Source: Rhodopirellula sp. (lineage in GTDB: Bacteria; Planctomycetota; Planctomycetia; Pirellulales; Pirellulaceae). From it: a stretch of 57,126 bases of DNA. Where the stretch lies: contig JAHELS010000013.1 in assembly GCA_024644085.1 (NCBI GenBank), positions 1 to 57,126 of the forward strand, in the 5' to 3' direction. The translations under genes and the position numbers were made by a program. Numbering within the stretch: the first letter of the stretch is position 1; each line of letters opens with the position of its first letter. Under the pieces are notes generated by a model. The model made no database searches. It was not told the DNA's origin and saw only the letters and a program-made list of their open reading frames with translations. Below, one piece after another: positions 1-57,126 of the stretch.

Positions 1-230
1 TCGGCAAACCGGACGCCGTGAACGCTTGTTGCGACCGAGTCGCGGGCTCCCGGCTTTGGATCAAACGTGTCCTGCTGGCTCGGACCACCTTCCATCCAAA
101 GCACGACGCAACGCTTGAAGGGACCCTTTGGCACCTGGTTCGCCAGGGCCCGACAGATCGGCGCGCCAAAAATCGAGCTGAATCCGGCCGCAGAACAACC
201 ACCCAGAAACGCGCGTCGGTGTGTCATCAT
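1..230 (-). CDS. DUF1501 family secreted protein, N-terminal part (cut by window edge)
   Basis: This is the first 76 codons of a DUF1501 (sulfatase-like fold) protein that runs off the left end. It starts at the ATG at 230-228, with GGAG about 8 bases upstream; a second ATG follows directly. The protein begins MMTHRRAFLGGCSAAGF, a twin-arginine-like export signal, and continues with the family signature V-L-W-M-E-G-G-P-S-Q-Q-D-T-F-D-P-K-P at about residues 44-60. DUF1501 proteins nearly always follow a DUF1549/DUF1553 gene in Planctomycetota, and here the upstream gene ends only 22 bases before this start. The biochemical function of the family is not established. The reading frame is open to the edge. 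Confidence 0.88.
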   Translation of the reverse strand, partial: MMTHRRAFLGGCSAAGFSSIFGAPICRALANQVPKGPFKRCVVLWMEGGPSQQDTFDPKPGARDSVATSVHGVRFA

Positions 231-252
231 CACATTCGCTCCAAAAAAACAA

Positions 253-1677
253 TCAATCATTCATCACAAATTCGCTGCTATGAACGAGCGCAAACAGCGT
301 GTCCTGTGAACGAGTCTCTTTCACCAGAGAGCGTTCCTTCGTCGAGGGCACGCGCGCAAGTGTCGCAAGGAACATCGAGTCGACGTCGCGCAGCGGCGCT
401 GGAATCTCGCCAGAGAGTTGACGGATTACCGTCTGCGTCGTCGCGTTCCAATCAAACGGGTCGCTGGCGGGCGTTGCTTGCCGAGCCAGACCCAACATTT
501 GCCGCGCACGCCCGGCAAGCTCGGCTGGCCGGGGAAGCGGACGATCAAGAACGATGGCGACCGATGCAATCCACTGCTCCGGCATTTGGGGTCTCGGTGT
601 TCGGGCGGCGAACAACTGCGTTTGCTGCTGACCCTCGCTCGAGACGTCATCTTGCGTGGATCGTTGGTAAGCGTCGGACAGACAAATCTCGCGGATCATT
701 GTCCGCAAATCGAAGTCGCTTGCTCGCAAGTCGCTGGCCAACGATTCGAGAAGCTCCGGCACGCTCGCTGGATTGTCACGGCTCAGCGCATCGACCGGGT
801 CGACGATTCCGCGCCCCATCAACCAATGCCAGGTCCGATTGACCATGGCGCGCGAGAACGGCTTGCTCTGCACCACCATCAAACCGAGTTCGCGTCGCCA
901 AGCTGCGGTGTGCGGTTTGCGACCGGTCAGGAAGACAGGTTTCTCGGCCCGACTATCTGCGCCGGAATCGCTAACCGCGATTCCACCTGAAACCTCGCGG
1001 AATTGCGTTGGACGATAGAAACGTTCCATCGCCACGTAATCCTGGTTGGTCCACCGGTCATGCGGATGGTCGTGACACTCGGCACAATCGAGTTGAACGG
1101 CGAGAAAGGTGCGAGACAATCTCATCACCGGGTCTTGCCGGCTGGCGACAACATAGTTGACAGGCCCATCAAGCGAACTGACACCTTCGGCAGTCAAGAG
1201 TGCGAAGCACGTCTGGTCCAGTCGCACACGATCGGCAATTTGCTCCTCGAGCCATCGCCTTAGCACCTCGTGTTCAACACCGCGTTGTTCGGCACGCCCA
1301 ACGAGCATGGTTGTCCATAGCTGCGACCAGAACCTCGGATGTTCGTCGCTGGCGAGCAACCGATCGATTGCCGCCGGCCGGTCCGGATCGGCCATGAAGG
1401 CCCGCAGTTCTTCGACCCTGGGCACCCTGCCGATCAGATCGAGCGACAAGCGACGGTAGAAGGTTGCGTCATCGCAAAGGGCGGTCGGATGCACACCGGC
1501 GCGACGGTGAGCGGTAGCGAGAATGGAATCGATCGTCTCGGCCTCGGCAGCGGCCGCAACGCACAGCCCTATCGCCATGCCCAACGATGCCAATCGGCTG
1601 ATCCATGGCAACCCGCTACCACCTCTAGGACTGCATCGACGTCGTCGCGCGATCCAGCCGACCCGCTCAGAAATCAT
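253..1677 (-). CDS. DUF1549/DUF1553 protein lacking its own N-terminal cytochrome domain
   Basis: Exported protein of 474 residues. A basic N-terminus and a hydrophobic stretch ending in AAAAEAE (about residues 25-47) form a signal or anchor. DUF1549 covers about residues 48-235 with the C-x-x-C-H motif CAECH at 198-202, followed by D-H-P-H-D-R-W. DUF1553 covers about 270-470 and includes V-N-R-T-W-H-W-L-M-G-R-G and a terminal S-S-E-F-V-M-N-D. Most members carry an N-terminal planctomycete cytochrome (PSCyt1) domain; this one does not, so it is short. I chose the ATG at 1677 over an upstream extension because it has a GAGG about 9 bases before it and overlaps the M56 gene end by 11 bases, implying coupled translation. 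Function is unknown; a redox or envelope role is inferred. Confidence 0.85.
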   Translation of the reverse strand: MISERVGWIARRRRCSPRGGSGLPWISRLASLGMAIGLCVAAAAEAETIDSILATAHRRAGVHPTALCDDATFYRRLSLDLIGRVPRVEELRAFMADPDRPAAIDRLLASDEHPRFWSQLWTTMLVGRAEQRGVEHEVLRRWLEEQIADRVRLDQTCFALLTAEGVSSLDGPVNYVVASRQDPVMRLSRTFLAVQLDCAECHDHPHDRWTNQDYVAMERFYRPTQFREVSGGIAVSDSGADSRAEKPVFLTGRKPHTAAWRRELGLMVVQSKPFSRAMVNRTWHWLMGRGIVDPVDALSRDNPASVPELLESLASDLRASDFDLRTMIREICLSDAYQRSTQDDVSSEGQQQTQLFAARTPRPQMPEQWIASVAIVLDRPLPRPAELAGRARQMLGLARQATPASDPFDWNATTQTVIRQLSGEIPAPLRDVDSMFLATLARVPSTKERSLVKETRSQDTLFALVHSSEFVMND

Positions 1678-4222
1678 CTTTGACTGCCTCGTCGCGGACC
1701 TTCTCGGACTGCTGGACCAGTTGGCGGACCACTTCGCGGCGGTCTTCGCGCACACGCAACTGATTCGAATCCGTTTGTACGAGCAGGTCATCGCGCAACA
1801 ATGTGATCGGATCGGGACGATGCCGCTCGGCGAATCGGCGAACTTCGTCCAACATCGCGTAGCGGCCCGCCTCGCCGATCCGCGCGACAAATTCCTGGTC
1901 TGCAAAGTCGGTCATCATTTGGTCGATGTCACTGGTATACCTGCGGATCTTTCGGCAAATCTGCAACAACTCGCGCGATTTCGCAGCAAGTTCTTGTTCT
2001 CGCTCGGTGGCAATCGACAATTGGTCCCCGGATTCAGTCAGCACTTCGCTCAACATGGCGCGCAACTCCTCGCCCGGATCGGCTTCCGCGTAAGGCAGCT
2101 CGGCGGCCAACAGGACTGCGGCCGGTTCCCGTCGCATCTGGGTCGCAAGCCGCGCCGTCAACGAGTCATCGGTGTCGAGCGTATCGGAGATCTCGGCGAG
2201 TCTCTCACGAACGCGCGGCAGGATTCCGGCGGCACGATCAACGCGGGCATAAATCTCCCGCATCTTCTCCCATGATTTCTCATTCGCCATCTGCAATCCC
2301 TCCGCGGTGTCGACCGATGCCTCCTCGAAGTGACGGTGAAGCTGCTCGACTCCCCGGGCCGCGTGATCAACGCTCTCGGCGATTTCCAATGCGGCAACCG
2401 TTGCAATCAGCGGATTGTTGAGGTAGCGAACGAATTGCTGGTGAGCTTCATCGTGTGTGGAATACTCCGCCGCCAACAGCGGAAGTTCGCGTTTCAATTT
2501 TTCAGCGATTTCATCTGCCAACTCGAATCGCTCGATCTGCTTGGCTGCCTCCTCACGCCGCGATCCGACAACAACGAACGTACCGTCACCCTGATCGACG
2601 AGAATTTGACCGAGCGCTTTGGCCAGGTACCTCGAAATCACATCACCCCCGTCCATTTCGTTCATCAGCACGGCGACGGGTGCTTGAGGGTCCTCCAGCA
2701 AACGTTTGAACAGACCTCCGGCCTCGGTCGACGTGTCCAGCCTTGTGGCAATGTCGTCGGTCACTCGACGAATGTTCTCGATGGATCGTGCGACGCGCTG
2801 CGATCGACTTTCCCAACGTTGCATGGCATCGGCCGATTCGGATCGAATGACCAGCTTGCCATCGTCACCTCGCACAAAGTGATGGTCGACGAAACGCGGG
2901 ATAGCCTCGTTCCGCGCCTCATCGCGGGATTGGGAACTCAATGCATTGAGGTATCCGGCTACCGCGATCCTTCCGGCATTGCCATCCAGGAGTCCATGGA
3001 ATCGTTGCGTCGTCGGATCAGTCCGATCAAGACGCGACGCGATTTCGGAGATGCCGCCGGCTACCTCCTCACTCATCACGCGCATGCGCGGTGCATCAGC
3101 ATCAGGTTCACTGTTTTCCTGGGCCGTGGTCAGCCGGAACTGGAAAAAGGACGCGATGACCAGAAGCACAGCCAGTGCAGCCAATACGAATCGTTTCATC
3201 GAAGAGTCTCCCGTGGAGCGTGGCTTCAAAAGCCTGGAAATCCGAACGTTCAATGGCGGCGCAGCCATCGTTTGAAAACCAAGCCCACGATGGTGCTCGG
3301 TACGAGCCTCGCGCTCGCTTCGCCAATCAACCAGATCGAGCAGCGCGGACGCAAATCCCGCAGCGGCTCGTTTGCCATCGTTCGCAACCCGTTGGTCACA
3401 CGCGCACTCGGCTGCCGTTTCGTATTGCCGCAGCGCCCACCACGCGATGGGATTGAACCAGTGCATCGTTGCGATCATCCGGGCAATCAATTGACGCCAC
3501 ACATCAGCGCGTTGCAGATGGGCCAACTCATGCAACATCACTCCTCGACGCTGCATCGGTGTCAATCGAATCCAGTAATCTTCCGGGACGACCATCGAAT
3601 AGCCTCTTGCCCGGCGTATCATCAACGGTCCGACGGAATCCGAAATCAGCATGTCACAACGGACGCGACGATCCAACCATCGAGATCGGCGTCGCAACCG
3701 GTTCCACTGGTGTTGCCAATCGTCCGGAGCGGGCGAGAGCTTTCGTGTCACGCGCAGCACGCGGCAATATCGCAACAATCCAATGACAACAAGCATGATG
3801 GCCACACCGACCCAAATCGCGATCAGCCATCGGCCCCAGTGATAGTGCGTCGCAATTCGCTGCGCCGCCTCTGGAGATGCAGCCGCGAGTCCGTTCACAA
3901 TCTCCGGCGCCGCTTCGTTCGATTGAGCATCCGGAAGCAACCATGCTCTCGCGGAATGGTCGAAATCAATTCCCAAGTCGGGAACCGGCGCAGGCGAGGC
4001 CTCAATCCAACCGAGATGAACCGGCGAACGAACGATCATCAACCCCTGCAGCAATATCGCGGCCATCAGCCAGGATCGAAGACGCCACGATTCAAGAGAC
4101 ACGTTCCGCAGCACCAGGAAAATCAGTGCACCGACCGCAGCCATCATCAACGAAGCGATGAAGAATGAATGCAACGGAATTCCAAACGCCGCAGCGACAG
4201 GATCAAAACTCGCCATCATCAT
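1667..4222 (-). CDS. M56 (BlaR1-like) membrane metalloprotease with five-repeat extracytoplasmic region
   Basis: Predicted membrane zinc protease of 851 residues that would inactivate the adjacent BlaI-type repressor. Membrane segments lie at about 19-39, 50-65, 131-152 and 344-362. The zinc site H-E-L-A-H is at 231-235, followed by N-P-I-A-W-W and the downstream E-C-A-C-D at 272-276, as in M56 peptidases. After the last membrane segment there is no penicillin-binding sensor domain. Instead residues 391-840 read as five helical repeats (starts near 391, 491, 572, 675 and 763), each with L/F-x-x-x-L-x-x-x-P-x-x-V-A-x-L-x-x-E followed by a D/G-x-L-x-V turn. The start ATG overlaps the blaI stop, and the run GGGGAG inside the end of blaI serves as ribosome binding site. 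The protease call is firm; the sensed signal is unknown. Confidence 0.88.
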   Translation of the reverse strand: MMMASFDPVAAAFGIPLHSFFIASLMMAAVGALIFLVLRNVSLESWRLRSWLMAAILLQGLMIVRSPVHLGWIEASPAPVPDLGIDFDHSARAWLLPDAQSNEAAPEIVNGLAAASPEAAQRIATHYHWGRWLIAIWVGVAIMLVVIGLLRYCRVLRVTRKLSPAPDDWQHQWNRLRRRSRWLDRRVRCDMLISDSVGPLMIRRARGYSMVVPEDYWIRLTPMQRRGVMLHELAHLQRADVWRQLIARMIATMHWFNPIAWWALRQYETAAECACDQRVANDGKRAAAGFASALLDLVDWRSEREARTEHHRGLGFQTMAAPPLNVRISRLLKPRSTGDSSMKRFVLAALAVLLVIASFFQFRLTTAQENSEPDADAPRMRVMSEEVAGGISEIASRLDRTDPTTQRFHGLLDGNAGRIAVAGYLNALSSQSRDEARNEAIPRFVDHHFVRGDDGKLVIRSESADAMQRWESRSQRVARSIENIRRVTDDIATRLDTSTEAGGLFKRLLEDPQAPVAVLMNEMDGGDVISRYLAKALGQILVDQGDGTFVVVGSRREEAAKQIERFELADEIAEKLKRELPLLAAEYSTHDEAHQQFVRYLNNPLIATVAALEIAESVDHAARGVEQLHRHFEEASVDTAEGLQMANEKSWEKMREIYARVDRAAGILPRVRERLAEISDTLDTDDSLTARLATQMRREPAAVLLAAELPYAEADPGEELRAMLSEVLTESGDQLSIATEREQELAAKSRELLQICRKIRRYTSDIDQMMTDFADQEFVARIGEAGRYAMLDEVRRFAERHRPDPITLLRDDLLVQTDSNQLRVREDRREVVRQLVQQSEKVRDEAVKDDF

Positions 4223-4638
4223 GAGCTCTCCCCGTGATTGGCCGACGTCGAATCGCGCAGATCCCGCTCAGCCTGACGCACCAGACGCTTCAATTCCGCG
4301 AGCTCCTCGCGATCGATCTTGCCGTCACGCACCAAGTGGGCAACGAGCGGCACGACACTGCCGTCGGACAACCGCTTCAAGACATCTTCGAGATGCCCCG
4401 CCTGCACTTGCTCCCGAGCAACGAGGGGAGAATAGACGGCCGGTCGATCGGACGACCGAGCGGCAAGTCCCTTGTCAACCAAACGGTTGAGCCGCGTTTG
4501 CATGGTCGTATAGCCGATCCGTTCGGCCCCAAACGCCTCGTGGGCCTCGGCCAGTGTCAAGTTTCGATGCCGCCAAAGCAGGTCCATCAGATCGACCTCG
4601 CCGCTGGTCAACCGGACCGCTCGATTACGCTTTCCCAT
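4219..4638 (-). CDS. BlaI/MecI/CopY family transcriptional repressor
   Basis: Winged-helix repressor of 139 residues, the usual length of the family. The DNA-binding domain covers about residues 10-75, with L-T-S-G-E-V-D-L-M-D-L-L-W near the start and the recognition region Y-T-T-M-Q-T-R-L-N-R-L-V-D-K-G-L. The C-terminal part (about 80-130) is the helical dimerisation and cleavage region. The start has AAGGGA about 8 bases upstream. Two tandem dyads lie just upstream of the start, suggesting autoregulation of the whole operon. By family precedent, cleavage by the neighbouring M56 protease would release repression. Confidence 0.93.
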   Translation of the reverse strand: MGKRNRAVRLTSGEVDLMDLLWRHRNLTLAEAHEAFGAERIGYTTMQTRLNRLVDKGLAARSSDRPAVYSPLVAREQVQAGHLEDVLKRLSDGSVVPLVAHLVRDGKIDREELAELKRLVRQAERDLRDSTSANHGESS

Positions 4639-4654
4639 CCGTTTCCCTTACCTG

Positions 4655-4674
4655 AATACTACGTCTGTCGTATT
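4655..4674. promoter_or_regulatory. BlaI-type operator 1 (dyad)
   Basis: AATACTACGTCTGTCGTATT is an imperfect dyad whose core is TACTA-6-TCGTA (4657-4672). It lies 17 bases upstream of the blaI start. The half-site and 6-base spacing match the TAC...GTA form of BlaI/MecI family operators. The centre is near 4664.5. Confidence 0.68.
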
Positions 4675-4676
4675 TA

Positions 4677-4696
4677 TTTACGAAACAGGTCGTAAA
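4677..4696. promoter_or_regulatory. BlaI-type operator 2 (perfect 7-bp dyad)
   Basis: A perfect inverted repeat TTTACGA-6-TCGTAAA with the same TACGA-6-TCGTA core as operator 1. Its centre is near 4686.5, 22 bases (about two helical turns) from that of operator 1, so two repressor dimers could bind the same face of the DNA. No other copy of this dyad was noticed in the window. Confidence 0.72.
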
Positions 4697-4820
4697 GTCA
4701 ATGGGCAGAGGAAAATTGTCGGAAAAAAACTGGGGGCCACCGCCAGGAATCGCTTGCGAGGAAGAAGGCCCCAGAAAGGGTCACGGTGTTGGGACAAAAC
4801 GGCCGCGCAGCGCCCGTGCC

Positions 4821-6173
4821 TCACTCCCGCAAGAAGGCCATTTTGATGTGACGCCAAACGAACAACATCACCGCCATCAATCCGAGCATCGCCACGCACA
4901 TCCACAACAACATCGGTCCCATCCACAATAGGTTCGGAGCGAGCCACCCATTGAAGATTCGATCCCAGAAAACGATGGTCAACATCGTTCCGGCGCAGAG
5001 ATACGGACCGAACGGCGTATAGGCGTCACGAGTGATGATGTACCGAACCAATACGATCGCGATCGCCGCAAACGGCGACAGAAAGAATGCGATGATCGCC
5101 GCCTGCCAACCGATGAACGCTCCGATCATTGCCATTAACGTGACATCCCCAAACCCCATCGCTTCCATGTTCAAAGCCCAAGTCGCGACCAGCCGAATCG
5201 CCCAGATCACGCCGCCGCCGACCGCGAGTCCGACGAGCGCCGTAAAGAGTCCCAGCCACGCATCGCCGCCGATGTTCCAGACCGCTGTGATCCCAATCAA
5301 ACCGGCGACCCACATCGCCGCCAACACCTTCCAGAATCCGTAGTGAAACAAACCGTTGGTGAAGTGTTTGATCGTGCGAGCAAGTCCGCGCCGACGAAGA
5401 ATCACACCACTCCACCGGCGGTCGGCCAGCGCAAAGCACCACGCAGTCCAGATCCCAATTCCCACCCACCATCCTTTCGACGTGGCCCATACTCCGGGCC
5501 GCATGAACCACGGTGAATCGAACAACGTCGGTGCGACGCTCTGCGCTGGCACCGCACCAACCGGCAGCGCCGTCGGCATGTAAATGTAATCGGACAGAAC
5601 GGCAAAGATCAGCGCGATCCACGTGCCGGGAATCGTGATCACGTCGGGAATCGTTTGCTCATCAAAATCGATAAACGTTGCCGCCACCATGAAGATGAAC
5701 AGCACCGCATGAGCAAAAAAGATCTGGGTGCCAACCGTCTCGAAAATGCCGAGGAAGGGTTGGACTCGTGCGGTGACCGGCAGCAGTCCACCGGATTGAG
5801 TTTCAAAATGGTAGAGGGCGAGTAGAGAGACCGCCGTTGCAGCTTCGATCAGCATTGGTCGGATCCAGAATCCTCGTCCGTGGATTCCTGTCTCGCGTCG
5901 CAATCCGAACCAACCGAGAATCGGAATCCGGTCCGTCCACCGCCTCGCTGGAGCCCCTTCCGGTGGCGGTCCCCAGGGCGAGATCGGGCGGGGGTTGAAA
6001 TAGGCAAACCGGTAGATCACATGGTTTGCCAGAGCCCCTCCGGCCAACCCGAACAGGGCCAGCAGAATCACGCGCAGTTCCGCTGGAATTCCCATCCAGA
6101 AGGCAATCACCGGCGACTCCAAGGGGGGTGAGGCGACAAGAAAGCCGAATGGTAACGCTCCACCGAGAATCAC
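4821..6173 (-). CDS. Prepilin peptidase, A24 aspartic protease family
   Basis: Polytopic inner-membrane protease that would cleave type IV prepilin or pseudopilin leaders. The N-terminal part holds a degenerate first A24 domain (G-A-L-A-N-H-V-I-Y-R-F-A-Y, then I-P-I-L-G-W-F). The catalytic half has F-I-D-F-D-E-Q-T-I-P-D with the first aspartate and M-G-F-G-D-V-T-L-M with the second (the GxGD motif). About eight hydrophobic segments follow one another over 450 residues, long for the family. The four zinc-binding cysteines of bifunctional PilD enzymes are absent, so the methylase part is probably inactive or lost. The start is uncertain: the GTG at 6173 has a GGGG just upstream, and an ATG at 6095 would also fit. 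No pilus gene lies next to it. Confidence 0.82.
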   Translation of the reverse strand: MILGGALPFGFLVASPPLESPVIAFWMGIPAELRVILLALFGLAGGALANHVIYRFAYFNPRPISPWGPPPEGAPARRWTDRIPILGWFGLRRETGIHGRGFWIRPMLIEAATAVSLLALYHFETQSGGLLPVTARVQPFLGIFETVGTQIFFAHAVLFIFMVAATFIDFDEQTIPDVITIPGTWIALIFAVLSDYIYMPTALPVGAVPAQSVAPTLFDSPWFMRPGVWATSKGWWVGIGIWTAWCFALADRRWSGVILRRRGLARTIKHFTNGLFHYGFWKVLAAMWVAGLIGITAVWNIGGDAWLGLFTALVGLAVGGGVIWAIRLVATWALNMEAMGFGDVTLMAMIGAFIGWQAAIIAFFLSPFAAIAIVLVRYIITRDAYTPFGPYLCAGTMLTIVFWDRIFNGWLAPNLLWMGPMLLWMCVAMLGLMAVMLFVWRHIKMAFLRE

Positions 6174-6522
6174 TATACCCCGATGCCCGCTGAGCTCGCC
6201 GGTCCGCAGGTCTCGTTTGAATCGGCGACTCGTTTGAATTGACGGATCTCTAAACCCGCATTAAGCTTGTGCTTAGGTGGCAAACCCCTGTTTTATCCCT
6301 GTTTGCCCCTCCCGCCTGCCCACTCTTGGGCTACCGCATCGGGCCGAATTTGCCGGTGCCGGATTGGCGATTTACCCACACCTTTCCTCTGGGAGATCGG
6401 CCGGGTCGATGATTCTTTTCCCGCCTCACGGGACTCGCAGTCGTGCAATCAAGTTTTCACTTGGTGTGATCATCTTCCCCGACGCCATTCCCAGTCACTT
6501 TCCTTCGTGCGAGCATTGATCC
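6174..6522. other. Intergenic region between divergent genes, no gene seen
   Basis: About 350 bases separate the divergently transcribed prepilin peptidase and the large cytochrome/DUF1553 gene. Both promoters should lie here, but I cannot point to convincing -35/-10 elements. Short open frames on the plus strand have no coding character. Confidence 0.5.
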
Positions 6523-9500
6523 GTGCAGATTGTGAACGCTGATCGAATTCTGTTGTTCTCCGCTTGTTTGTTGTTCGCATCCACAGCCATCGCGAATGAC
6601 GACCAGTCGGGCGAGAAGACTGGCGAAACCTCCGGAGTGGTTAGCTTCCAATCCGACATTGAACCGCTGCTGAGTCGGAATTGCTACGGATGTCATCAGG
6701 GAGCCAAGCAACTCGGTTCTTACATGATGACCGATTTCGACGCGCTGCTTGCCGGCGGCGAATCGGAGCAGCCTGCGATCGTCCCGGGCAAGCCAGGCGA
6801 GAGCTACCTTGTTGAATTGATCACTCCGGTCGACGGCCACGCCGAAATGCCGGCTGAACCGTTCAAAGCACTCAGTGACGCCGAGGTTGAATTGGTCCGC
6901 CGCTGGATCACCCAGGGCGCAGAGAACGATTCCCTGCAAGCGAGCGGACCCAAGTACGACGCGGAACACCCTCCCGTTTACGCCGGCGCGCCGCCGCTGC
7001 CGTCGATCGATGTTTCGCCGGGCGGTTCGCTGGTGGCAGTCGCGGGGTACCACGAGATCATCGTGCTGAACGCGGAAACAGGTGAGCGGACATCGCGTCT
7101 GGTTGGATTGAGCCCACGAATCAACACGGTTCGCTTCTCGCCCGACGGGAAACGTCTTGCGGCGGTTGGCGGCACGCCCGCAGTTCGCGGCGAATTTCAA
7201 ATCTGGGAAGTGGAATCGGGCGAACTTTTGCTGTCGCGCAGCGTGACCTACGACGCACTTTGCGGTGCAGGCTGGTCACCCGACGGCACGAAGCTTGCCT
7301 TTGGCGCATCGGATAACGTTGTGCGTGCCGTCGACACCGATACCGGCGAGCAGGTTCTTTACCAGGGAGCTCACGAAGATTGGGTCCGCGACACGGCATT
7401 CAATCACGATGGGACCCATGTGATTTCGGTTGCTCGCGACATGTCGTGCAAGCTAACCCATCTGGAGACAGAACGATTCATTGACAATATCACGTCGATC
7501 ACGCCCGGCGCACTCTCGGGTGGCCTCAGCAGCGTCGCTTCGCATCCCAACCGAAACGAGATTCTCGTAGGCGGGGCTGACGGAATTGCGAAGGTCTATC
7601 GAATCTTTCGCGAAACGGCTCGCAAGATCGGTGACGATGCAAACCTGGTCCGCAAAATGCCGGAAATGCCGGGCCGCATTTTCAGTGTTGCGATCAGCCC
7701 CGATGCATCTCGATTGGCCGCCGCATCGACCTTGGACGGCAAGAGTGAAGTACGTGTTTGGCAATACGACTTCAGCAGCGAAATGTCGGACGAAGTCAAG
7801 AAGATCGTGGCCAAACGGGTCCAGGATCGCAGCGGTGAAGAGAAACAGAAGGTCGAGCAGTACCAGAATTCAGAAGTCAAAGAATTGTTCCGGTACAGCA
7901 TCGATAACGCTGCCGCGTTCGCGATAGCGTTTGGCGGCGAGAACTCGCTTGTGGTTGCCGCGTCGGACGGAAAGATCCGCCGCCTCGACGATGAGGGTCA
8001 ATTGAGCATTGAGTTTCCGGCTGCAGAAATTGCCGCCGAAAACCAAATTGCCTCCTCACCCTTTGATGCCCGGGCATGGAACGAGATGTTGACTCGGCGG
8101 ATCGAGGATGCGGCAACCGAAACACCGCCTGCGGCCGATCGGGTTACCGAGTTGATCATCGAACCGTCGGAAATCGAACTTGCGTCGCCATATGCCTACA
8201 CCCAATTGGTCGTCACCGCCCTGCTTGATGACGGTTCGACGACCGACGTCACGCGGTTGTGTGAGATTGAAATCCCGGATTGGGCCACGATGACCCCGCG
8301 CGGACTGATCCGCGGGGCCGCCGACGGCAACGGCACCGTTTCAATCGGATACGGAAAACTAAACGAGTCCATCAAGATCAACGCGTCCGGAATCGCCGAC
8401 GATGCACATGGCGCCGTCGATTACATCCGCGATGTCGGCCCGGTGATGAGCCGGCTCGGGTGCAACGCGGGCACCTGCCACGGTGCACAAAAAGGGAAGA
8501 ACGGATTCAAGCTGTCGCTGCGCGGTTACGACGCCACGTACGATATTCGTGCACTCACCGACGACCTTGCCGCGCGCCGCATCAACCCCGCTGCTCCCGA
8601 AGATTCGCTAATGCTTCGCAAGCCTCTTGGCTTGACGCCGCACCAGGGCGGCGCGTTGATGATCGCCGGTGACCCGAACCATACGATCCTGAGACGCTGG
8701 ATCGCCGACGGCAGCAAGCTCGATCTCAACTCGCCCCGCGTGACCGGAATCGAAGTTTCGCCGGTGAACCCAATCGTCCAGAGCACCACGGCGCGTCAAC
8801 AAGTCCGTGTTGTCGCACATTATTCCGACGGCACACATCGGGACGTTACCCGCGAAGCGTTCATCGAAAGCGGCAATACCGAAGTTGCCGCCGCGGACAA
8901 ATCAGGATTGCTCGTAGCCTTGAGACGCGGCGAGGCGCCGATTCTTGCCCGCTATGAGGGCGCTTACGCCGCCACCACCTTGACCGTGATGGGCGACCGC
9001 GAAGATTACCAAACCCCCAAGGTTGAAAGCTGGAGCCGAATCGACGAGTTGGTTGCCGAGAAATGGCAGCGGGTCAAAGTCGTGCCAAGTGAACTTTGCG
9101 ATGATGCCACCTTCTTGCGCCGCGTCTATCTCGATCTGATTGGGTTGCCTCCGACGAGCGACCAGGTCCGAAATTTCCTGGCCGATCCAACGCCGACACG
9201 ATTGAAACGCGCCCGCGTGATCGACCAATTGATCGGCAGCGAAGCGTACATCGAGTTTTGGACCAACAAGTGGGCCGACCTGTTGCAGGTCAATCGCAAG
9301 TTTCTCGGTGTGGAGGGAAGCACCAAGTTCCGTGATTGGATTCGCCAGGCGGTCGCCGAAAACCGCCCCTACGACCAGTTTGCCCGCGAGATCCTGACCG
9401 CAAGTGGATCCAACAACGACAATCCGCCCGCCTCGTATTTCAAGGTGCTGCGAACACCCGAAGACACGATGGAGAACACGACCCATTTGTTCCTCGGTAT

Positions 9501-11652
9501 TCGATTCAATTGCAACAAGTGCCACGACCATCCTTTCGAGCGTTGGACCCAGAACCAGTATTACGAGATGTCCGCGTTCTTTGCGCAAATGGCGCTCGAG
9601 CATGACCCGGCATCGGGTAACCGCAAAATCGGAGGAACCGCCGTCGAGGGCGCCAAGTCGCTGTTCGAGAAGGTCGTCGATCGTAAACAGGGGGACGTGA
9701 CTCACCCGAAAACGAACGAAGTGGTACCGCCAGCCTTCCCGTTTGAGGTGACCCATGAAACCAGCGAGGGCACAAGCCGTCGCGAGCAATTGGCATCCTG
9801 GGTTACCGATGCCGACAATCCTTATTTCGCCCGCAGCTACGTCAATCGTCTTTGGGGCTACCTGCTTGGCGTCGGGCTGATCGAACCGATCGATGACATC
9901 CGGGCCGGCAACCCGGCAACCAACCCCGAATTGCTCAAGCATTTGACCGACTCGTTTGTCGATTCCGGCTTCAACATCGCCCACATCCAACGGGCAATCT
10001 GCAACAGCCGTGCGTACCAGTTGAGCGTGAACACGAATCCGCTTAACGAAGACGACACATTGAATTATTCCCACGCGCTGCCGCGCCGCTTGCCAGCCGA
10101 AGTGATTTACGATGCCGTTCACGCCGTTACCGGCGCCGCCAGTTCCATTCCGGGCATGCCCAAAGGGACCCGAGCCGCTGCGATGACCGATTCCGGCATC
10201 AAGCTTGCCGACGGCTTTCTGCAAAACCTCGGTCGGCCAGCACGTGAAAGTGCCTGCGAGTGCGAGCGGTCGTCCGAACTGCAACTCGGCCCGGTCATGG
10301 CGCTGATCAGCGGCCCGACGATCGGCACCGCCATATCAGATCCCCAAAACGCGTTGGAACGGATCGTTCAGCAGTTCGCCAGCGACGACCAACTCGCCGA
10401 AGAGATCTTCGTGCGTGCCCTGGGACGGTTGCCGAATCCAGCAGAGATCGCTGCCTTCGGACAAATGAAGGAATTGATCAAGGAAAGCCACCAAGAGCTG
10501 GTTGCCGAGTTGGAGGCAGCCGAGGCCGATTGGGTCACGCGCCGCGCCGAACTGGAAACAAGGCGTGAAAAGATGCTGGCCGAAACTGTCGAGAAAATCA
10601 CGGCGCGGACCGAGGAGATCAAACCCGAGCGTGAACGTTTGGCGAAGGAGCGTGAAGAACGAATCAAGGCTGCCGAAGCGGTGGTCGCCGATGCCAAGGC
10701 AAAGCTGGGTGAAAAAATCGAAAAGCTGGCCGCTGACCTGAAGTCGTCGCCCGAATGGTTTCCACTCACCACGTCCGTTGCAACGGCAACCAACAAGGCG
10801 GTGCTGACTCCGCAAGAGGATCGCTCGATCGTGGCCAGCGGTAACAAAGACAAGGGTGTCTACGAAATCACGGTCAACACATCGCTGAAGAACATTACCG
10901 GGTTCCGGCTCGAAGCCCTCAGCGACTCAAACCTCCCGTCGAAGGGACCGGGGCTGGCCGAGAACGGAAACTTCGTGGTCACCGAATTCGAGGTGTTTGC
11001 CGCGGCCGCCAAGACTCCCGAGCAATCGGCCAAAGTGAACATCGCCAGCGGAATCGCCGACTTTCTGCAGGGCGGTTTCGACATCAAGCAGACTTTCAAC
11101 GGCCAGACCAATAACCAACAAGGCTGGGCAGTCGCCGGCGCAACCGGTCACACCCACTGGGCAACTTTCAAACTGGCCGAGCCTATCAAGCATGAAGAGG
11201 GAACCGTGCTGACATTCAAGCTGCACCAGTTCCACAACGCCAAGGACCATACACTCGGCCGCTTCCGCATTTCGGCAACGACAGCCACGGGGGATATCCC
11301 GCTTGGACAACCCGAGTCGTTTGCAGCCACGCTGGCAACACCGAAAGAACACCGAAGCGAGGAAGGCACCAAAGAGCTGATGGAGTATCTCGCGGTAAGC
11401 GATGCTGATGTGATCAAGGCCAACGCGGCTTTGGCAGCGGCCAGGGCGGCGGTGCCGCCTGATGCAATGCTTGTCAGTCTCGAAAATCGCAAGGCTCAAC
11501 TCTCCAAACCGACTCCGGACGACCCGGCGCTGGTTCAATTGCGCCAAGACACCGCGCAGAGCACGAAACAACTTGAAAACATTCGGCTCACCGCGGCCGA
11601 AGATTTAACCTGGGCGCTGATTAACAGCCCCGCGTTCCTGTTCAACCACTAA
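6523..11652 (+). CDS. Giant secreted cytochrome/WD40/DUF1549/DUF1553 protein
   Basis: Exported protein of 1709 residues. Order: signal peptide (about 1-24, ending S-T-A-I-A); PSCyt1 cytochrome domain with C-Y-G-C-H near residue 54; a WD40-type propeller (about 145-520) with repeated S-P-D-G-x-R/K-L-A motifs; a bacterial Ig-like segment (about 545-640); a second heme-like site C-N-A-G-T-C-H at 647-653; another Ig-like segment (about 745-825); DUF1549 with C-N-K-C-H at 997-1001; and DUF1553 from about 1090. DUF1553 is interrupted: a charged coiled coil (about 1326-1406) and a discoidin-like beta domain (about 1406-1606) precede its last motif L-I-N-S-P-A-F-L-F-N-H. The GTG start at 6523 has another GTG three codons later as alternative. 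It is followed by its DUF1501 partner. A role in redox handling of polymers at the cell envelope is inferred only. Confidence 0.87.
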   Translation: MQIVNADRILLFSACLLFASTAIANDDQSGEKTGETSGVVSFQSDIEPLLSRNCYGCHQGAKQLGSYMMTDFDALLAGGESEQPAIVPGKPGESYLVELITPVDGHAEMPAEPFKALSDAEVELVRRWITQGAENDSLQASGPKYDAEHPPVYAGAPPLPSIDVSPGGSLVAVAGYHEIIVLNAETGERTSRLVGLSPRINTVRFSPDGKRLAAVGGTPAVRGEFQIWEVESGELLLSRSVTYDALCGAGWSPDGTKLAFGASDNVVRAVDTDTGEQVLYQGAHEDWVRDTAFNHDGTHVISVARDMSCKLTHLETERFIDNITSITPGALSGGLSSVASHPNRNEILVGGADGIAKVYRIFRETARKIGDDANLVRKMPEMPGRIFSVAISPDASRLAAASTLDGKSEVRVWQYDFSSEMSDEVKKIVAKRVQDRSGEEKQKVEQYQNSEVKELFRYSIDNAAAFAIAFGGENSLVVAASDGKIRRLDDEGQLSIEFPAAEIAAENQIASSPFDARAWNEMLTRRIEDAATETPPAADRVTELIIEPSEIELASPYAYTQLVVTALLDDGSTTDVTRLCEIEIPDWATMTPRGLIRGAADGNGTVSIGYGKLNESIKINASGIADDAHGAVDYIRDVGPVMSRLGCNAGTCHGAQKGKNGFKLSLRGYDATYDIRALTDDLAARRINPAAPEDSLMLRKPLGLTPHQGGALMIAGDPNHTILRRWIADGSKLDLNSPRVTGIEVSPVNPIVQSTTARQQVRVVAHYSDGTHRDVTREAFIESGNTEVAAADKSGLLVALRRGEAPILARYEGAYAATTLTVMGDREDYQTPKVESWSRIDELVAEKWQRVKVVPSELCDDATFLRRVYLDLIGLPPTSDQVRNFLADPTPTRLKRARVIDQLIGSEAYIEFWTNKWADLLQVNRKFLGVEGSTKFRDWIRQAVAENRPYDQFAREILTASGSNNDNPPASYFKVLRTPEDTMENTTHLFLGIRFNCNKCHDHPFERWTQNQYYEMSAFFAQMALEHDPASGNRKIGGTAVEGAKSLFEKVVDRKQGDVTHPKTNEVVPPAFPFEVTHETSEGTSRREQLASWVTDADNPYFARSYVNRLWGYLLGVGLIEPIDDIRAGNPATNPELLKHLTDSFVDSGFNIAHIQRAICNSRAYQLSVNTNPLNEDDTLNYSHALPRRLPAEVIYDAVHAVTGAASSIPGMPKGTRAAAMTDSGIKLADGFLQNLGRPARESACECERSSELQLGPVMALISGPTIGTAISDPQNALERIVQQFASDDQLAEEIFVRALGRLPNPAEIAAFGQMKELIKESHQELVAELEAAEADWVTRRAELETRREKMLAETVEKITARTEEIKPERERLAKEREERIKAAEAVVADAKAKLGEKIEKLAADLKSSPEWFPLTTSVATATNKAVLTPQEDRSIVASGNKDKGVYEITVNTSLKNITGFRLEALSDSNLPSKGPGLAENGNFVVTEFEVFAAAAKTPEQSAKVNIASGIADFLQGGFDIKQTFNGQTNNQQGWAVAGATGHTHWATFKLAEPIKHEEGTVLTFKLHQFHNAKDHTLGRFRISATTATGDIPLGQPESFAATLATPKEHRSEEGTKELMEYLAVSDADVIKANAALAAARAAVPPDAMLVSLENRKAQLSKPTPDDPALVQLRQDTAQSTKQLENIRLTAAEDLTWALINSPAFLFNH

Positions 11653-11693
11653 ACTGAATCATTCCCGCCAAGAACCCCATCGGAGACATTGCC

Positions 11694-13175
<1,482 letters not shown>

Positions 13176-13240
13176 GCGGGTCAGATCCACATCGATACCG
13201 GAAACCCGCGAGGGCCCTTCTGCGGCCGCTACCGCGTCCG

Positions 13241-13262
13241 ACCCTTCCGCAAGCGGGAGGGT
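13241..13262. repeat. Short hairpin in convergent intergenic region
   Basis: ACCCTTCCGC-AA-GCGGGAGGGT is a near-perfect 10-bp inverted repeat with one G-T wobble, between the convergent DUF1501 and tatD genes. It has no T-run on either side, so it is not a classical terminator; it may be a REP-like element or a simple RNA-stabilising hairpin. Confidence 0.4.
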
Positions 13263-13377
13263 GAGGTGAAGCGAACGCGTGCTTTCTTCAAAACTCACGC
13301 GTCAGGTTTCCGTGTTTGAAGTCCTTCGTTCGCGATGACGGTCATTCGAAACAGGCAATAAAGTTTTCGCTGTCCAA

Positions 13378-14157
13378 CTAGGGAAGCTGGAATAGCCGTC
13401 GCGCGTTTTCAGTAGTGACGTTGGCCAAATGCTCCGCGGTCACACCGCGGACCTCGGCGAGACATCGCAGCGTGTGCTCGACCCGCGCCGGTTCATTCGG
13501 CCGCCGACCTCGAAGCGGTTCGGGGCTGAGGTAGGGTGAATCGGTTTCAACGAGCAACCGGTCCTCGGGAACTTCCTTCGCGACCGCTCTCAACTCGTCG
13601 CTTTTCTTGAAAGTCACCATCCCGGCAAAACTGATGTGCAGACCCAGGTCGAGGCAATCTGCTGCGAGCTGTTGATCACCTGTGAAGGAGTGCATCACGC
13701 CGGGCGGTACGGAAGGTTGTCGTCTCAACTGTTCCACGATCAAGCCACCGCTGTCGCGCATGTGGATCACCATCGGCAGCGCCGTGTCGCGACAAAGAGC
13801 CAGGTGACGATCAAAGTATTCGTGTTGAAGCTCGAGTGGCGTGTCGTCCCAATAGCAATCGAGTCCGGTTTCGCCGATCGCCCTGACACCCGGGTATCCG
13901 GCGAGTTGCTGGATAACGTGAAAATCGTCCTCGGCCGCTTCCGCAGCGCTGTTGGGCTGAATCCCGACGACCGCGTACAGGAATCCTGGGTACTCCGCGG
14001 CGAGGTCGCAGGCCCGCCGGCTGGTGGCGACATCGATTCCGATCACCATCACGCCGATCAACCCAGTGGCCCGCGCACGATCGACCACCTCGTCGACGTT
14101 TTTCTCAAAGGCTTCCACGTTCAAGTGGGCGTGCGTATCAAAAAGCTGAAGCGTCAT
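13378..14157 (-). CDS. tatD: TatD family metal-dependent DNase/hydrolase
   Basis: Amidohydrolase-fold protein of 259 residues, full length. Metal-binding motifs are in order: D-T-H-A-H-L-N at residues 7-13, G-E-T-G-L-D-C-Y, V-I-H-M-R-D-S, H-S-F-T-G-D and V-E-T-D-S-P-Y-L. TatD proteins are cytoplasmic 3'-5' exonucleases or deacylase-like hydrolases; which applies here cannot be told. Its ATG overlaps the stop of the upstream cdsA-like gene in an ATGA arrangement, so it is translated as the last gene of the leuB-cdsA-tatD unit. Confidence 0.93.
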   Translation of the reverse strand: MTLQLFDTHAHLNVEAFEKNVDEVVDRARATGLIGVMVIGIDVATSRRACDLAAEYPGFLYAVVGIQPNSAAEAAEDDFHVIQQLAGYPGVRAIGETGLDCYWDDTPLELQHEYFDRHLALCRDTALPMVIHMRDSGGLIVEQLRRQPSVPPGVMHSFTGDQQLAADCLDLGLHISFAGMVTFKKSDELRAVAKEVPEDRLLVETDSPYLSPEPLRGRRPNEPARVEHTLRCLAEVRGVTAEHLANVTTENARRLFQLP

Positions 14158-15200
14158 ACCGACCAGAAGAATCGCGTCATGTGATAGAAAACGGGCGCCG
14201 CAAAACAGATGTTATCGATCTGGTCCAACACTCCGGCATGACCTTGAACGAGCGTGCCGGTGTCCGTCACGCCGCGGTCGCGTTTGATCGCGCTCATCGT
14301 CATGGTTCCCGCGCACGCCATCACGGTCACAACGGCACCGAGAATGCCGGCTTCCCAGGGATGAAACGGCGTGGCCCAGTAGAGCGCCGAAGCGACCAGC
14401 CCGGTCGTGACCATCGACCCGAGAAAACCTTCCCAGGTTCGCGACGCATTGATCCGCTGGGCGATCACGTGCCGACCGGCGAGCTTCCCCCAGGCACGAT
14501 CAAAGACCGATGCCAATTGCGCGATCAGAACAAAAAATACGAGCAGGCCGACGGTGCTTCCCTGCCACGGTTTGCCGCCGGTTTGTGCCAGTTTCAAATC
14601 GAGAATCGCCGGCGCATAGCTGAGCGAGTAAACACAAATCAATAATCCCGATTGAATCTTCGCACTGCGTTCGAGAAATCGCTTGTAATCCCCCGCGATC
14701 GCCGCCCGCGCCGGAATGAACAAACTTGCGTACACCGGAATCATGATGCTGTAGAAATCGTAGTAATCGATTCCTGTCGAACCGCCGAGAAAACTCGGTG
14801 GCGTGCTGCCGAGGCCAATCAGGATGTACTGCAGCGGCGTGAAGATGAAAAAGACCCAGAACAACGTCCGATGATCGCCACGCCGTGTCGGCGTCATCGT
14901 GATGAATTCCCGCAGAGCCCAAAAAGAAACCAACCCAAACAGGACGACGAGCCCGATGCGTCCGGAAAGAAAACCGAAGGCGAAAATCGCCACCATCATC
15001 CACCACACCTGCAACTTGTGGTTGTACCGGCGGACAATGGCCGATTCGATGCCGATTTTTTCGCGGCGCGAAAGTATCAAGCCGACAATCGACGCGATCC
15101 CGAGAGTACCCAGGACCACGGCAAGCAGTATGTAGGTCTTGGGATCGTGCCAATCGGTTTGTCCCAGCAGATGCGATGCGGTGCGGTTATCCAACAACAT
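14154..15200 (-). CDS. cdsA: Phosphatidate cytidylyltransferase-like protein with altered signature
   Basis: Integral membrane protein of 348 residues with about eight hydrophobic segments, expected to form CDP-diacylglycerol from phosphatidate and CTP. The C-terminal CTP-transferase signature can be aligned (S-A-I-K-R, then T-D-T-G, then G-H-A-G-V-L-D-Q-I-D) but departs from the family pattern at several places: the K of K-D is T, H-G-G is H-A-G and D-R is D-Q. The two aspartates are kept. It starts at the ATG at 15200, two bases after the leuB stop; a TTG at 15206 overlapping that stop is the alternative. It may be a paralogue with changed substrate use, so the symbol is tentative. Confidence 0.75.
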   Translation of the reverse strand: MLLDNRTASHLLGQTDWHDPKTYILLAVVLGTLGIASIVGLILSRREKIGIESAIVRRYNHKLQVWWMMVAIFAFGFLSGRIGLVVLFGLVSFWALREFITMTPTRRGDHRTLFWVFFIFTPLQYILIGLGSTPPSFLGGSTGIDYYDFYSIMIPVYASLFIPARAAIAGDYKRFLERSAKIQSGLLICVYSLSYAPAILDLKLAQTGGKPWQGSTVGLLVFFVLIAQLASVFDRAWGKLAGRHVIAQRINASRTWEGFLGSMVTTGLVASALYWATPFHPWEAGILGAVVTVMACAGTMTMSAIKRDRGVTDTGTLVQGHAGVLDQIDNICFAAPVFYHMTRFFWSV

Positions 15201-15202
15201 GC

Positions 15203-16276
15203 TCAATTGCTCAGTCGCGCGACGACGGCAGATCCCATTGCCTCGGTTCCAATCGACGCAGCACCGCGCGCGATATCGGACGTTCGCAACCCATCCTCGA
15301 GGACACTTGCGACCGCTGACTCGACCGATTCAGCTTCGGCGTCGAGATCGAGTGAGTGCCGCAGCAACATTGCAGCGGCAAGGATTGTTGCCAATGGATT
15401 GGCGATGTCCTTCCCGGCAATGTCAGGCGCTGAACCATGAATTGGTTCGTAAAGTCCCGGCCCGCTTTCACCGAGTGATGCGCTGGGAAGCATACCGAGC
15501 GAACCGGGCAACATGGATGCCTCGTCAGTAAGAATGTCGCCGAACATGTTCCCGGTCACAACCACGTCAAAATCACGCGGCCGATTGATCAAGTGCATGG
15601 CCATCGCATCGACCAGCACAACATCGTATTGAACGTCCGGAAACTCGTCCGCCATCACGCGGGCGGCAACTTGGCGCCACAATCGACTCGGTTCCAGCAC
15701 GTTGGCCTTATCGACGCTGGTCAACCGGTTGTCGCGGCCTTGAGCCGCTTTCGCGGCCAGTCGAACAATCCGTTCGACCTCGCCGACGCTGTAGACCATG
15801 GATTGAAATGCCGCCTCAGTCGTCCCGCTGCCGGTTCTTCCCGATTCGCCAAAGTAAATCCCGCCGGTCAGCTCACGGAAGAACAGGATATCGGTTCCCT
15901 CGATGATCTCGCGGCGCAGCGGCGAAGCGTCAACAAGTTGGTCGAACAGTCGGATCGGGCGAAGATTCGCGAACAGCCCCAGCTCTTTGCGGATCTTCAA
16001 GAGCCCGGCTTCGGGCCGCGTCTTGGCCGACGGGTCATCCCACTTCGGACCACCCACCGCACCGAGGAGGATCGCGTCACTTGCTCGGCAAGCGTCGATG
16101 GTTTCTTGCGGTAACGGATCGCCGCAGGTGTCGATGGCAATGCCGCCAATCTGATAGGACTCGAACGCGAACTCGTGGCCGTGTTTCTTGGCGACGGTTT
16201 CGAGAACGCGTGTGGCCTGGGTGACAATTTCGGGACCGATGCCGTCGCCGGGCAAGAGGACAATTTTGGCTTTCAA
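15203..16276 (-). CDS. leuB: 3-isopropylmalate dehydrogenase
   Basis: Cytoplasmic NAD-dependent enzyme of leucine synthesis, oxidatively decarboxylating 3-isopropylmalate. At 357 residues it has the normal length. Seen are L-P-G-D-G-I-G-P-E-I at 8-17, the G-A-V-G-G-P-K-W-D loop, L-L-K-I-R-K-E-L-G-L-F-A-N-L-R-P, the D-K-A-N-V-L-E catalytic region, and H-G-S-A-P-D-I-A-G-K near the C-terminus. The start is a TTG at 16276 without a clear ribosome binding site, chosen because it places the nucleotide-binding motif at the usual distance. It heads a minus-strand unit with cdsA and tatD, an unusual combination. Confidence 0.95.
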   Translation of the reverse strand: MKAKIVLLPGDGIGPEIVTQATRVLETVAKKHGHEFAFESYQIGGIAIDTCGDPLPQETIDACRASDAILLGAVGGPKWDDPSAKTRPEAGLLKIRKELGLFANLRPIRLFDQLVDASPLRREIIEGTDILFFRELTGGIYFGESGRTGSGTTEAAFQSMVYSVGEVERIVRLAAKAAQGRDNRLTSVDKANVLEPSRLWRQVAARVMADEFPDVQYDVVLVDAMAMHLINRPRDFDVVVTGNMFGDILTDEASMLPGSLGMLPSASLGESGPGLYEPIHGSAPDIAGKDIANPLATILAAAMLLRHSLDLDAEAESVESAVASVLEDGLRTSDIARGAASIGTEAMGSAVVARLSN

Positions 16277-16633
16277 GGGAGTGGTCGTCAGTGGAGTGAG
16301 GGTATTCAGCCGAATGGATTCGCCGCCAATTTAGCCGAAGCAGGCGGTTTCCCCAATGTGCGAAGGGGATTCCGTTGTCGCGCAAGTCGCCGATCGCGAA
16401 ATGAGCCTTCGCAATCGGTTCTTGGTACACTGGTCGGACTCCGATTCCCGCGGGCACCCGCGAGTCGGTCCGACACATCCCACCCCACGAATTCCGCTCT
16501 TCCCGGATTTTTCACTCCCGTATCCTGTCATCGATAAACTTCGGGGTGCAACATTAATCAATGCGTCGCACCCCGGGTGCAGATGACAGGAAGAACGTCT
16601 ATCTCTCATTTCGCTCTGAAGGAAACGCCTCCC
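16277..16633. other. Divergent intergenic region leuB / ThuA gene
   Basis: About 360 bases between divergent starts. No gene is seen. The notable structure is the inverted repeat listed at 16542-16575, which lies about 60 bases before the ThuA gene start. Confidence 0.5.
16542..16575. promoter_or_regulatory. Inverted repeat upstream of ThuA/dehydrogenase gene
   Basis: Perfect 8-bp arms CGGGGTGC and GCACCCCG are separated by 18 bases, AT-rich on the left side (AACATTAATCAATG). It is either a hairpin in the 5' leader or an operator; the sequence alone does not decide. No T-run follows, so it is not a terminator. Confidence 0.4.
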
Positions 16634-19600
16634 ATGCTTTTGCGTCCTCATTCGGCTGTCTCAGTGGCACTGATGATGGTGGCGATTTTGTCGCCCCGCT
16701 TGGCCGCCAACGATGATTCGAAAAAGAACGTCCTGATGATCGCTGGGAATCCGTCCCACGGTTACGGCTCACACGAACATTACGCGGGGCTGAAGATTCT
16801 CGAAGAGTCGGTCAATGCCAGCACCGATACGATCGAGGTCAAGGTCGTTCGCGGTTGGCCGGAGGATGATTCTCTGATCGAAGATGCGGACTCGATCGTG
16901 ATTTATTGCGACGGCGGTAAGAGACATCTGGCGATCCCGCATCTCGACCGACTCAGGGCGAAAACTGAAGAGGGCTGTGGATTGGTCTGCCTTCACTATG
17001 CTGTCGAATTGGTTCCCGGACCGCCCGGAGATGCATGGGTCGATATGCTCGGCGGACACTTCGAGATCCACTGGAGTGTCAACCCGCATTGGGTTGGCGA
17101 TTTCAAAACGTTGCCGGATCACCCGATCACGCGCGGCGTCAAGCCATTCGCCACGAATGACGAATGGTATTTTCACATGCGATTCAAGGACTCGGACAAC
17201 GTCATCCCGATTCTCGCGGCTGTCGCTCCGCCCGATACAATGCGCCGCAACGATGGGGCGCACAGCGGAAACCCACACGTCCGCAAGAGCGTTGCCGCGG
17301 GTGAGAAACAAACCGTCGCGTGGGCTTACGAGCGGCCCGATGGCGGTCGGTCGTTCGGTTTCACTGGCGGACATTTTCACTGGAATTGGGGTAACGATGA
17401 CGTGCGCCGATTGGTCAGCAACGCCGTTCTCTGGACCGCCCATGATGAAATCCCGGACAACGGATCCACGCTTGTCCGCCAGGTCGGCGTTGATGAACTC
17501 CTGGAAAACCAGGACTACGATCGTCCGGAAAACTTTAACCGCGAGCGAATCGAATCGGATTTCAACCTCCAGTCCTCCACAGCACCGGGCACCAAGGGGC
17601 TCGTTGCGCGTGAATTATTCCACTCGCCGGTCGTCACCCGTCAGACGCCCCGCAATCGCATCGATATCGAAACACCCATCAAGGGTGTCCGCGATCTTTA
17701 CCTCGTCGTGACCGACGCCGGTGACGGCTATACCTGTGACTGGGCCGACTGGATTGAACCGGTCATCCATGGAAAAGGTCAATCGAAATCCCTTGTGGAC
17801 ATGGATTGGGTCTCAGCGACGAGCGGCTACGGTAAGCCAACAAAGAACGCGAACTGCCTGGGACAGCCCTGGTCCGTTGCAGGCGAGAAAATTGGCAAGA
17901 CCGCGATCGGTACGCACGCAGACAGCGTGATTCACTATCGCATCCCAGATGGTTTTGATCGGTTCACCGTCACGGGTGGGCTCGACACCGGTGGCACCTC
18001 CCAATCCGCCGGTGACGCGACAAGTGTTCGGTTCGCGGTTTATGCCGATGCGCCCCCGACGGACCTCCCGGGGATCAACAAGAAAACTCAGGAGAACCAG
18101 CGCGAAGCCAGCAACGCGGTCGCCGGTTTGGATGTCGCTGATGGATTGGAAGTCACGTTGTCGGCGAGTGAGCCCGATCTTCGCAGCCTGACGAACCTGG
18201 ACGTCGACCATCGCGGACGCGTGTGGGTCTGTGATGTGATGAATTATCGACACAACGACGGGTCGCGGCCCGAAGGCGACCGGATCCTGATTCTCGAGGA
18301 TACCACGGGCGATGGCGTGATGGATTCGGTCAAAACGTATTACCAGGGACGCGATATCGATTCGGCCATGGGTATCTGCGTGCTGGGTAACGAAGTCATC
18401 GTGACGGCAACGCCCACAGTGTGGCGTTTTGTCGACGACAACGGCGACGATCGCCCCGACCGAAAGGAAGCCATGTTCACCGAAACCGGCCAACCGCAAC
18501 ATGATCACTCGGCGCACTCGTTCCTGTTCGGACCCGACGGCAAGCTGTACTGGAACTTCGGCAACACGGGCAAACAGGTTAAAGATGCCGATGGAAAAAC
18601 CGTCGTTGACATCCACGGACGAGCCGTCGTCGATAACGGGCAACCTTTGTATGGAGGCATGCCGTTTCGGTGCGACCTCGACGGATCAAATTTCGAGGTG
18701 CTCGCGCATAACTTTCGCAACAATTGGGAAACCACCATTGATTCCTTCGGAACACTTTGGCAAAGCGACAACGACGACGACGGAAACCGTGGGACCCGAA
18801 TCAATTTCGTCATGGAACATGGCAACTATGGCTACCGCGACGAATTGACCGGCGCCGGTTGGCGAGACGAACGAATCACGATGGAAGACGAAATCCCGCT
18901 TCGCCACTGGCACCTGAACGATCCCGGCGTGATTCCCAACATGTTGCAGACTGGCGCCGGATCGCCGTCGGGGATTTGCGTCTACGAAGGACGCCTGCTG
19001 CCAAAACGGTTCTGGGACCAGGTGATTCACTGTGATCCCGGTCCCAACGTTGTCCGCGCCTATCCAGCCATCGCCGACGGGGCAGGGTACCGTGCGACGA
19101 TCGAACCGCTTGTCACCGGAACCTTCGACAAATGGTTTCGCCCGGCCGACGTTTGTGTCGCTCCCGACGGATCCCTGTTTGTGACCGATTGGTACGACCC
19201 CGGCGTGGGTGGCCACCGGCAAGGCGATACCGATCGCGGACGCTTGTTTCGCATCGCGCCTCCGGGATCGAAGTACAACGTACCGGAATTCGATTACTTG
19301 ACCGCCGATGGCGCAGCCGAAGCTCTGAAAAACCCGAATCTCGCCGTGCGTTACATGGCGTGGACGGCAATGCACAACTTGGGCCACGCCGCCGAGGAAG
19401 CGTTGCTGGGGTTGTACGACGATCCTAACCCACGAATCCAGGCCCGCGCGCTGTGGTTACTGGGCAAACTCGAAGGCCACGGCGACCATTACGTCGCCAG
19501 GGCTTTGGCCGACAAGAACCCCGATATCCGCATCACCGGGATTCGTTTGGCGCGGCAACTTGGCATGACACCGTCAGTAGCCTGCGCATCGGCCGCCGAT

Positions 19601-19984
19601 GATGAATCCCCTGCGGTGCGCCGGGAATTGGCGGTTGCACTTCGCTATGACCAGTCACCATCGATGCCCACGATCTGGGCAAAACTCGCGCAGCACCACG
19701 ACGGCAAAGACCGATGGTACTTGGAGGCACTCGGATTGAGCAGTGATCTTCGGGCCGCAGAGTGCTACCAGGCTTGGCTCAACGCGATCGGCGGCAACTG
19801 GAATACCACCATCGGCCGCGACATTGTTTGGAGGATTCGAGCCCCGGAGGCGGCCGAGGCGCTGGTTCAAATCATCAGCGATCCAGAGCTTTCCCTCAAC
19901 GACACCAACCGGTACTTTCGCAGCCTCGAGTACCACGATCCCACCGTTCGCACCGAGGCGATGAAGAAGCTGCTGTCACTTTAG
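16634..19984 (+). CDS. ThuA - NPCBM - PVC-type dehydrogenase - HEAT secreted protein
   Basis: Exported multidomain protein of 1116 residues. A signal peptide (M-L-L-R-P-H-S ... S-P-R-L-A-A-N) leads into a ThuA (trehalose-utilisation-like, glutamine-amidotransferase fold) domain at about 30-275, with M-I-A-G-N-P-S-H-G-Y-G and H-Y-A-V-E-L. An NPCBM-like carbohydrate-associated beta domain spans about 320-480, a PVC-type membrane-bound dehydrogenase propeller (glucose/sorbosone dehydrogenase-like) about 500-900, and HEAT repeats about 900-1110. The ATG at 16634 has GAAGG 11 bases before it and fits the signal peptide better than an upstream start. The gene ends without the cytochrome c domain often fused in this family; that domain is encoded separately just downstream. 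Sugar or polyol oxidation outside the cell is inferred. Confidence 0.86.
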   Translation: MLLRPHSAVSVALMMVAILSPRLAANDDSKKNVLMIAGNPSHGYGSHEHYAGLKILEESVNASTDTIEVKVVRGWPEDDSLIEDADSIVIYCDGGKRHLAIPHLDRLRAKTEEGCGLVCLHYAVELVPGPPGDAWVDMLGGHFEIHWSVNPHWVGDFKTLPDHPITRGVKPFATNDEWYFHMRFKDSDNVIPILAAVAPPDTMRRNDGAHSGNPHVRKSVAAGEKQTVAWAYERPDGGRSFGFTGGHFHWNWGNDDVRRLVSNAVLWTAHDEIPDNGSTLVRQVGVDELLENQDYDRPENFNRERIESDFNLQSSTAPGTKGLVARELFHSPVVTRQTPRNRIDIETPIKGVRDLYLVVTDAGDGYTCDWADWIEPVIHGKGQSKSLVDMDWVSATSGYGKPTKNANCLGQPWSVAGEKIGKTAIGTHADSVIHYRIPDGFDRFTVTGGLDTGGTSQSAGDATSVRFAVYADAPPTDLPGINKKTQENQREASNAVAGLDVADGLEVTLSASEPDLRSLTNLDVDHRGRVWVCDVMNYRHNDGSRPEGDRILILEDTTGDGVMDSVKTYYQGRDIDSAMGICVLGNEVIVTATPTVWRFVDDNGDDRPDRKEAMFTETGQPQHDHSAHSFLFGPDGKLYWNFGNTGKQVKDADGKTVVDIHGRAVVDNGQPLYGGMPFRCDLDGSNFEVLAHNFRNNWETTIDSFGTLWQSDNDDDGNRGTRINFVMEHGNYGYRDELTGAGWRDERITMEDEIPLRHWHLNDPGVIPNMLQTGAGSPSGICVYEGRLLPKRFWDQVIHCDPGPNVVRAYPAIADGAGYRATIEPLVTGTFDKWFRPADVCVAPDGSLFVTDWYDPGVGGHRQGDTDRGRLFRIAPPGSKYNVPEFDYLTADGAAEALKNPNLAVRYMAWTAMHNLGHAAEEALLGLYDDPNPRIQARALWLLGKLEGHGDHYVARALADKNPDIRITGIRLARQLGMTPSVACASAADDESPAVRRELAVALRYDQSPSMPTIWAKLAQHHDGKDRWYLEALGLSSDLRAAECYQAWLNAIGGNWNTTIGRDIVWRIRAPEAAEALVQIISDPELSLNDTNRYFRSLEYHDPTVRTEAMKKLLSL

Positions 19985-20054
19985 TCGTGCCGCGGTGAAA
20001 ATATTATTTCCTCGAAGGATCACTGCTACTCCAATTCGCTTGGCCACGTTCACG

Positions 20055-21182
20055 ATGACATTGAAACACAACCTGATCACTGGAATTTTCGTGCTCGCCT
20101 TCTGCGTCACCGCGTCTGGTGACAATGACGATCTTCGAGCCAGAAATGACGCGATCATCGTTCGCGCGTTGGAACGTATGCCCGGATACGATTACGCCGG
20201 CGACGAACATGTCCAAGGTGCGATCACGCGCCATCTTTCACGCCAGGAAGGAACCTCCGAGTACCTGAAGCTCGCCAGGAAGTTTCGACCTGACGGCATT
20301 TCCGAAAAGCTCCAGGAGATGTTGCTCGGCGATATTAGCGATTCGATAAAAGTCGAGGCTGCCGCGATGCTGGCCGAGTCCGAGAACGGCCCGAAACTGC
20401 TGCGACAAATGTTGGCCAATGAGAATCCCCAAGAGGCAGCGAGCGTCGCTTACACCCTCGGTCTGCTGGGCAATGGCAGAGCCGTTCACATGCTTGGTGA
20501 AGTGGCGGGTGATGTCGAGCGGCCCTTCGACGTCCGAAGGAACGCGGTCGTCGGTTTGACGCGTAACAAGAACGGCGAGAAATCGTTGCTGGAACTCGCC
20601 GCCTCCGGAGAACTTGCCGCCGATACTCGTATGCTCGCCGGCGGCATCCTGGCTCGATCGGACGACGCAAACGTCCGCCGGCGCGCCGCTGAGTTGCTCC
20701 CACAGCCGCAGCAAAAGGATCGCGAGCCGCTGGCGCCCATCGACCAGCTCGCATCGATCAAGGGGAACGCAGAAGCAGGATTGAAACTGTTTCGCGGAGT
20801 CGCGACCTGCGCCAATTGCCACATCGTTGACGACCATGGCAAAGAGGTGGGCCCGAATCTCTCAGAAATCGGCAGCAAGCTTTCGCGAGAGGCAATGTTC
20901 ACGTCGATTCTCGACCCCAGCGCCGGCATCAGCCACAATTACGAAAGCTACAACGTGCTGACCGTATCGGGGCAGATCATCAATGGGGTAAAGATTTCGG
21001 AAACGCCCAACGATGTGGTAATTCGCACTGCCGAGGCGATCGATCGAAAAATCCCTCAGAACGAGATTGACCAGATCAAAAAGAACGAAAAATCAATCAT
21101 GCCTGACAATCTTCACCACACCGTTGATCAGGGCGGATTGGTTGACATCGTCCAGTACATGACGACGCTCAAAAAGAAGTGA
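20055..21182 (+). CDS. HEAT-repeat and Pirellula-type heme-binding (cytochrome c) protein
   Basis: Exported protein of 375 residues. Its own signal peptide (M-T-L-K-H-N-L-I-T-G-I-F-V-L-A-F, cleavage after T-A-S-G) argues against it being a frameshifted tail of the preceding gene, although a GTG at 19995 would also keep the frame. HEAT repeats cover about 50-235. A single-heme domain has C-A-N-C-H at 252-256 and a likely methionine ligand in S-I-M-P-D-N-L-H near the C-terminus, the layout of the Pirellula/Verrucomicrobium heme-binding domain. It lies 70 bases after the ThuA-dehydrogenase gene and is the probable electron acceptor of that dehydrogenase. Confidence 0.85.
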   Translation: MTLKHNLITGIFVLAFCVTASGDNDDLRARNDAIIVRALERMPGYDYAGDEHVQGAITRHLSRQEGTSEYLKLARKFRPDGISEKLQEMLLGDISDSIKVEAAAMLAESENGPKLLRQMLANENPQEAASVAYTLGLLGNGRAVHMLGEVAGDVERPFDVRRNAVVGLTRNKNGEKSLLELAASGELAADTRMLAGGILARSDDANVRRRAAELLPQPQQKDREPLAPIDQLASIKGNAEAGLKLFRGVATCANCHIVDDHGKEVGPNLSEIGSKLSREAMFTSILDPSAGISHNYESYNVLTVSGQIINGVKISETPNDVVIRTAEAIDRKIPQNEIDQIKKNEKSIMPDNLHHTVDQGGLVDIVQYMTTLKKK

Positions 21183-21186
21183 CCAT

Positions 21187-22536
21187 CTACAAGCTGTCAC
21201 GCATACTTTTTGAACGCTCGACGCCGATCACCCTGCCGGCGATTTGCGAGCTGGAGAATGTGCCCAGCTGGCGGCTGTCGACCGATACCGGCACATTGTC
21301 ACCGAGCAGGAAATATTCTCCCGAGCCGACGCGGAGCGGGTAATCCGTACGGCTGTCGCGACGTCGGATTCGGTACTCTACCAGTCGCTCAATCGATAGC
21401 TGCGACAATTCGGCTCCGCCGCCGCGAACGCGAACCGCAACTGGACTGTTTGCAGCGACGGGCAACTCCGGAGCTTCGATGCCGTCATGGTAGCTCAATT
21501 GAAACGGCCGAGACTCGCCCGTCTCCGTTTTCGGCAAGTTCGCCGTGGCTATCACGTTACCGTGCTCCGAGAAAAAAGCGACTTCAAGGATTCTGTCGTC
21601 ATGCACTGCTGCTGAACCGCCAAGGAACAACCGATCGACACTCTCGAGTTGACGTACCAAACCCACGTTGAATGGGTAATCGTCTCTAACCGGGCTGCTT
21701 CGATTTGCACTGTGGATGCTTTGATGGTGATATACCAACCACGGTGAATCACCCTTGGCGTGGTAACGCCACTTTGCCGCCGGCGTACGTTCCCACAGCG
21801 GGCTTTCCTGCGCGGCGGCCCAGCGCGATTCACGTCGCCGCGCATCGTCGTCGACCAGAAATTTTGGTAATGGAAAATCGCTTGAGTGGGACACCAGAAG
21901 GTCTTCGACACGAATTCCGTTGACGAGCAGCTTCAGCCTCTCGAGATCGACCGTGTCGCCGGCAACCGCGGCAATTCGCTTTACGTGCAGCTGACCTTCC
22001 CACGAAACAGCCACCAACTCACCGCGAGCGAGCGGAAAGTTCGGATCGAGATCTGTGATCTCGAGCATGTCTGCAGCGACAGTGCTGGCGTTCCGGCCCT
22101 TCACCCGCGGATCGATGAGGTCCATCAAGTCACCGCAATGAGCGCATTGCAGAGCACTGGAATCATCACCGGTGACGCCTGGATGAACACGCCATAGCAG
22201 AGCGCATCGTGGGCAGCTCGCAAGCCGATGTTCTCCCATCAGAGTTGGCGCCATTGATTCACCGCTGACTTGAAACCTGGACGATTCAACGTCGATAGAC
22301 GCATCACTACGTCCGATTGACCAGGCAATCCAGACGGCCAGGGGCGCAATCAATAACACCAACAACGTTAACGATCCGGCGAGATAGGATCGATTTACGG
22401 ATGCTGCGGCGCCCGTGTTACCTTTTTCTTGTACGTCTCGGATGACATGATCTAACAAGGCGAATTCACTGCGGTTATACTGCGGGTTGACACCTGCGCT
22501 GCTGCGCGTACTCCGATATCTGTTTCGATTGTACAT
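21187..22536 (-). CDS. lepB: Signal peptidase I with zinc-ribbon insertion
   Basis: Membrane-anchored S26 signal peptidase that removes leader peptides from exported proteins. The transmembrane anchor is at about 52-74. The catalytic serine is S94 in S-G-E-S-M-A-P-T-L and the lysine is K186 in H-V-K-R-I-A-A-V-A-G-D; the terminal box G-E-Y-F-L-L-G-D-N-V-P-V-S-V-D-S-R is complete. Between the catalytic residues there is a C-P-R-C (108-111) and C-A-H-C (131-134) pair forming a probable zinc ribbon, plus a long insertion before the last box, giving 449 residues where 200-320 is usual. Its start is only 12 bases from the nearest possible fabH start, on the opposite strand. Confidence 0.9.
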   Translation of the reverse strand: MYNRNRYRSTRSSAGVNPQYNRSEFALLDHVIRDVQEKGNTGAAASVNRSYLAGSLTLLVLLIAPLAVWIAWSIGRSDASIDVESSRFQVSGESMAPTLMGEHRLASCPRCALLWRVHPGVTGDDSSALQCAHCGDLMDLIDPRVKGRNASTVAADMLEITDLDPNFPLARGELVAVSWEGQLHVKRIAAVAGDTVDLERLKLLVNGIRVEDLLVSHSSDFPLPKFLVDDDARRRESRWAAAQESPLWERTPAAKWRYHAKGDSPWLVYHHQSIHSANRSSPVRDDYPFNVGLVRQLESVDRLFLGGSAAVHDDRILEVAFFSEHGNVIATANLPKTETGESRPFQLSYHDGIEAPELPVAANSPVAVRVRGGGAELSQLSIERLVEYRIRRRDSRTDYPLRVGSGEYFLLGDNVPVSVDSRQLGTFSSSQIAGRVIGVERSKSMRDSL

Positions 22537-22548
22537 TCTCTTTCCCGT

Positions 22549-23646
22549 ATGACTGAATCAACTTCACCCCACGGTGAAATTGCCATGGAAGCCGACCAAA
22601 GCGTCACGGATGCAGCGAGTGATCCCGAGACATCGCCGTCCAACTTGTTGACGCGAGGCCGGATGGGGAAAGTGGCCGGCGTGCGCATTGCCGCGACGGG
22701 TTCTTACGCGCCCGAACAAATCGTTACCAACGAAGATCTGGCCGCACTCGGGTACGACAGTGATTGGATCATTCGACGGACAGGAATCCGCGAACGCCGC
22801 CGTGCGAGGGAAGACCAGGCAACCAGCGATCTTTGCTATGAAGCATCTTTACGTTGCATGGAGAAAGCGGGAGTTTGTGCTGATCAAATCGACTTGATTG
22901 TCGTCGCCACAATCACTCCCGATCATCCAACGCCGTCGACAGCGTGTCATCTACAGCGCCGCCTCGGCGCGGTGGCCCCAGCCATGGACGTGAACGCAGC
23001 GTGTGCGGGCTTCATGTACGCGCTTGTCACTGCGGCACAATACGTGGCGGCGGGCAACAGCAAGTGCGCGCTGGTCGTCGGTGCGGATTTAATGAGCCGC
23101 ACCGTCAATCCGGACGATGAAAAAACTTATCCGTTGTTCGGCGATGCGGCAGGTGCCGTGATCTTGACCTCCGATGAAACCTGCGAAGGAATTCTCTCGT
23201 ATCAACTCGGCAGCGAGGGATGCGGCGGAGACATGCTGTGCATCCCGGCCGGCGGCACACGGATGTCATTAACACCGGACGTCTACTCCGAAGGCCAGCA
23301 ATTCCTGACGATGGACGGTCGCAACGTTTTCAAATGGGCCGTGCGGGTGTTTGATGAGAGTGCGAAACAGGTACTTTCCGATGCCGGTGTGGACGCCGGC
23401 GAGTTGGCCCTGGTTGTGTTGCACCAGGCGAACCAGCGGATCATTGATTCCGCCGTCTCGGACTTGAATGTGTCGCCTGAAAAGGTCTTCGTGAACCTGG
23501 ATCGGTACGGCAATACGTCGGGTGCAAGCATCCCGCTGGCGATCGACGAGGCGATTCAATCGAACAAAATCAAGCCGGGTGACCTGGTGCTGCTTTGCGG
23601 ATTCGGGGCGGGTTTAGCATGGGGCACGGCGTTGATGCGCTGGTAG
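22549..23646 (+). CDS. fabH: 3-oxoacyl-ACP synthase III
   Basis: Initiating condensing enzyme of fatty acid synthesis (acetyl-CoA plus malonyl-ACP), cytoplasmic. The catalytic triad is visible: C152 in N-A-A-C-A-G-F-M-Y-A-L, the histidine in V-L-H-Q-A-N-Q-R-I and the asparagine in Y-G-N-T-S-G-A-S. With the ATG at 22549 the protein has 365 residues and about 40 extra N-terminal ones. The canonical enzyme begins near V-R-I-A-A-T-G-S-Y, so a start at 22663 (M-G-K-V-A-G-V, GAGG four bases upstream) is at least as likely and would leave room for a promoter beside the divergent signal peptidase gene. Confidence 0.93.
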   Translation: MTESTSPHGEIAMEADQSVTDAASDPETSPSNLLTRGRMGKVAGVRIAATGSYAPEQIVTNEDLAALGYDSDWIIRRTGIRERRRAREDQATSDLCYEASLRCMEKAGVCADQIDLIVVATITPDHPTPSTACHLQRRLGAVAPAMDVNAACAGFMYALVTAAQYVAAGNSKCALVVGADLMSRTVNPDDEKTYPLFGDAAGAVILTSDETCEGILSYQLGSEGCGGDMLCIPAGGTRMSLTPDVYSEGQQFLTMDGRNVFKWAVRVFDESAKQVLSDAGVDAGELALVVLHQANQRIIDSAVSDLNVSPEKVFVNLDRYGNTSGASIPLAIDEAIQSNKIKPGDLVLLCGFGAGLAWGTALMRW

Positions 23647-23690
23647 CAGCCCGCTGTTGCTTGAACCGTTTTTGAAACGCGGCGATTCGG

Positions 23691-25169
23691 TTACCGGACC
23701 GGAGTCAATTGGATCGGCTCGGCCATTTGCGCGTTCATCGCCATCCACCGGTTGACCAATTCCCTCATCTTTTCGGGATGATCCCCGGAAAGATTTCGGC
23801 TTTCACCTGGGTCACCCGCCAAGTGGTAGAGTTCGATCGGCTCACTCGCTTTAGGCCGAACAATCTTCCAGTTACCGCGGCGCAGCGCCATCTTCCCCCC
23901 CTGCATCCGCCAATAGATTTCTTGATGTTCAGAGTCCAAGCCCGGGCCGTCAAAGTGTTCAAACAAGCTCTTGCCATCGATCGATTCGTCGACCTCCAAC
24001 CCCGCGGCATCGATTGCTGTGGCTGCGATGTCGAGGCTTAGGACGGGCCGACTCTCCACGCGACCCGACGGCAACCGATCTGGGTAGCACCAAACCATCG
24101 GGACACGCACGCCGCCTTCGTACAGCGTTCCCTTTCCGCCCCGAAGCGGCGCATTGCTGCTGGTCAACTCTTCGGTCGGGCCTCCGTTGTCGCTAAGAAA
24201 AACGATGAGCGTCTTTCGCCTCAACCCCAGTTCGTCGAGTGCATCACGAATATTTCCAACACCGCGGTCCAAAGCGACAAGCATGCCAGCGAAAATTCGC
24301 CGTTGCACATCTTTGATCCGCCGCAACGCTTTCACGTCTTCCATTGTCGCCTGCATCGGGCTGTGCACCGCGTTGTAGGAGACCACGAGACAGAATGGGT
24401 TCTCCGCGTTGGAATTAATGAATTGCACAGCTTCGTCGCTGATCGCATCGGTCAAATACCTTGCCTCAACGACTTCCTTTTCGCCGCGCAGGATCGGATT
24501 ATCAGAGTCGTATGACGGTTCACTCATCCGCGCGTAATTGCCCCGAATCAGATTTTTCTCTCGCACACGTTTCCCCGGCTCAAGCGACGTGTCGCGGACC
24601 ATCGTCAATACGCCCGGATAGGGCGGGCCGGGAACATAGAAGTGACCCTCATGCAGGAAACCGTAGAATTGATCGAATCCACGTCGGATCGGGTGCTTCG
24701 ACTCGTGAGTACCCAGATGCCACTTTCCCACCAATGCGGTCGCGTACCCGGCATCGGATAAGCGCTTGACAAAAGTTGTTTCTGATTCCGGCAAACCAGC
24801 ATTGGGATCAAGGTTTCGTTTGCCCGTCGGATTGATATCGTACCCAAAGCGCGACTGGTACCGACCGGTGAACAAGCCCGCGCGTGATGCGCTGCAATAG
24901 GACGCTGTAACGTACCCGGCCGTGCACCGGATTCCATCCGAGGCCAGTGCATCGATGTGCGGTGTCGGAATCTCATCATTGCCCATCATCCCGGTTTCAC
25001 CGTATCCAAGATCATCCGCGATCACGACGACAACATTGGGACGCGGGTCACGTTTCGGTAGGCTTGCATCCTCTGCGTAGGTCGACCCGACAAACACAAC
25101 CGCAATAGCGATCCACACGAAAAACGATGGCACAAGAGCCATGCGAGAACACTTCAGTCGCGACTTCAT
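23691..25169 (-). CDS. Secreted sulfatase, formylglycine (Cys) type
   Basis: Exported sulfatase of 492 residues. A signal peptide covers 1-33. The metal site V-V-V-V-I-A-D-D-L-G-Y-G is near residues 46-57. The formylglycine motif C-S-A-S-R is at 92-96, with the cysteine to be modified, followed by A-G-L-F-T-G-R-Y; further motifs are V-G-K-W-H-L-G and L-S-D-N-G-G-P. The start ATG at 25169 has AAGGTG seven bases upstream and precedes the signal peptide; an upstream GTG would add 22 unlikely residues. Its likely substrates are sulfated polysaccharides, but the sequence does not show which. It is transcribed towards the fabH end and no sulfatase-maturing enzyme is nearby. Confidence 0.92.
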   Translation of the reverse strand: MKSRLKCSRMALVPSFFVWIAIAVVFVGSTYAEDASLPKRDPRPNVVVVIADDLGYGETGMMGNDEIPTPHIDALASDGIRCTAGYVTASYCSASRAGLFTGRYQSRFGYDINPTGKRNLDPNAGLPESETTFVKRLSDAGYATALVGKWHLGTHESKHPIRRGFDQFYGFLHEGHFYVPGPPYPGVLTMVRDTSLEPGKRVREKNLIRGNYARMSEPSYDSDNPILRGEKEVVEARYLTDAISDEAVQFINSNAENPFCLVVSYNAVHSPMQATMEDVKALRRIKDVQRRIFAGMLVALDRGVGNIRDALDELGLRRKTLIVFLSDNGGPTEELTSSNAPLRGGKGTLYEGGVRVPMVWCYPDRLPSGRVESRPVLSLDIAATAIDAAGLEVDESIDGKSLFEHFDGPGLDSEHQEIYWRMQGGKMALRRGNWKIVRPKASEPIELYHLAGDPGESRNLSGDHPEKMRELVNRWMAMNAQMAEPIQLTPVR

Positions 25170-25290
25170 CAACGCACCTTTGCATCGAAACGGGAATTGC
25201 AACGGAGGGTGCAAGTTTGTTCCGCTGACGCGCAATCGTCAATCGAAACGATGACTTGGGCAAAACAGGCACACGGCGAAGAATGTGCGG

Positions 25291-26724
25291 TTAAAGCAGA
25301 TGTTTTGCTTTGACTTCGAGATACTGATTCACCAACGGCGCGGTCAGCTCGTCGGGAAACGCATCGACAACCAACACGCCTCGATGCTCGAGATCCTTGA
25401 GCACCTGGTCTCGCCACAGCAGGATATCCGCAGCTGCGGCCGCACGATACATCTGGAACGGTTCGCCGTCGGGTGAATCAGCCGCGTCAAACATCTCGCG
25501 ATCTCGCAGCAGCACCCCGAGCGGCAGATGCTGGCCATTGATATTGCCGAGATAATCAACGACGGCACTCGCGTTGACTTCGTCGATCACGTTGGTGGTT
25601 AGAACGACAAGCGATCGCCTTTTGCAATGCGACGAAAGGTACAGAAACGCCTGGTCATATCGCGATTCGACCAACCGCGGAAACTGGTCGAACCCGGCCT
25701 GGATCAAACGATTGATCTGACTGCTGCCACCGCGGGGCGGAATGTAGGAGTGGATCGTATCGGAAAAGCAGAGCATGCCAACGGCATCGCCCTGGGACAG
25801 TGCCACGTAGGCCATCATGAGCGTCGAGTTGAGTGCATGATCGAGCAACGTGTAACCGTTTCGCCGGTTGGTCATCATGCGACCGCAATCAAGCAGAAAA
25901 ACAACTCGCTGACTCTGGTCGTTCTGAAATTGGCGAACGGTCAACTTGCGTCTGCGAGCGGTACTGCGCCAATCAATATGACGATAATTGTCATCGCGAG
26001 TGTAGTCGCGCAATCGTTCAAATTCGTTGTCCTGGCCGACGCGACGCGTCTTTCTCACACCGATCAAACTCAAGCGATTCGTCCGCGCCAAAAGTGCATA
26101 CTCCGACAATTGCTTCATGTCGGGGTAAACATTCAATTGGTTATGCAAGTCCAATCGAAGGTGGCGGACCCAAAGTTTCAGCGGGCTGGAGAACCGAAGA
26201 AAGACATGCTCGAGCGCGAATGCACCGCGGGAGCCCGGTTTCAGTTTTCGTCTCGCCGTCATTCGTCCCATCGGCGGCAGACGCAGTACGTGTTGGTCCG
26301 GTTTCGACTCAAAATTATCAGGCAGATCGTCGCGCACATTGCCGATCAACGTCAACGGCGTGCGGTTCTCGACGGTGAGTTCACTGTTCAACGGAACGCC
26401 GAGAGAACAAGTCCGAGGAATTGAGCGGGTAACCTCGATCCCGCGGTTGGTGTTCAGATAAAGCCATAGAAAGTCGATTCCCGCCGCGGCGATAAGGATG
26501 ACGTCGACGCCCACAGCGACGATCAGAAAATCGGGGAAAAAGATAGCGATCACGCTGGCCAGCAGCGAGATCCCAAGAATCAGCGTCCACCAAACCGACG
26601 GAAAAACTTTGAGTCGCCACGCTGCAAGAACAAGCGGGAGCGCAAGCAACGCGAGTGTTACCCACGGTAACTGACTTTGCCATTGCGTTTGTTCCTGCAC
26701 CACTTGCCTGAGTGCGTCGTTCAT
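25291..26724 (-). CDS. DUF58 domain membrane protein
   Basis: Protein of 477 residues with two to three N-terminal membrane segments (about 20-85) and a cytoplasmic or periplasmic domain carrying the DUF58 core F-E-R-L-R-D-Y-T-R-D-D-N-Y-R-H-I-D-W-R-S-T-A-R, followed by a von Willebrand A-like half with L-L-D-C-G-R-M-M. DUF58 proteins usually accompany MoxR AAA ATPases and act in envelope or metal-insertion processes; no MoxR gene is in this window. It lies 121 bases upstream of the sulfatase on the same strand. The ribosome binding site is weak. Confidence 0.88.
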   Translation of the reverse strand: MNDALRQVVQEQTQWQSQLPWVTLALLALPLVLAAWRLKVFPSVWWTLILGISLLASVIAIFFPDFLIVAVGVDVILIAAAGIDFLWLYLNTNRGIEVTRSIPRTCSLGVPLNSELTVENRTPLTLIGNVRDDLPDNFESKPDQHVLRLPPMGRMTARRKLKPGSRGAFALEHVFLRFSSPLKLWVRHLRLDLHNQLNVYPDMKQLSEYALLARTNRLSLIGVRKTRRVGQDNEFERLRDYTRDDNYRHIDWRSTARRRKLTVRQFQNDQSQRVVFLLDCGRMMTNRRNGYTLLDHALNSTLMMAYVALSQGDAVGMLCFSDTIHSYIPPRGGSSQINRLIQAGFDQFPRLVESRYDQAFLYLSSHCKRRSLVVLTTNVIDEVNASAVVDYLGNINGQHLPLGVLLRDREMFDAADSPDGEPFQMYRAAAAADILLWRDQVLKDLEHRGVLVVDAFPDELTAPLVNQYLEVKAKHLL

Positions 26725-26820
26725 GTTGTCTTTCTTGCAAGCAAGCGAAAGCTCTTCCGGCGGACGTTCGAGCCGACCGGCTCGAACGTCGCAGTCGCTG
26801 CGTCCATGACGCGGTGGAGT

Positions 26821-28290
26821 TTAAAGGGCAATCGTAACTGTCTTGCTTTCCGTGTAAGCCTTCAATCCCTCTTCGCCCAATTCGCGACCGTAACCGGACA
26901 TTTTGAATCCGCCAAACGGCGCCGCGGCGTCAAATACATCGTAACAATTGACCCACACCGTTCCGGCGCGGACCCGTGCGGCGAATTCATGGGCCACAGA
27001 AATATCGCGTGTCCAGACCGCCGCAGCCAATCCGTAGAACGTGTTATTGGCACGGTGGATCATGTCCTCCTTGTCATCAAACGTCAGCACACTAAGCACG
27101 GGACCGAAGATTTCATCGGTCGCGATTGACATGTCGTCCTGCACATTGTCGAAGATCGTGGGCTCGACAAAGTAACCTTTGTCCCCGACGCGCTCGCCGC
27201 CGGTCACACACTTGGCGCCTTCGTGCCGGCCCTTGTCGATGTACGACATGATCTTGTCGAATTGCGCCTGATCGACCTGCGGACCCTGCTCGGTATCTTC
27301 GGCAAAGGGGTCGCCGACCTTGCGATTCTCGGCAAGCCGTTGCAGCTTTTCGAGAAAGGCGTCGTGTTGTTTCTTTTCGACGAAAACGCGGCTTCCCGCG
27401 CAACAACATTGTCCCTGGTTCAAAAACAGACCGATGTAGGCGCCCATTGCTGCGGCATCCAGATCGGCGTCAGCGAAAATCACATTGGGACTCTTGCCGC
27501 CGAGTTCAAACGTCAAGCGTTTAAGTGTATCGGCCGATTCCCGTGTGATGATCTGGGCGGTTCGATGTTCACCGGTGAAGGCGATCTTGTCGATTAATGG
27601 ATGCTTGACCACGGCCGCACCGGCGGTCGGACCGAACCCAGGCACAACGTTGATCACTCCATCGGGAATTCCGACTTCCTTGGCAAGTTGCGCCATCCGA
27701 AGACAGGTCAGCGGCGTTTGCTCGGCCGGCTTCATCACGATTGTGCAGCCGGCGGCGAGGGCAGGTCCCCATTTCCATGCAGCCATCAGAATCGGGAAAT
27801 TCCACGGAATGATCTGGCCGGCAACCCCGATCGGTTCACGCCGCGTGTAGCAAAGGTGGTTTCCGCGAATCGGAATCGTGCTGCCGTGGATCTTGTCGGC
27901 GTACCCGGCGTAGTATCGCAGGCAGTCGATCGCCAGCGGCAAATCGACATTGCGACTGTCCTTCAACGGCTTGCCGTTATCGAGAGTTTCCAGCCGCGCG
28001 AGATCGTCAATCTCATTTTCCATGCGATCGGCAAGCTGGTAAATCAAACGACCGCGATCGCGCGCGTCCATTTTTGACCAGGGTCCGGTGTCGAAAGCGT
28101 GTCGGGCAGCCTTCGCCGCCGCGTCGACATCTTCTCGGTCGCCCTCGGCAATCTGGGCGATCTCTTTTTCCGTCGCAGGATTGATGGTGGCAAACGTTTT
28201 TCCGCTGACCGCAGGAACCCATTTGCCGTCGATAAAGCATTCCGTCTCGCGGATATGCACGTCGGGGACGGCGGATAACGTGGCAGACAT
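26821..28290 (-). CDS. NAD(P)-dependent aldehyde dehydrogenase
   Basis: Cytoplasmic aldehyde dehydrogenase of 489 residues oxidising an aldehyde to the acid. Seen are P-W-N-F-P (oxyanion region), K-P-A-E-Q-T-P (cofactor lysine), F-E-L-G-G-K-S-P-N with the general base glutamate, and [10 protein letters not shown] with the catalytic cysteine. The usual F-T-G-S-T-E-V-G loop reads F-T-G-E-H-R-T-A, a local variant at the cofactor. The ATG at 28290 with GAGG seven bases upstream gives the typical length; the upstream open frame is spurious. Substrate cannot be told. It is divergent from thiL. Confidence 0.93.
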
Positions 28291-28430
28291 CGTCAACCTC
28301 AAAGCCAGAGTAGAGGAGTGGGGGATACCCGAATTGTACCCAACCGATGACGATGTCGGTGATGGGGTGACGTCTACAAGGTGCCTCGATCGTCGGTTTG
28401 TTCGTCCATCCAAGATGCCTGACTTCACAC

Positions 28431-29342
28431 GTGGAACATTCTTTTCTCGCCTACCTGCGTGGTCGCACCCGTTCCCTCCCGCGTGTAGCGGTCGGTATCG
28501 GTGACGACGCTGCCGTGCTCGATCCCGTCGAGGGTCAACAGGTCGCTTGTGTCGATCAAATCATCGACGGAGTCGACTTTGATTCGGGCCAGCACGCCCT
28601 TTGTGACGCCGGGTACAAGGCAATGGCCGTCAACCTCAGCGATATTGCGGCGATGGGCGCAACACCCACGGCGGCACTGGTCACGCTCGCATTACCAACC
28701 CCAGATGCCACGAAGATCGCCGGCGAAGTTTACGAGGGCATACTCGAAGCGGCCGCCGAATTCGGCGTGGCGATCGCTGGCGGTGATCTGTCAACTTACG
28801 ATGGACCCCTCGCGATCACGATCACGCTGCTCGGCGCGTTAGCGAGGGATGCGGCATGGCTGCGTAGCGGGGCATGCGAAGGCGACGCAATCTTGCTTTC
28901 CGGAGCGGTCGGCGGGAGTTTGCGAGGACGTCACCTGCGTCCACAGCCTCGGATCAAATTGGCGCATGAGATTCGCAAGGTCGCCTCGGTCACCGCGGCG
29001 ATCGACATCAGCGACGGCTTGTCACTCGATCTGGATCGATTGTGCGCGGCCAGCGGTGTCGGCGCCGAACTGGATACCGAAAAAATTCCGATACACCAGG
29101 ATGCCATTGAGTTGTCCACGACATCGGGAAGAACACCTTTTGAACACGCGTGGTCCGACGGTGAGGACTTTGAATTGATTCTGACCATGAAACAATCTGA
29201 TGCGGATCGTGTTTTGGCGGCACAGTTCGGAGTCGCGATCTCGCAAATTGGAAACACCGTCGGCCGCGCAGGCTTGTGGCAGAGGACCGGCGGGAAACTC
29301 AAACGCCTTTCTCCACAGGGCTACATTCACGGTGCAACATGA
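28431..29342 (+). CDS. thiL: Thiamine-monophosphate kinase
   Basis: ATP-dependent enzyme phosphorylating thiamine monophosphate to the diphosphate coenzyme. The PurM-like fold shows [10 protein letters not shown] near the N-terminus, [34 protein letters not shown] and [11 protein letters not shown]. With a GTG start at 28431 it has 303 residues and begins M-E-H-S-F-L-A-Y-L, as in the family; a TTG at 28398 is possible. Its stop overlaps the start of the next gene (ATGA). Confidence 0.92.
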
Positions 29343-29725
29343 GCGAATCGCACGACGAAATCATCGACTTGACTCGACGACTACTCGCCGCCATCACATC
29401 GAGCGATTGGACGACCTACTGTGAACTGTGCGCCGGGGATTTGACATCGTTCGAGCCCGAGGCGATGGGGCACCTCGTCCGGGGAATGGAATTCCACCAG
29501 CATTATTTTGCCATGGCCGATCATTCGCCCTACGCCGGTGTGACCACCAACATCAGCAGCCCGCAGGTGCGAATGCTGGGAAAGGACGCGGCGGTGATCG
29601 CTTACGTCCGACTGACGCAGCGGATTGAGAGCGAGGGAAAAACCCGCACCACGTCGACGCCTGAAACACGTGTCTGGCAAAGGATCGACGGAAAATGGAA
29701 GCATGTTCACTTTCATCGTTCATGA
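29339..29725 (+). CDS. CaMKII-association-domain / SnoaL-like protein
   Basis: Small cytoplasmic protein of 128 residues with the cone-shaped alpha+beta (NTF2-like) fold pattern of the calcium/calmodulin kinase II association domain: L-T-R-R-L-L-A-A-I-T-S-S-D-W-T-T-Y, then L-T-S-F-E-P-E-A-M-G-H-L-V-R-G-M-E-F-H, ending P-E-T-R-V-W-Q-R-I-D-G-K-W-K-H-V-H-F-H-R-S. Bacterial members are stand-alone and form oligomers; a function is not known. The ATG overlaps the thiL stop, so expression is coupled to thiamine diphosphate synthesis. Confidence 0.85.
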   Translation: MSESHDEIIDLTRRLLAAITSSDWTTYCELCAGDLTSFEPEAMGHLVRGMEFHQHYFAMADHSPYAGVTTNISSPQVRMLGKDAAVIAYVRLTQRIESEGKTRTTSTPETRVWQRIDGKWKHVHFHRS

Positions 29726-30093
29726 GTGCGTGCATTCATCGTTGATGAGTGCGGCCACGCAAAGCGAATTTTCCGAAAAGAGAAATCTTAATTTTGCGAA
29801 CTTGATGCTCACGCGTGATGTCTGTGATTGCGTGATGTTTTGTCGACATGCTCAGAGTCTTTTTCTTGGCTCTGTCCCCGCCATGTGAGCCGTACTCGCT
29901 AGCGTCGGGCCCGGATGACGTGAGCCGTACGCGCTAGCGTCGGGCCTGAGCCGTACGCGCTAGCGTCGGGCCTGGATGATTGGGTCCGAAACGAACACGA
30001 ATTCAGTTGCGGGACAAAGCCTACCGTCCATTTCACTCTCTCAAAACCAGGAGCGAAAGTTCGTCCCCATCCCCTAGACCACAGGAGGTTGCC
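29726..30093. other. Intergenic region with tandem repeats, no gene seen
   Basis: About 370 bases after the association-domain gene. The first part is AT-rich and holds only short unsupported frames (one 47-codon frame ends at 29888). The second part carries the three-copy repeat listed separately and the leader of the small membrane protein gene. Confidence 0.55.
29885..29979 (+). repeat. Three direct copies of a GAGCCGTACGCGCTAGCGTC-type repeat
   Basis: Copies begin near 29885, 29920 and 29946, with unit spacings of 35 and 26 bases. The shared core is GAGCCGTACGCGCTAGCGTC followed by GGGCC; the first copy has one change (TACTCGC). The heart of the unit is palindromic (CGCTAGCG). Two diverged copies in inverted orientation recur at 56882-56961, so this is a dispersed family. 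Confidence 0.85.
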
Positions 30094-30483
30094 ATGAGCC
30101 CCAAGCACAAAATGATCACGGCGATTTGGTGTTCGATCACGATGATCGTGACAATGATCGTGTCGCACGGGCACTTGATCATGAAAGAAATCATGACGCA
30201 TTGGCCTACCGAGGATTCGTGGGAAGGTCGTTTGGAAACGGCGCTCTACACCCAAGGTGGGCTGGTCTTCATGGCGAGCTTTGTGATCGGCGGTGTGATT
30301 CTGGTTCGAGGATACTTCGCGAAGGCACAGGACGAGAACCTGGCCCGCCGTGAATTGGCGCAACGTGAAAAGCATGAACGTGCCGCCGCGCAGCGCCACG
30401 AAGCTTTGATGTCGTCTCTCGCATGCATGGCGGGAGGAACGGAGCCAAAAAAGTCGAACGCCTCTGGAGCAAGGCCAAGGTAA
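30094..30483 (+). CDS. Small membrane protein of unknown function
   Basis: Predicted inner-membrane protein of 129 residues. The ATG at 30094 follows a near-ideal AGGAGGT six bases upstream, which decides the start against the longer open frame and is stronger than most ribosome binding sites in this window. One membrane segment is at about 7-28 and another at about 51-72, both hydrophobic; the rest is a charged, probably coiled-coil tail with many Glu/Arg/Ala (E-L-A-Q-R-E-K-H-E-R-A-A-A-Q). No family was recognised. Its transcript could end at the terminator at 30673. Confidence 0.72.
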   Translation: MSPKHKMITAIWCSITMIVTMIVSHGHLIMKEIMTHWPTEDSWEGRLETALYTQGGLVFMASFVIGGVILVRGYFAKAQDENLARRELAQREKHERAAAQRHEALMSSLACMAGGTEPKKSNASGARPR

Positions 30484-30627
30484 CCGCGCGAATCGCGTCG
30501 ACCACTTTCAAGGTCATTCGATTCGTGATGGCGATCACCACTCCGGAGGTAACGCTTTTTGATCTCTGCATGATGTTGCTTGGCTGTCTGCTCAGGCGTG
30601 GACCGCCAATCATGGCGTGAACTCCGT

Positions 30628-30647
30628 GTGTCGCAAGATTGCGACAC
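30628..30647. promoter_or_regulatory. 20-bp palindrome, operator-like
   Basis: GTGTCGCAAGATTGCGACAC is a perfect inverted repeat with 9-bp arms and two central bases. The two-base centre is too short for a free RNA loop, so a protein-binding DNA site is more likely than an RNA hairpin. It lies 26 bases before the terminator. Confidence 0.45.
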
Positions 30648-30672
30648 GCTGTGAGTATCTTTTCACTGGTGA

Positions 30673-30711
30673 ATCGGTGGCGGGCAGGAATGCCCGCCAC
30701 CGATTTTTCTT
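30673..30711 (+). terminator. Rho-independent terminator
   Basis: A perfect 14-bp stem (ATCGGTGGCGGGCA pairing with TGCCCGCCACCGAT), a GGAA loop and then TTTTCTT. It would end transcription from the small membrane protein gene or from the thiL unit. Confidence 0.88.
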
Positions 30712-30865
30712 GGCTGAAGCGAGGAGAACCCAGCGGCCCTGGGTGCGAATCGAAAATCGTCATCTCTCGTGCATTTCGACGCCATTTCGCTACAATGAAA
30801 CGCCCGCCGAGTGGGTCTTGCGTTCGCCTGCTCCACCCACCCTCCCATGGTCATCGTATCGCAGC

Positions 30866-33004
30866 GTGCACGAATCGAAGTCATTTCGCGGCACTCTCAC
30901 ATCTGCTCTCGCAGCGATGGCGCTTTGCGCATCGACCGCCAATGGGTCGGAGCAAACCGAATTCTTTGAGCAAAAGATTCGTCCCGTACTTGTCAAACAT
31001 TGCTATGAGTGCCACTCGGAAGAAGCCGAAACGATCCAGGGTGGATTGCGACTCGACGACCCAGGCGCGATGCAGCGCGGTGGCGACTCGGGCACAGCGG
31101 TCACACCGGGGCAGCCGGACAAGAGTCTGCTACTTGCAGCGATTCGCTACGACGGGCTCGAGATGCCACCGGATGGTCCGCTCGGTGAAGACGTCGTCGG
31201 CGACTTTACCCATTGGATCAAGTTAGGCGCAGTCGATCCACGCAATTCCGAAGTGAATCCGCTGTCGCTCTCGGAATCGAAAATCGATTGGGATGAAGCG
31301 CGAAAATTCTGGGCGTTCCAGGCGCCGAGTTTGCACGATCCTCCCGCAACTCTCGATCAATCGTGGGCCAACGGCACGCTGGACCGGTTCGTATTGGCCA
31401 AGCTCGAACAGGAGGGCATCGCCCCGAATCCTCCGGCCGACAGGCGTACGCTGATCCGCCGGCTCAGTTTTGATTTGGTCGGATTGCCTCCGAGGCCGGA
31501 CCAACTCGATGCCTTTCTGGCCGATGATTCCCCGGCGGCGGTGCCCCGGTTGGTCGATCGATTGCTCTCCTCGCCCGAGCACGCCGAGCGATGGTCCCGG
31601 ATCTGGCTTGACGTCGCCCGCTATGCGGAAGACCAGGCCCACAAAGTCGGCAACAACGATTCGCTGACCTATCCCAATGCGTACCGATATCGCGATTGGG
31701 TGATCGAAGCGCTCGCGAGCGACATGGCATATGACGATTTCATTCGCATGCAGTTGGCGGCTGACTTGATCGATCCCGAGGATCGCTGGTCGCACCTTGC
31801 CACCGGGTTTATCGGAATTGGTCCCAAGTATTATCGCCGAAACAGCCCGGAGGTCATGGCGGACGAATGGGAAGATCGCGTCGACGTGGTTGCCCGCGGT
31901 CTGCTCGGGCTGACCGTTGCATGCGCTCGTTGTCATGATCACAAGTACGACCCGATCCCAACGTCCGATTACTACGCGTTGGCCGGAGTCTTTGCCGGCA
32001 CCAGGATGTTCAACCGACCGATCAATGACTCGGTTGAAATGAACGACGACCAGGCGAAGAAACCGGGCGACGCAGTGCACATCGTTCGCGAAGGAGAACC
32101 ACGCGATCTGAACGTGATGGTCCGCGGGGACGTCAACAACCCGGGCCCCGTCGCGAAGCGTGGGTTTGTCACCGTACTATCTGCACGTCCAATTCGATTC
32201 GAGAATGCAAGTGGCCGAGGCGAATTGGCCGAGGCAATCGTCGACCGCGCCAATCCATTGACCGCGAGGGTCATTGTGAACCGGGTCTGGCAGCACCTCA
32301 TCGGCCAACCGATCGTGGGGACTCCGAGCAACTTCGGCGCGCTTGGCGAGGCGCCGAGTCATCCAATGCTGCTCGACGATCTTGCGGTTCGGTTCATGGA
32401 CAATGGTTGGTCGCTGAAATGGCTGCAGCGCGAAATCGTCCTCTCATCCACGTACGCGCAGAGCAGTGACATCGACCCGGCAAAGGCGAGCATTGATCCG
32501 GAAAACCGGCTGCTTTGGCGCATTTCACGGCGGCGTTTGAGTGTCGAAGGATATCGCGACGCGGTCCTCTCTGCGGCGGGACGTCTCGATCGACAGGTCG
32601 GCGGTCCCTCCCGACAACCCGATGATCCGGAGTCGCGACACCGCACGCTCTACAGTGAGATCAGTCGCATGGACTTGAATCCGATGCTGGCGAGTTTCGA
32701 CTTTCCCGATCCGAACGCACACAGTTCGATGCGATTCGAGACGATCACTCCCTTGCAAAAGTTATTCCTGCTCAACAGTCCGTTCATCGTGCGGCAATCC
32801 GATGCTCTCGCCGCTCGCCTCGAACAACACGGAGGATCGCTGCGATCGCGGATCGAGCATGCGTACCGATTACTGTACTCGCGCCGGCCCACGTCCGCCG
32901 AAACTCACCTGGCGGAGGTCTTTTTGGCCGACGGTGGACGGGACGCTTGGTCCCAGTACGCGCAGACCTTGTTGATCAGCAACGAAATGTTCATGGTGGA
33001 TTGA
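30866..33004 (+). CDS. PSCyt1 cytochrome / DUF1549 / DUF1553 secreted protein
   Basis: Exported protein of about 712 residues. After a signal peptide (S-F-R-G-T-L-T-S-A-L-A-A-M-A-L-C-A-S-T-A-N-G) the PSCyt1 domain has C-Y-E-C-H-S-E-E-A-E and later M-P-P-D-G-P-L. DUF1549 carries R-R-L-S-F-D-L-V-G-L-P-P-R-P-D-Q-L and C-A-R-C-H-D-H-K-Y-D-P-I; DUF1553 carries V-N-R-V-W-Q-H-L-I-G and L-L-F-L-N-S-P-F-type ends. This is the compact form of the family. The start is uncertain: the frame is open upstream but passes through the terminator at 30673, so I chose the GTG at 30866 just before the signal peptide; it has no clear ribosome binding site. The stop is followed within three bases by its DUF1501 partner. 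Confidence 0.85.
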   Translation: MHESKSFRGTLTSALAAMALCASTANGSEQTEFFEQKIRPVLVKHCYECHSEEAETIQGGLRLDDPGAMQRGGDSGTAVTPGQPDKSLLLAAIRYDGLEMPPDGPLGEDVVGDFTHWIKLGAVDPRNSEVNPLSLSESKIDWDEARKFWAFQAPSLHDPPATLDQSWANGTLDRFVLAKLEQEGIAPNPPADRRTLIRRLSFDLVGLPPRPDQLDAFLADDSPAAVPRLVDRLLSSPEHAERWSRIWLDVARYAEDQAHKVGNNDSLTYPNAYRYRDWVIEALASDMAYDDFIRMQLAADLIDPEDRWSHLATGFIGIGPKYYRRNSPEVMADEWEDRVDVVARGLLGLTVACARCHDHKYDPIPTSDYYALAGVFAGTRMFNRPINDSVEMNDDQAKKPGDAVHIVREGEPRDLNVMVRGDVNNPGPVAKRGFVTVLSARPIRFENASGRGELAEAIVDRANPLTARVIVNRVWQHLIGQPIVGTPSNFGALGEAPSHPMLLDDLAVRFMDNGWSLKWLQREIVLSSTYAQSSDIDPAKASIDPENRLLWRISRRRLSVEGYRDAVLSAAGRLDRQVGGPSRQPDDPESRHRTLYSEISRMDLNPMLASFDFPDPNAHSSMRFETITPLQKLFLLNSPFIVRQSDALAARLEQHGGSLRSRIEHAYRLLYSRRPTSAETHLAEVFLADGGRDAWSQYAQTLLISNEMFMVD

Positions 33005-33006
33005 AG

Positions 33007-34416
33007 ATGCATGAGTTTTTCTCCCGCCGTCACATGCTTCGCCGCTGCGGTGCCGGCTTTGGTGCCGTCGGAATGTGCTCGGCGCTGCAGGCAAGCGGAA
33101 CACTGTCCGCCGGGGCACCGAGAACGAAGCGGGGCGGCTTGCACCATCCACCGCGGGCCAAACGGGTCATCTTTCTGTTCATGAATGGCGCGCCGTCGCA
33201 CGTCGACACGTTTGATCCCAAACCGATGCTGGCTCGGCATGCCGGTGAGACTCCGAGCGAGGACATCGCCGGAAAGAATCGGGCCGCCGGCTACATGCCT
33301 TCTCCTTTCGAATTCGCACCGCACGGCGAGAGCGGTGTGGTGATGAGCGAGCTGTTTCCGAATCTCGCTCGTCACGCCGATGACCTTTGCGTGATCCGCT
33401 CGATGCACACCGACGTCCCAAATCATGAACCCGGTTTGTTGCTGATGCAATCGGGACACCAGCAACCGATCCGCCCAAGCATGGGTTCGTGGTTGTCATA
33501 CGGATTGGGCAGCGACAACGAAAACCTGCCGGCGTTCATCGCCTTGAGTCCCGGGCTGCCGGTCGTCGGTCCGCAGTTATGGTCGAGCGCATTCCTTCCC
33601 GGGCAACATCAAGGAATCGAGGTTGACACGAACCACACCGACGTTGAAAAGCTGATCACGAATGTAAGACATCCGCGGATGGGTGCGTCCGAACAGCAGC
33701 GTCAACTCGGCCTGCTCCGCGAATTGAATCAAGCGCATCTCGAGGCGAGACCCGGCGAGGCAACGCTCGAGACCCACATCCGGTCAATGGAGTTGGCGTT
33801 TCAGATGCAGGACGAAGCATCCGAGGCGTTTGACATCTCACACGAGTCGACATTGACGCGGGAGACTTACGGCGACACCGAATTTGGGCGCAGTTGCCTG
33901 CTTGGACGCCGCTTGCTCGAGCGCGGCGTTCGCGTGGTCCAGGCTTTCTATGTGAAAAACGGCTCGAAGCAGCCGTGGGACACGCATCGCAACAACAACG
34001 AGTCCCACAAGAAGTTGTGCGCTGATGCCGATCGCGCGACCGCAGCATTATTGACCGACCTGAAGTGCCGCGGAATGCTCGACGATACGCTGGTAATCTG
34101 GGGCGGTGAATTCGGGCGAACACCTTACGCTCAGGTTGACAAGTCCAAGGACCAAAAGAAAGCAGGACGCGATCATCATCACACCGGTTTTTCGATGCTG
34201 CTTGCCGGGGGAGGAATTCGCGGCGGTTTGATGTATGGGGCGACCGATGACTTCGGAATGCACGCCGTGGAAAATCGAGTCCACGTGCACGACCTTCACG
34301 CGACCGTGCTCCATCTGATGGGCATTGACCACACGCGGCTGACATTTCGTTATTCTGGACGAGACTATCGATTGACCGACGTGCATGGACGCGTCGTGGA
34401 CGATTTGTTCGCGTAA
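33007..34416 (+). CDS. DUF1501 family Tat-exported protein
   Basis: Protein of 469 residues starting at the ATG two bases after the preceding stop. It opens with M-H-E-F-F-S-R-R-H-M-L-R-R-C-G, a twin-arginine signal. Family motifs follow: F-L-F-M-N-G-A-P-S-H-V-D-T-F-D-P-K-P at about 57-74, Y-G-D-T-E-F-G-R-S-C-L-L-G-R-R-L-L-E-R-G-V-R-V-V-Q, and I-W-G-G-E-F-G-R-T-P with D-H-H-H-T-G-F downstream. The histidine- and aspartate-rich motifs fit a metal-dependent phosphatase/sulfatase-like fold, but no activity is known. It is the obligate-looking partner of the DUF1553 gene before it. Confidence 0.92.
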   Translation: MHEFFSRRHMLRRCGAGFGAVGMCSALQASGTLSAGAPRTKRGGLHHPPRAKRVIFLFMNGAPSHVDTFDPKPMLARHAGETPSEDIAGKNRAAGYMPSPFEFAPHGESGVVMSELFPNLARHADDLCVIRSMHTDVPNHEPGLLLMQSGHQQPIRPSMGSWLSYGLGSDNENLPAFIALSPGLPVVGPQLWSSAFLPGQHQGIEVDTNHTDVEKLITNVRHPRMGASEQQRQLGLLRELNQAHLEARPGEATLETHIRSMELAFQMQDEASEAFDISHESTLTRETYGDTEFGRSCLLGRRLLERGVRVVQAFYVKNGSKQPWDTHRNNNESHKKLCADADRATAALLTDLKCRGMLDDTLVIWGGEFGRTPYAQVDKSKDQKKAGRDHHHTGFSMLLAGGGIRGGLMYGATDDFGMHAVENRVHVHDLHATVLHLMGIDHTRLTFRYSGRDYRLTDVHGRVVDDLFA

Positions 34417-34516
34417 CATTCGATCAGGTCGGCTTTCGCCCAGCTCGCCGGCCGTGTTCTTTCTCGAAATCACGTGCCCTAGCACGACGTCCATCTCCTT
34501 AGAAAGAAATCGCACT

Positions 34517-36388
34517 ATGTTTCGATGCATTGCACTCGCTCTGATCGCGACTTTTCTGTTCGCGACTTCAGTGGGCACCTCTTTACTGGGCACGGGTTAC
34601 GCGGCCGAGCGTCCCAACATTCTGTGGATCACCAGCGAGGACAACGGGCCGCAATTGGGGTGCTACGGTGACACGTATGCCGAAACGCCGAATATTGACG
34701 CACTCGCGGCAAAATCGCTTCGTTACCGCCGCTGCTGGTCCAACGCGCCGGTATGCGCACCGGCGCGCACCACGATCATTTCGGGGATGTACGCAACCAG
34801 TCTGGGCGGGCAGCACATGCGCAGCGGTGTGACGCTTCCAAATGATGTCCGGCTTTATCCCGAAGTACTACGCGAGGCGGGATACTACTGCACCAACAAT
34901 TCCAAGAAGGACTACAACTTTGCCAACGAGGACGGTGGCTGGAACGAGAGCAGCGGCAAAGCGCATTGGCGCAACCGGCCCAACAAGCAGACTGCCTTTT
35001 TTGCAATCTTCAACATTGGCACCAGCCACGAAAGCAAGATTCGCACTCGCCCGCACACGCTCAAGCACGACCCGGCTAAAGTTCGGCTGCCCGCCTATCA
35101 CCCCGATACCCCGGAGGTGCGACACGATTGGGCCCAGTACTACGACAAGATGACCCAGATGGACGGAGAGGTCGGCCGTATTCTGCAGCAGCTTGACAAG
35201 GACGGGCTCGCCGATTCGACGATCATCTTCTACTACGGCGATCACGGCAGCGGGATGCCGCGGAGCAAACGCTGGCCATTCAATTCCGGGTTGCATGTGC
35301 CGCTGCTGTTACACGTGCCGGAGAAGTTTAAGGATCTGGCACCGGAAGACTATGCTGAGGGAGGCGAGACCACGCGGTTGGTATCGTTTGTTGATCTGGG
35401 CCCCACCGCAATCAGCCTTGCTGGCGTCAAGCCACCGGCCAACATGCAGGGCATCCCTTTTGCCGGGGACTACAACGGTCCGCCGAAAAAGTACCTGTTC
35501 GGGTTTCGCGGGCGGATGGACGAACGGATCGACATGGTCCGCAGCTGTACCGACGGTCGCTACGTCTACATGCGTCACTTCTATCCTGACCGGCCCTACT
35601 TGAAGCATGTCGAATACATGTTTCAAACGCCGACCACGCGGGTCTGGAAGGAAATGTTTGATGCCGGGAAATTGAACGAGGCGCAAGCGAAATTCTGGAA
35701 GACCAAGCCGGTTGAAGAGCTTTTCGATCTGGAAAGCGATCCCAGCGAAGTCGTGAACTTGGCCGGCAGGCGGGAACATGCATCGCGTGTGGAAACCATG
35801 CGAACGGCGGTCCAGGACTGGATGGTTCAGACACTCGACCTTGGATTGCTGCCGGAAGCCGAGATGCACCGCGCGGCTGAGGGGGCGCCGCCTCGCTCCT
35901 ACGCGAACCGACACAAAGATGAATTCGCTCGATTGGCGTCGGTAGCATTTGATGCGATGGACGTTGATAACGGCTTGTCGGTCAAAGAGTTGGCAAAGCT
36001 GTCCAAAGACGGGCGTCCGGGCATACGATACTGGGCTGTTCGAGGCTTGGCGATTCGCCCGAGCGATAATGGTATTCGCGACGCGTCGCTGTTACGGTCG
36101 CATAGCAGTGGCTTACCGAGCATCTCAATCGCAGCATCCGACGGATTGCTCACGTCGGACCGCGAGTCAGCTCGCCGCGAAGGGGTTGATCGATTAGTCG
36201 AATTGGCCAACGTGGAGAATGCGGGCCACTTCGCTGCGATCGAAGCGCTGAACGTGCTTGACATGAATGCGGAATTGGACCATGGAGCGAAACAGGCCAT
36301 CAACGACTTGCCGCGTCAAGTCAACAAGCCACCGGCCCGTGTCGGCAAGTACGTTGGCAAGCTGATCGATCATGCGCTCAAGCCGTAG
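34517..36388 (+). CDS. Secreted sulfatase with C-terminal helical (HEAT-like) extension
   Basis: Exported sulfatase of 623 residues. The signal peptide is residues 1-30 (ending G-Y-A-A). Metal ligands appear in I-L-W-I-T-S-E-D-N-G-P at 35-45, the formylglycine motif C-A-P-A-R at 80-84, and Y-Y-G-D-H-G-S-G-M-P-R-S-K-R-W. The sulfatase ends near residue 460; a further 150 residues are alpha-helical and repeat-like (R-Y-W-A-V-R-G-L-A, A-A-I-E-A-L-N-V-L), resembling HEAT repeats. The ATG at 34517 was chosen because the signal peptide starts there. It lies 100 bases after the DUF1501 gene on the same strand and may be part of that operon. Confidence 0.9.
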   Translation: MFRCIALALIATFLFATSVGTSLLGTGYAAERPNILWITSEDNGPQLGCYGDTYAETPNIDALAAKSLRYRRCWSNAPVCAPARTTIISGMYATSLGGQHMRSGVTLPNDVRLYPEVLREAGYYCTNNSKKDYNFANEDGGWNESSGKAHWRNRPNKQTAFFAIFNIGTSHESKIRTRPHTLKHDPAKVRLPAYHPDTPEVRHDWAQYYDKMTQMDGEVGRILQQLDKDGLADSTIIFYYGDHGSGMPRSKRWPFNSGLHVPLLLHVPEKFKDLAPEDYAEGGETTRLVSFVDLGPTAISLAGVKPPANMQGIPFAGDYNGPPKKYLFGFRGRMDERIDMVRSCTDGRYVYMRHFYPDRPYLKHVEYMFQTPTTRVWKEMFDAGKLNEAQAKFWKTKPVEELFDLESDPSEVVNLAGRREHASRVETMRTAVQDWMVQTLDLGLLPEAEMHRAAEGAPPRSYANRHKDEFARLASVAFDAMDVDNGLSVKELAKLSKDGRPGIRYWAVRGLAIRPSDNGIRDASLLRSHSSGLPSISIAASDGLLTSDRESARREGVDRLVELANVENAGHFAAIEALNVLDMNAELDHGAKQAINDLPRQVNKPPARVGKYVGKLIDHALKP

Positions 36389-36586
36389 GGCGGGGCTGAA
36401 TGAACCGTGGCGACTGCGGGTCTTTCAGGATAGAGCGGCTTCTCGTCGATCGGATTCTCGACAAGTGGAGCCGGCTCTGTTGGGCATCGTCTTGGCGGAG
36501 CGAGACGGCTACGGTCGGACTCTGGACTCGGTTCGGCGTGCCAAGCTACGATGGGGCTCGGTGATTGATCACAAAGGACAACATTC

Positions 36587-37837
36587 ATGGAAACTCTCGG
36601 CGGCCCCCTTTACGCCGTCGCCGGTGCGGGCGAATCGCACGGCCCGGCGGTGACGACGATTGTGTTTGGCTGCCCACCGGGACTGTACCTGCGACGCGGG
36701 GACGTCCAGGCGTACCTTGATCGACGACGGCCGGGAAGCAGCCGGCATGGGACACCACGTAACGAGAAAGACAAAGTCGTCTTTCTGTCGGGGCTCTACC
36801 AGGACGACGCAGAAAAGTTATTGACCGGGTCGAGTCTCAGCGTCAGCGCCGATGGTCTGGAGTTTCGCACCGAAGGATACGAAGAGGGTTACACGACCGG
36901 TGAGCCAATCGCGGCGATCGTGCTGTCAACGTCGAAAAAGTCTGGCGACTACACCCAGTTTTCCGGGCCAACGGGCGAAGTCCGCCCCGGGCATACCGAT
37001 TTGGTCAAGTATCACAAGTCGCAGGGCTTCGTCGACGTGCGAGGCGGTGGTCGTTCGAGTTACCGCTCCACAATCAGCGACGTAATCGGCGGATCGATTG
37101 CCCGGATTCTGTTGCGAGAAAAATTCGGTACGATGATCCTGTCGTCGATCTCGCAGGTCGGTCCGCTGAAGGCAGAGAAAAGCCTGGCGGGCCATCTTCA
37201 ATCGATCATCCACGATTCGGGAACACTCGCGATCGACAGTGCGAGGATTGAAGAAACTCAAAAACAGCTGTTGGGTGCCGAGATTCCTTCGATCGATGCC
37301 GAGTTTGCCGATGATGCGGCGGAACTGATCAAGGAAACCCGCAAGCAAGGCGACTCGCTCGGTGCAGCAGTGGAAGTGGTTGCCGTGAACGTGCCGCCGC
37401 TGGTCGGCGAGCCGCTGTACCAGAGTCTGAAGGTTCGCATCATGGGTGCACTCGGCGGACTCAATGCGGTTCAGTCATGCGAGGCGGGCGATGGGATATC
37501 AGTCGTCGAGCGACGCGGTAGCGAAAACAATGACCCGATTCGCAGCGGTGGCTACGCGAAAAACAGCCACGGCGGACTCCTGGGGGGGATAACCTCCGGT
37601 TCGCCGCTCGTTTTCCGTGTCGGGTTCAAGCCGACATCGACGATCAACATGCCGCAGGATTCAGTTCGCAAGAACCTTGATGAAATCGAATTTGAACTCG
37701 AGAAAGGCAGGCATGATCCCTGCGTCGGAGTACGTGCCGGCGTGACGCTCGAATCACGCGTCGCGATCGAACTTCTCAACGCGGTCCTGATGCATCAATC
37801 GACGCGGATCGACCCGGACCAATTCAAGCTGTTCTAA
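36587..37837 (+). CDS. aroC: Chorismate synthase
   Basis: FMN-dependent enzyme making chorismate from 5-enolpyruvylshikimate 3-phosphate, the end of the shikimate pathway. Signatures: G-E-S-H-G-P-A near residues 15-21, R-R-R-P-G-S-S-R-H-G-T-P-R, R-P-G-H-T-D-L-V-K-Y, and the R-G-G-G-R-S-S-Y-R motif; G-G-I-T-S-G and F-K-P-T-S-T-I lie in the C-terminal third. It has 416 residues with an A-A-V-E-V-V-A type domain in the middle, slightly longer than the E. coli enzyme. AAGGA lies eight bases before the ATG. Confidence 0.95.
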   Translation: METLGGPLYAVAGAGESHGPAVTTIVFGCPPGLYLRRGDVQAYLDRRRPGSSRHGTPRNEKDKVVFLSGLYQDDAEKLLTGSSLSVSADGLEFRTEGYEEGYTTGEPIAAIVLSTSKKSGDYTQFSGPTGEVRPGHTDLVKYHKSQGFVDVRGGGRSSYRSTISDVIGGSIARILLREKFGTMILSSISQVGPLKAEKSLAGHLQSIIHDSGTLAIDSARIEETQKQLLGAEIPSIDAEFADDAAELIKETRKQGDSLGAAVEVVAVNVPPLVGEPLYQSLKVRIMGALGGLNAVQSCEAGDGISVVERRGSENNDPIRSGGYAKNSHGGLLGGITSGSPLVFRVGFKPTSTINMPQDSVRKNLDEIEFELEKGRHDPCVGVRAGVTLESRVAIELLNAVLMHQSTRIDPDQFKLF

Positions 37838-37898
37838 ATCGAGAGTGACTCGGAGGTCCCAACCGCGCAGGGGAAGCCAAGGGCTTGGAGAATCCGAG

Positions 37899-38402
37899 TT
37901 AACCCTTCCGAGGTATGCTCGAGTCCTGGATCGCTTCTAACCCCTGTTTCTCGATCTCCAGAACCTTTGCCAAACGGCGGGCGTGGCGATCGGCAGGCGT
38001 GTAACGAGCGCCCAGGAACGACGCGATGATCTCGAAGGCGAGTTCCGAGCCGATAATTCGCCCACCGATGCAGAGCACATTCATGTCGTCGTGTTCGACA
38101 CCCTGGTGGGCCGAGTAGGTGTCGTGACAGATTGCGGCGCGGATCCCCGGGATCTTGTTGGCCGCCACGCTGACGCCGACGCCGCTTCCACAAATCACGA
38201 TACCGCGATCAACGTTGCCGAGGATCACTTCGCGTGAAACGGCGATCGCAAAGTCCGAGTAATCACAGCTCGATTCGCTGTTGGTCCCACAGTCGACAAG
38301 GGCGGCCACTCGAGTGGCGAATCGTTCCGACACGGCTTGTTTGAGCGGAAAGCCGGCGTGGTCACCGCCGAGCGCGATTCGCAGGGGACTTGGGTCGGAC
38401 AT
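37899..38402 (-). CDS. rpiB: Ribose 5-phosphate isomerase B
   Basis: Cytoplasmic isomerase interconverting ribose 5-phosphate and ribulose 5-phosphate. The LacAB/RpiB fold shows G-G-D-H-A-G-F-P-L-K near residue 10, the catalytic cysteine in I-C-G-S-G-V-G-V-S-V-A-A-N-K, and H-D-T-Y-S-A-H-Q-G-V-E-H-D-D-M-N-V-L. The start at 38402 gives 167 residues, normal for the family; the open frame continues upstream but without family similarity. It converges on aroC. Confidence 0.92.
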   Translation of the reverse strand: MSDPSPLRIALGGDHAGFPLKQAVSERFATRVAALVDCGTNSESSCDYSDFAIAVSREVILGNVDRGIVICGSGVGVSVAANKIPGIRAAICHDTYSAHQGVEHDDMNVLCIGGRIIGSELAFEIIASFLGARYTPADRHARRLAKVLEIEKQGLEAIQDSSIPRKG

Positions 38403-38720
38403 GGGAGTGAGAGATGGATGCGGTTGAAGGTGGTCGATTGGCATTTCATACCGGCTGGTCGATGGCCTGCACACGGGGGGAATCACGGTCCGACAGCGGA
38501 TTGACCCTCGGGGCAGTCGCAGCAGCCTTTCCGAGGCGACAAATGCCGTGAAACGCGGGGTTAGCTGTTGTGACGAATTTTTGCCTTTGATACGTTACCG
38601 GGCTACGCGCGAGCAACTCTCTCGCGTTTTGACGGCCATTCCATCCTCCAACCCCCCGAGCTTTCCCGCGATCCGGCCGTCGGTCCGTCTGAGAATGCTC
38701 AACCCCTGGATTATTTTCAC
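38403..38720. other. Divergent region rpiB / rpsA with leader hairpin
   Basis: About 320 bases with no gene. A hairpin CGCGAG-7-CTCGCG followed by TTTT is at 38608-38630, about 95 bases before rpsA; it could be an attenuator-like structure in the rpsA leader. No Shine-Dalgarno sequence precedes rpsA, as is common for genes encoding S1. Confidence 0.45.
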
Positions 38721-40517
38721 ATGGTTAATCGAAACCTCATCCGCAACCTCGACGACGAAGACATCACCAACGAGCTGGCCGTATTGGCGCCGGAAGAACA
38801 GGCCGACGAATGGCTGCTCGAATGGCTCGAACGCGAGCAACAGGATTACGCCCAAGGTGAAATCGTCGACGGTCGAATCGTCGAAGTGAACGATGAATGG
38901 GCACTGGTCGACGTCGGATTCAAGAGTGAAGGAACCGTTCCGCTAAACGAATGGGGCCCGGAAGAGCCTCCGCCCAAGGTCGGCGAAACTGTCAAAGTTC
39001 TCATCGAGGAGATGGAGGACGAACTCGGTGCGGCCGACGATCCCTACGGAATGATCTCGCTTAGCAAGAGCAAAGCGGAAAAGATCATCGAATGGGAAAA
39101 GATCATTGGCGAGATCAGCGAGGGCCAGGTCGTTACTGGAACAGTGATCCGCAAGATCAAGGGCGGCCTTTTGGTCGACATCGGCGTCAATGTATTTCTG
39201 CCCGGCAGCCAGGTCGACATCCGACGGCCCGGCGACATCGGCGATTTCATCGGTCGTGTAATCCAGGCTGAAGTGCTGAAGATCGACGACACACGGCGCA
39301 ACATTGTGATCAGCCGACGTTCTTTGATTGAACGACAGCGAGAAGAAGACCGCGCCTACTTGATGAAGGAACTCGAGGTCGGCCAGGTCCGCAAGGGAAT
39401 CGTCAAGAACATCGCCGACTTCGGTGCGTTTGTGGACCTCGGCGGAATCGACGGATTGCTGCACATCACCGACATGGCATGGGAACGAATCGGTCACCCG
39501 ACCGAAATGGTCTCCATCGACCAGGAGATCGAGGTCAAGGTGCTGCATATCGACCGCGAAAAACAAAAGATCGCGCTCGGATTGAAGCAGAAGGACCGCA
39601 ATCCGTGGGAAAACATCGAGACAAAGTACCCGGTGAACTCGGACCACAAGGGCGAAGTCGTCAACGTGATGAGCTACGGGGCGTTCGTGAAGCTCGAACC
39701 GGGCATCGAAGGTCTCGTCCACATCAGCGAAATGAGTTGGACCAAGCGGGTCAATCACCCCAGCGAACTGGTCAACATCGGCGACGAAATCGATGTCAAG
39801 ATCCTCGGCGTCGATCCCGAAGGTCAACAGCTTTCGCTCGGGATGAAACAGACGCAAAAGAACCCTTGGGACGAAGTGATCGAGCGATATCCCGAGGGCA
39901 AAGACGTCCAGGGCAAGGTACGCAATTTGACCAATTACGGTGCATTCATCGAGTTGGAGGAAGGTATCGACGGACTGCTGCATGTCAGCGATATGTCGTG
40001 GACTCGAAAGATCGGCCACCCCAGCGAATTACTGGAAAAAGGCCAGGAACTCACCTGTCGCGTACTCAGCGTCGACGAGTCGCGGCGGCGAATCGCACTC
40101 GGGCTGAAACAGCTCGATAACGATCCCTGGGATGGCGACATTCCTGACAAGTACCAGCCCGGACAACTCGTCAAGGGTACTGTCACAAAGATCACCAACT
40201 TCGGTGTCTTCATCGGACTCGAGGACGGTTTGGAAGGCTTGCTGCACATCAGCGAACTGGCCGAACACAAAGTCGAAGACCCCGAGGAGATCGTCAAAGT
40301 CGGCCAGGATATCGAAGTGAAAGTGCTTCGCGTCGATACGGACGAACGAAAGATTGGCCTTTCGCTCAAGCGAGTTGACTGGGGCGAGGAGCAAGAACGG
40401 GCTGCAGCCGAAGCCGAAGCGGCGGAAGGTGGCGGAAGCGTTCCCTCGGTCGACGACGAGGACCTCAAAGGGGGCCTTGGAAGTGGCGAAGGCCCGCTGA
40501 TCCCGACCAGCGATTGA
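38721..40517 (+). CDS. rpsA: 30S ribosomal protein S1
   Basis: RNA-binding ribosomal protein that helps mRNA docking on the 30S subunit. It has 598 residues and six S1 (OB-fold) domains, beginning near G-R-I-V-E-V-N-D-E-W-A-L-V-D-V-G, G-T-V-I-R-K-I-K-G-G-L, G-I-V-K-N-I-A-D-F-G-A-F, G-E-V-V-N-V-M-S-Y-G-A-F, G-K-V-R-N-L-T-N-Y-G-A-F and G-T-V-T-K-I-T-N-F-G-V-F. Domains 3-6 are the canonical D/Y-G-A-F-V type, while 1 and 2 are diverged, as in proteobacterial S1. A short acidic tail ends the protein. A terminator follows directly. Confidence 0.97.
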   Translation: MVNRNLIRNLDDEDITNELAVLAPEEQADEWLLEWLEREQQDYAQGEIVDGRIVEVNDEWALVDVGFKSEGTVPLNEWGPEEPPPKVGETVKVLIEEMEDELGAADDPYGMISLSKSKAEKIIEWEKIIGEISEGQVVTGTVIRKIKGGLLVDIGVNVFLPGSQVDIRRPGDIGDFIGRVIQAEVLKIDDTRRNIVISRRSLIERQREEDRAYLMKELEVGQVRKGIVKNIADFGAFVDLGGIDGLLHITDMAWERIGHPTEMVSIDQEIEVKVLHIDREKQKIALGLKQKDRNPWENIETKYPVNSDHKGEVVNVMSYGAFVKLEPGIEGLVHISEMSWTKRVNHPSELVNIGDEIDVKILGVDPEGQQLSLGMKQTQKNPWDEVIERYPEGKDVQGKVRNLTNYGAFIELEEGIDGLLHVSDMSWTRKIGHPSELLEKGQELTCRVLSVDESRRRIALGLKQLDNDPWDGDIPDKYQPGQLVKGTVTKITNFGVFIGLEDGLEGLLHISELAEHKVEDPEEIVKVGQDIEVKVLRVDTDERKIGLSLKRVDWGEEQERAAAEAEAAEGGGSVPSVDDEDLKGGLGSGEGPLIPTSD

Positions 40518-40558
40518 CCCAGCGCGGGCCAGTCGCCCCCTGCCATGTCGAATCGACG

Positions 40559-40588
40559 AAGGCCAGTCCCTCGGACTGGCCTTTTTTT
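40559..40588 (+). terminator. Rho-independent terminator of rpsA
   Basis: Perfect 11-bp stem (AAGGCCAGTCC with GGACTGGCCTT), loop CTC, then a run of T residues. It lies 42 bases after the rpsA stop. Confidence 0.93.
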
Positions 40589-40659
40589 GTTGCCCGGTCA
40601 AATCATGAGCAGACCCGGCATACTAATCGCGTTGATCGTGCGGATCACCACAGCGCAAG

Positions 40660-40687
40660 AAAAACGCTTCCCGGCGGAAGCGTTTTT
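40660..40687. terminator. Bidirectional terminator, serving the minus-strand response regulator
   Basis: A 12-bp stem (AAAAACGCTTCC with GGAAGCGTTTTT) around a CGGC loop; T-runs exist on both strands. On the minus strand it lies 21 bases after the response-regulator stop, and on the plus strand it backs up the rpsA terminator. Confidence 0.88.
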
Positions 40688-40708
40688 TGAGGATCCGTTC
40701 GCTTTGAT

Positions 40709-41341
40709 TCAGACCAGGTTCTTGCGGACGGCCCAGACCGCTGCCTGGGTGCGATCGCTGACGCCGATCTTGCGCAAAATGTGCTGGACGTGTTCCTTGA
40801 CCGTTTCGTAACTGATCCCAAGCATCTTGGCGATCTCTTTGTTGGTCAGCCCAAGTGCCATCTGGCGGAGGACTTCACTTTCCCGTTGAGTCAACGGAAC
40901 TTCGATGTCCTGGCTCAATCGCGGTGTAGCCAAGGCGCCTGTCACTCGGCGAAGTTCTTCACGGGTCCAGGCCGATTCGCCCCTCAGCGCCGTTTCCAAG
41001 GCTTCGATCAATCGTTCCCGCGGCGCTGACTTCAACACATACCCGGCCGCACCCAGAGCGACCGCGCGAGCGATATACGTCGGGTTGTCGTACGCCGAAA
41101 ACAGAACGATCGGAAGATCCGGATAGTCGAGCTTCATGCGACCCAGCGCATTGAGCCCGTCACCCCCCTCCATGCGAATGTCCATCAGAACGATGTCGGG
41201 AAGATCTTTTCCAATCGCCTCGAGTGCTTCCGCAGCGGTCGTCGCCTCGGCCACGATTTCAATCTCCGTGTCCTGCAGCATCAACCGAAGACCCAAACGT
41301 ACAATCTCGTGGTCATCCACGATAAGAAGTTTCTTGCTCAT
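40709..41341 (-). CDS. LuxR/NarL-type response regulator
   Basis: Two-domain regulator of 210 residues. The receiver has the phosphoacceptor D54 in V-L-M-D-I-R-M, acidic residues V-D-D-H-E at 8-12 and the lysine in Y-V-L-K-S-A; the C-terminal helix-turn-helix (about 145-205) reads L-T-Q-R-E-S-E-V-L-R-Q-M-A-L-G-L-T-N-K-E-I-A and ends K-I-G-V-S-D-R-T-Q-A-A. The ATG at 41341 has GGAG six bases upstream and starts directly at M-S-K-K-L-L-I-V-D-D. No histidine kinase is adjacent, so it is an orphan. Confidence 0.94.
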   Translation of the reverse strand: MSKKLLIVDDHEIVRLGLRLMLQDTEIEIVAEATTAAEALEAIGKDLPDIVLMDIRMEGGDGLNALGRMKLDYPDLPIVLFSAYDNPTYIARAVALGAAGYVLKSAPRERLIEALETALRGESAWTREELRRVTGALATPRLSQDIEVPLTQRESEVLRQMALGLTNKEIAKMLGISYETVKEHVQHILRKIGVSDRTQAAVWAVRKNLV

Positions 41342-41919
41342 CGAATCTCCAATGCCTTGTGGTGGGCTCGCTTTAAAATCGTCGCGTCGCGACTTCGTCA
41401 CCGCCTGGCGAGTTCAACACTACGCAAGCGATGTGGGAGGCAAGCCACCCCGCAATGGGGTCCGGGTGGCTCTGCCAATCCCGCCATCGTCTGAATCGTC
41501 GTGTGCTTTCGAGCCGTGTAATTGCCTTCAAATTCGTGTGATGAAGGTCGAGATCTCTCCCCCAATTGATTGGTGAGGGAATTCGGATCCCCCCTTCACA
41601 CAAAATTGATAATAACCCAAACGCGGGGGAATCGCCCGTGTGGTTTCTACCCCAAAGTGGCTAGTTGCCCGCAGGCATCTTTGTGGGCCGGAGGGGCCTG
41701 GATTACGATTCAGCTAGAAAATGCGGTGAAAACACGTGATCAGCGGCGTCTTGCAAGGTGCGGAAAACCGCAAGCAAATGGACCGGGATAACTGTTTCTG
41801 GGTCATTCCCGCCGACATCAAGCAAGCATTTTGGCATCGCGCTCCTACCATCAGAGCGGGTCCAGCCGAGTCGAAGCACCCGATTCAGCCCGCTGCGCGG
41901 AAGACCCGCGACCCCCTCA
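41342..41919. other. Intergenic region without recognised gene
   Basis: About 580 bases, the largest empty stretch apart from the right end. It would carry the regulator promoter and the 3' end of the unknown membrane protein transcript. G/C-rich inverted segments occur near 41440-41475, but none is followed by a T-run, and the short frames lack family or codon support. Confidence 0.5.
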
Positions 41920-43674
41920 TCAGGCAGGATGCGAATTCGAGCTTGCGATCCGCTTCGCCGCGACGAGGTCGCGGAACTGCATTCGCAAGTTCTTCATCCA
42001 GAAGATCAAGTAGACGTTTGCCACGAAGGAGATTAGCAGCAAGCCGTTCAGAAGCGGTTGCGTTGTGACGCGCGGTGCCGCGGCTAGCGTGGAGTCGTTG
42101 CCGCGGGTGGTGGTGAGCGACGGCGGATCAGGTTGCCGCTGGACGGCGACTGTGCCCTGCGGACCACGCTGGGTCGGGCCACGAAAGCCGCCGCGCTCGG
42201 AGACGTCACTTTCTCGAACAAAGCTTTGATTTGGATCGTTCAATTGCGTCGCCCACTGTTGCCCGCCCGGATTCGGAAACGCTTGCCCTCCGACAGTTGA
42301 CTGAGACCGAGAGGGAGTCGACACACCGGGAAATCGCAGTGTGTTGGAATTAGTGGTTTGAGCGTCCTGTTCACCACGTGTGGTCACATTGGGTTGGCCG
42401 AGTGAACTGAGTGATCGGTCTGCGTACCGGTTGATTTGGCCGCGATCGCTATCAACAAGGTTTTGGTTCGTGGTGTTCAAAGCAAGCAAGCGGCCATTAC
42501 GATCAACCGGTCGGCCGTAGCCATCGACCGTCCACGCACCCGCGGCCACCTGAGCGGCTGTCAGCCGCGTGTCGGGACTCTGGCCCGACAGAGTGTTTCC
42601 TTGTATCTGTTGGTTGTACTGCAGCTGCGAATTGTCCGGCAATGCACCGGGGACGTTGGACCTGGCCCGCGCAGCCTCTGCAACAGCGCGAGCATACTCT
42701 GCCTGGCGATCGAGCTGCGTTTGTTCGTACTGTGAGTAGACAGCGTTGGGATCGACGCCGCGAGCGCCCACATTGGCACTGCGCAGGTTTCCTTGTTCCG
42801 CGTAGAGATTTCTTTCTTGAGCTTGCGGATCACGTGTCGCGGTTTGCAAGCCGTCTGGCATCCGCCCAAACGAATCGCTGGCTGACAATCCGCTCACTCC
42901 CGTTCCGCCGAAACCTGGATTCACTCCGCTGGATTTCCCAACTATCGACGCGCCGCTACCGCTGATCGGATCGGTCGACGGCCCACCAGAGCGAGGCCCC
43001 ACGAACTCATTCGTTGTCGCAAAATTACGCCACGAATTGTCACGGCTGTTCGTGGGATTGGTCGAGGGACCGCCGGGACGCGCTTGTGCCATCTGACCGC
43101 TCGGGTCACCGCCAGTGAATTGCGGCGCCTGCGTGCGACTGGGGCTGCGGGTCCCCGGCGGCGGGACAACGGCTCGAATTGCCGCATCCCGATTCTGGCC
43201 GGATGCCGCGCTGTCGCGCAGCGACGACGGGAGCGATGGGAATGTGAACCCGGGGCCGCTTTGGGCATCGCCTGTATCAGGTTTCATTACCGCAGTCGTC
43301 CGGCCGGCAGGAATCCCGCTCTGGCCGGGACTCGGGATCGGTATCGCGTGCGGCGAGTTTTCCATTTCCGGTATCGGGATCGGAGCATGATCGGCCACGA
43401 CCATCCCATCGCTGCTTGAATTAGCGCCGCGCTTCGCCAGGTTCGGAGGTGTGATCTTGGGAACCGGATCGGTTCCGACTTTGATGATGACCCGCGATAC
43501 GTGTCCGCGCACAGCCGGATCAATAACGCTGCTGATCTCGCCGATCCGATCCAAAGCATCCAATTGGTCGGGTTCGATCTGAATGACGTACTCAACGCCA
43601 CCCTTGTCATCGGGATGCCAACCATAGGTGATGCCTATAGCGGCGACCATCAATAGCACGGAGACTCCGCCCAT
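41920..43674 (-). CDS. Large low-complexity membrane-anchored protein of unknown function
   Basis: Protein of 584 residues with an N-terminal membrane segment (about 2-18) and a C-terminal one (about 541-562, L-L-N-G-L-L-L-I-S-F-V-A-N-V-Y-L-I-F-W). A short conserved-looking domain at about 25-75 (E-Y-V-I-Q-I-E-P-D-Q-L-D-A-L) precedes a roughly 450-residue stretch rich in Gly, Ser, Pro, Asn, Gln and Thr, with repeated G-G-P-S-T-N/D-P units near the middle. It looks like a long extended linker across the periplasm. AAGGA lies eight bases before the start. I do not recognise the family. The next gene upstream on the same strand is the cysteine desulfurase, 195 bases away. Confidence 0.8.
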   Translation of the reverse strand: MGGVSVLLMVAAIGITYGWHPDDKGGVEYVIQIEPDQLDALDRIGEISSVIDPAVRGHVSRVIIKVGTDPVPKITPPNLAKRGANSSSDGMVVADHAPIPIPEMENSPHAIPIPSPGQSGIPAGRTTAVMKPDTGDAQSGPGFTFPSLPSSLRDSAASGQNRDAAIRAVVPPPGTRSPSRTQAPQFTGGDPSGQMAQARPGGPSTNPTNSRDNSWRNFATTNEFVGPRSGGPSTDPISGSGASIVGKSSGVNPGFGGTGVSGLSASDSFGRMPDGLQTATRDPQAQERNLYAEQGNLRSANVGARGVDPNAVYSQYEQTQLDRQAEYARAVAEAARARSNVPGALPDNSQLQYNQQIQGNTLSGQSPDTRLTAAQVAAGAWTVDGYGRPVDRNGRLLALNTTNQNLVDSDRGQINRYADRSLSSLGQPNVTTRGEQDAQTTNSNTLRFPGVSTPSRSQSTVGGQAFPNPGGQQWATQLNDPNQSFVRESDVSERGGFRGPTQRGPQGTVAVQRQPDPPSLTTTRGNDSTLAAAPRVTTQPLLNGLLLISFVANVYLIFWMKNLRMQFRDLVAAKRIASSNSHPA

Positions 43675-43868
43675 CGTTCAATCCTTGAATGATGCTTTGG
43701 TCTCGCGGTCGTCCCAGCCAAACATTGGCGCAGTATTCCCCCGAGGTTTCGAGTGCGATCGTACCGCTGAGTTCACGATTCGGTAAAGAGAGATTTTGTG
43801 GGTAAGAGAGCCCGCCGAACAAAAACTCGGCAACATGGGCAACTTGGCCGCACCCGGGACGCAATCGA

Positions 43869-45038
43869 TCAACCTGCCAGGGTCGCCAATTGCTCGTGTG
43901 CCGCGACCAGAATCTCGAAGGCGGAATCGATCTGGTCGATTGTGTTGAATCTGCCGATTCCAAACCGAACGCTCCGCCGAGCCGCCGATTCGCTCAACCC
44001 CAATGCTGTCAAAACATGACTCGGTGCCGCGTCGGCACCGCTGCATGCCGACCCGCTACTGAATGCAATCTCGGGCGCAGCCGACATCCACGCCTGACCT
44101 TCGACGTCCGAGAGTGAGAGATTCAGGTTTCCTGGCAATCGATGTCCGCAGTGGAGCTCGGGACCGTTGAGAACGAGACCATCGATCGATTCTTTCAGCC
44201 GACTCCAAAGATGATCCCGCAGCTGGTTGACTCGAACATTCTCTTCGTCGAGCGATTCGACACACAACTGTAATGCGGTCGCCAGAGCAACAATCCCTGC
44301 CGTGTTCAACGTCCCGCTACGCAAGCCTCGCTGTTGTCCGCCGCCAATGATCTGCGGGCGCACGCGGACCCGGCGATTGGAGTTTCCGGCGACAAGCAAG
44401 CCGATTCCCTTGGGGCCATAAAACTTGTGAGCCGTAGCGCTGAGCAGATCGACGTCGGCCGCCATTACATCGACGTTGATTCGGCCGACCGCCTGGGTTG
44501 CATCGCTATGCAGAAAAGCTCCGTGTCGATGGGTGATTTCGGCGATCTCCTTCATCGGGGCGATGGCCCCGATTTCATTGTTCGCCCACATTACCGAGAC
44601 CAGCGCCGTGTCATCATCGACGGCCTCGGAAAATCGGTCGAGATCGATGACGCCTGCATCCGGCTTGCCGGCTTGCAACACCGGAACGCGTGTCACGCGA
44701 AATCCTTCTTTTTCCAGATCCGCCGTGACGTCAAGTACAGCCGGATGCTCGCTCGTCACCGTGACAATGTGACGTCGTTTCTGACGCGGGTGCGTGCACA
44801 CACCACGAATCGCAAGGTTGTTACTCTCCGTCGCGCCACTGGTCATGACGATCGATTCGTGATCGGCGTTCAGCAAAGTCGCAATCTTGGAAACCGCCTG
44901 ATCGATCGCCGATTTTGAATATTGGCCCGGTTCGTGATTGCTGTGCGGATTCCCATAATGCTCGGACAGCCACGGCAACATGGCGTCGACAACGCGTGGA
45001 TCGCAGCGGGTAGTGGCGTGATTGTCGAGGTAGATCAT
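43869..45038 (-). CDS. Cysteine desulfurase (NifS/IscS type)
   Basis: PLP enzyme that removes sulfur from cysteine for iron-sulfur cluster or thio-cofactor synthesis. Seen are M-I-Y-L-D-N-H-A-T-T at the N-terminus, T-S-G-A-T-E-S-N-N, H-S-D-A-T-Q-A-V-G, the PLP lysine K205 in A-T-A-H-K-F-Y-G-P-K-G, R-S-G-T-L-N, and the catalytic cysteine C332 in S-S-G-S-A-C-S-G. The length of 389 residues matches NifS/IscS. No scaffold (iscU) or regulator gene is adjacent, so its pathway is open. Confidence 0.94.
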   Translation of the reverse strand: MIYLDNHATTRCDPRVVDAMLPWLSEHYGNPHSNHEPGQYSKSAIDQAVSKIATLLNADHESIVMTSGATESNNLAIRGVCTHPRQKRRHIVTVTSEHPAVLDVTADLEKEGFRVTRVPVLQAGKPDAGVIDLDRFSEAVDDDTALVSVMWANNEIGAIAPMKEIAEITHRHGAFLHSDATQAVGRINVDVMAADVDLLSATAHKFYGPKGIGLLVAGNSNRRVRVRPQIIGGGQQRGLRSGTLNTAGIVALATALQLCVESLDEENVRVNQLRDHLWSRLKESIDGLVLNGPELHCGHRLPGNLNLSLSDVEGQAWMSAAPEIAFSSGSACSGADAAPSHVLTALGLSESAARRSVRFGIGRFNTIDQIDSAFEILVAAHEQLATLAG

Positions 45039-45099
45039 GTTTCAATCGTGTGAACCGTTTTCCGTCTGAAAATGATGTGCCCCGGTTGATCCGAGGCGC

Positions 45100-45714
45100 T
45101 CAATACAGCGCCGTGATCGCAAGTTGGCTCCAGGTTTCCAGACGGTCGAATTCGTTGCGAAGTTCGTCAACCGATACAAAGCCGCCCTCGGCCAGTTCCG
45201 ATTCATTGCTGGTCACCGCCGGACGATCCAGAACAAAGCGATGCACGACTCCGAGATGGACTTTCCCTACATCGTTGGAGGGATCATAAATCAAGCCATC
45301 GCAGCTTTCCCGATAAGGCGATTCTAACCGAACTTCTTCGGCGAGTTCGCGCCGCATCCCCGTCGAGTACGGATCAGCGCCACCGGCGGCATCTTCACGG
45401 CTGATATGCCCGCCGATGCCGACGCTCCGTTTCGCGTGAAGGCGGTCTTCGCCGCCGCCACCGCCGCGCGTGTAGGAAAACAATCGGGTCGTCCCATCCT
45501 CGTCGGTCCACTCAAGCAGGACGTATGGAATCAATTGCTTGAAGCCTGGATCGGTCTCCATCTGGCTCCGCGGCTGGAAAGAGAGTTGATCGCTGCGGAG
45601 AATCGCTTCGAGGTAGCGATCGACATCCGACTCGAAACCGGCGAACGTACCAATCTCGGCGATGACCGACTCGGGAACGACAAGAATCTGCTCTTCTTGG
45701 GCTTGTACCGTCAA
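45100..45714 (-). CDS. MutT/Nudix-like predicted phosphoesterase
   Basis: Cytoplasmic protein of 204 residues. A Nudix-like box is visible as G-I-G-G-H-I followed, after an insertion of about ten residues (A-A-G-G-A-D-P-Y), by M-R-R-E-L-A-E-E-V-R-L; the insertion and the missing final glycine make it atypical. The pattern resembles the MutT-type predicted phosphoesterases. The start is a TTG at 45714, chosen because GGAGG lies seven bases upstream, whereas the longer open frame has no such site. It lies 61 bases upstream of the cysteine desulfurase gene on the same strand and may be co-transcribed. Substrate unknown. Confidence 0.78.
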   Translation of the reverse strand: MTVQAQEEQILVVPESVIAEIGTFAGFESDVDRYLEAILRSDQLSFQPRSQMETDPGFKQLIPYVLLEWTDEDGTTRLFSYTRGGGGGEDRLHAKRSVGIGGHISREDAAGGADPYSTGMRRELAEEVRLESPYRESCDGLIYDPSNDVGKVHLGVVHRFVLDRPAVTSNESELAEGGFVSVDELRNEFDRLETWSQLAITALY

Positions 45715-45932
45715 AACAGTGCCTCCAACAATTGGCGTGAAAACCGTGAGTTGATTCCCAACCCACGCCGAGTTCAAGTCCCGCGCCGAGGATTCGAGGT
45801 GTCGAGGTCGCCTTCGACGCGACAGCAAGGTACAACGGAACGTGGAAAAAGGGCCCGCCGGACCTCAACTCACCATTTGCGCGTTTTGAAGAAACCCTGA
45901 CAAGACCCTCGCCACCGTGGAGAACACCGCGG

Positions 45933-46304
45933 ATGTCCAGATTGCTGTTGGTCGAAGACAACGAAACGAACCGGGACATGTTGTCCAGACTACTGAAACG
46001 GCGGGGTTACGAAATTTCGATCGCTACCGACGGACGCCAAGCAGTCGACCTGGCGAAGGCCGAACTCCCGGAATTGATCCTGATGGACATGAGCCTGCCG
46101 GAAATCGACGGCTGGGATGCCACGGGAATGATCAAAGCCGATCCCGCCACGCAAGATATCCCGGTGTTGGCATTGACGGCCCATGCGATGCACGGCGATC
46201 GCAAAAAGGCACTCGAAGCCGGATGCGATGACTACGACACGAAACCGATCGACTTGCCCCGATTGGTCGAGAAAATAACACGGCTACTGGCACAGCGGAC
46301 TTGA
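45933..46304 (+). CDS. Single-domain response regulator (DivK-like)
   Basis: Receiver-only protein of 123 residues. L-L-V-E-D-N at the N-terminus, the phosphoacceptor D52 in L-I-L-M-D-M-S-L-P, A-L-T-A-H-A-M and the lysine in Y-D-T-K-P-I-D are complete. It has no output domain and probably works as a shuttle or by contacting its partner. Its stop overlaps the next gene start by four bases, and its motif E-T-N-R-D-M-L-S-R-L-L-K-R-R-G-Y closely matches that gene's receiver, suggesting a duplication. Confidence 0.94.
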   Translation: MSRLLLVEDNETNRDMLSRLLKRRGYEISIATDGRQAVDLAKAELPELILMDMSLPEIDGWDATGMIKADPATQDIPVLALTAHAMHGDRKKALEAGCDDYDTKPIDLPRLVEKITRLLAQRT

Positions 46305-47566
46305 GCTATTCAGGCAATCGCACTTTGCATGATTCGAATCTGTCTGGCCGAATCCTCGTCGTTGACGACGAGGAGTTGAATCGCGACATGCTCTCGCGAC
46401 GGCTTCAACGCAAGGGCTACATCGTCCACTGCGCCGATGGAGCCGCGCAAGCCGACGAGCGGCTCAGGGAAAACGAGTTCGACTTGATCTTGCTCGACAT
46501 CATGATGCCGAATGTCGACGGATTCCAGTACCTTCGGCAAATCCGCGAACGATGGGATGCCGCGGAAATGCCAGTGATCATGGCCACGGCCAAAACCGAC
46601 AGCGAAGACATTGTCCAAGCCTTGAAAAGTGGCGCAAATGACTATGTCACAAAGCCACTTGATTTTCAGGTGGTGCTGGCGCGCATCAATACTCAAATGC
46701 GTCTCAAAGGAATGACGCAGCAATTGGCCGAGGCGCACCGTCTGCTCAAAGAAGACCTCGAACGGGCGGCCCGATTCCAACAGTCGCAGCTTCCCAGCCG
46801 TGAGGTCGCGGTTTCCGGTTGCCAATTCGCCTGGACCTACCTGCCATGCGATGCACTCGGAGGAGACTTCCTGGATATCATCCCGCTCGACCAGGCACGC
46901 ACCGCATTCTACGTTCTCGATGTTTGCGGCCACGGGACGCCCGCGGCACTGATGTCGGCGGCGGCGGCACGTGCATTGTCGGTGACCCATGACGAATCGA
47001 GTATCGTAGCGAAGTGGACAAAAAAAGGTTTCATGCGCGGGAATCGGCTCGAGATCATGCCACCTGATGAAGTCACCGCGAGGTTGAACCGTCAATTCGA
47101 GTTGGACATAGAGGACGGCAAGTACTTTACGATCGCCTACGCCGTCATCGATACCGAAGAGTGCACGTTGACGTATACGCTTGCTGGACATCCTCCCGGG
47201 GTGCTGGTTTCCGCCAGCGGCGAGCTTCGTCCGCTACCGTGCGAGGGAATTCCGGTCGGCGTCTTGGCGGGGGACGATATCACCGAGGACAGTTTTCAGC
47301 GTCAACTTGTTGACGTTGCTCCAGGCGACCGCGTCTACTTTTTCTCGGACGGATTGCTTGAGGAAGTCAATCCGGACGGTGAACAATTTGGTGAGAATCG
47401 GTTGCATGAGACCGTGACGATGACGCGTGGCGATTCGCTTCAAGAGAGCGTTGACCGGGTTCTGGAGGTTATCCGTGAATTCTGTGACCACCGGCCGTTC
47501 GCGGACGACATGTCGATTCTTGCTCTCGAAGTCACCGGCAAAGAGGACGATGGCGATCGTGCCTGA
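46301..47566 (+). CDS. Receiver domain - SpoIIE/PP2C phosphatase (RsbU-like)
   Basis: Protein of 421 residues with an N-terminal receiver (about 17-135; phosphoacceptor aspartate in L-I-L-L-D-I-M-M-P, lysine in Y-V-T-K-P-L-D), a short coiled coil (about 138-165), and a C-terminal SpoIIE-type serine phosphatase with L-G-G-D-F-L-D, D-V-C-G-H-G-T-P-A-A-L-M and Y-F-F-S-D-G-L-L-E. It probably dephosphorylates an anti-sigma-factor antagonist in a partner-switching pathway; no antagonist or anti-sigma gene is adjacent. The TTG start overlaps the stop of the previous receiver gene (TTGA), so the two are translated together. Confidence 0.93.
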   Translation: MSYSGNRTLHDSNLSGRILVVDDEELNRDMLSRRLQRKGYIVHCADGAAQADERLRENEFDLILLDIMMPNVDGFQYLRQIRERWDAAEMPVIMATAKTDSEDIVQALKSGANDYVTKPLDFQVVLARINTQMRLKGMTQQLAEAHRLLKEDLERAARFQQSQLPSREVAVSGCQFAWTYLPCDALGGDFLDIIPLDQARTAFYVLDVCGHGTPAALMSAAAARALSVTHDESSIVAKWTKKGFMRGNRLEIMPPDEVTARLNRQFELDIEDGKYFTIAYAVIDTEECTLTYTLAGHPPGVLVSASGELRPLPCEGIPVGVLAGDDITEDSFQRQLVDVAPGDRVYFFSDGLLEEVNPDGEQFGENRLHETVTMTRGDSLQESVDRVLEVIREFCDHRPFADDMSILALEVTGKEDDGDRA

Positions 47567-47613
47567 GCCCCATCTTGAACTCTTGACTTCCCCTGTCGAA
47601 CCTGTTGCCAGCC

Positions 47614-48129
47614 ATGCAAAGCAAAGCCACCACCGTCGAGCAATACATCCAACAACTTCCGGATGATCGCCGCGACGCCATTGAGGCAGTACGGAAAACG
47701 ATCCTCAAGAATCTGCCCAAGGGTTTCGAGGAAGGGATGCAATACGGGATGATCGGTTACTACGTACCTCACAGCCATTATCCGGCAGGCTATCACTGCG
47801 ATCCGAAACAACCGCTTCCTTTCGCCGCACTCGCGTCGCAAAAAAACTACATGTCGCTTTATCTGATGGGATGCTACGGCGAGGAAAAGGAACGAGAACG
47901 TTTTGAGCAGGCGTGGGCAAAGGCGGGAAAAAAACTCGACATGGGCAAGTCGTGTGTTCGGTTCCGCAAACTCGACGATGTGCCGCTCGAAGTCGTCGGG
48001 GCCGCAATCAAACGGGTGGGGGTCAAGAAGTACATCGAAATCTACGAGGCATCGGTCCCGGCTAAAACGAAGAAACCGAACACGCAGGGTCCCCTGAAAA
48101 AGACAACGGGTGCCCGGAAAAAGAAGTAG
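47614..48129 (+). CDS. DUF1801 (YdhG-like) family protein
   Basis: Cytoplasmic protein of 171 residues with the DUF1801 fold pattern: V-E-Q-Y-I-Q-Q-L-P-D-D-R-R at the N-terminus, E-E-G-M-Q-Y-G-M-I-G-Y-Y-V-P, M-S-L-Y-L-M-G-C-Y-G and K-S-C-V-R-F-R-K-L-D-D-V-P. Family members are small, sometimes linked to iron or ribosome-associated functions, but the activity is not established. The ATG at 47614 is preferred over a TTG three codons earlier. The lysine-rich tail (P-A-K-T-K-K-P, then K-K-T-T-G-A-R-K-K-K) may bind nucleic acid. Confidence 0.85.
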   Translation: MQSKATTVEQYIQQLPDDRRDAIEAVRKTILKNLPKGFEEGMQYGMIGYYVPHSHYPAGYHCDPKQPLPFAALASQKNYMSLYLMGCYGEEKERERFEQAWAKAGKKLDMGKSCVRFRKLDDVPLEVVGAAIKRVGVKKYIEIYEASVPAKTKKPNTQGPLKKTTGARKKK

Positions 48130-48226
48130 CCGTGTGCGGGCAGGCCGAGCTTGGTCGCAAGTGACCATCCGGCCAGAGCTTCGATTGGGCCCGCCGCCAT
48201 AGACCACATCGCCGAAAGTGACTCAC

Positions 48227-49252
48227 TCACGCGCTGGCTTCCGGCCGAACCCGTTGCAGATGATGATAGGCCTTCTCGGTTGCCATTCGGCCTCGCCTGG
48301 TGCGGACAATCAACTCGCTGCGAAGCAGGAATGGTTCAACCTCGTCTTCAAGCGTATCGCTGCTGACGTTCATGGTGTGTGCGATTGCCTCGAGCCCGGT
48401 CGGCCCGCCGGCAAAGACGCGCATCAACGTATCGAGGTAACCGCGATCCTGTTTATCGAGTCCCAGAGTGTCGATTCCGATCATGTCGAGCGCCGCCGTG
48501 GCGATTTCATCACTCACGTTCCCATTGGCCTTGCTTTGGGCGTAGTCGCGGACCCAGAGAAGTCGGTTGTTGGCCAAACGAGGAGTGCTGCGACTTCGCG
48601 AAGCGATCACTTTCGCCGTCGGTTCATCGACTGGCAACTCAAGCTTGACCGAATTGCGCCGCACGATTTCGCACAATTCCGATCGCGTGTACCACCCGAG
48701 GTGTTCACGGATCTGAAACCGGTCACGCAGCGGTGCACTCAACATCCCGGCGCGAGTCGTCGCGCCGATCAGCGTAAAGGGACGCAGTTCATAATTCAGG
48801 GTCCTCGCACTGACTCCTTCGCCAAGAATGATGTCGATGCGATAGTCTTCCATTGCCGTGTAGAGATATTCCTCGACCGCTTTGGGGACGCGATGGATCT
48901 CGTCGATGAACAGCACACTCGATTCAGCGAGGTTGGTCAAATACGGAAGCAGGTCTTTGGGAGCTTTTAATCCCGCGCCGTTGGCCATCTGAACAGTCGT
49001 GCCCATCTCGGCCGGAATCACCGTCGCAAACGTCGTCTTGCCGAGACCGGGCGGGCCGTCAAAAAGAATGTGGCCCAGCGGCTCCTCACGCTTCTGCGCA
49101 GCGGAGATCGCGATCTTCAATCTCTCGATCACATCGCGCTGTCCCACCATTTCGTCCATCCGCCGCGGACGCAGCGACGTATCCTGCTCGCGTGGGACAG
49201 GTGCCGCAGAGGTTTCGGGATCGGATTGCTGGTAAACTGCTTCTCGTGCCAT
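48227..49252 (-). CDS. ruvB: Holliday junction branch migration helicase RuvB
   Basis: AAA+ motor of the RuvAB complex that drives branch migration of Holliday junctions. At 341 residues: Walker A G-P-P-G-L-G-K-T-T, Walker B L-F-I-D-E-I-H-R, arginine finger region P-L-R-D-R-F, sensor region S-T-P-R-L-A-N-N-R-L-L, and the C-terminal winged helix (R-T-R-R-G-R-M-A-T). The start M-A-R-E-A-V-Y at 49252 was chosen because the upstream open frame lacks similarity and overlaps the divergent bioA leader. It converges on the DUF1801 gene. Confidence 0.96.
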   Translation of the reverse strand: MAREAVYQQSDPETSAAPVPREQDTSLRPRRMDEMVGQRDVIERLKIAISAAQKREEPLGHILFDGPPGLGKTTFATVIPAEMGTTVQMANGAGLKAPKDLLPYLTNLAESSVLFIDEIHRVPKAVEEYLYTAMEDYRIDIILGEGVSARTLNYELRPFTLIGATTRAGMLSAPLRDRFQIREHLGWYTRSELCEIVRRNSVKLELPVDEPTAKVIASRSRSTPRLANNRLLWVRDYAQSKANGNVSDEIATAALDMIGIDTLGLDKQDRGYLDTLMRVFAGGPTGLEAIAHTMNVSSDTLEDEVEPFLLRSELIVRTRRGRMATEKAYHHLQRVRPEASA

Positions 49253-49346
49253 CGGGGGTTCCACTCCGTTGGTTGATGAAGCATTAGTTGTAGCGGCTGG
49301 GCATCTCAATGCGAACCGCAAAAGGCCGAATTCACACCCTGTGAAA

Positions 49347-50729
49347 ATGAATCCACGCAGTCATCACCACGCCCATTGGCACGGTTTCACACAGATGGCC
49401 GAGTACGAGCCGCTGGTCATCGAGCGGGCTGAGGGGTGCTGGCTGACCACGACCGACGGTCGACGTCTGTTCGATGGCGTCGCAAGTCTGTGGTGCAACG
49501 TGCATGGCCACGGTCATCCTCACATCAACAAAGCGATTCGAGATCAACTCGAACGTGTTGCCCACGTGACAACGCTTGGCATGTCGAGCGACACCACCGA
49601 GCGTTTGGCCCAACTGCTCGCGAAAATCACCCCGGGTGATCTCTCACACGTTTTCTTCAGCAGCGATGGATCCTCAGCAGTTGAAGCCGCACTGAAGATG
49701 GCGTTCCAATACTGGCAACAGCGAGAGGACCCCCGTCCGAAAAAGACCAGATACCTGGCGCTTGGGTCGGCGTACCACGGCGATACCACGGGAGCCGTTT
49801 CACTCGGTGGCATCAGTTACTTTCACGAACTGTTCGGACCGATTCTGTTCTCACCGATTCGCGGCCCGGTACCCTGTTCCTATCGCCTGCCCGAGGGTGT
49901 CAATGAATCATCGGCGTGTGATCATTACGCCCAAACGATCGAAGCGCTGCTTGAGGAACATGCCCCGACGATCGCCGCCGTTGTGATGGAACCGCTGGTC
50001 CAGGGCGCGGGGGGAATGATCACGCACCCAATTGGATTTCTCGGCCGCGTCCGCGAATTGTGCGACAGATACGAGGTCCTACTCATTTGCGACGAGGTAG
50101 CGACCGGATTCGGCCGCACCGGGCGAATGTTCGCATCACAACACGAATCGGTCACGCCTGATATTCTCTGCCTGGGAAAAGGGCTGACCGGCGGCTATTT
50201 GCCGTTGGCTGCGACCGTGGCCCGGCCTCATGTTTACAAAGCTTTCCTTGCGCCGCAGACAGAATCGAGACAATTCTTTCATGGACACACGTTTGGCGGC
50301 AACCCGTTGGCCGCTGCGGCTGCGATTGCCTCGATCGAATTGTTTCAAAGTTCAGGCGTTGTCGAATCGGTCGATGCAAAAGCGGCGCGATTGCGGCATC
50401 GTCTCGGCCAGGCAACGGACCACCCCAATGTCGGAGATATTCGCGGACGCGGATTGATGATCGGAATCGAATTGGTCGCGGACCGCGAATCGAAAACGGC
50501 ATTCGATCCCAAACACCAGATTGGCCGCGCGGTCTGTCACAACGCGATGCGACGGGGTGTATGGATTCGCCCGCTCGGAGATGTGATTGTGGTCGTGCCG
50601 CCCCTGGTTGCCGAAAATGATGAACTCGACAACTTGGCGGATGTTATCATCGAGTCGGTCGAATCGGAATTGCCTGGCGGCGATTCCGGAGTTTCAACTA
50701 TCGCTTCGCGCGTGGAACAGATCCCATGA
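49347..50729 (+). CDS. bioA: Adenosylmethionine-8-amino-7-oxononanoate aminotransferase
   Basis: PLP aminotransferase of biotin synthesis that uses S-adenosylmethionine as amino donor to make diaminopelargonate. At 460 residues it has S-S-D-G-S-S-A-V-E-A-A-L-K-M-A, A-Y-H-G-D-T-T-G-A-V-S, C-D-E-V-A-T-G-F-G-R-T-G and the PLP lysine in C-L-G-K-G-L-T-G-G-Y-L-P-L. The ATG at 49347 starts M-N-P-R-S-H-H-H-A-H-W-H; a TTG-type extension was rejected. No other biotin gene is in the window. Confidence 0.94.
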   Translation: MNPRSHHHAHWHGFTQMAEYEPLVIERAEGCWLTTTDGRRLFDGVASLWCNVHGHGHPHINKAIRDQLERVAHVTTLGMSSDTTERLAQLLAKITPGDLSHVFFSSDGSSAVEAALKMAFQYWQQREDPRPKKTRYLALGSAYHGDTTGAVSLGGISYFHELFGPILFSPIRGPVPCSYRLPEGVNESSACDHYAQTIEALLEEHAPTIAAVVMEPLVQGAGGMITHPIGFLGRVRELCDRYEVLLICDEVATGFGRTGRMFASQHESVTPDILCLGKGLTGGYLPLAATVARPHVYKAFLAPQTESRQFFHGHTFGGNPLAAAAAIASIELFQSSGVVESVDAKAARLRHRLGQATDHPNVGDIRGRGLMIGIELVADRESKTAFDPKHQIGRAVCHNAMRRGVWIRPLGDVIVVVPPLVAENDELDNLADVIIESVESELPGGDSGVSTIASRVEQIP

Positions 50730-50742
50730 CGCAGGAATCCCA

Positions 50743-51345
50743 ATGAGCCAGGAATCTGAGCCGAGCCATTTTTCTCAGAACGACAACCCGAAGATCGACG
50801 TCAGCGATCCGGAAATTGTCGCCAAGTACGAACCCTACCTGAGGATGCTGGCGCGAACCCAAATGCGCAAGGCCTACCAGGCAAAGGTCGGCGCGTCGGA
50901 CATGGTGCAGCAAGCGATGCTGCAGGCCGTGCAGGGTTTGGACGGATTTCGGGGCAGCACCGAGGCGGAGTTTCGCGGCTGGCTGCGTCAGATACTTGCC
51001 CATCATCTTTGCCATCTCGACCGCGACATGCATCGCGACAAGCGCGATGTTCGTCGCGAACAATCCATGGAACAAAAGCTGGCACAATCCTCGATGCGAT
51101 TGGAAGGTTTGCTTGCCGGTGACGATCCGACGCCGAGCCAGAATGTGGCGATGGGCGAACACGTTCTCAAGATGGCCGATGCCGTCGAGCGGTTGCCCGA
51201 ATCGCAGCGGGAGGCGATTCGGCTGCATTACCTCGAAGGAATGAAATTGGCCGAAGTCGCGCAGGCCCTGGACAAGTCGACGGGCGCGGTCGCCGGTTTG
51301 CTGCACCGCGGCATGAAAACACTCCGTCAACAGCTTGGCGAATAA
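50743..51345 (+). CDS. ECF-type RNA polymerase sigma factor
   Basis: Sigma-70 family factor of 200 residues. Region 2 includes Y-L-R-M-L-A-R-T-Q-M-R, G-A-S-D-M-V-Q-Q-A-M-L-Q-A-V and F-R-G-W-L-R-Q-I-L; region 4 is the helix-turn-helix V-E-R-L-P-E-S-Q-R-E-A-I-R-L-H-Y-L-E-G-M-K-L-A-E-V-A-Q-A-L. The ATG at 50743 with AGGA seven bases upstream is used because the open frame before it overlaps bioA. No membrane anti-sigma gene follows, so its control is not visible. Sigma factors of this type are expanded in Planctomycetota. Confidence 0.92.
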   Translation: MSQESEPSHFSQNDNPKIDVSDPEIVAKYEPYLRMLARTQMRKAYQAKVGASDMVQQAMLQAVQGLDGFRGSTEAEFRGWLRQILAHHLCHLDRDMHRDKRDVRREQSMEQKLAQSSMRLEGLLAGDDPTPSQNVAMGEHVLKMADAVERLPESQREAIRLHYLEGMKLAEVAQALDKSTGAVAGLLHRGMKTLRQQLGE

Positions 51346-51515
51346 GCAGCCACGCCGGTCGGGACGTGCAGTGAATGTCCCAGTCGTTGGGCGTGATCGA
51401 TTTGCCCCGGGGCCTCGCGGCTCGACGACCGAGCGACGGCTTCTACGAAGCTTGGCGTCGTTGGTGTATGTTCACAGCGTCTCCTTTGCCCATTCCTCGC
51501 TGCAACGATCGACCC

Positions 51516-53084
51516 ATGATTCGCACTCGGTTTGCTCCCAGCCCGACTGGTTACCTGCACATTGGGGGTGTTCGTACGGCGCTGTTCAATTGGCTTTTGG
51601 CAAAGCAGGGCGGCGGTCAGTTCGTATTGCGGATCGACGACACCGACTCCGACCGCAATCTTGACGCGGCATTGCAACCGATTCTCGATGGATTTCGCTG
51701 GCTGGGGATGCAGTGGGACGAGGGTCCGGACGTCGGTGGCCCTTACGAGCCGTACTATCAATCACAGCGCGGTGACATTCACAAAGCAGCGGTCGAAAAA
51801 CTGGTCGCCAGCGGCCACGCCTATCGCGACTACGCCCGTTCGGAGGAACTGCAGGCCGAGCGTGAAGCAGCGGAAAAAAAAGGCGAGCGGTACTTTTACG
51901 ACCGTCGGTGGATGGCCCAGACCGATGAAGACGCCGCCGCATTCGAAGCCGAGGGTCGCCCGCGCACCGTGCGGCTGAAGATGCCTCGCGACGGCGAATG
52001 TGTGATCGAGGACTTGGTCCGTGGTGAGGTGAGATTCGAATGGGCAAAGGAGCAAGACACCGTTATCCAACGTCCCGACGGCAGTTGCCTGTACCATCTG
52101 GCCAGCGTGATCGACGATCACGACTTTCAAATCACGCACGTCGTACGTGCCGAGGAACACCTCTCCAATACGCCACGGCAAATCTTCATTCTCGAGTCAC
52201 TCGGTTACTCGAGACCACAATACGCTCATCTGCCTTACGTCGCGGAACCAGGCGGCAGTGCAAAACTCAGCAAAAGGAAACTGGCGAAGTACGAAAAGAA
52301 TAAGGACTTCGCCCAGTTGCTTTCGCACGGACAAGACATCGCCGCCAGGTGCGGCGCCGCGACCGAAGCGGACACCTTCAACCCCGTGATTATCGACTTC
52401 TATCGTGAAATTGGATTCGATCCCGACGCGATCCTGAATTATCTGCTGTTGCTCGGCTGGTCACTCGACGGGGAAACGGAGAAGTTCACGGTCGATGAAA
52501 TGATAAGGCACTTCTCCTTGGAACGCGTGAACAAGTCACCTGCCTCGTTCGACCCGAAGAAACTGGTAGCGTTCCAGGGAGACGCCTTCGCAAAGCTGCC
52601 GGCGGACGTCCGCGCCGAGCGATGCGAATCATTCGCGCGTCGAGCCGGGTTGCTCGACTCGCCCGATGCGGCCCAAACGTTTGCGTCGGTTGTGACCGCG
52701 GCGGGAGATCGTATGAAGATGGCCGGCGACATCATCGACTTTGATTACATGTTTCTCGAATCGTTCGATTACGATGCGAAGGCATTTAACAAACGAATCT
52801 GCAAGCCGGACAACGCTCAATCTCTACTCACCCACCTTCGCGATCATTTTGCTTCAACCGACGCCTTCGATGCCGCTGCGGTGGAGGCTTCTCTCACGGA
52901 GTTCTGTGAGTCGGAGGGAATCGAATTACGCGACATCATTCACGCGATTCGTATCGCCGTCACTGGAAAACCGGCCGGGTTCGGGATGTTCGAGACGCTG
53001 GCAATTCTTGGAAAGAAAACCGTACAGGCGAGAATCGATCGAACCCTCGAGCTGGCCGCGACAATCTGCGCCGATGCCCAGTGA
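51516..53084 (+). CDS. gltX: Glutamyl-tRNA synthetase
   Basis: Class I aminoacyl-tRNA synthetase charging tRNA-Glu, cytoplasmic. The ATG at 51516 starts directly at [12 protein letters not shown], with the H-I-G-G (HIGH) motif, Y-R-D-Y-A-R-S-E-E, and the second signature K-L-S-K-R-K. The 522-residue length and the helical anticodon-binding domain at the C-terminus fit a discriminating or non-discriminating GluRS; which cannot be told. The extension up to 51375 has no similarity and was left out. Confidence 0.95.
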
Positions 53085-53145
53085 CCGACCAGAGGATACA
53101 ATTCGGAGATACGAGTCACAGATACAACTTGATCACAGGATGAGT

Positions 53146-54522
53146 ATGTATTCGCAACTGAGCCCACCGATTCGCGCAATCGTCCTTCCCGCCCTCGGCA
53201 TTCTGTGCGTCGGATGCAGCGGTCGCGTCGAAATACCCGTCCGATTTGAACCAAACCTGGTGCATACGATGAAGTACCAGATTCAACAGGATGTGCCGAT
53301 GGATCAAGCATCGCGCGACGCGTCGTGGATCGTCGAGACGATGTTTGGCACGCCGGACGAGCCAAAACTCCCCGCAGTGATCACCGAAGACGACGAGTTG
53401 GCGTCAATCGTTTCCATGGAGCGACTCCAGCAGGCAGCCGGGCCAGCAGAATCCGGCGGTTTGTTCCGCAAGCACTGTGCCATTTGCCATGGTGTCACAG
53501 GCGACGGACGTGGGCCGTCAGCGGCGCAACAGACACCCTACCCGCGCGACTATCGGATGGGCGTCTTTAAATTCAAATCGACGCCTCGAGGTGAAAAACC
53601 GACTCGCGAAGACCTGGCGAAGCTGATCCGAGACGGCATCGCCGGAACCATGATGAAAAAAATCCCCGAATTGTCCGAGGAAGATATCCAGGCGCTAATC
53701 GACTACGTGATCTACCTTTCGATGCGCGGTGAACACGAACGCAAGCAAATCGACATGGCGGTGCTTGATGGAATCATTGAAGACGGAGAACGCTTGATCA
53801 ACGTCGAGTTCGCTCAGAAAGTTATCGCCGATCCCGGTTATCGCGAGCAGCTCGAGCAGCTCGCGGAAATGGATGAGGAAACGTTAAACGAAACCCAAAA
53901 CAAGGAACTTGAACTTTACGAACGGTTCGAGGATGACTGGGGATACGCCGAAGAGTACGCCGTAGAGATCGCCGAGTCCTGGATCGATGCCGAAGACGAG
54001 GTGCTGGATGTGCCCGAGCCGCCAACCGATTTTCCTCTTGCCGAGTCGTACGCAGATGTCGTCGCGTTTCGCAGCAGCGACAGGGCCGATCAATTCGAGG
54101 CGTCGGTCAAACGCGGACAGGAATTGTTCGTCGGCAAGATTGCCTCGTGCAGCAAGTGCCACGGTGAAAAAGGGCTCGGAAACGGACAGACCACCGACTA
54201 CGACGATTGGACGAAGGATTGGACAATCCGAGTCGGGCTGAAGCCGGAGAATCGCGATTCATTGGTACCGATGTTGGCGCGAGGCGCCATGGAACCGAAA
54301 AATGCGATCCCGCGAAATTTTGCGGAGGGCATCTTCCGTGGCGGGTCAACCTCCCGGGATCTGTATCGGCGGATCACGCAGGGAATCGATGGGACCCCCA
54401 TGCCGGCAGTCACTTTCGTCGAAGGCCAATTCGAGGAAGACGACGTCTGGAATCTGATCAACTTCATTCGCTCTCTGCAAACCGCCGAATCCGGGCCGGC
54501 CGAAGCAGCTCCCGCCACGTGA
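53146..54522 (+). CDS. Diheme c-type cytochrome lipoprotein
   Basis: Exported protein of 458 residues. The N-terminus is a lipoprotein-like signal ending L-C-V-G-C, with the lipid cysteine at about residue 24. Two heme sites are C-A-I-C-H at 111-115 and C-S-K-C-H at 335-339, each followed by a long helical domain with possible methionine ligands (M-M-K-K-I and T-P-M-P-A). Between them lies an acidic helical segment. It starts at the ATG at 53146, which has AGGA five bases upstream; an ATG six bases earlier is also possible. It probably passes electrons in the periplasm; no oxidase gene is adjacent. Confidence 0.88.
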   Translation: MYSQLSPPIRAIVLPALGILCVGCSGRVEIPVRFEPNLVHTMKYQIQQDVPMDQASRDASWIVETMFGTPDEPKLPAVITEDDELASIVSMERLQQAAGPAESGGLFRKHCAICHGVTGDGRGPSAAQQTPYPRDYRMGVFKFKSTPRGEKPTREDLAKLIRDGIAGTMMKKIPELSEEDIQALIDYVIYLSMRGEHERKQIDMAVLDGIIEDGERLINVEFAQKVIADPGYREQLEQLAEMDEETLNETQNKELELYERFEDDWGYAEEYAVEIAESWIDAEDEVLDVPEPPTDFPLAESYADVVAFRSSDRADQFEASVKRGQELFVGKIASCSKCHGEKGLGNGQTTDYDDWTKDWTIRVGLKPENRDSLVPMLARGAMEPKNAIPRNFAEGIFRGGSTSRDLYRRITQGIDGTPMPAVTFVEGQFEEDDVWNLINFIRSLQTAESGPAEAAPAT

Positions 54523-54764
54523 TCGGCGGCGATGCGCTCGATCGGCCTGCGAATCCAATCACGCGCCGTCAAGCCAATTCCGCCTGTGGCACAGATCGGC
54601 TCCCCGAGCGGCAATCGGATCGGAAGCAAAGCAGCCATCGCGGTGGGCATTCACCGCAGAACCGACCCAACGCACTTAACGGACCCCGCTGCGGTCACTA
54701 CGAACCTCCGAGATGATTCGCTAACCTACCGATCGCTTGGGCGATACAACCACGGAGAGATCGT

Positions 54765-56453
54765 ATGACCGAATCTGAGGAAAAGCGAGAGTCGAAGAAC
54801 TTCATCGAACAGGCCATCGATGCGGACCTCGCCGCCGGAAGGTTCTCGGAAGTCCACACCCGGTTCCCTCCCGAACCCAATGGGTACCTGCACATTGGCC
54901 ACGCCAAAAGCATCTGTTTGAATTTCGGACTCGCAAACGCCTATGGCGGAACCTGCAATCTTCGTTTCGATGACACCAATCCGACCAAGGAAGAAACCGA
55001 ATACGTCGACGCAATCATGGAGGACATCCGATGGCTCGGATTCGAGTGGAACAGTTTGCACTTCGCCAGCGATTACTTCGATCAGCTCTACACCTGGGCG
55101 GAAAAACTGATCCACGATGGCCACGCGTTCGTGTGCGACCTTTCCGGTGACGAGATTCGCGAGTTCCGCGGCACCTTGACCGAGCCGGGTCGCAACAGCC
55201 CGTTCCGCGATCGATCGGGCGATGAAAATCTCGATCTGTTCCGCCGTATGCGTGAGGGGGAGTTCGAGGACGGATCCCGGTCGCTGCGGGCAAAGATCGA
55301 CATGGCGTCGCCCAACATCAACCTTCGTGATCCTGTCATGTACCGGATTCTGCGAGCCACGCATCATCGCACCGGCGATAAATGGTGTATCTATCCAACA
55401 TACGACTGGACCCACGGTCAAAGCGATTCCCTCGAAGGCATAACTTTTTCAATCTGCACGCTCGAATTCGAAAACCATCGCCCCTTGTACAACTGGTTTT
55501 GCGAAAAACTGGGCATCCATCATCCGAGGCAGATCGAATTCGCAAAATTGAAACTCAACACGCTGTTAATGGGCAAGCGGTACATGCTGAGGATGGTCAA
55601 AGAAGGCCACGTCAAGGGTTGGGACGATCCTCGCATGCCGACAATCTGCGGGTATCGGCGGCGCGGCTACACTCCTGAATCAATCCGCAGTTTTTGTGCG
55701 GATGTCGGCGTCGCCAAGTTCAACAGCACGATCGACATCATCCGACTCGAGAACGCGATCCGCGAACATCTGAACAAGGTTGCCCCGAGACGAATGGCAG
55801 TGCTCGACCCGGTCAAATTGACGATCACGAATTGGCCCGCGGGGAAGGTCGAAATGACCGAGGCGATCAACAACCCGGAAGACCCGTCGGCAGGCCGGCG
55901 ACAAGTCCCCTTCTCGGGAGACCTCTACATCGAACGCGAGGATTTTCGAGAAGAAGCGCCGCGTAAGTTCTTTCGGCTCAAGAAAGGTGGCGCGGTTCGA
56001 CTTCGCGCCGGATACATTGTTGATTGCCAGGAGGTCATCAAAGACTCCGAGGGAAATATCACCGAAATCCTGTGCACATACGACCCTGAGACCAAAAGCG
56101 GCGCGGACCAATCGGGGCGAAAAGTCAAAGGAACGATTCACTGGGTCAGCGCAGAACATGCCGTCGACGTCCAAGTGCGACTCTACGATCGACTTTTCAG
56201 TGTCGATAACCCGGGCGATACCCAAGAGGGACAGACTTTCCTGGACAACCTCAACCCCGATTCCTTGAGAGTTGTTACGGCGAAGGCTGAACCGGCGCTG
56301 GCTGAAACCGCGATCGGGGACCGCGTCCAATTCGAGCGACTCGGGTATTTTGTTGTCGACCCCGACAGCACCACACAGCTCCACGTCTTCAATCGCATCG
56401 TGCCGCTTCGCGACACCTGGGGAAAAATGGAAGCCAAGGGAAAGGCTCACTAG
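54765..56453 (+). CDS. glnS: Glutaminyl-tRNA synthetase
   Basis: Class I synthetase charging tRNA-Gln directly, 562 residues. Seen are [15 protein letters not shown] near residues 32-46, [18 protein letters not shown], and [17 protein letters not shown]. The second signature reads L-L-M-G-K-R instead of the common V-M-S-K-R, so serine is glycine. The C-terminal anticodon-binding beta-barrels follow. A GGAGAG about six bases before the ATG supports the start. It lies 1.7 kb after gltX on the same strand, with the cytochrome gene between. Confidence 0.95.
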
Positions 56454-56566
56454 AGCGTTTCACAATCCGGTCTTCTTGAAAAGCGTGATGACTTGCGTCT
56501 TGTCTTCGGTTGTTACACCGTCTTGATTGAAAACACCCACCTGATTCACTGCGGAGCAGTGGCAGC

Positions 56567-56720
56567 CCGATAGCCTGGGGTCAGACTTGCTCGTCTCAGC
56601 GAGCAATTCGCAGCCCCAGCAAGTTTTAGCTTTGACGGAGAACGAGGAGGGTCTTGTTGCGTTGTTTCGCTGGGGTTACACCAGCTCGCTGTCGCTCGTT
56701 GGCTTACCCCAGGCTATCGG
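56567..56720. repeat. Element with inverted termini (CCGATAGCCTGGGG)
   Basis: The 14-bp termini CCGATAGCCTGGGG (56567-56580) and CCCCAGGCTATCGG (56707-56720) are exact inverse copies, and similarity extends outward over about 30 bases (AGC-GTGG-AGC). The 126-base interior contains a 7-bp hairpin TTGCTCG-6-CGAGCAA. There is no coding content. It resembles a small non-autonomous or REP-derived element, or an RNA with a long terminal stem. Confidence 0.65.
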
Positions 56721-56857
56721 CTCCCACCGCTGCGCGGTTCTCCTTCTTTGTGTTGCGGTAAAACTTCGAAGCGAGCGCGCTCTGTTGAGGCAGCAGCTCG
56801 CAGGCGAAAGCCAGGTCACCAGCAGGGACTCCTGATCGCCGAAACGTGAAAGGCTCC

Positions 56858-56970
56858 CCCGTAAATGAAGAAAAGCCGATGGTGAGCCGACGGCGCTAGC
56901 CGCGGGCCTCATAACTGAACCGTTCTCAACGCGACGCCCGACGCAAGCGCGTTCGGCTCACATTTACGGG
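56858..56970. repeat. Nested inverted repeat with two GAGCCG-type copies
   Basis: The outer arms CCCGTAAATG (56858) and CATTTACGGG (56961) are exact. Inside lie two inverted copies of the dispersed repeat: GTGAGCCGACGGCGCTAGCC at 56882 (plus) and, on the minus strand, GTGAGCCGAACGCGCTTGCG ending at 56936. Copies at 29885-29979 are the same family in direct orientation. Confidence 0.7.
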
Positions 56971-57016
56971 ACAGTGCCTAGCCCCTCGATCACCCGCCGG
57001 GCATGCCCCAAAGAAA

Positions 57017-57046
57017 AAACGGGCGTGGCCGAAGCCACACCCGTTT
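57017..57046 (-). terminator. Rho-independent terminator of the right-edge gene
   Basis: Stem ACGGGCGTGGC with GCCACACCCGT (one mismatch) around a CGAA loop; on the minus strand it is followed by a run of T. It lies 31 bases after the stop of the truncated minus-strand gene. Confidence 0.8.
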
Positions 57047-57077
57047 CGCGGTTTTACCGGTCGTGAAGGTCAAACCA

Positions 57078-57126
57078 TTACTGGTTCAACTCTTCTTCGA
57101 TCGTTTCGCTCGCGGCCTTGGTACCA
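57078..57126 (-). CDS. C-terminal end of an unidentified protein (cut by window edge)
   Basis: The minus strand has an open frame ending ...A-A-S-E-T-I-E-E-E-L-N-Q followed by TAA at 57078-57080, then a terminator. Only about 15 codons are present, too few to name a family. The terminator position and acidic helical end make it a real gene end rather than a chance frame. Confidence 0.55.
   Translation of the reverse strand, partial: GTKAASETIEEELNQ

Follow-up and report, generated by a model that had tools for sequence, protein, structure and literature searches.

A predicted operon of the BlaI/BlaR1 type, in which the outer part of the M56 sensor-protease consists of five repeated units (REP), lies in the window, the whole stretch of Rhodopirellula sp. 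DNA that was analysed (57,126 nucleotides). The best explanation, given a probability of about 0.53, is a self-regulating operon whose outer domain and output are both new, in which REP would be the partner of the DUF1549 and DUF1501 proteins encoded downstream, and would also be made in free form from an internal start. The genes and control sites are as follows.

1667–4222, minus strand: M56 (BlaR1-type) sensor-protease with the five-unit REP domain, 851 aa
3299–4156, minus strand: peptidase M56 region, residues 23–308, with zinc site H231-E-x-x-H235 and E272-x-x-x-D276
4219–4638, minus strand: BlaI/MecI-type repressor, 139 aa (Penicillinase_R PF03965, E 2.9e-23)
4657–4694, no strand assigned: two BlaI-type operators, TACTACGTCTGTCGTA (4657–4672) and TACGAAACAGGTCGTA (4679–4694), 22 bp apart
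253–1677, minus strand: short DUF1549/DUF1553 (PSCyt2/PSD1) protein (PF07583 E 7.4e-31, PF07587 E 1.1e-25; residues from 1662 on)
3–260, minus strand: N-terminal part of a DUF1501 protein that runs off the contig end (PF07394 E 1.1e-7, 31.9 bits, cut-off 27; 86-residue fragment)

The sequence-only reading had proposed an M56 protease, and this identity was confirmed by a PF05569 match to residues 23–308 (E 1.5e-22; 80.6 bits versus a curated Pfam cut-off of 31) and by the intact zinc-site motifs H231ELAH and E272CACD, which correspond to HEXXH and EXXXD. Both motifs are present in 20/20 M56-REP proteins checked (L158–L161 left out). The H-to-E spacing of 41 residues is shared with the BlaR1/MecR1-BlaI/MecI systems of Staphylococcus aureus and Bacillus licheniformis, equalling that of the H201EXXH/E242XXXD motifs given for BlaR1 in a passage of PMC9834060. 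The NCBIfam model blaR1_generic scored 52.7 bits on the window protein, under its cut-off of 400. A second, weak M56-like match, which at 23.7 bits missed the cut-off, was seen at G000:C277; a nearby operator-like site with one mismatch was judged to be due to chance.

As in BlaR1 and MecR1, an outer domain follows the last membrane helix; whereas theirs is a penicillin-binding (class-D-like) domain, the window protein has five REP units in its place.

2732–3052, minus strand: REP unit 1, residues 391–497
2465–2755, minus strand: REP unit 2, residues 490–586
2168–2485, minus strand: REP unit 3, residues 580–685
1892–2191, minus strand: REP unit 4, residues 678–777
1670–1921, minus strand: REP unit 5, residues 768–851

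The units were delimited from profile comparisons with controls and an AlphaFold2 model. All ten unit-unit profile comparisons scored 33–57 (probability 85.5–97.0), with alignments covering most of the unit, and all ten exceeded every one of 70 controls, in which the maximum was 17.8 for reversed profiles (n=20) and 17.6 for column-shuffled profiles (n=50, best 8 of 50); these controls rule out chance repeats arising from helical composition. Self-alignment of residues 376–851 gave a best off-diagonal score of 78, compared with a mean of 41.3 (sd 6.3) and a maximum of 64 in 200 shuffles. The proposed five-fold repeat at 1667–3055 (residues 390–851) is thereby upheld, with two corrections: the units, placed earlier at 391–840, run to residue 851, and only four units show a clear DG-x-L-x-V turn, unit 3 having the degenerate form D-T-A-E-G-L-Q-M. 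The last unit is shorter than the others. Structure prediction agreed with the repeat, as the AlphaFold2 model (mean pLDDT 86.1, pTM 0.62, 7-sequence alignment) has in each unit short helices, a beta-hairpin and a helix of ~32 residues, in register with the units.

No Pfam match within residues 376–851 reached its curated cut-off, and Pfam named the domain in none of the 23 members scanned, in line with the earlier proposal that an undescribed repeat domain replaces the penicillin-binding domain. Neither a transpeptidase, a beta-lactamase nor a repeat family was among the best 25 of 29 weak Pfam families in these 23 members, and no transpeptidase or beta-lactamase family was found in the window protein (Pfam, E up to 1); the absent match and the five clear repeats rule out a single transpeptidase-like domain. 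REP had no credible match in Pfam, NCBIfam or PDB, and a profile search of solved structures returned nothing under E 0.05. Searched against PDB with Foldseek, neither the whole REP nor a two-unit model (the weaker of the two, pLDDT 72.1) had a hit at E<=0.001, and the best VIA-align Z was 3.7; the fold may be a known or a new one. From these profile and model data, residues ~391–851 are five homologous units of an undescribed, predicted exported domain.

The operon likewise resembles BlaR1/MecR1 systems in its neighbouring BlaI-type repressor gene and predicted palindromic promoter operators. The blaI stop overlaps the M56 start, and BlaI is upstream in 23/23 M56-REP loci with sequence there. 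The operator pair lies directly downstream of TTGACT (4696–4701, minus strand), and a scan of the 57 kb found 2 BlaI-type matches versus 0.07 expected, the exact operator occurring in its own genome only at 4657–4672. The layout upstream of blaI is repeated in relatives. Across 383 kb drawn from 27 sources, a scan gave 28 matches, every one just 5′ of blaI; base-shuffled sequence gave 1 match in each of three shuffles. The loci scanned carry BlaI-type operators at no site except before blaI, and the standalone REP loci described below (L055, L071, L162) have none. BlaI would be expected to repress this operon only.

The output differs from that of BlaR1/MecR1 operons, which encode a beta-lactamase or PBP2a; no such gene was found in the REP operon, which instead encodes members of the planctomycete PSCyt2/PSD1 (DUF1549/DUF1553) and DUF1501 families. 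The DUF1549/DUF1553 product scored above both cut-offs (PF07583 108.2 bits, PF07587 90.9 bits) and likely starts at the ATG at 1677, giving an 11-nt overlap with the REP stop. The DUF1501 fragment is 60% identical to the DUF1501 protein of L055 over residues 15–86. The next same-strand gene is DUF1549/1553 in 29/29 M56-fused or standalone loci with downstream sequence, followed by DUF1501 in 25/25 with enough sequence; on this gene order, BlaI-[M56-REP]-DUF1549/1553-DUF1501 is a conserved operon. All operon and tail counts exclude doubtful weak matches (G189, L079; G556, L106; G965, L163), and G554 (L105), which a contig end truncates, was also left out.

Unlike typical PSCyt2/PSD1 proteins, the REP-linked type is short (open frames of 437–518 codons where complete) and tied to BlaI/M56. 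Rhodopirellula baltica has 41 copies each of DUF1549 and DUF1553, and for one of its PSC2/PSD1 genes regulation by an ECF sigma factor was proposed (both from passages of PMC2754498). A DUF1549 partner of at least 61% identity was found only in the two REP genomes among 22 in the genus, and the other DUF1549 matches listed there (E<=1e-30) had 38% identity or less; other short DUF1549 genes of the genus (L140–L143) showed no match to REP, BlaI or M56 within the stretches retrieved. Two observations count against the preferred reading: 22/22 genomes of the genus have DUF1549 paralogues, and 20 of these genomes lack REP; and in genus g37 six loci have 100–644 nt gaps before DUF1549, which leave room for a separate promoter.

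The REP domain ends in a conserved tail.

1670–1678, minus strand: C-terminal tail D-D-F, residues 849–851, x-D-F at the exact end

This x-D-F terminus is found in 28/29 operon-type proteins, preserved through synonymous codons. That it is a by-product of overlap with the next start codon is ruled out by the variation in codons and stops and by its persistence where the next gene is 42–644 nt away. REP also occurs outside the receptor, a point of difference from BlaR1/MecR1. Three genomes (L055, L071, L162) encode a standalone exported REP with DUF1549 and DUF1501 present and neither BlaI nor protease, the reading frame, tail and partners being intact. In the tree, from which fragments L072, L073 and L078 and loci L158–L162 were left out, L055 nests among M56 forms with support of 100/99 and L071 does so with lower support (91/89). 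Three distant planctomycetes (L103, L104, L107) encode REP in fusion with a GH39-like hydrolase, with the -DF tail in 0/3. Because of the protease-free forms, the GH39 fusions and the constant DUF1549/1553 neighbour, REP seems to be a functional exported protein in its own right, of which the receptor also bears a copy as its outer part, and this distribution points to a role wider than the sensing of a different ligand or protein proposed earlier. Repeated units with long helices, the modest pTM and sequence identity between relatives that falls to about 20% could also be attributed to a structural scaffold or spacer that sets the receptor at a distance without binding anything itself, but this is quite improbable given that complete M56-fused, standalone and GH39-fused forms span the whole five-unit profile (L104 and L107 having some deletions), that the tail is conserved at the exact C-terminal end, and that standalone forms persist.

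A further difference from BlaR1/MecR1 is that the outer domain probably has a start of its own within the gene.

3197–3212, minus strand: putative internal ribosome-binding site GGGAGA (3207–3212) and start codon M342 (3197–3199), before the last membrane helix

In the standalone relative L055, the protein starts at the position equivalent to M342. Shine-Dalgarno (SD) tests, anchored on the last Met before the membrane helix, were performed on 19 M56-REP genes (near-duplicates L058, L060, L062, L063 and L072 left out) and on other planctomycete M56 genes, comprising 24 of 30 loci (L005–L030 less the REP genes L013 and L016; L001–L004 are REP genes and L016 is half of a split one) and 40 more among the matches listed, 60 being usable. 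An SD-like core precedes the in-frame ATG ahead of the final membrane helix in 10/15 M56-REP genes with the Met (19 examined) and in 13/32 other M56 genes with it (60 examined, from the top of the matches listed), that is 23/47 compared with 70/1058 other Mets, and in 0/29 comparable sites at internal helices of non-M56 proteins (241 proteins, 29 with Met). The anti-SD energy was -92.8 for the 15 REP genes, relative to a synonymous-codon null of -68.4 (sd 7.2), and -179.7 for the 32 others, relative to -120.8 (sd 12.2); as 0/500 recodings reached either energy, codon choice does not account for the pairing strength, with the caveat that shuffles overstate independence because the tested genes are related. 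Against an internal start, the Met is absent in 4/19 M56-REP genes, the SD is weak (-2.9 to -4.0) in four that keep it (L056, L057, L059, L068), and the count of 10/15 was matched by the best of 500 recodings; for the window gene by itself the SD was not significant (P 0.128). In two Met-less genes (L024, L197), the position has a GTG or TTG start together with an SD. M56-REP genes may yield a free exported REP domain in addition to the receptor-protease.

It has been proposed that SD-like sequences cause pausing in the translation of membrane proteins, and the element, which directly precedes a membrane helix, could be a translational pause aiding membrane insertion, with no internal start; consistent with a pause and against a start, a scan of the whole stretch near the last helix showed little SD excess in Met genes (mean z -0.14 REP, -0.46 other). 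A pause is nevertheless disfavoured, and we consider it clearly unlikely, as there is no SD excess in Met-less M56 genes (mean z +0.33 in 28 other, +1.35 in 4 REP), the Met-aligned excess is restricted to about 2–9 nt before the ATG, peaking at 5–6 nt, and none was seen at the internal helices of the non-M56 proteins.

Other M56 proteins of planctomycetes have the same protease half, joined to outer domains that are Poly_export (Wza-type), HEAT or unassigned. In the nine looked at (L005–L007, L009–L012, L014, L015), BlaI is a neighbour in 9/9 and the last membrane helix begins in a similar way, with an SD-like site, in 8, whereas the outer domains are unrelated to REP in 8 and no REP match was found at E<0.1 in 9/9. 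It is possible, at somewhat less than even odds, that many planctomycete BlaR1-type genes are two in one, the protease carrying a regulated exported effector (REP, Wza-type, HEAT) that is also made free from the same message via a conserved internal ribosome-binding site, in-frame start and signal-peptide-like last helix, so that the tethered copy would let the cell monitor the effector.

The BlaR1-like architecture would also fit REP being merely a ligand-sensing receptor domain, for a polysaccharide for example, that switches on DUF1549/DUF1501, with the free forms degenerate leftovers and the internal SD incidental. The GH39-like fusions, in which REP could be a carbohydrate-binding part, favour such a role, as do the Verrucomicrobia, where some PSCyt genes bear carbohydrate-binding modules and sulfatases often adjoin (a passage of PMC5615132). 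This is rather unlikely, since standalone REP is kept intact in three genomes without protease or repressor, and the SD excess peaks at start-codon spacing and is absent before internal-helix Mets of non-M56 proteins.

In the preferred reading, that of a self-regulating operon with REP as effector partner, REP would bind the exported DUF1549/DUF1501 pair physically, probably docking via its C-terminal -DF tail. The cue for tethered REP would be these partners or material on which they act, possibly polysaccharide; on meeting it, the M56 protease would be switched on and BlaI cut, and the whole operon would be expressed. The internal Shine-Dalgarno and ATG, followed by the signal-peptide-like last membrane helix, would yield free exported REP from the same gene. 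If this joins DUF1549/DUF1501, the receptor would read out its own effector.

An undescribed five-unit, predicted exported domain is now linked to the planctomycete families DUF1549/DUF1553 and DUF1501, and its dedicated repressor, operators and receptor provide a handle for tracing the inducing signal. Should the internal start be real, BlaR1-type receptors of the phylum would be reread as single genes giving both a membrane receptor and a free effector.

The M56 receptor gene of the window and its neighbour are read from the minus strand, and the end of the upstream BlaI gene overlaps the M56 start:

1667-4222, minus strand: protein of 851 residues consisting of an M56 protease and the repeat domain REP (M56-REP)
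4219-4638, minus strand: BlaI-type repressor (E 2.9e-23)

The M56 (BlaR1) peptidase match (E 1.5e-22) covers residues 23-308 of the 851-residue protein; no further family exceeded the curated cut-off in Pfam or NCBIfam. The sequence-only reading had proposed five repeated units after the last membrane helix, and this was borne out by self-alignment, by profile comparisons with controls and by a structure model. The best off-diagonal self-alignment of the single sequence scored 78, versus at most 64 in 200 shuffles. When the five units of an alignment of 23 REP sequences were compared as profiles, all ten pairs matched over most of the unit with probabilities of 85.5-97.0 and scores of 33-57, versus control maxima of 17.8 (20 reversed profiles) and 17.6 (50 column-shuffled profiles). 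In the AlphaFold2 model (pLDDT 86.1), each unit has short helices followed through by a beta-hairpin and one long helix. The repeats in REP are therefore real; the motifs described from the sequence are present, except for a degenerate turn in unit 3.

The expectation that REP belongs to no Pfam family also held, as the 23 members gave weak, scattered matches (best E 0.00076), none shared by more than three members among the 25 of 29 families listed. In NCBIfam the window REP had no match, and 19 members yielded two weak, isolated ones. Solved structures searched by profile gave no match under E 0.05, Foldseek against the PDB gave none at E<=0.001 with either the whole REP or two units, and VIA-align reached at most Z 3.7. 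These negatives do not amount to proof of a new fold.

At a threshold of E<=0.001, in overlapping genome draws with the window's own genome among them, REP was found in 22/241 genomes at family level (genome G189 judged spurious), 8/396 at order level, 11/397 at class level (G965 doubtful) and 7/392 at phylum level (G556 doubtful). It is sparse within its own genus (2/22 genomes). In genomes G070 (loci L016 and L075) and G046 (L077 and L073), an apparently single M56-REP gene lies in halves on two contig ends.

The gene order around REP is conserved. Wherever the sequence extends upstream of an M56-REP gene, BlaI precedes it (23/23 loci), and many of these gene pairs overlap by 4 nt; at one locus of genome G158 (L064:7845-9758, plus strand) the M56-REP frame opens 400 nt after BlaI and inside the protease part, so that this frame lacks the initial membrane helices. 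The next same-strand gene after REP encodes a short DUF1549/1553 protein in 29/29 loci, followed by DUF1501 in all 25 loci with enough sequence. The window DUF1501 is cut off by the contig edge after its first 86 codons (Pfam E 1.1e-7) and is 60% identical to the DUF1501 of the related locus L055. Of the genomes in the genus, only the two with REP have a close DUF1549 partner (61% identity), and the remaining DUF1549 matches, among those listed, have at most 38% identity. A second pair is present on the plus strand at window 6523-13175, comprising a 1709-residue protein with a DUF1549-like region (9037-9594, 37% identity to the operon's DUF1549) and then DUF1501; divergent from it is an A24-type prepilin peptidase gene (4821-6173, assigned via its L055 relative).

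The promoter before blaI carries 16-bp palindromes of the BlaI type, in most cases a pair set 21-22 bp apart. Allowing at most one mismatch, 28 operator matches were found in 383 kb from 27 sources (16 positive, 12 with two each), and every one lay immediately 5' of blaI; each of three base shuffles produced a single match. The window has two, versus 0.07 expected. The only exact match in the whole genome is at the window operon, and at most one mismatch gave 11 operator-like places, fewer than the 69 found with a reversed-pattern control. Of further loci, L159 and L160 have one match and L161 two, and none was found at this stringency in L061 (incomplete), L068, L070 or L158. BlaI therefore probably regulates no operon but its own.

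A putative internal start, an in-frame Met before the last membrane helix (M342 in the window gene), is present in 15/19 M56-REP proteins, mostly followed by K/R, and is often preceded by DNA resembling a ribosome-binding site. Pairing with the anti-Shine-Dalgarno (anti-SD) sequence before this Met was -92.8 in 15 M56-REP genes versus -68.4 (sd 7.2) after synonymous recoding, and -179.7 versus -120.8 (sd 12.2) in 32 further M56 genes from planctomycetes; 0/500 recodings were as strong in either set, although the tested genes are related and the SD tests thus not independent. The pairing exceeds what codon choice explains. The excess is highest 5-6 nt before the ATG. An SD core occurs in 10/15 M56-REP genes (null mean 4.9, maximum 10) and 13/32 other M56 genes (null mean 6.0, maximum 12), compared with 70/1058 other internal Mets and 0/29 Mets preceding internal membrane-like stretches in 241 non-M56 proteins. 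A scan for SD sites anywhere near the helix was less telling, with mean z of -0.14 (REP) and -0.46 (other) in genes with the Met, and +1.35 (4 REP) and +0.33 (28 other) in genes without it. The internal site of the window gene (-7.1) matches its primary start (-7.2) in pairing strength, but taken alone is not significant (P 0.128). The Met is kept with weak pairing in L056, L057, L059 and L068, and L005 has no SD-like site. Eight other planctomycete M56 genes (L006, L007, L010, L011, L014, L015, L167, L174) have GGAGG a few nucleotides upstream of an in-frame ATG that closely precedes the last membrane helix; the amino-acid contexts differ (EDSxMK-like and RR-x-(D/E)-M-I types).

REP also occurs without the protease. 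Beside REP in L055 (genome G016), L071 (G138) and L162 (G1001), no BlaI, M56 or operator was found; these standalone forms have a signal-peptide-like segment (by eye) and are followed by DUF1549 and DUF1501. The L055 frame starts at the conserved Met, and L162 probably starts at the corresponding Met, though the frame is open further upstream. In a midpoint-rooted tree of 24 rows (L162, found later, is absent), L055 adjoins the window protein (100/99) and L071 adjoins L069 (91/89, short of the tool's star), so that both fall within the M56 forms; on the simplest reading, the protease would have been lost at least twice. The L055 branch is three times as long as that of the window protein (0.80 vs 0.26), which suggests a changed constraint. 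Three proteins from other planctomycete classes (L103, L104, L107) combine a signal-like start, REP and a GH39-like hydrolase (PF01229; E 3.7e-18, 4.5e-13 and 2.9e-13, respectively). They form a separate clade (100/98) with long branches, and no same-strand DUF1549 was found within 4 kb in the stretch examined.

Excluding these fusions, 28/29 M56-fused and standalone proteins with a complete end terminate exactly in D-F, 17 of the 28 in D-D-F; the exception, L102, has 16 extra residues after DDF. The tail is absent from all three GH39 fusions. In 24 genes read, the tail is spelled with different codons (GAT/GAC, TTT/TTC) and followed by any of the three stops, even where the next gene is distant, so the conservation is that of the protein tail; it may dock to DUF1549 or DUF1501.

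In eight other M56 proteins, Pfam assigned the part after the last membrane helix to Poly_export (Wza-type) in three and HEAT repeats in two; one had a weak OEP match under the cut-off and two had nothing named. The Poly_export receptors are L009, L010 and L015; an alginate-export-type gene lies near L010 (L205, 6529-8133) and a sulfatase adjoins L015 (L204, 9758-11248). A separate plus-strand gene (7700-9112) lies downstream of the M56-Poly_export gene of L206 (5613-7568). Its first ~45 residues are similar to the M56 protein next door at its linker and last membrane helix (37% over 60, E 1e-4), as though the 3' half of an M56 gene had survived as a free exported protein.

In the parts consulted of the open-licence literature on these families, no description of the REP domain, the operon or the putative internal start was found, and the passages on DUF1501 in PMC5587647 and PMC4982196 add no function. 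A link to carbohydrates is circumstantial, drawn from the GH39 fusions and from a report that some PSCyt genes of Verrucomicrobia have carbohydrate-binding modules and are often near sulfatases, though PSCyt density is inverse to glycoside hydrolase density (PMC5615132). Cleavage of BlaI by M56 is described for BlaR1 (PMC9834060, PMC7593790), and its action in the REP operon would be carried over from that system. In the favoured mechanism, BlaI would repress the operon until tethered REP passes a cue to the M56 protease, which would then cleave BlaI; REP, in both tethered and free form, would be produced along with DUF1549/1553 and DUF1501, and they would cooperate outside the cytoplasm.

An export protein is an effector and not a sensor in the classical sense. 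The presence of such proteins among the outer parts of M56 receptors suggests, if interpreted boldly, that the receptor carries one copy of its own effector, of which the internal start would make the free form.
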